Program-made: the position numbers and the translations under genes | Shown here: positions 1 to 6,422 of the stretch, piece after piece | How the letters are laid out: the number at the start of each line of letters is the position of its first letter | Numbering within the stretch: position 1 is the first letter of the stretch | Assembly (NCBI GenBank): GCA_027063545.1 | Contig: JAMORN010000151.1 | Span: 1 to 6,422, forward strand | Reading direction: 5' to 3' | Origin: JAMORN01 sp027063545 [NCBI: bacterium] | GTDB taxonomy: Bacteria; JAMORN01 | Length of the DNA stretch: 6,422 bases | Notes under the pieces: generated by a model | Seen by the model: the letters and a program-made list of their open reading frames with translations, nothing else | What the model was told of the DNA's origin: nothing | Database searches by the model: none

Positions 1-253
1 TAAACTCAACAGCATACCTAAACAATTCTACTTTATTACCAAATAATTGAATAGCTATAGGTCTTTCTATTTCCTCAAATTCTAGTAATTTTTTTGTTTT
101 TGTATTATTATAAAACAAACCATTTATACTAATCATTTCTGTAAAAACAACATCAGCCCCACACTCCTTTAACAAAATTCTAAAAGATTTAATGGAGACC
201 CCTGCCATAGGAGCCCCCATCAAAAGCTGTGCCTTTTTTGAAATCTCCATCAT
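1..253 (-). CDS. dus: tRNA-dihydrouridine synthase, N-terminal part (runs off the left edge)
   Basis: Flavoenzyme that reduces uridine to dihydrouridine in tRNA, using FMN and NADPH in the cytoplasm. Only the first 84 residues are in the window. They show the family's N-terminal FMN-barrel signatures: GAPMAGVSIKSFR at residues 13-25 (family form APMAGVTDxxFR), CGADVVFTEMIS at 31-42, and RPIAIQLFG at 64-72. The catalytic cysteine region lies outside the window. Two adjacent ATG codons (253 and 250) could each start the protein, and I take the first. Neither has a clear Shine-Dalgarno, and the gene begins only 13 bases after the phosphohexomutase stop, so translational coupling in one operon is likely. 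The usual Thr-Asp after MAGV is Ser-Ile here, a position that also varies in Bacillus homologues. Family assignment is firm; the Dus subtype cannot be told. Confidence 0.93.
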   Translation of the reverse strand, partial: MMEISKKAQLLMGAPMAGVSIKSFRILLKECGADVVFTEMISINGLFYNNTKTKKLLEFEEIERPIAIQLFGNKVELFRYAVEF

Positions 254-266
254 ATATTAAAATAGA

Positions 267-2042
267 CTAGAAATCTTCTACTAATTTATCTATTTGACTA
301 ATTAGACTATCAAGAATATCTGAAACTTTTTCTTTTGTTGATTCTAAGCTGCCTTCTATTTCAGAAGAAACCATGAAATAAAATTTTATCTTTGGTTCTG
401 TACCTGATGGTCTTGCTATAAATTTCAAATTATTTTCCAATTTAAAAATCAAAACATTTGATTTTGGAAGATCAATAGCACCTATTTCATTTCCTTCACT
501 ATCATAAATCTTTGATTCTAAGATGTCCCATCTCTCAAGTATTTTGTACACACCTATTGTATCATCTTTATATTCTCTTAACCCCTTCATTATATTTTGT
601 ATTTTTTGAGCCCCTTCAAAACCCTTAAATGTATATGATTTTAACTTTTCTAAGAAAAAGCCATATTTTAAATATAGCTCATTTAATAAATCTAAAAGTG
701 TCTTATTCTCGCTATAAGCATAAGCTGCTAATTCTGCTGTTAATTGAGTAGCTATTACTGCATCCTTATCTCTAACATAATCCCCAAGAAGAAAACCATA
801 ACTTTCTTCAAAACCAAAAACGAACTTATCATTATTTCCTGCTTCTTCAAACTCCCTTATTTTAGCCCCAATATACTTAAAGCCTGTTAATACATCTATT
901 GTTTCTACACCAAAAGATTCTGCTATTTTACGTGCCAATTCAGTTGTTACTATAGATTTTATAATTACATGATAACCAGGTCTTAATTTACCTTGTTTTT
1001 GATAATTAGATAATACATAATATACCATTAACGAACCTAATTGATTACCTGTTAATAAATTAAACTCCCCTGTTTTTAAATCTCTAACTGCAATTCCTAA
1101 TCTATCTGCATCTGGATCTGTAGCCATTACTATGTCTGATGCTACCTCTTTAGCTAGTTTTATACCTAAACTTAAAGCTTCTGCTTCTTCAGGATTTGGA
1201 TAAGAAACTGTTGGGAAATCACCATTAGGTTCCTTCTGTTCTTCTACTATATGAAGATTCTTTATTCCTAAATTTGATAATACTTTGGGTACCATTTTTA
1301 TCCCTGTCCCATGTAATGGTGTATAAACAACATTAAGATTTTCAGCTACAGACTCAACAACTTGCTTATTAACTATTCTATTTTCTATTTCCTTAATATA
1401 AGCATTATCAACTTCCTCATCTATATAGGTTATTATTCCAGAATTTAAGCCTTCTTCAAAATCTATAATCTTTACATCCTTAAAAAAGTCTTCTACTTTG
1501 TTAACTTCTTCTATTATACCTTTATCATGAGGAGGTATAACCTGAGCTCCATCTTCCCATGATACTTTATATCCATTATACTCTGGAGGATTATGGCTTG
1601 CTGTTATCATTATTCCTGCTTGAGTTTTCAAATATCTTACAGCAAAACTCATCTCTGGAAGAGGTCTTATATCTGAAAATATATATACTTTTATTCCATT
1701 GGCGGCTAATACTCTAGCGGCTTCTTTAGCAAATACATCAGAGTAATTTCTAGAATCATAAGATATAACAACACCTTTGTCTTTACCATTATCTGTATTC
1801 TTAAGAATATAGTTAGCAAGTCCTTGAGTGGCTCTTCTAACAGTGTATACATTCATTCTATTCAATCCTGCACCAATTATTCCTCTTAATCCACCTGTAC
1901 CAAACTCTAATCCTTTATAAAACCTATCAATAAGCTCTTTTTCATTATTATCATCTATTAATTTCTTTATCTCTTCTCTAGTTACTGGATCAAAAGGCTC
2001 TTTTGTCCACTTTAAAGCTTCTTCCATTATCTTTTGGTCCAT
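267..2042 (-). CDS. pgcA: Phosphoglucomutase/phosphomannomutase (alpha-D-phosphohexomutase, PgcA type)
   Basis: Cytoplasmic enzyme interconverting hexose 1- and 6-phosphates through a phosphoserine, feeding nucleotide-sugar and cell-envelope synthesis. All four active-site loops are intact in the 591-residue protein: TASHNP at 147-152 with catalytic Ser149; the Mg-binding DPDADR at 309-314; the sugar-binding GFEESYG at 410-416; and the phosphate-binding RPSGTEPK at 544-551. An N-terminal EFGTGGLRG stretch (46-54) is typical of the long PgcA/Pgm2-like branch. Length and sequence, as I recall it, agree with Bacillus PgcA (about 580 aa), so the gene looks complete. The start at 2042 is fixed by AAAAGGAG eight bases upstream. 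It is the first gene of a leftward operon with the dihydrouridine synthase. The protein contains no cysteine. Phosphoglucomutase versus phosphomannomutase preference cannot be decided from sequence; PgcA relatives favour glucose phosphates. Confidence 0.96.
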   Translation of the reverse strand: MDQKIMEEALKWTKEPFDPVTREEIKKLIDDNNEKELIDRFYKGLEFGTGGLRGIIGAGLNRMNVYTVRRATQGLANYILKNTDNGKDKGVVISYDSRNYSDVFAKEAARVLAANGIKVYIFSDIRPLPEMSFAVRYLKTQAGIMITASHNPPEYNGYKVSWEDGAQVIPPHDKGIIEEVNKVEDFFKDVKIIDFEEGLNSGIITYIDEEVDNAYIKEIENRIVNKQVVESVAENLNVVYTPLHGTGIKMVPKVLSNLGIKNLHIVEEQKEPNGDFPTVSYPNPEEAEALSLGIKLAKEVASDIVMATDPDADRLGIAVRDLKTGEFNLLTGNQLGSLMVYYVLSNYQKQGKLRPGYHVIIKSIVTTELARKIAESFGVETIDVLTGFKYIGAKIREFEEAGNNDKFVFGFEESYGFLLGDYVRDKDAVIATQLTAELAAYAYSENKTLLDLLNELYLKYGFFLEKLKSYTFKGFEGAQKIQNIMKGLREYKDDTIGVYKILERWDILESKIYDSEGNEIGAIDLPKSNVLIFKLENNLKFIARPSGTEPKIKFYFMVSSEIEGSLESTKEKVSDILDSLISQIDKLVEDF

Positions 2043-2050
2043 CTTCTACA

Positions 2051-2058
2051 CTCCTTTT
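2051..2058 (-). promoter_or_regulatory. Shine-Dalgarno of the phosphohexomutase gene
   Basis: Read leftward the site is AAAAGGAG, separated from the ATG at 2042-2040 by eight bases. This is a canonical ribosome binding site and fixes the start of the phosphohexomutase gene. Confidence 0.85.
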
Positions 2059-2245
2059 ATTCTTGTTTTCATTTATTTCTTTATCTAAACACTATCTAAT
2101 TTAATATTTCAATTAATCTGTTTTTTAGTATTTTTCTAGGAATTTAATAGTTAATTAGAGTAAAATAATAATAAAATTTAAAAAATTCAAAGAAAATAAT
2201 TAAAAATAAAATTAATCATCTTCTTAATACACCAAACCATCTTCA

Positions 2246-2254
2246 ATTATAACA
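2246..2254 (-). promoter_or_regulatory. Probable extended -10 promoter for the phosphohexomutase-dus operon
   Basis: On the minus strand the site reads TGTTATAAT, a perfect TATAAT with the TGN extension that can compensate for a poor -35. No good -35 lies at 17 bases: TTGTAA is 20 bases upstream and TTGTTA is 13. Transcription would begin near 2239, giving a leader of roughly 200 bases. In DNA this AT-rich a TATAAT can occur by chance, so the call rests mainly on the extension and on its position in the divergent spacer. Confidence 0.45.
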
Positions 2255-2285
2255 TATTTAAAAATAACAAATTACAATAAGATAT

Positions 2286-2313
2286 TAAAGAAACCCAATT
2301 GATAACCGATAAT
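2286..2313 (+). promoter_or_regulatory. Sigma-28 (FliA/SigD) flagellar promoter of the flagellin gene
   Basis: TAAA at 2286-2289 and CCGATAAT at 2306-2313 are separated by 16 bases. Counted as in the family consensus TAAA-N15-GCCGATAA, the spacing is exact and only the leading G of the -10 is replaced by A. CCGAT stands out in such AT-rich DNA. Transcription should begin near 2320, about 60 bases before the flagellin start. Late-class sigma-28 control of flagellin is the standard arrangement: the gene turns on once the hook-basal body is finished and the anti-sigma factor has been exported. Confidence 0.9.
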
Positions 2314-2319
2314 AAAAAT

Positions 2320-2380
2320 GGGATATTGTATAGTTGAGAAAACAAAAAAACTAAAGGAACCCTTAACAAGGAGGTCTAAA
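2320..2380 (+). promoter_or_regulatory. Flagellin mRNA leader with Shine-Dalgarno inside a CsrA-like motif
   Basis: The Shine-Dalgarno AAGGAGG (2368-2374) lies six bases before the ATG at 2381, and it fixes that start rather than the in-frame ATG at 2318, which sits at the transcription start and has no ribosome site. The motif around it, ACAAGGAGGT at 2366-2375, matches the core of the CsrA consensus (ACARGGANGU). A second GGA occurs at 2356-2358. A CCTT at 2361-2364 can pair with AAGG at 2354-2357 or with AAGG of the Shine-Dalgarno at 2368-2371, and these pairings are mutually exclusive. In Bacillus, CsrA represses the flagellin gene hag through such sites and FliW relieves it. Whether this organism has csrA and fliW cannot be seen here. 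Confidence 0.6.
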
Positions 2381-3199
2381 ATGATTATCAACAACAACAT
2401 TCCATCATTAGGTGCACAAAATGCTTTATATTTCAACACTTACCAAATGCAAAAATCAATTGAAAAGTTATCAACAGGATTAAGAATTAACAGAGCAAGT
2501 GATGATGCTGCAGGACTTGCTGTATCTGAAAACTTAAGAGCTAAAATCCGTGGCTACAAAATGGCTGATAGAAACGCTCAAGATGGTATCTCTGCTCTAC
2601 AAATCGCTGAAGGTTCTCTTAACGAAGTCTCTTCTATTCTCCAAAGAATGAGGGAACTTGCTGTTCAAGCTGCTACTGATACCCTAACTGATACTGAAAG
2701 AGGTTATCTAAATCAAGAATTCGTTGAACTTAAATCTGAAGTAGATAGAATTATTAATGTTACTGAATTCAATGGTCAAAAACTATTAGATGGTAGTTTC
2801 TCTAACAAAGACTTCCAAGTTGGTGCTAATAACTCAACAAATGATAGACTCACTGTTACTATCTCTGCAATGAGTACTACTTCTTTGGGTATAGATGACG
2901 ATACTATTGATACTAAAACTAATGCTCAATCTGCAATAAGCGCCCTTGATGATGCTATTGATAGTGTTAACAACCAAAGAGCAACAATAGGGGCTTATGT
3001 TAATAGATTGGAACATACAATAGCTAATTTAAAAAATGCTCAATTAAATACACAAGCTGCTGAATCACTCATTAGAGATGTAGATGTAGGTGAGGAAATG
3101 GCTAACTTTACTAAACTTCAAATATTAACCCAAGCAGGTACTTCCATGCTTGCTCAAGCAAATGTTACACCAAGTGCTGTATTGAGATTATTTAGATAA
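2381..3199 (+). CDS. fliC: Flagellin (compact, D0/D1 type)
   Basis: Filament subunit exported unfolded through the flagellar type III apparatus and polymerised under the cap. The 272-residue protein starts MIINNNIPSLGAQNA and has the conserved N-terminal D0/D1 block: LSTGLRINRASDDAAGLAVSE at about 30-50, and QRMRELAVQAA at 88-98, the region equivalent to the TLR5-recognised segment of Salmonella FliC. The C-terminal D1/D0 block runs from about 183 and includes GAYVNRL (204-210), LIRDVDV (230-236) and TSMLAQANVTPSAVLRLFR at the end. The middle (about 140-182) is short, so the outer D2/D3 domains are essentially absent, as in many small flagellins. No signal peptide or cysteine is present, as expected. 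Codons such as TTC, AAC and CTT are commoner than in the neighbouring plus-strand genes, consistent with very high expression. A sigma-28 promoter precedes it and a terminator follows 32 bases after the stop. Confidence 0.98.
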   Translation: MIINNNIPSLGAQNALYFNTYQMQKSIEKLSTGLRINRASDDAAGLAVSENLRAKIRGYKMADRNAQDGISALQIAEGSLNEVSSILQRMRELAVQAATDTLTDTERGYLNQEFVELKSEVDRIINVTEFNGQKLLDGSFSNKDFQVGANNSTNDRLTVTISAMSTTSLGIDDDTIDTKTNAQSAISALDDAIDSVNNQRATIGAYVNRLEHTIANLKNAQLNTQAAESLIRDVDVGEEMANFTKLQILTQAGTSMLAQANVTPSAVLRLFR

Positions 3200-3230
3200 A
3201 AATTTATTTTTTTAATATGAGTTAATATAC

Positions 3231-3258
3231 AGGGGAAGTTTTTACTTCCCCTTTTTTT
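3231..3258 (+). terminator. Intrinsic terminator of the flagellin gene
   Basis: GGGGAAGT (3232-3239) pairs perfectly with ACTTCCCC (3244-3251) across a TTTT loop. A3231 and T3252 can add a ninth pair, and a run of seven T follows directly. It is the most GC-rich spot in the surrounding spacer and a textbook Rho-independent terminator. It separates flagellin from the downstream operon. Confidence 0.95.
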
Positions 3259-3324
3259 ATTTTTTAATTAATTATGGTAAATTTTTTCTTTTAAATTACT
3301 TAAAATTTTCTTATTTTAATATGT

Positions 3325-4290
3325 ATGAGGGAACAGACTAAATTAAGGCTTAACTTTTTTCTAAAAAGTATATCGTTTTTACTATTAGTAGTATTTAACA
3401 TCCTTATAATCTATTATATGTCAATTAGATATAAACATAATCTCTTGTCTGCTAAATATGTAGACTACAAATCTGTATCTATTCTAAATGATATAGAGGG
3501 ATTATATAAAAGAATGGATAATATAGAAGTAAACATAAGATTAAAAAGAAGAGAAGGAAAATCAACAGAAGAGTTAGAAAAAGAACTTATAAAGATTAAG
3601 CAAGCTATTAACGAGTTAAAAAAAGAAAGTGAAAAATCTAATATAAGACTTAAAACATCTGATAAAATCTATTTATTTTTTGATCCTATAAATGTTTTGT
3701 TATCAATGAGTTTAGTTGTAACTATTATTTGGAGCTTTTTCGTTGTAAAAGGTATGATAGATTATTATAAAATAGTTCTTTTACAAAGAAAAAATTATTA
3801 TAGCACCAATAAAAAACAAATGGTTGATAATGCTAATAATGAGGAAGAAAACTCAAATTTAGTTGAGAATAACGATGAAGAAAAATATATAGAAGACAAT
3901 AATCTAAAAGAAAACTCTTTAAAAACTACTGATAATTTAAAAGTTATAGAAAATTATCATGAGAATAACATATCCCCTGAAGATAATATAGAGATATTTG
4001 ATATTGAATATAATAGAGAAAATTACAAACAAGAAAATTATGAATTAGAAGATGAAACAATTGAGGAAATTATAGATAATTTAAAACACGAAGAAATAAC
4101 CCAACAAACTTCTAAAGAAGAGGAAGAATTAAATAGAATAAAGCAGATATTAGATAATCCAAAAGTTGAAATTATTCTAAATCTTTATAAAAATAATGTT
4201 CCTATACATGAAATTGCTCAAAAAACATCTTTGTCTATTGATGAAATAGAATTCGTTATAAAAACATCCAGAAGTTTAGGGAAAACATAA
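3325..4290 (+). CDS. Two-pass membrane protein with coiled coil, acidic tail and C-terminal HTH-like module; probable flagellum-associated protein
   Basis: I do not recognise a named gene. The 321-residue protein has, in order: a short basic N-terminus; a membrane helix at about 12-32; an extracytoplasmic loop with a charged coiled coil at about 53-105; a second membrane helix at about 121-143; a long acidic Asn/Glu-rich, probably disordered tail at about 165-265; and a small helical module at about 266-316 containing ILNLYKNNVPIHEIAQKTSL. That module looks like the helix-turn-helix found in DUF2802/DUF6115-type proteins near flagellar genes and at the end of Bacillus SwrB, which promotes flagellar basal-body assembly. 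Both ends should be cytoplasmic. The ATG at 3325 is the first start after an in-frame stop at 3301 and places basic residues before helix 1, but it has no Shine-Dalgarno. A poor -10-like TATTTT at 3312-3317 would give a leaderless or nearly leaderless message. It heads a compact operon with the fliK-like and flhB-like genes. The protein is surely real; a flagellar role is inference from context and the end module. Confidence 0.85.
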   Translation: MREQTKLRLNFFLKSISFLLLVVFNILIIYYMSIRYKHNLLSAKYVDYKSVSILNDIEGLYKRMDNIEVNIRLKRREGKSTEELEKELIKIKQAINELKKESEKSNIRLKTSDKIYLFFDPINVLLSMSLVVTIIWSFFVVKGMIDYYKIVLLQRKNYYSTNKKQMVDNANNEEENSNLVENNDEEKYIEDNNLKENSLKTTDNLKVIENYHENNISPEDNIEIFDIEYNRENYKQENYELEDETIEEIIDNLKHEEITQQTSKEEEELNRIKQILDNPKVEIILNLYKNNVPIHEIAQKTSLSIDEIEFVIKTSRSLGKT

Positions 4291-4325
4291 CTTATTATAA
4301 ATTATTAGAATAAAAAAGTTATCCC

Positions 4326-5885
4326 ATGGATAATAATATAATCTATCTATTACAAAACTTTAATAAGTACCTACCTATAATTGAAAAAAGTTTAAAATTA
4401 AAAAATGCTAATTCATATAAGAATAATAAGTTATCCCAAACAGTAAAAAATGATATTTTCAATTTCATATCGAAAGAACAACTTGACTTAATAAAAAATA
4501 TTATGTTAAAAAATACTTCATATATAGAAAATAAAACAAATCTAAACCAAAACTATAATCTTTCTGATAAGCAGCTATTAAAAGATCCATTAATCGAGCT
4601 TTTAATTTTAAATAATATAATTACTGAAAATAATGAAATATCTTATAACAAATTAAAACAAATTACTCGTGATTTTATATCTTTATTATTTTTTTTTGGT
4701 AATATTAATTCAAACGAAAATATAAAAAGTGAATATGAAAACTTAAATGGAACTAATTTATTAATAGATAATGAGTTATTAAATAATACTCATATTAAAA
4801 ATTTTATTGATAAAATCTTTTCTTCTTTGGTTAATAAGTTAAATCAAATAAAAAATATTGATAATATTCAAATTTTAAGTTCCTCTTATATAGGAACTCT
4901 TATACAAAATGGCTCCAATTCTTCTATCTTTATAAACAAACTGGAAGAAGCTATTTTTATTTTATTATCAATGAATTGGCAAAAAGAAAACCTACATTTA
5001 AATTCTAATGATATATCAAGTATAATTGATAAAGCGTTCAATTTGAATAAAAAACATTTCTTAGAAGCTTTAAATTTCTTTAAAGATAATAAAACTATAG
5101 TTAGCGAATCCTTTTTAAATATATTATATAAATCTCACCAAAAAACTCCCACTTCTATTATGAATATTTTAAAATATAGGTTATTTTTGGACCATTCTTT
5201 TGCTCAAATTCTTTCTAAAGACAAAATAGATACTATCAATAAATTATTTTATAAAATCCAAAATAATATAAATAATCTCCAAAATATAGATAAAATATTT
5301 AAAGATATAGATGTTAATAATAAAGAAATGCTAAAAGCAATAAATTTAATTTCGAAAGAAATACAGAACTATATAAGATTAATATTTAATTCTAATAATA
5401 ATATCAATAATATGAAAGAATTAGAAAATAACTTTTTAAATTATAATGAAATATCTAAAAATATTATTAAATACACTTCTAAACTTCTTAATTTTAATGA
5501 AGTTAAAAACAATTCTAATCTTTTTAATGAATTAAAAAATTTAAGAAATAATGTTATAAATCTATTTAATATTTTAAATTCCAATTATTCTATTATTCAA
5601 AATTTTTTTATTGAAGATCTAGGAAGTATTCTTTTATTTTATGAAAAGTATAGTAAATCAGATAAAATGTTTAAGAAAGGCTTTATTTATAGTTTAACTA
5701 TAGAGGTTAATACAAACAATATTGGTGATATAAAAGTTAATTTATATAAAGATAAAAAGGATAATTATATTATAAACTTTCATCCTCAAGAAAAAGAAAC
5801 AAAAAGTATAATCCAGAAGAATATTAATTTATTTTTTAATAATATAAAGGATAAATTTAAAATAAAAAGTATAGCTATAAGCTGA
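4326..5885 (+). CDS. fliK: FliK-like flagellar hook-length control protein (divergent)
   Basis: FliK is a secreted molecular ruler: it measures hook length and its C-terminal domain contacts FlhB to switch export from hook to filament subunits. In this 519-residue protein the C-terminal part (about 450-519) follows the FliK pattern. A strand leads into an LG-like turn (TIEVNTNNIGDIKVNLY, 458-474), then a strand (YIINFHP, 481-487), a helix (about 490-508) and a final strand (FKIKSIAI, 511-518). The rest is predicted mostly helical and very rich in Asn (about 95 residues by hand count, near 18%), Ile, Leu and Lys. It lacks the Pro/Gln/Ala-rich linker common in other FliK proteins. No signal peptide, membrane helix or cysteine is seen. 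The strongest support is the neighbour three bases downstream, an FlhB C-terminal homologue; this gene order also occurs as ylqG-ylqH in Bacillus. The ATG at 4326 is the first in-frame start after a stop at 4311 and has no Shine-Dalgarno. Function is moderately certain. Confidence 0.72.
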   Translation: MDNNIIYLLQNFNKYLPIIEKSLKLKNANSYKNNKLSQTVKNDIFNFISKEQLDLIKNIMLKNTSYIENKTNLNQNYNLSDKQLLKDPLIELLILNNIITENNEISYNKLKQITRDFISLLFFFGNINSNENIKSEYENLNGTNLLIDNELLNNTHIKNFIDKIFSSLVNKLNQIKNIDNIQILSSSYIGTLIQNGSNSSIFINKLEEAIFILLSMNWQKENLHLNSNDISSIIDKAFNLNKKHFLEALNFFKDNKTIVSESFLNILYKSHQKTPTSIMNILKYRLFLDHSFAQILSKDKIDTINKLFYKIQNNINNLQNIDKIFKDIDVNNKEMLKAINLISKEIQNYIRLIFNSNNNINNMKELENNFLNYNEISKNIIKYTSKLLNFNEVKNNSNLFNELKNLRNNVINLFNILNSNYSIIQNFFIEDLGSILLFYEKYSKSDKMFKKGFIYSLTIEVNTNNIGDIKVNLYKDKKDNYIINFHPQEKETKSIIQKNINLFFNNIKDKFKIKSIAIS

Positions 5886-5888
5886 AAA

Positions 5889-6155
5889 ATGAATAATAAA
5901 AGGATAAAAAAAGCTGTAGCTTTAAAGTATGAAAAACATAAAATGAAAGCTCCAATAGTTACAGCTAAAGGACAAGGATTTATTGCTCAAAAAATTGTTG
6001 AGATAGCTAAGGATTATAATATCCCAATATATGAAGATGATACATTAGTAAATTTTTTAATAAAACTAGAACTCAATGAAGAGATACCTGAGGAGTTATA
6101 CGAAATTATAGCTAAAATATTAGTTTTTATATATAAAATAAATAAGGATAAATAA
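5889..6155 (+). CDS. flhX: FlhB C-terminal-domain homologue (FlhX/YlqH type, EscU/YscU/HrcU family)
   Basis: An 88-residue soluble protein that covers only the cytoplasmic FlhB-CC region of the export switch protein. Visible signatures are KAVALKYE (8-15), KMKAPIVTAKGQGFIA (18-33), KIVEIAKDYNIPIYED (35-50) and EEIPEELYEIIAKIL (64-78), all close to FlhB. The autocleavage motif NPTH, which precedes this region in FlhB, is absent, and so are the four FlhB membrane helices. The family's PPLAR stretch is replaced by DDTLVNFL (50-57). It resembles Helicobacter HP1575, reported to act as a spare FlhB-CC, and Bacillus YlqH. It lies three bases after the fliK-like stop with no Shine-Dalgarno, which suggests reinitiation by ribosomes finishing that gene and thus coupled expression. 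FliK and FlhB-CC interact during the hook-to-filament switch, so the pairing makes functional sense. A full-length FlhB is expected elsewhere in the genome. Confidence 0.93.
   Translation: MNNKRIKKAVALKYEKHKMKAPIVTAKGQGFIAQKIVEIAKDYNIPIYEDDTLVNFLIKLELNEEIPEELYEIIAKILVFIYKINKDK
6144..6149 (+). promoter_or_regulatory. Shine-Dalgarno of the last, partial gene
   Basis: AAGGAT lies seven bases before the ATG at 6157 and falls inside the last codons of the FlhB-like gene. It sets the start of the following gene and shows that ribosome sites of usual form exist within this operon, unlike the three preceding starts. Confidence 0.7.
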
Positions 6156-6156
6156 T

Positions 6157-6422
6157 ATGAATGTAAAAAATAACTTTATTTTATCTATTATAATGGTCTT
6201 TATACTTACCATTGTAGTTTATGCTAAACATATTGACAAAGTAGTTTTTTTTAACATAAAAAATGATTCTCCTGAATATTCTTCTATTTTAATTGATATG
6301 ATTAAACATGATTTCCAAATAGATACAATTTTAGTCAAAAATAAAGACTCACTTAAAAATATTATAGATAGTCTTAATATAAAATATGCTATAAAATTAG
6401 AACTAAATAATACAGATGTTAG
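6157..6422 (+). CDS. Exported protein of unknown function, N-terminal part (runs off the right edge)
   Basis: Open reading frame from the ATG at 6157 to the window end (88 codons seen), one base after the stop of the FlhB-like gene and with its own AAGGAT ribosome site. Residues 1-23 form a good Sec signal peptide: a Lys near the N-terminus, a hydrophobic core at 7-21 (FILSIIMVFILTIVV), and a signal-peptidase site after Val-Tyr-Ala23. An uncleaved membrane anchor is the alternative; there is no lipobox cysteine. The mature part begins with a strand-like KVVFFNIKN, then a helix around residues 45-52 and a segment ending in NIKYAIKLEL. That alternation recalls small alpha/beta domains of periplasmic proteins such as the TolB or CsgG N-terminal folds, but this is only an impression. 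I do not recognise the family. Its place suggests a flagellar or envelope role. Confidence 0.82.
   Translation, partial: MNVKNNFILSIIMVFILTIVVYAKHIDKVVFFNIKNDSPEYSSILIDMIKHDFQIDTILVKNKDSLKNIIDSLNIKYAIKLELNNTDV

What the first reader, a model, noticed from the sequence alone, without database searches (positions are those of the whole stretch)
3325..4290. Unrecognised membrane protein joining a periplasmic coiled coil, a disordered acidic tail and an HTH-like end module, heading a flagellar export operon
The layout seen in the sequence is unusual: two membrane helices bracket an extracytoplasmic coiled coil, and about 120 residues of acidic cytoplasmic tail lead to a small helical module like the one in SwrB/DUF2802-type proteins. 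Being first in an operon with fliK-like and flhX-like genes, it may be a flagellar assembly, placement or export-gate factor not yet described for this lineage. It would be a functional analogue of SwrB with a different membrane part.
Basis: partly seen in the sequence, partly recalled or inferred. Interest (0 to 1): 0.6.

Follow-up and report, generated by a model that had tools for sequence, protein, structure and literature searches.

The report
Two-helix member of FipA/SwrB flagellar family
The gene encodes a membrane protein whose C-terminal end belongs to a family of flagellum-building helper proteins (FipA and SwrB type), attached here to an unusual membrane part, in a bacterium whose phylum has no other genome in the set searched.

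Summary
ORF 3325-4290 encodes 321 residues: a membrane helix, an ~80-residue segment, a second membrane helix, an acidic disordered stretch and a small three-helix end module. AlphaFold draws the segment between the helices as a short helical hairpin, not a long coiled coil. The end module is a divergent member of the DUF2802/DUF6115 (FipA/SwrB-type) family: a profile trained on 62 proteins without it scores it 36.9 bits (E 4.8e-10); the best unrelated ORF scores 18.7. Pfam's own models alone are too weak to show this. In 12 other genomes a single-membrane-helix relative fills the same slot upstream of a fliK-like gene and flhX. Of 64 other genomes with the module at E<=1e-4, 63 have an FlhB/FlhX match. 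The two-helix layout is a recurrent minority: 13 of 72 module ORFs, this one included. The class is not new: FipA and SwrB are studied, and an unnamed "TM + HTH" protein of this gene neighbourhood is in print. Best reading: a membrane-anchored flagellar assembly, placement or export-activation factor. Function and partner (FlhF, or the nascent ring and export gate) are inferred; two residues that FipA needs for FlhF binding are changed here.

The parts
3325..4290 (+). ORF of 321 aa: two-membrane-helix FipA/SwrB-type protein
3355..3411 (+). first membrane helix (residues 11-29; N-terminus inferred to be cytoplasmic)
   Evidence: hydropathy; helix; orientation inferred
3466..3636 (+). helical hairpin between the membrane helices (residues 48-76 and 82-104), inferred to be extracytoplasmic
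   Evidence: AlphaFold; weak heptad signal
3673..3729 (+). second membrane helix (residues 117-135)
   Evidence: hydropathy; helix 121-177
3832..4089 (+). acidic, largely disordered tether (residues 170-255, net charge -20)
4159..4275 (+). C-terminal three-helix DUF2802/DUF6115-type module (residues 279-317)
3231..3252 (+). terminator-like hairpin after the flagellin gene
   Evidence: 1 found, 0.4 expected
4326..5885 (+). fliK-like gene (519 aa)
   Evidence: Pfam Flg_hook E 0.0038, 17.5 bits, below its cut-off of 29.8; position before flhX
5889..6155 (+). flhX (free-standing FlhB C-terminal-like protein, 88 aa)
   Evidence: Pfam Bac_export_2 2e-22; NCBIfam flhB_rel 5.7e-30, 103.4 bits, cut-off 117.35
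6157..6420 (+). start of a further gene, cut by the contig end; N-terminal hydrophobic stretch, no family above cut-off

Best explanation
The protein is this lineage's FipA/SwrB-type flagellar assembly factor in a two-helix form. Shown: the C-terminal module belongs to the DUF2802/DUF6115 family by profile, the gene sits in a slot before a fliK-like gene and flhX that 12 other genomes fill with a relative, and no other module protein was found in this (82.7% complete) genome. Inferred: the N-terminus is cytoplasmic, the ~80-residue helical hairpin lies outside the membrane and holds or positions the protein through an envelope partner or by self-association, and the acidic disordered stretch is a tether that lets the end module reach a cytoplasmic partner. 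That partner is most likely FlhF (present in this genome) or the nascent FliF/FliG ring and export gate; docking there would promote correct placement or activation of early basal bodies, as FipA and SwrB do.
For: Profile of 12 syntenic proteins without the query: the query is the best non-member of 3162 ORFs (overlapping loci included), E 6.3e-5, 20.2 bits, above four FipA-like (by eye) Marinobacter proteins at 12.3-12.5 bits. Held-out profile of 62 other proteins: E 4.8e-10, 36.9 bits, inside the range of the 12 (27.8-60.0); best unrelated of 4913 ORFs 18.7 bits. hhalign of the tail against the 12: probability 94.8%, E 5.4e-8. Of the 12, ten were scanned with Pfam: 9 of 10 hit DUF2802 and/or DUF6115 at E<=1e-4, 4 of 10 above a curated cut-off. 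Same slot in 12 of the 86 usable flhX/flhB loci of other genomes (58 unnamed, 28 named). Co-occurrence: 63 of 64 other carriers at E<=1e-4 have an FlhB/FlhX match, against 162 of 385 genomes overall. Own genome: FlhF and FlhA on one contig; one module match at E<=1e-3. A protein between FapA and ribosomal protein S2 in Salsuginibacillus halophilus, the position I recall for swrB, is found by the same profile at E 3e-8.
Against: No full-length homologue: none in genome contigs, none at E<=1e-3 among the 58 other genomes (one tail-only match at 0.007), none in plasmids; the phylum holds only this genome. Pfam is weak: DUF6115 E 0.008 on the 66-residue tail, 17 bits against a cut-off of 27, nothing of the family with the whole protein, and DUF6115 run on the own genome finds nothing at E<=10. 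Of three residues invariant in FipA (Gly110, Glu126, Leu129), matched here by their spacing, Glu is kept but Gly is Asn and Leu is Phe; alanine at Gly110 or Leu129 broke FlhF binding in FipA. Gly is kept in 58 of 66 and Leu in 50 of 66 module ORFs. No partner or phenotype was tested.
Confidence: 0.72

Rival explanations
1. The end module is a nucleic-acid-binding helix-turn-helix and the protein is a membrane-bound regulator that senses the envelope through the outer hairpin.
For: Fold search of the tail returns HTH proteins (Tn3 resolvase, DeoR, LrpC, RcsB) at the top, but 0 of 339 matches reach E<=0.001. A protein titled 'CRISPR repeat binding protein' (2lvs) is rank 3 there and is also matched by the module profile in sequence, E 2.7e-5 over 24 residues. 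Weak sigma-70 and HTH family matches. (Odds raised from 0.08 to 0.10 when 2lvs was added.)
Against: Third helix 305-317 has net charge -1 and residues 278-321 +1. The profile of flagellar TM+module proteins scores the query 18 bits above the best unrelated ORF, sigma- and HTH-like ORFs included. The studied members bind FlhF (FipA) or act on the export apparatus (SwrB).
Confidence: 0.1
2. The protein serves specifically the neighbouring FliK/FlhX pair, in hook-length control or the export specificity switch, rather than early assembly or placement.
For: Upstream of a fliK-like gene and flhX here and in 12 other loci; the gap to the fliK-like gene is from -35 to 45 bases in 9 of the 12 (66, 134 and 178 in the others).
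Against: Other relatives lie beside fliA, FapA or rpsB; none of the 28 usable named flhX loci has one upstream of the gene before flhX.
Confidence: 0.12
3. A member of the module family that works outside the flagellum, like forms seen next to genes not recognised as flagellar.
For: Two-helix module proteins L188, L189, L176 and L142 (the last closest in layout) have no flagellar gene recognised by eye around them.
Against: Here the gene lies between flagellin and fliK-flhX, all on one strand.
Confidence: 0.08

Closest known systems
FipA (DUF2802; Vibrio parahaemolyticus, Pseudomonas putida, Shewanella putrefaciens; PMC11620751, passages read)
   Same: Membrane anchor, cytoplasmic C-terminal DUF2802-type module, flagellar genes beside it, FlhF in the genome
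   Different: FipA has one membrane helix with a short periplasmic N-terminus and 163 residues in V. parahaemolyticus; two of its three invariant residues are changed here; fipA lies downstream of the operon with flhA, flhF, flhG and fliA
SwrB (Bacillus subtilis; PMC4526659 and PMC12153297, passages read)
   Same: [quoted passage not shown] a protein in the recalled swrB position of Salsuginibacillus is found by the module profile
   Different: SwrB is single-pass; the B. subtilis sequence itself was not compared here
Unnamed 'TM + HTH' protein of the flgV-sigma28-FapA-YjfB sub-module (PMC11607428, passages and part of the Fig. 2 legend read)
   Same: Same kind of protein, in the neighbourhood (FapA, fliA) of our relatives L065 and L194
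   Different: Only mentioned there; no name, mechanism or two-helix form in the passages read
Two-helix relatives found here (12 besides the query: L137, L142, L144, L157, L175, L176, L177, L182, L188, L189, L204, L205)
   Same: N-terminal helix or signal, a domain, a second helix, a further stretch, then the module
   Different: Their middle parts are about 190-320 residues (TPR in L157 and L175, LysM in L176); only L142, with about 80, is as short as the query's

Membership tests
DUF2802/DUF6115 module family (FipA/SwrB-type) | C-terminal module matching a profile of the family's flagellar members | tested here: met
   36.9 bits, E 4.8e-10 with a held-out profile; E 6.3e-5 with the 12-member profile
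DUF2802/DUF6115 module family (FipA/SwrB-type) | Score above Pfam's curated cut-off | tested here: not met
   DUF6115 17 bits against 27; DUF2802 not listed. 6 of 10 syntenic relatives scanned also fall below both cut-offs
DUF2802/DUF6115 module family (FipA/SwrB-type) | Membrane anchor before the module | tested here: met
   two hydrophobic segments
FipA | Single N-terminal membrane helix followed directly by a cytoplasmic coiled region and DUF2802 | tested here: not met
   two helices with ~80 residues between
FipA | Invariant Gly, Glu and Leu of the module | tested here: not met
   Asn, Glu, Phe; matched by spacing and alignment to relatives, FipA itself not aligned
FipA | Genome encodes FlhF | tested here: met
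   TIGR03499 E 9.9e-62, 209.5 bits, cut-off 174.15, contig C195
FipA | Genome encodes FlhG | not tested
   not searched in the own genome
FipA | Binds FlhF | not testable with these tools
   needs a binding assay
SwrB | Single-pass membrane protein | tested here: not met
   two helices
SwrB | Activates flagellar export | not testable with these tools
   needs genetics

The most novel reading that the evidence does not exclude
The two-helix forms are a separate functional branch in which the module is coupled to an extracytoplasmic sensing or anchoring domain that varies by lineage (helical hairpin, TPR, LysM), so that flagellar assembly or placement is licensed from outside the membrane; the form here has lost the FlhF-binding residues and acts on the basal body directly.
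Probability: 0.2. Interest if true: 0.6.

Novelty: new variant of a known kind. Interest (0 to 1): 0.38.

Why it matters
FipA and SwrB are described in separate papers on different bacterial groups. The data here connect proteins of both positions through one module and a recurring gene neighbourhood, find the module in 82 of 386 genomes searched, and show a recurrent two-helix form with a domain between the helices. That makes it testable whether flagellar placement or export activation is coupled to the envelope in lineages that have no model organism.

Tried and rejected
Whole-protein homologue searches gave nothing usable: genome contigs (62 pattern matches, none confirmed), the 58 other genomes (one match at E 0.007, L002), plasmids, own phylum (no other genome). 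The DUF6115 model run on the own genome found nothing at E<=10, and the same search rang in 13 of 14 control genomes, over the cut-off in 3: below its cut-off that model is not specific, so profiles were built from syntenic relatives. Whole-protein family scans gave only weak hits far below cut-off (PGAP1_TMD 0.011; sigma-70 subfamily TIGR02989 0.001). A long coiled coil was not supported. Fold search of the tail against the PDB gave no match at E<=0.001. A PDB sequence search with the profile matched 8vd6, 'CAP repeat' (5.4e-14), and 2lvs (2.7e-5); only 2lvs is weighed, under the first rival. The organism could not be named.

Limits of the counts. The 12 syntenic proteins were picked by position, a hydrophobic N-terminus and inspection of the tail, so the number is chosen by eye; their 'fliK' genes are named by position, Flg_hook being tested only for L065 (3.4e-8). 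L103 and two named loci had no usable FlhX. The profile is not exhaustive: it misses the FipA-like Marinobacter proteins at E<=0.01 (G391, G397). The co-occurrence test does not correct for relatedness, and the FlhX search also counts FlhB. The 62 held-out training proteins came from loci fetched with a profile that had the query as one of 13 rows, a small dependence. Of the matches, most of the weakest (E above about 1e-4) were not fetched. The 72 ORFs include a few that are probably no members (for example L214, a sigma-factor-like ORF, and L216), both among the 10 not classed as one- or two-helix. Of the 12 other two-helix proteins, flagellar neighbours were recognised for 5 (L137, L157, L177, L182, L204), for the first two with family models, otherwise by eye; L142, L176, L188 and L189 had none recognised; L144, L175 and L205 were not resolved.

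Full report
What is there. The window is one whole contig (G000:C151, 6422 bases) of a 1.57 Mb, 355-contig, 82.7% complete genome that is the only one of its phylum in the held set. On the + strand lie a flagellin gene, the ORF in question (3325-4290), a fliK-like gene (4326-5885; Flg_hook E 0.0038, below its cut-off), flhX (5889-6155; E 2e-22) and the start of a further gene cut by the contig end. A terminator-like hairpin at 3231-3252 separates flagellin from the ORF, so the ORF probably heads the fliK-flhX unit.

Anatomy. Hydropathy shows membrane segments at residues 11-29 and 117-135. AlphaFold on the single sequence (mean pLDDT 67.3, pTM 0.25) predicts a helical hairpin 48-76/82-104 between them (pLDDT 84-94 over residues 51-100), low confidence at 176-243, and three short helices at 279-317 (pLDDT 85-87, 76 in the last block). 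The tail alone gives the same three helices (mean pLDDT 79.5). Heptad spacing supports a coiled coil weakly at best. Residues 170-255 have net charge -20. Charges around the first helix do not settle the topology (residues 1-11 net +2, residues 33-113 net +5); N-in and C-in is inferred from the module being cytoplasmic in FipA.

Family of the end module. A Pfam scan of the whole protein shows nothing of the family; the isolated tail touches DUF6115 at E 0.008, below cut-off, with HTH models close behind. To do better I searched 386 genomes with FlhX (163 with an FlhX or FlhB match at E<=1e-8, own genome included), fetched 60 of these regions, one of them the own FlhB, and examined them with 30 named flhX loci and the window: 88 of 91 had a usable FlhX, of which 58 unnamed and 28 named ones belong to other genomes (with L082 set aside). 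In 12, all unnamed, the gene upstream of the fliK-like gene encodes a protein of 85-306 residues with one N-terminal membrane segment and a C-terminal module like ours. Ten of the 12 were scanned with Pfam: nine hit DUF2802 and/or DUF6115 at E<=1e-4, four above a cut-off, one (L100) neither. A profile of the 12, without the query, ranks the query first among all other of 3162 ORFs (E 6.3e-5), and none of 5000 shuffles of the tail reaches its score. A profile of 62 further relatives, holding neither the 12 nor the query, gives the query 36.9 bits, E 4.8e-10; the best unrelated of 4913 ORFs has 18.7 bits.

Distribution. The module profile matches 82 of 386 genomes at E<=1e-3. Leaving the own genome out, 71 of 81 carriers also have an FlhB/FlhX match; at E<=1e-4 it is 63 of 64, against 162 of 385 overall. 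Among 12 genomes of named records, 6 have a match at E<=0.01. In five of them the best match is a protein with one N-terminal membrane segment (two Lachnospiraceae, Salsuginibacillus halophilus, and the MAGs ADurb.Bin243 and JPNA_metabat.86); in the sixth, and for two second matches, it is a sigma-factor-like or other unrelated ORF by eye. The Salsuginibacillus protein lies between FapA and ribosomal protein S2, the position I recall for swrB in Bacillus.

Two-helix form. Among 72 distinct module ORFs in the fetched loci, 49 have one N-terminal membrane segment, 13 (with the query) have an N-terminal one plus a second before the module, and 10 could not be classed. Seven such proteins with a segment deep in the chain were scanned with Pfam; four exceed the DUF6115 cut-off (L137, L142, L157, L179), and the middle parts carry TPR repeats (L157, L175; weaker in L179) or LysM (L176). 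L142 (283 aa) is closest in layout; blastp aligns it with the query over most of its length at 17% identity (E 0.002 for a two-sequence comparison), which does not prove that the outer parts are related. L194 has FlhF, an FlhG-like (MinD-type, below cut-off) protein, FliA and FapA before the two-helix gene; L198 has an HDOD protein before it and a FliK-like gene (Flg_hook 3.1e-5, below cut-off), a response-regulator-like gene and FlhX after it. Others have no flagellar neighbours that I recognised.

How it may work. FipA interacts with FlhF and promotes its polar localisation through DUF2802; alanine at Gly110 or Leu129 abolished the interaction and Glu126 to Ala did not (PMC11620751, passages). 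SwrB, single-pass, is reported to activate the export apparatus, with FliP and FliG implicated (PMC4526659, passages), and its loss raises basal-body mobility (PMC12153297, passages). PMC9321776 names a FlgW/SwrB in Campylobacterota (passage). The protein here shares the module and the flagellar setting, and its genome has FlhF and FlhA. At the positions of the FipA Gly and Leu it has Asn and Phe; relatives keep Gly in 58 of 66 and Leu in 50 of 66. A flagellar assembly, placement or export-activation role is therefore likely, while the partner stays open.

Novelty. A search of the paper library for DUF6115, DUF2802, FlhX or 'swrB homolog' found 14 papers (13 listed): DUF2802 in two, DUF6115 in none of those listed. 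The FlgV paper mentions an unnamed 'TM + HTH' protein beside sigma28, FapA and YjfB (PMC11607428, passages), which is this class. In the listings and the passages read I saw no description of the two-helix form; this is no proof that none exists, since subscription papers, one on SwrB among them, are not held. I rate it a new variant of a known kind.

Noticed in passing
window 2286-2312: Sigma28-like promoter (TAAA, then CCGATAA) upstream of the flagellin gene; the likely flagellin start is the ATG at 2381, just after a GGAGG-type ribosome-binding site, not the ATG at 2318.
   Followed up: partly
L194, L200, L201, L203, L204, L206: A small protein with two hydrophobic segments lies just before the fliA-like gene and, in most of them, after an FlhG-like gene, as described for FlgV (by eye; PMC11607428).
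   Followed up: no
L195, L196, L202: Two-helix module proteins in clusters without recognised flagellar genes; a TPR protein precedes the one in L196, and neighbours look like YajC and, in L195 and L196, SecD/SecF (by eye).
   Followed up: partly
L198, L200, L204: An HDOD-type protein (confirmed for L198 only) and a sensor-kinase-like protein stand between fliA and the module gene, where FapA stands in L194.
   Followed up: partly
G144:C37 (L205) and G055:C27: Two module matches close together in one open frame.
   Followed up: no
L082 (G000:C195): Own genome: FlhB C-terminus, a 548-aa protein, FlhA and FlhF in a row on one contig.
   Followed up: partly
8vd6 chain A, PDB: The module profile matches a 'CAP repeat' entry with five stretches, E 5.4e-14; the relation was not examined.
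   Followed up: no
window 6157-6420: Start of a gene with an N-terminal hydrophobic stretch and no family above cut-off, next in line after flhX, cut by the contig end.
   Followed up: no
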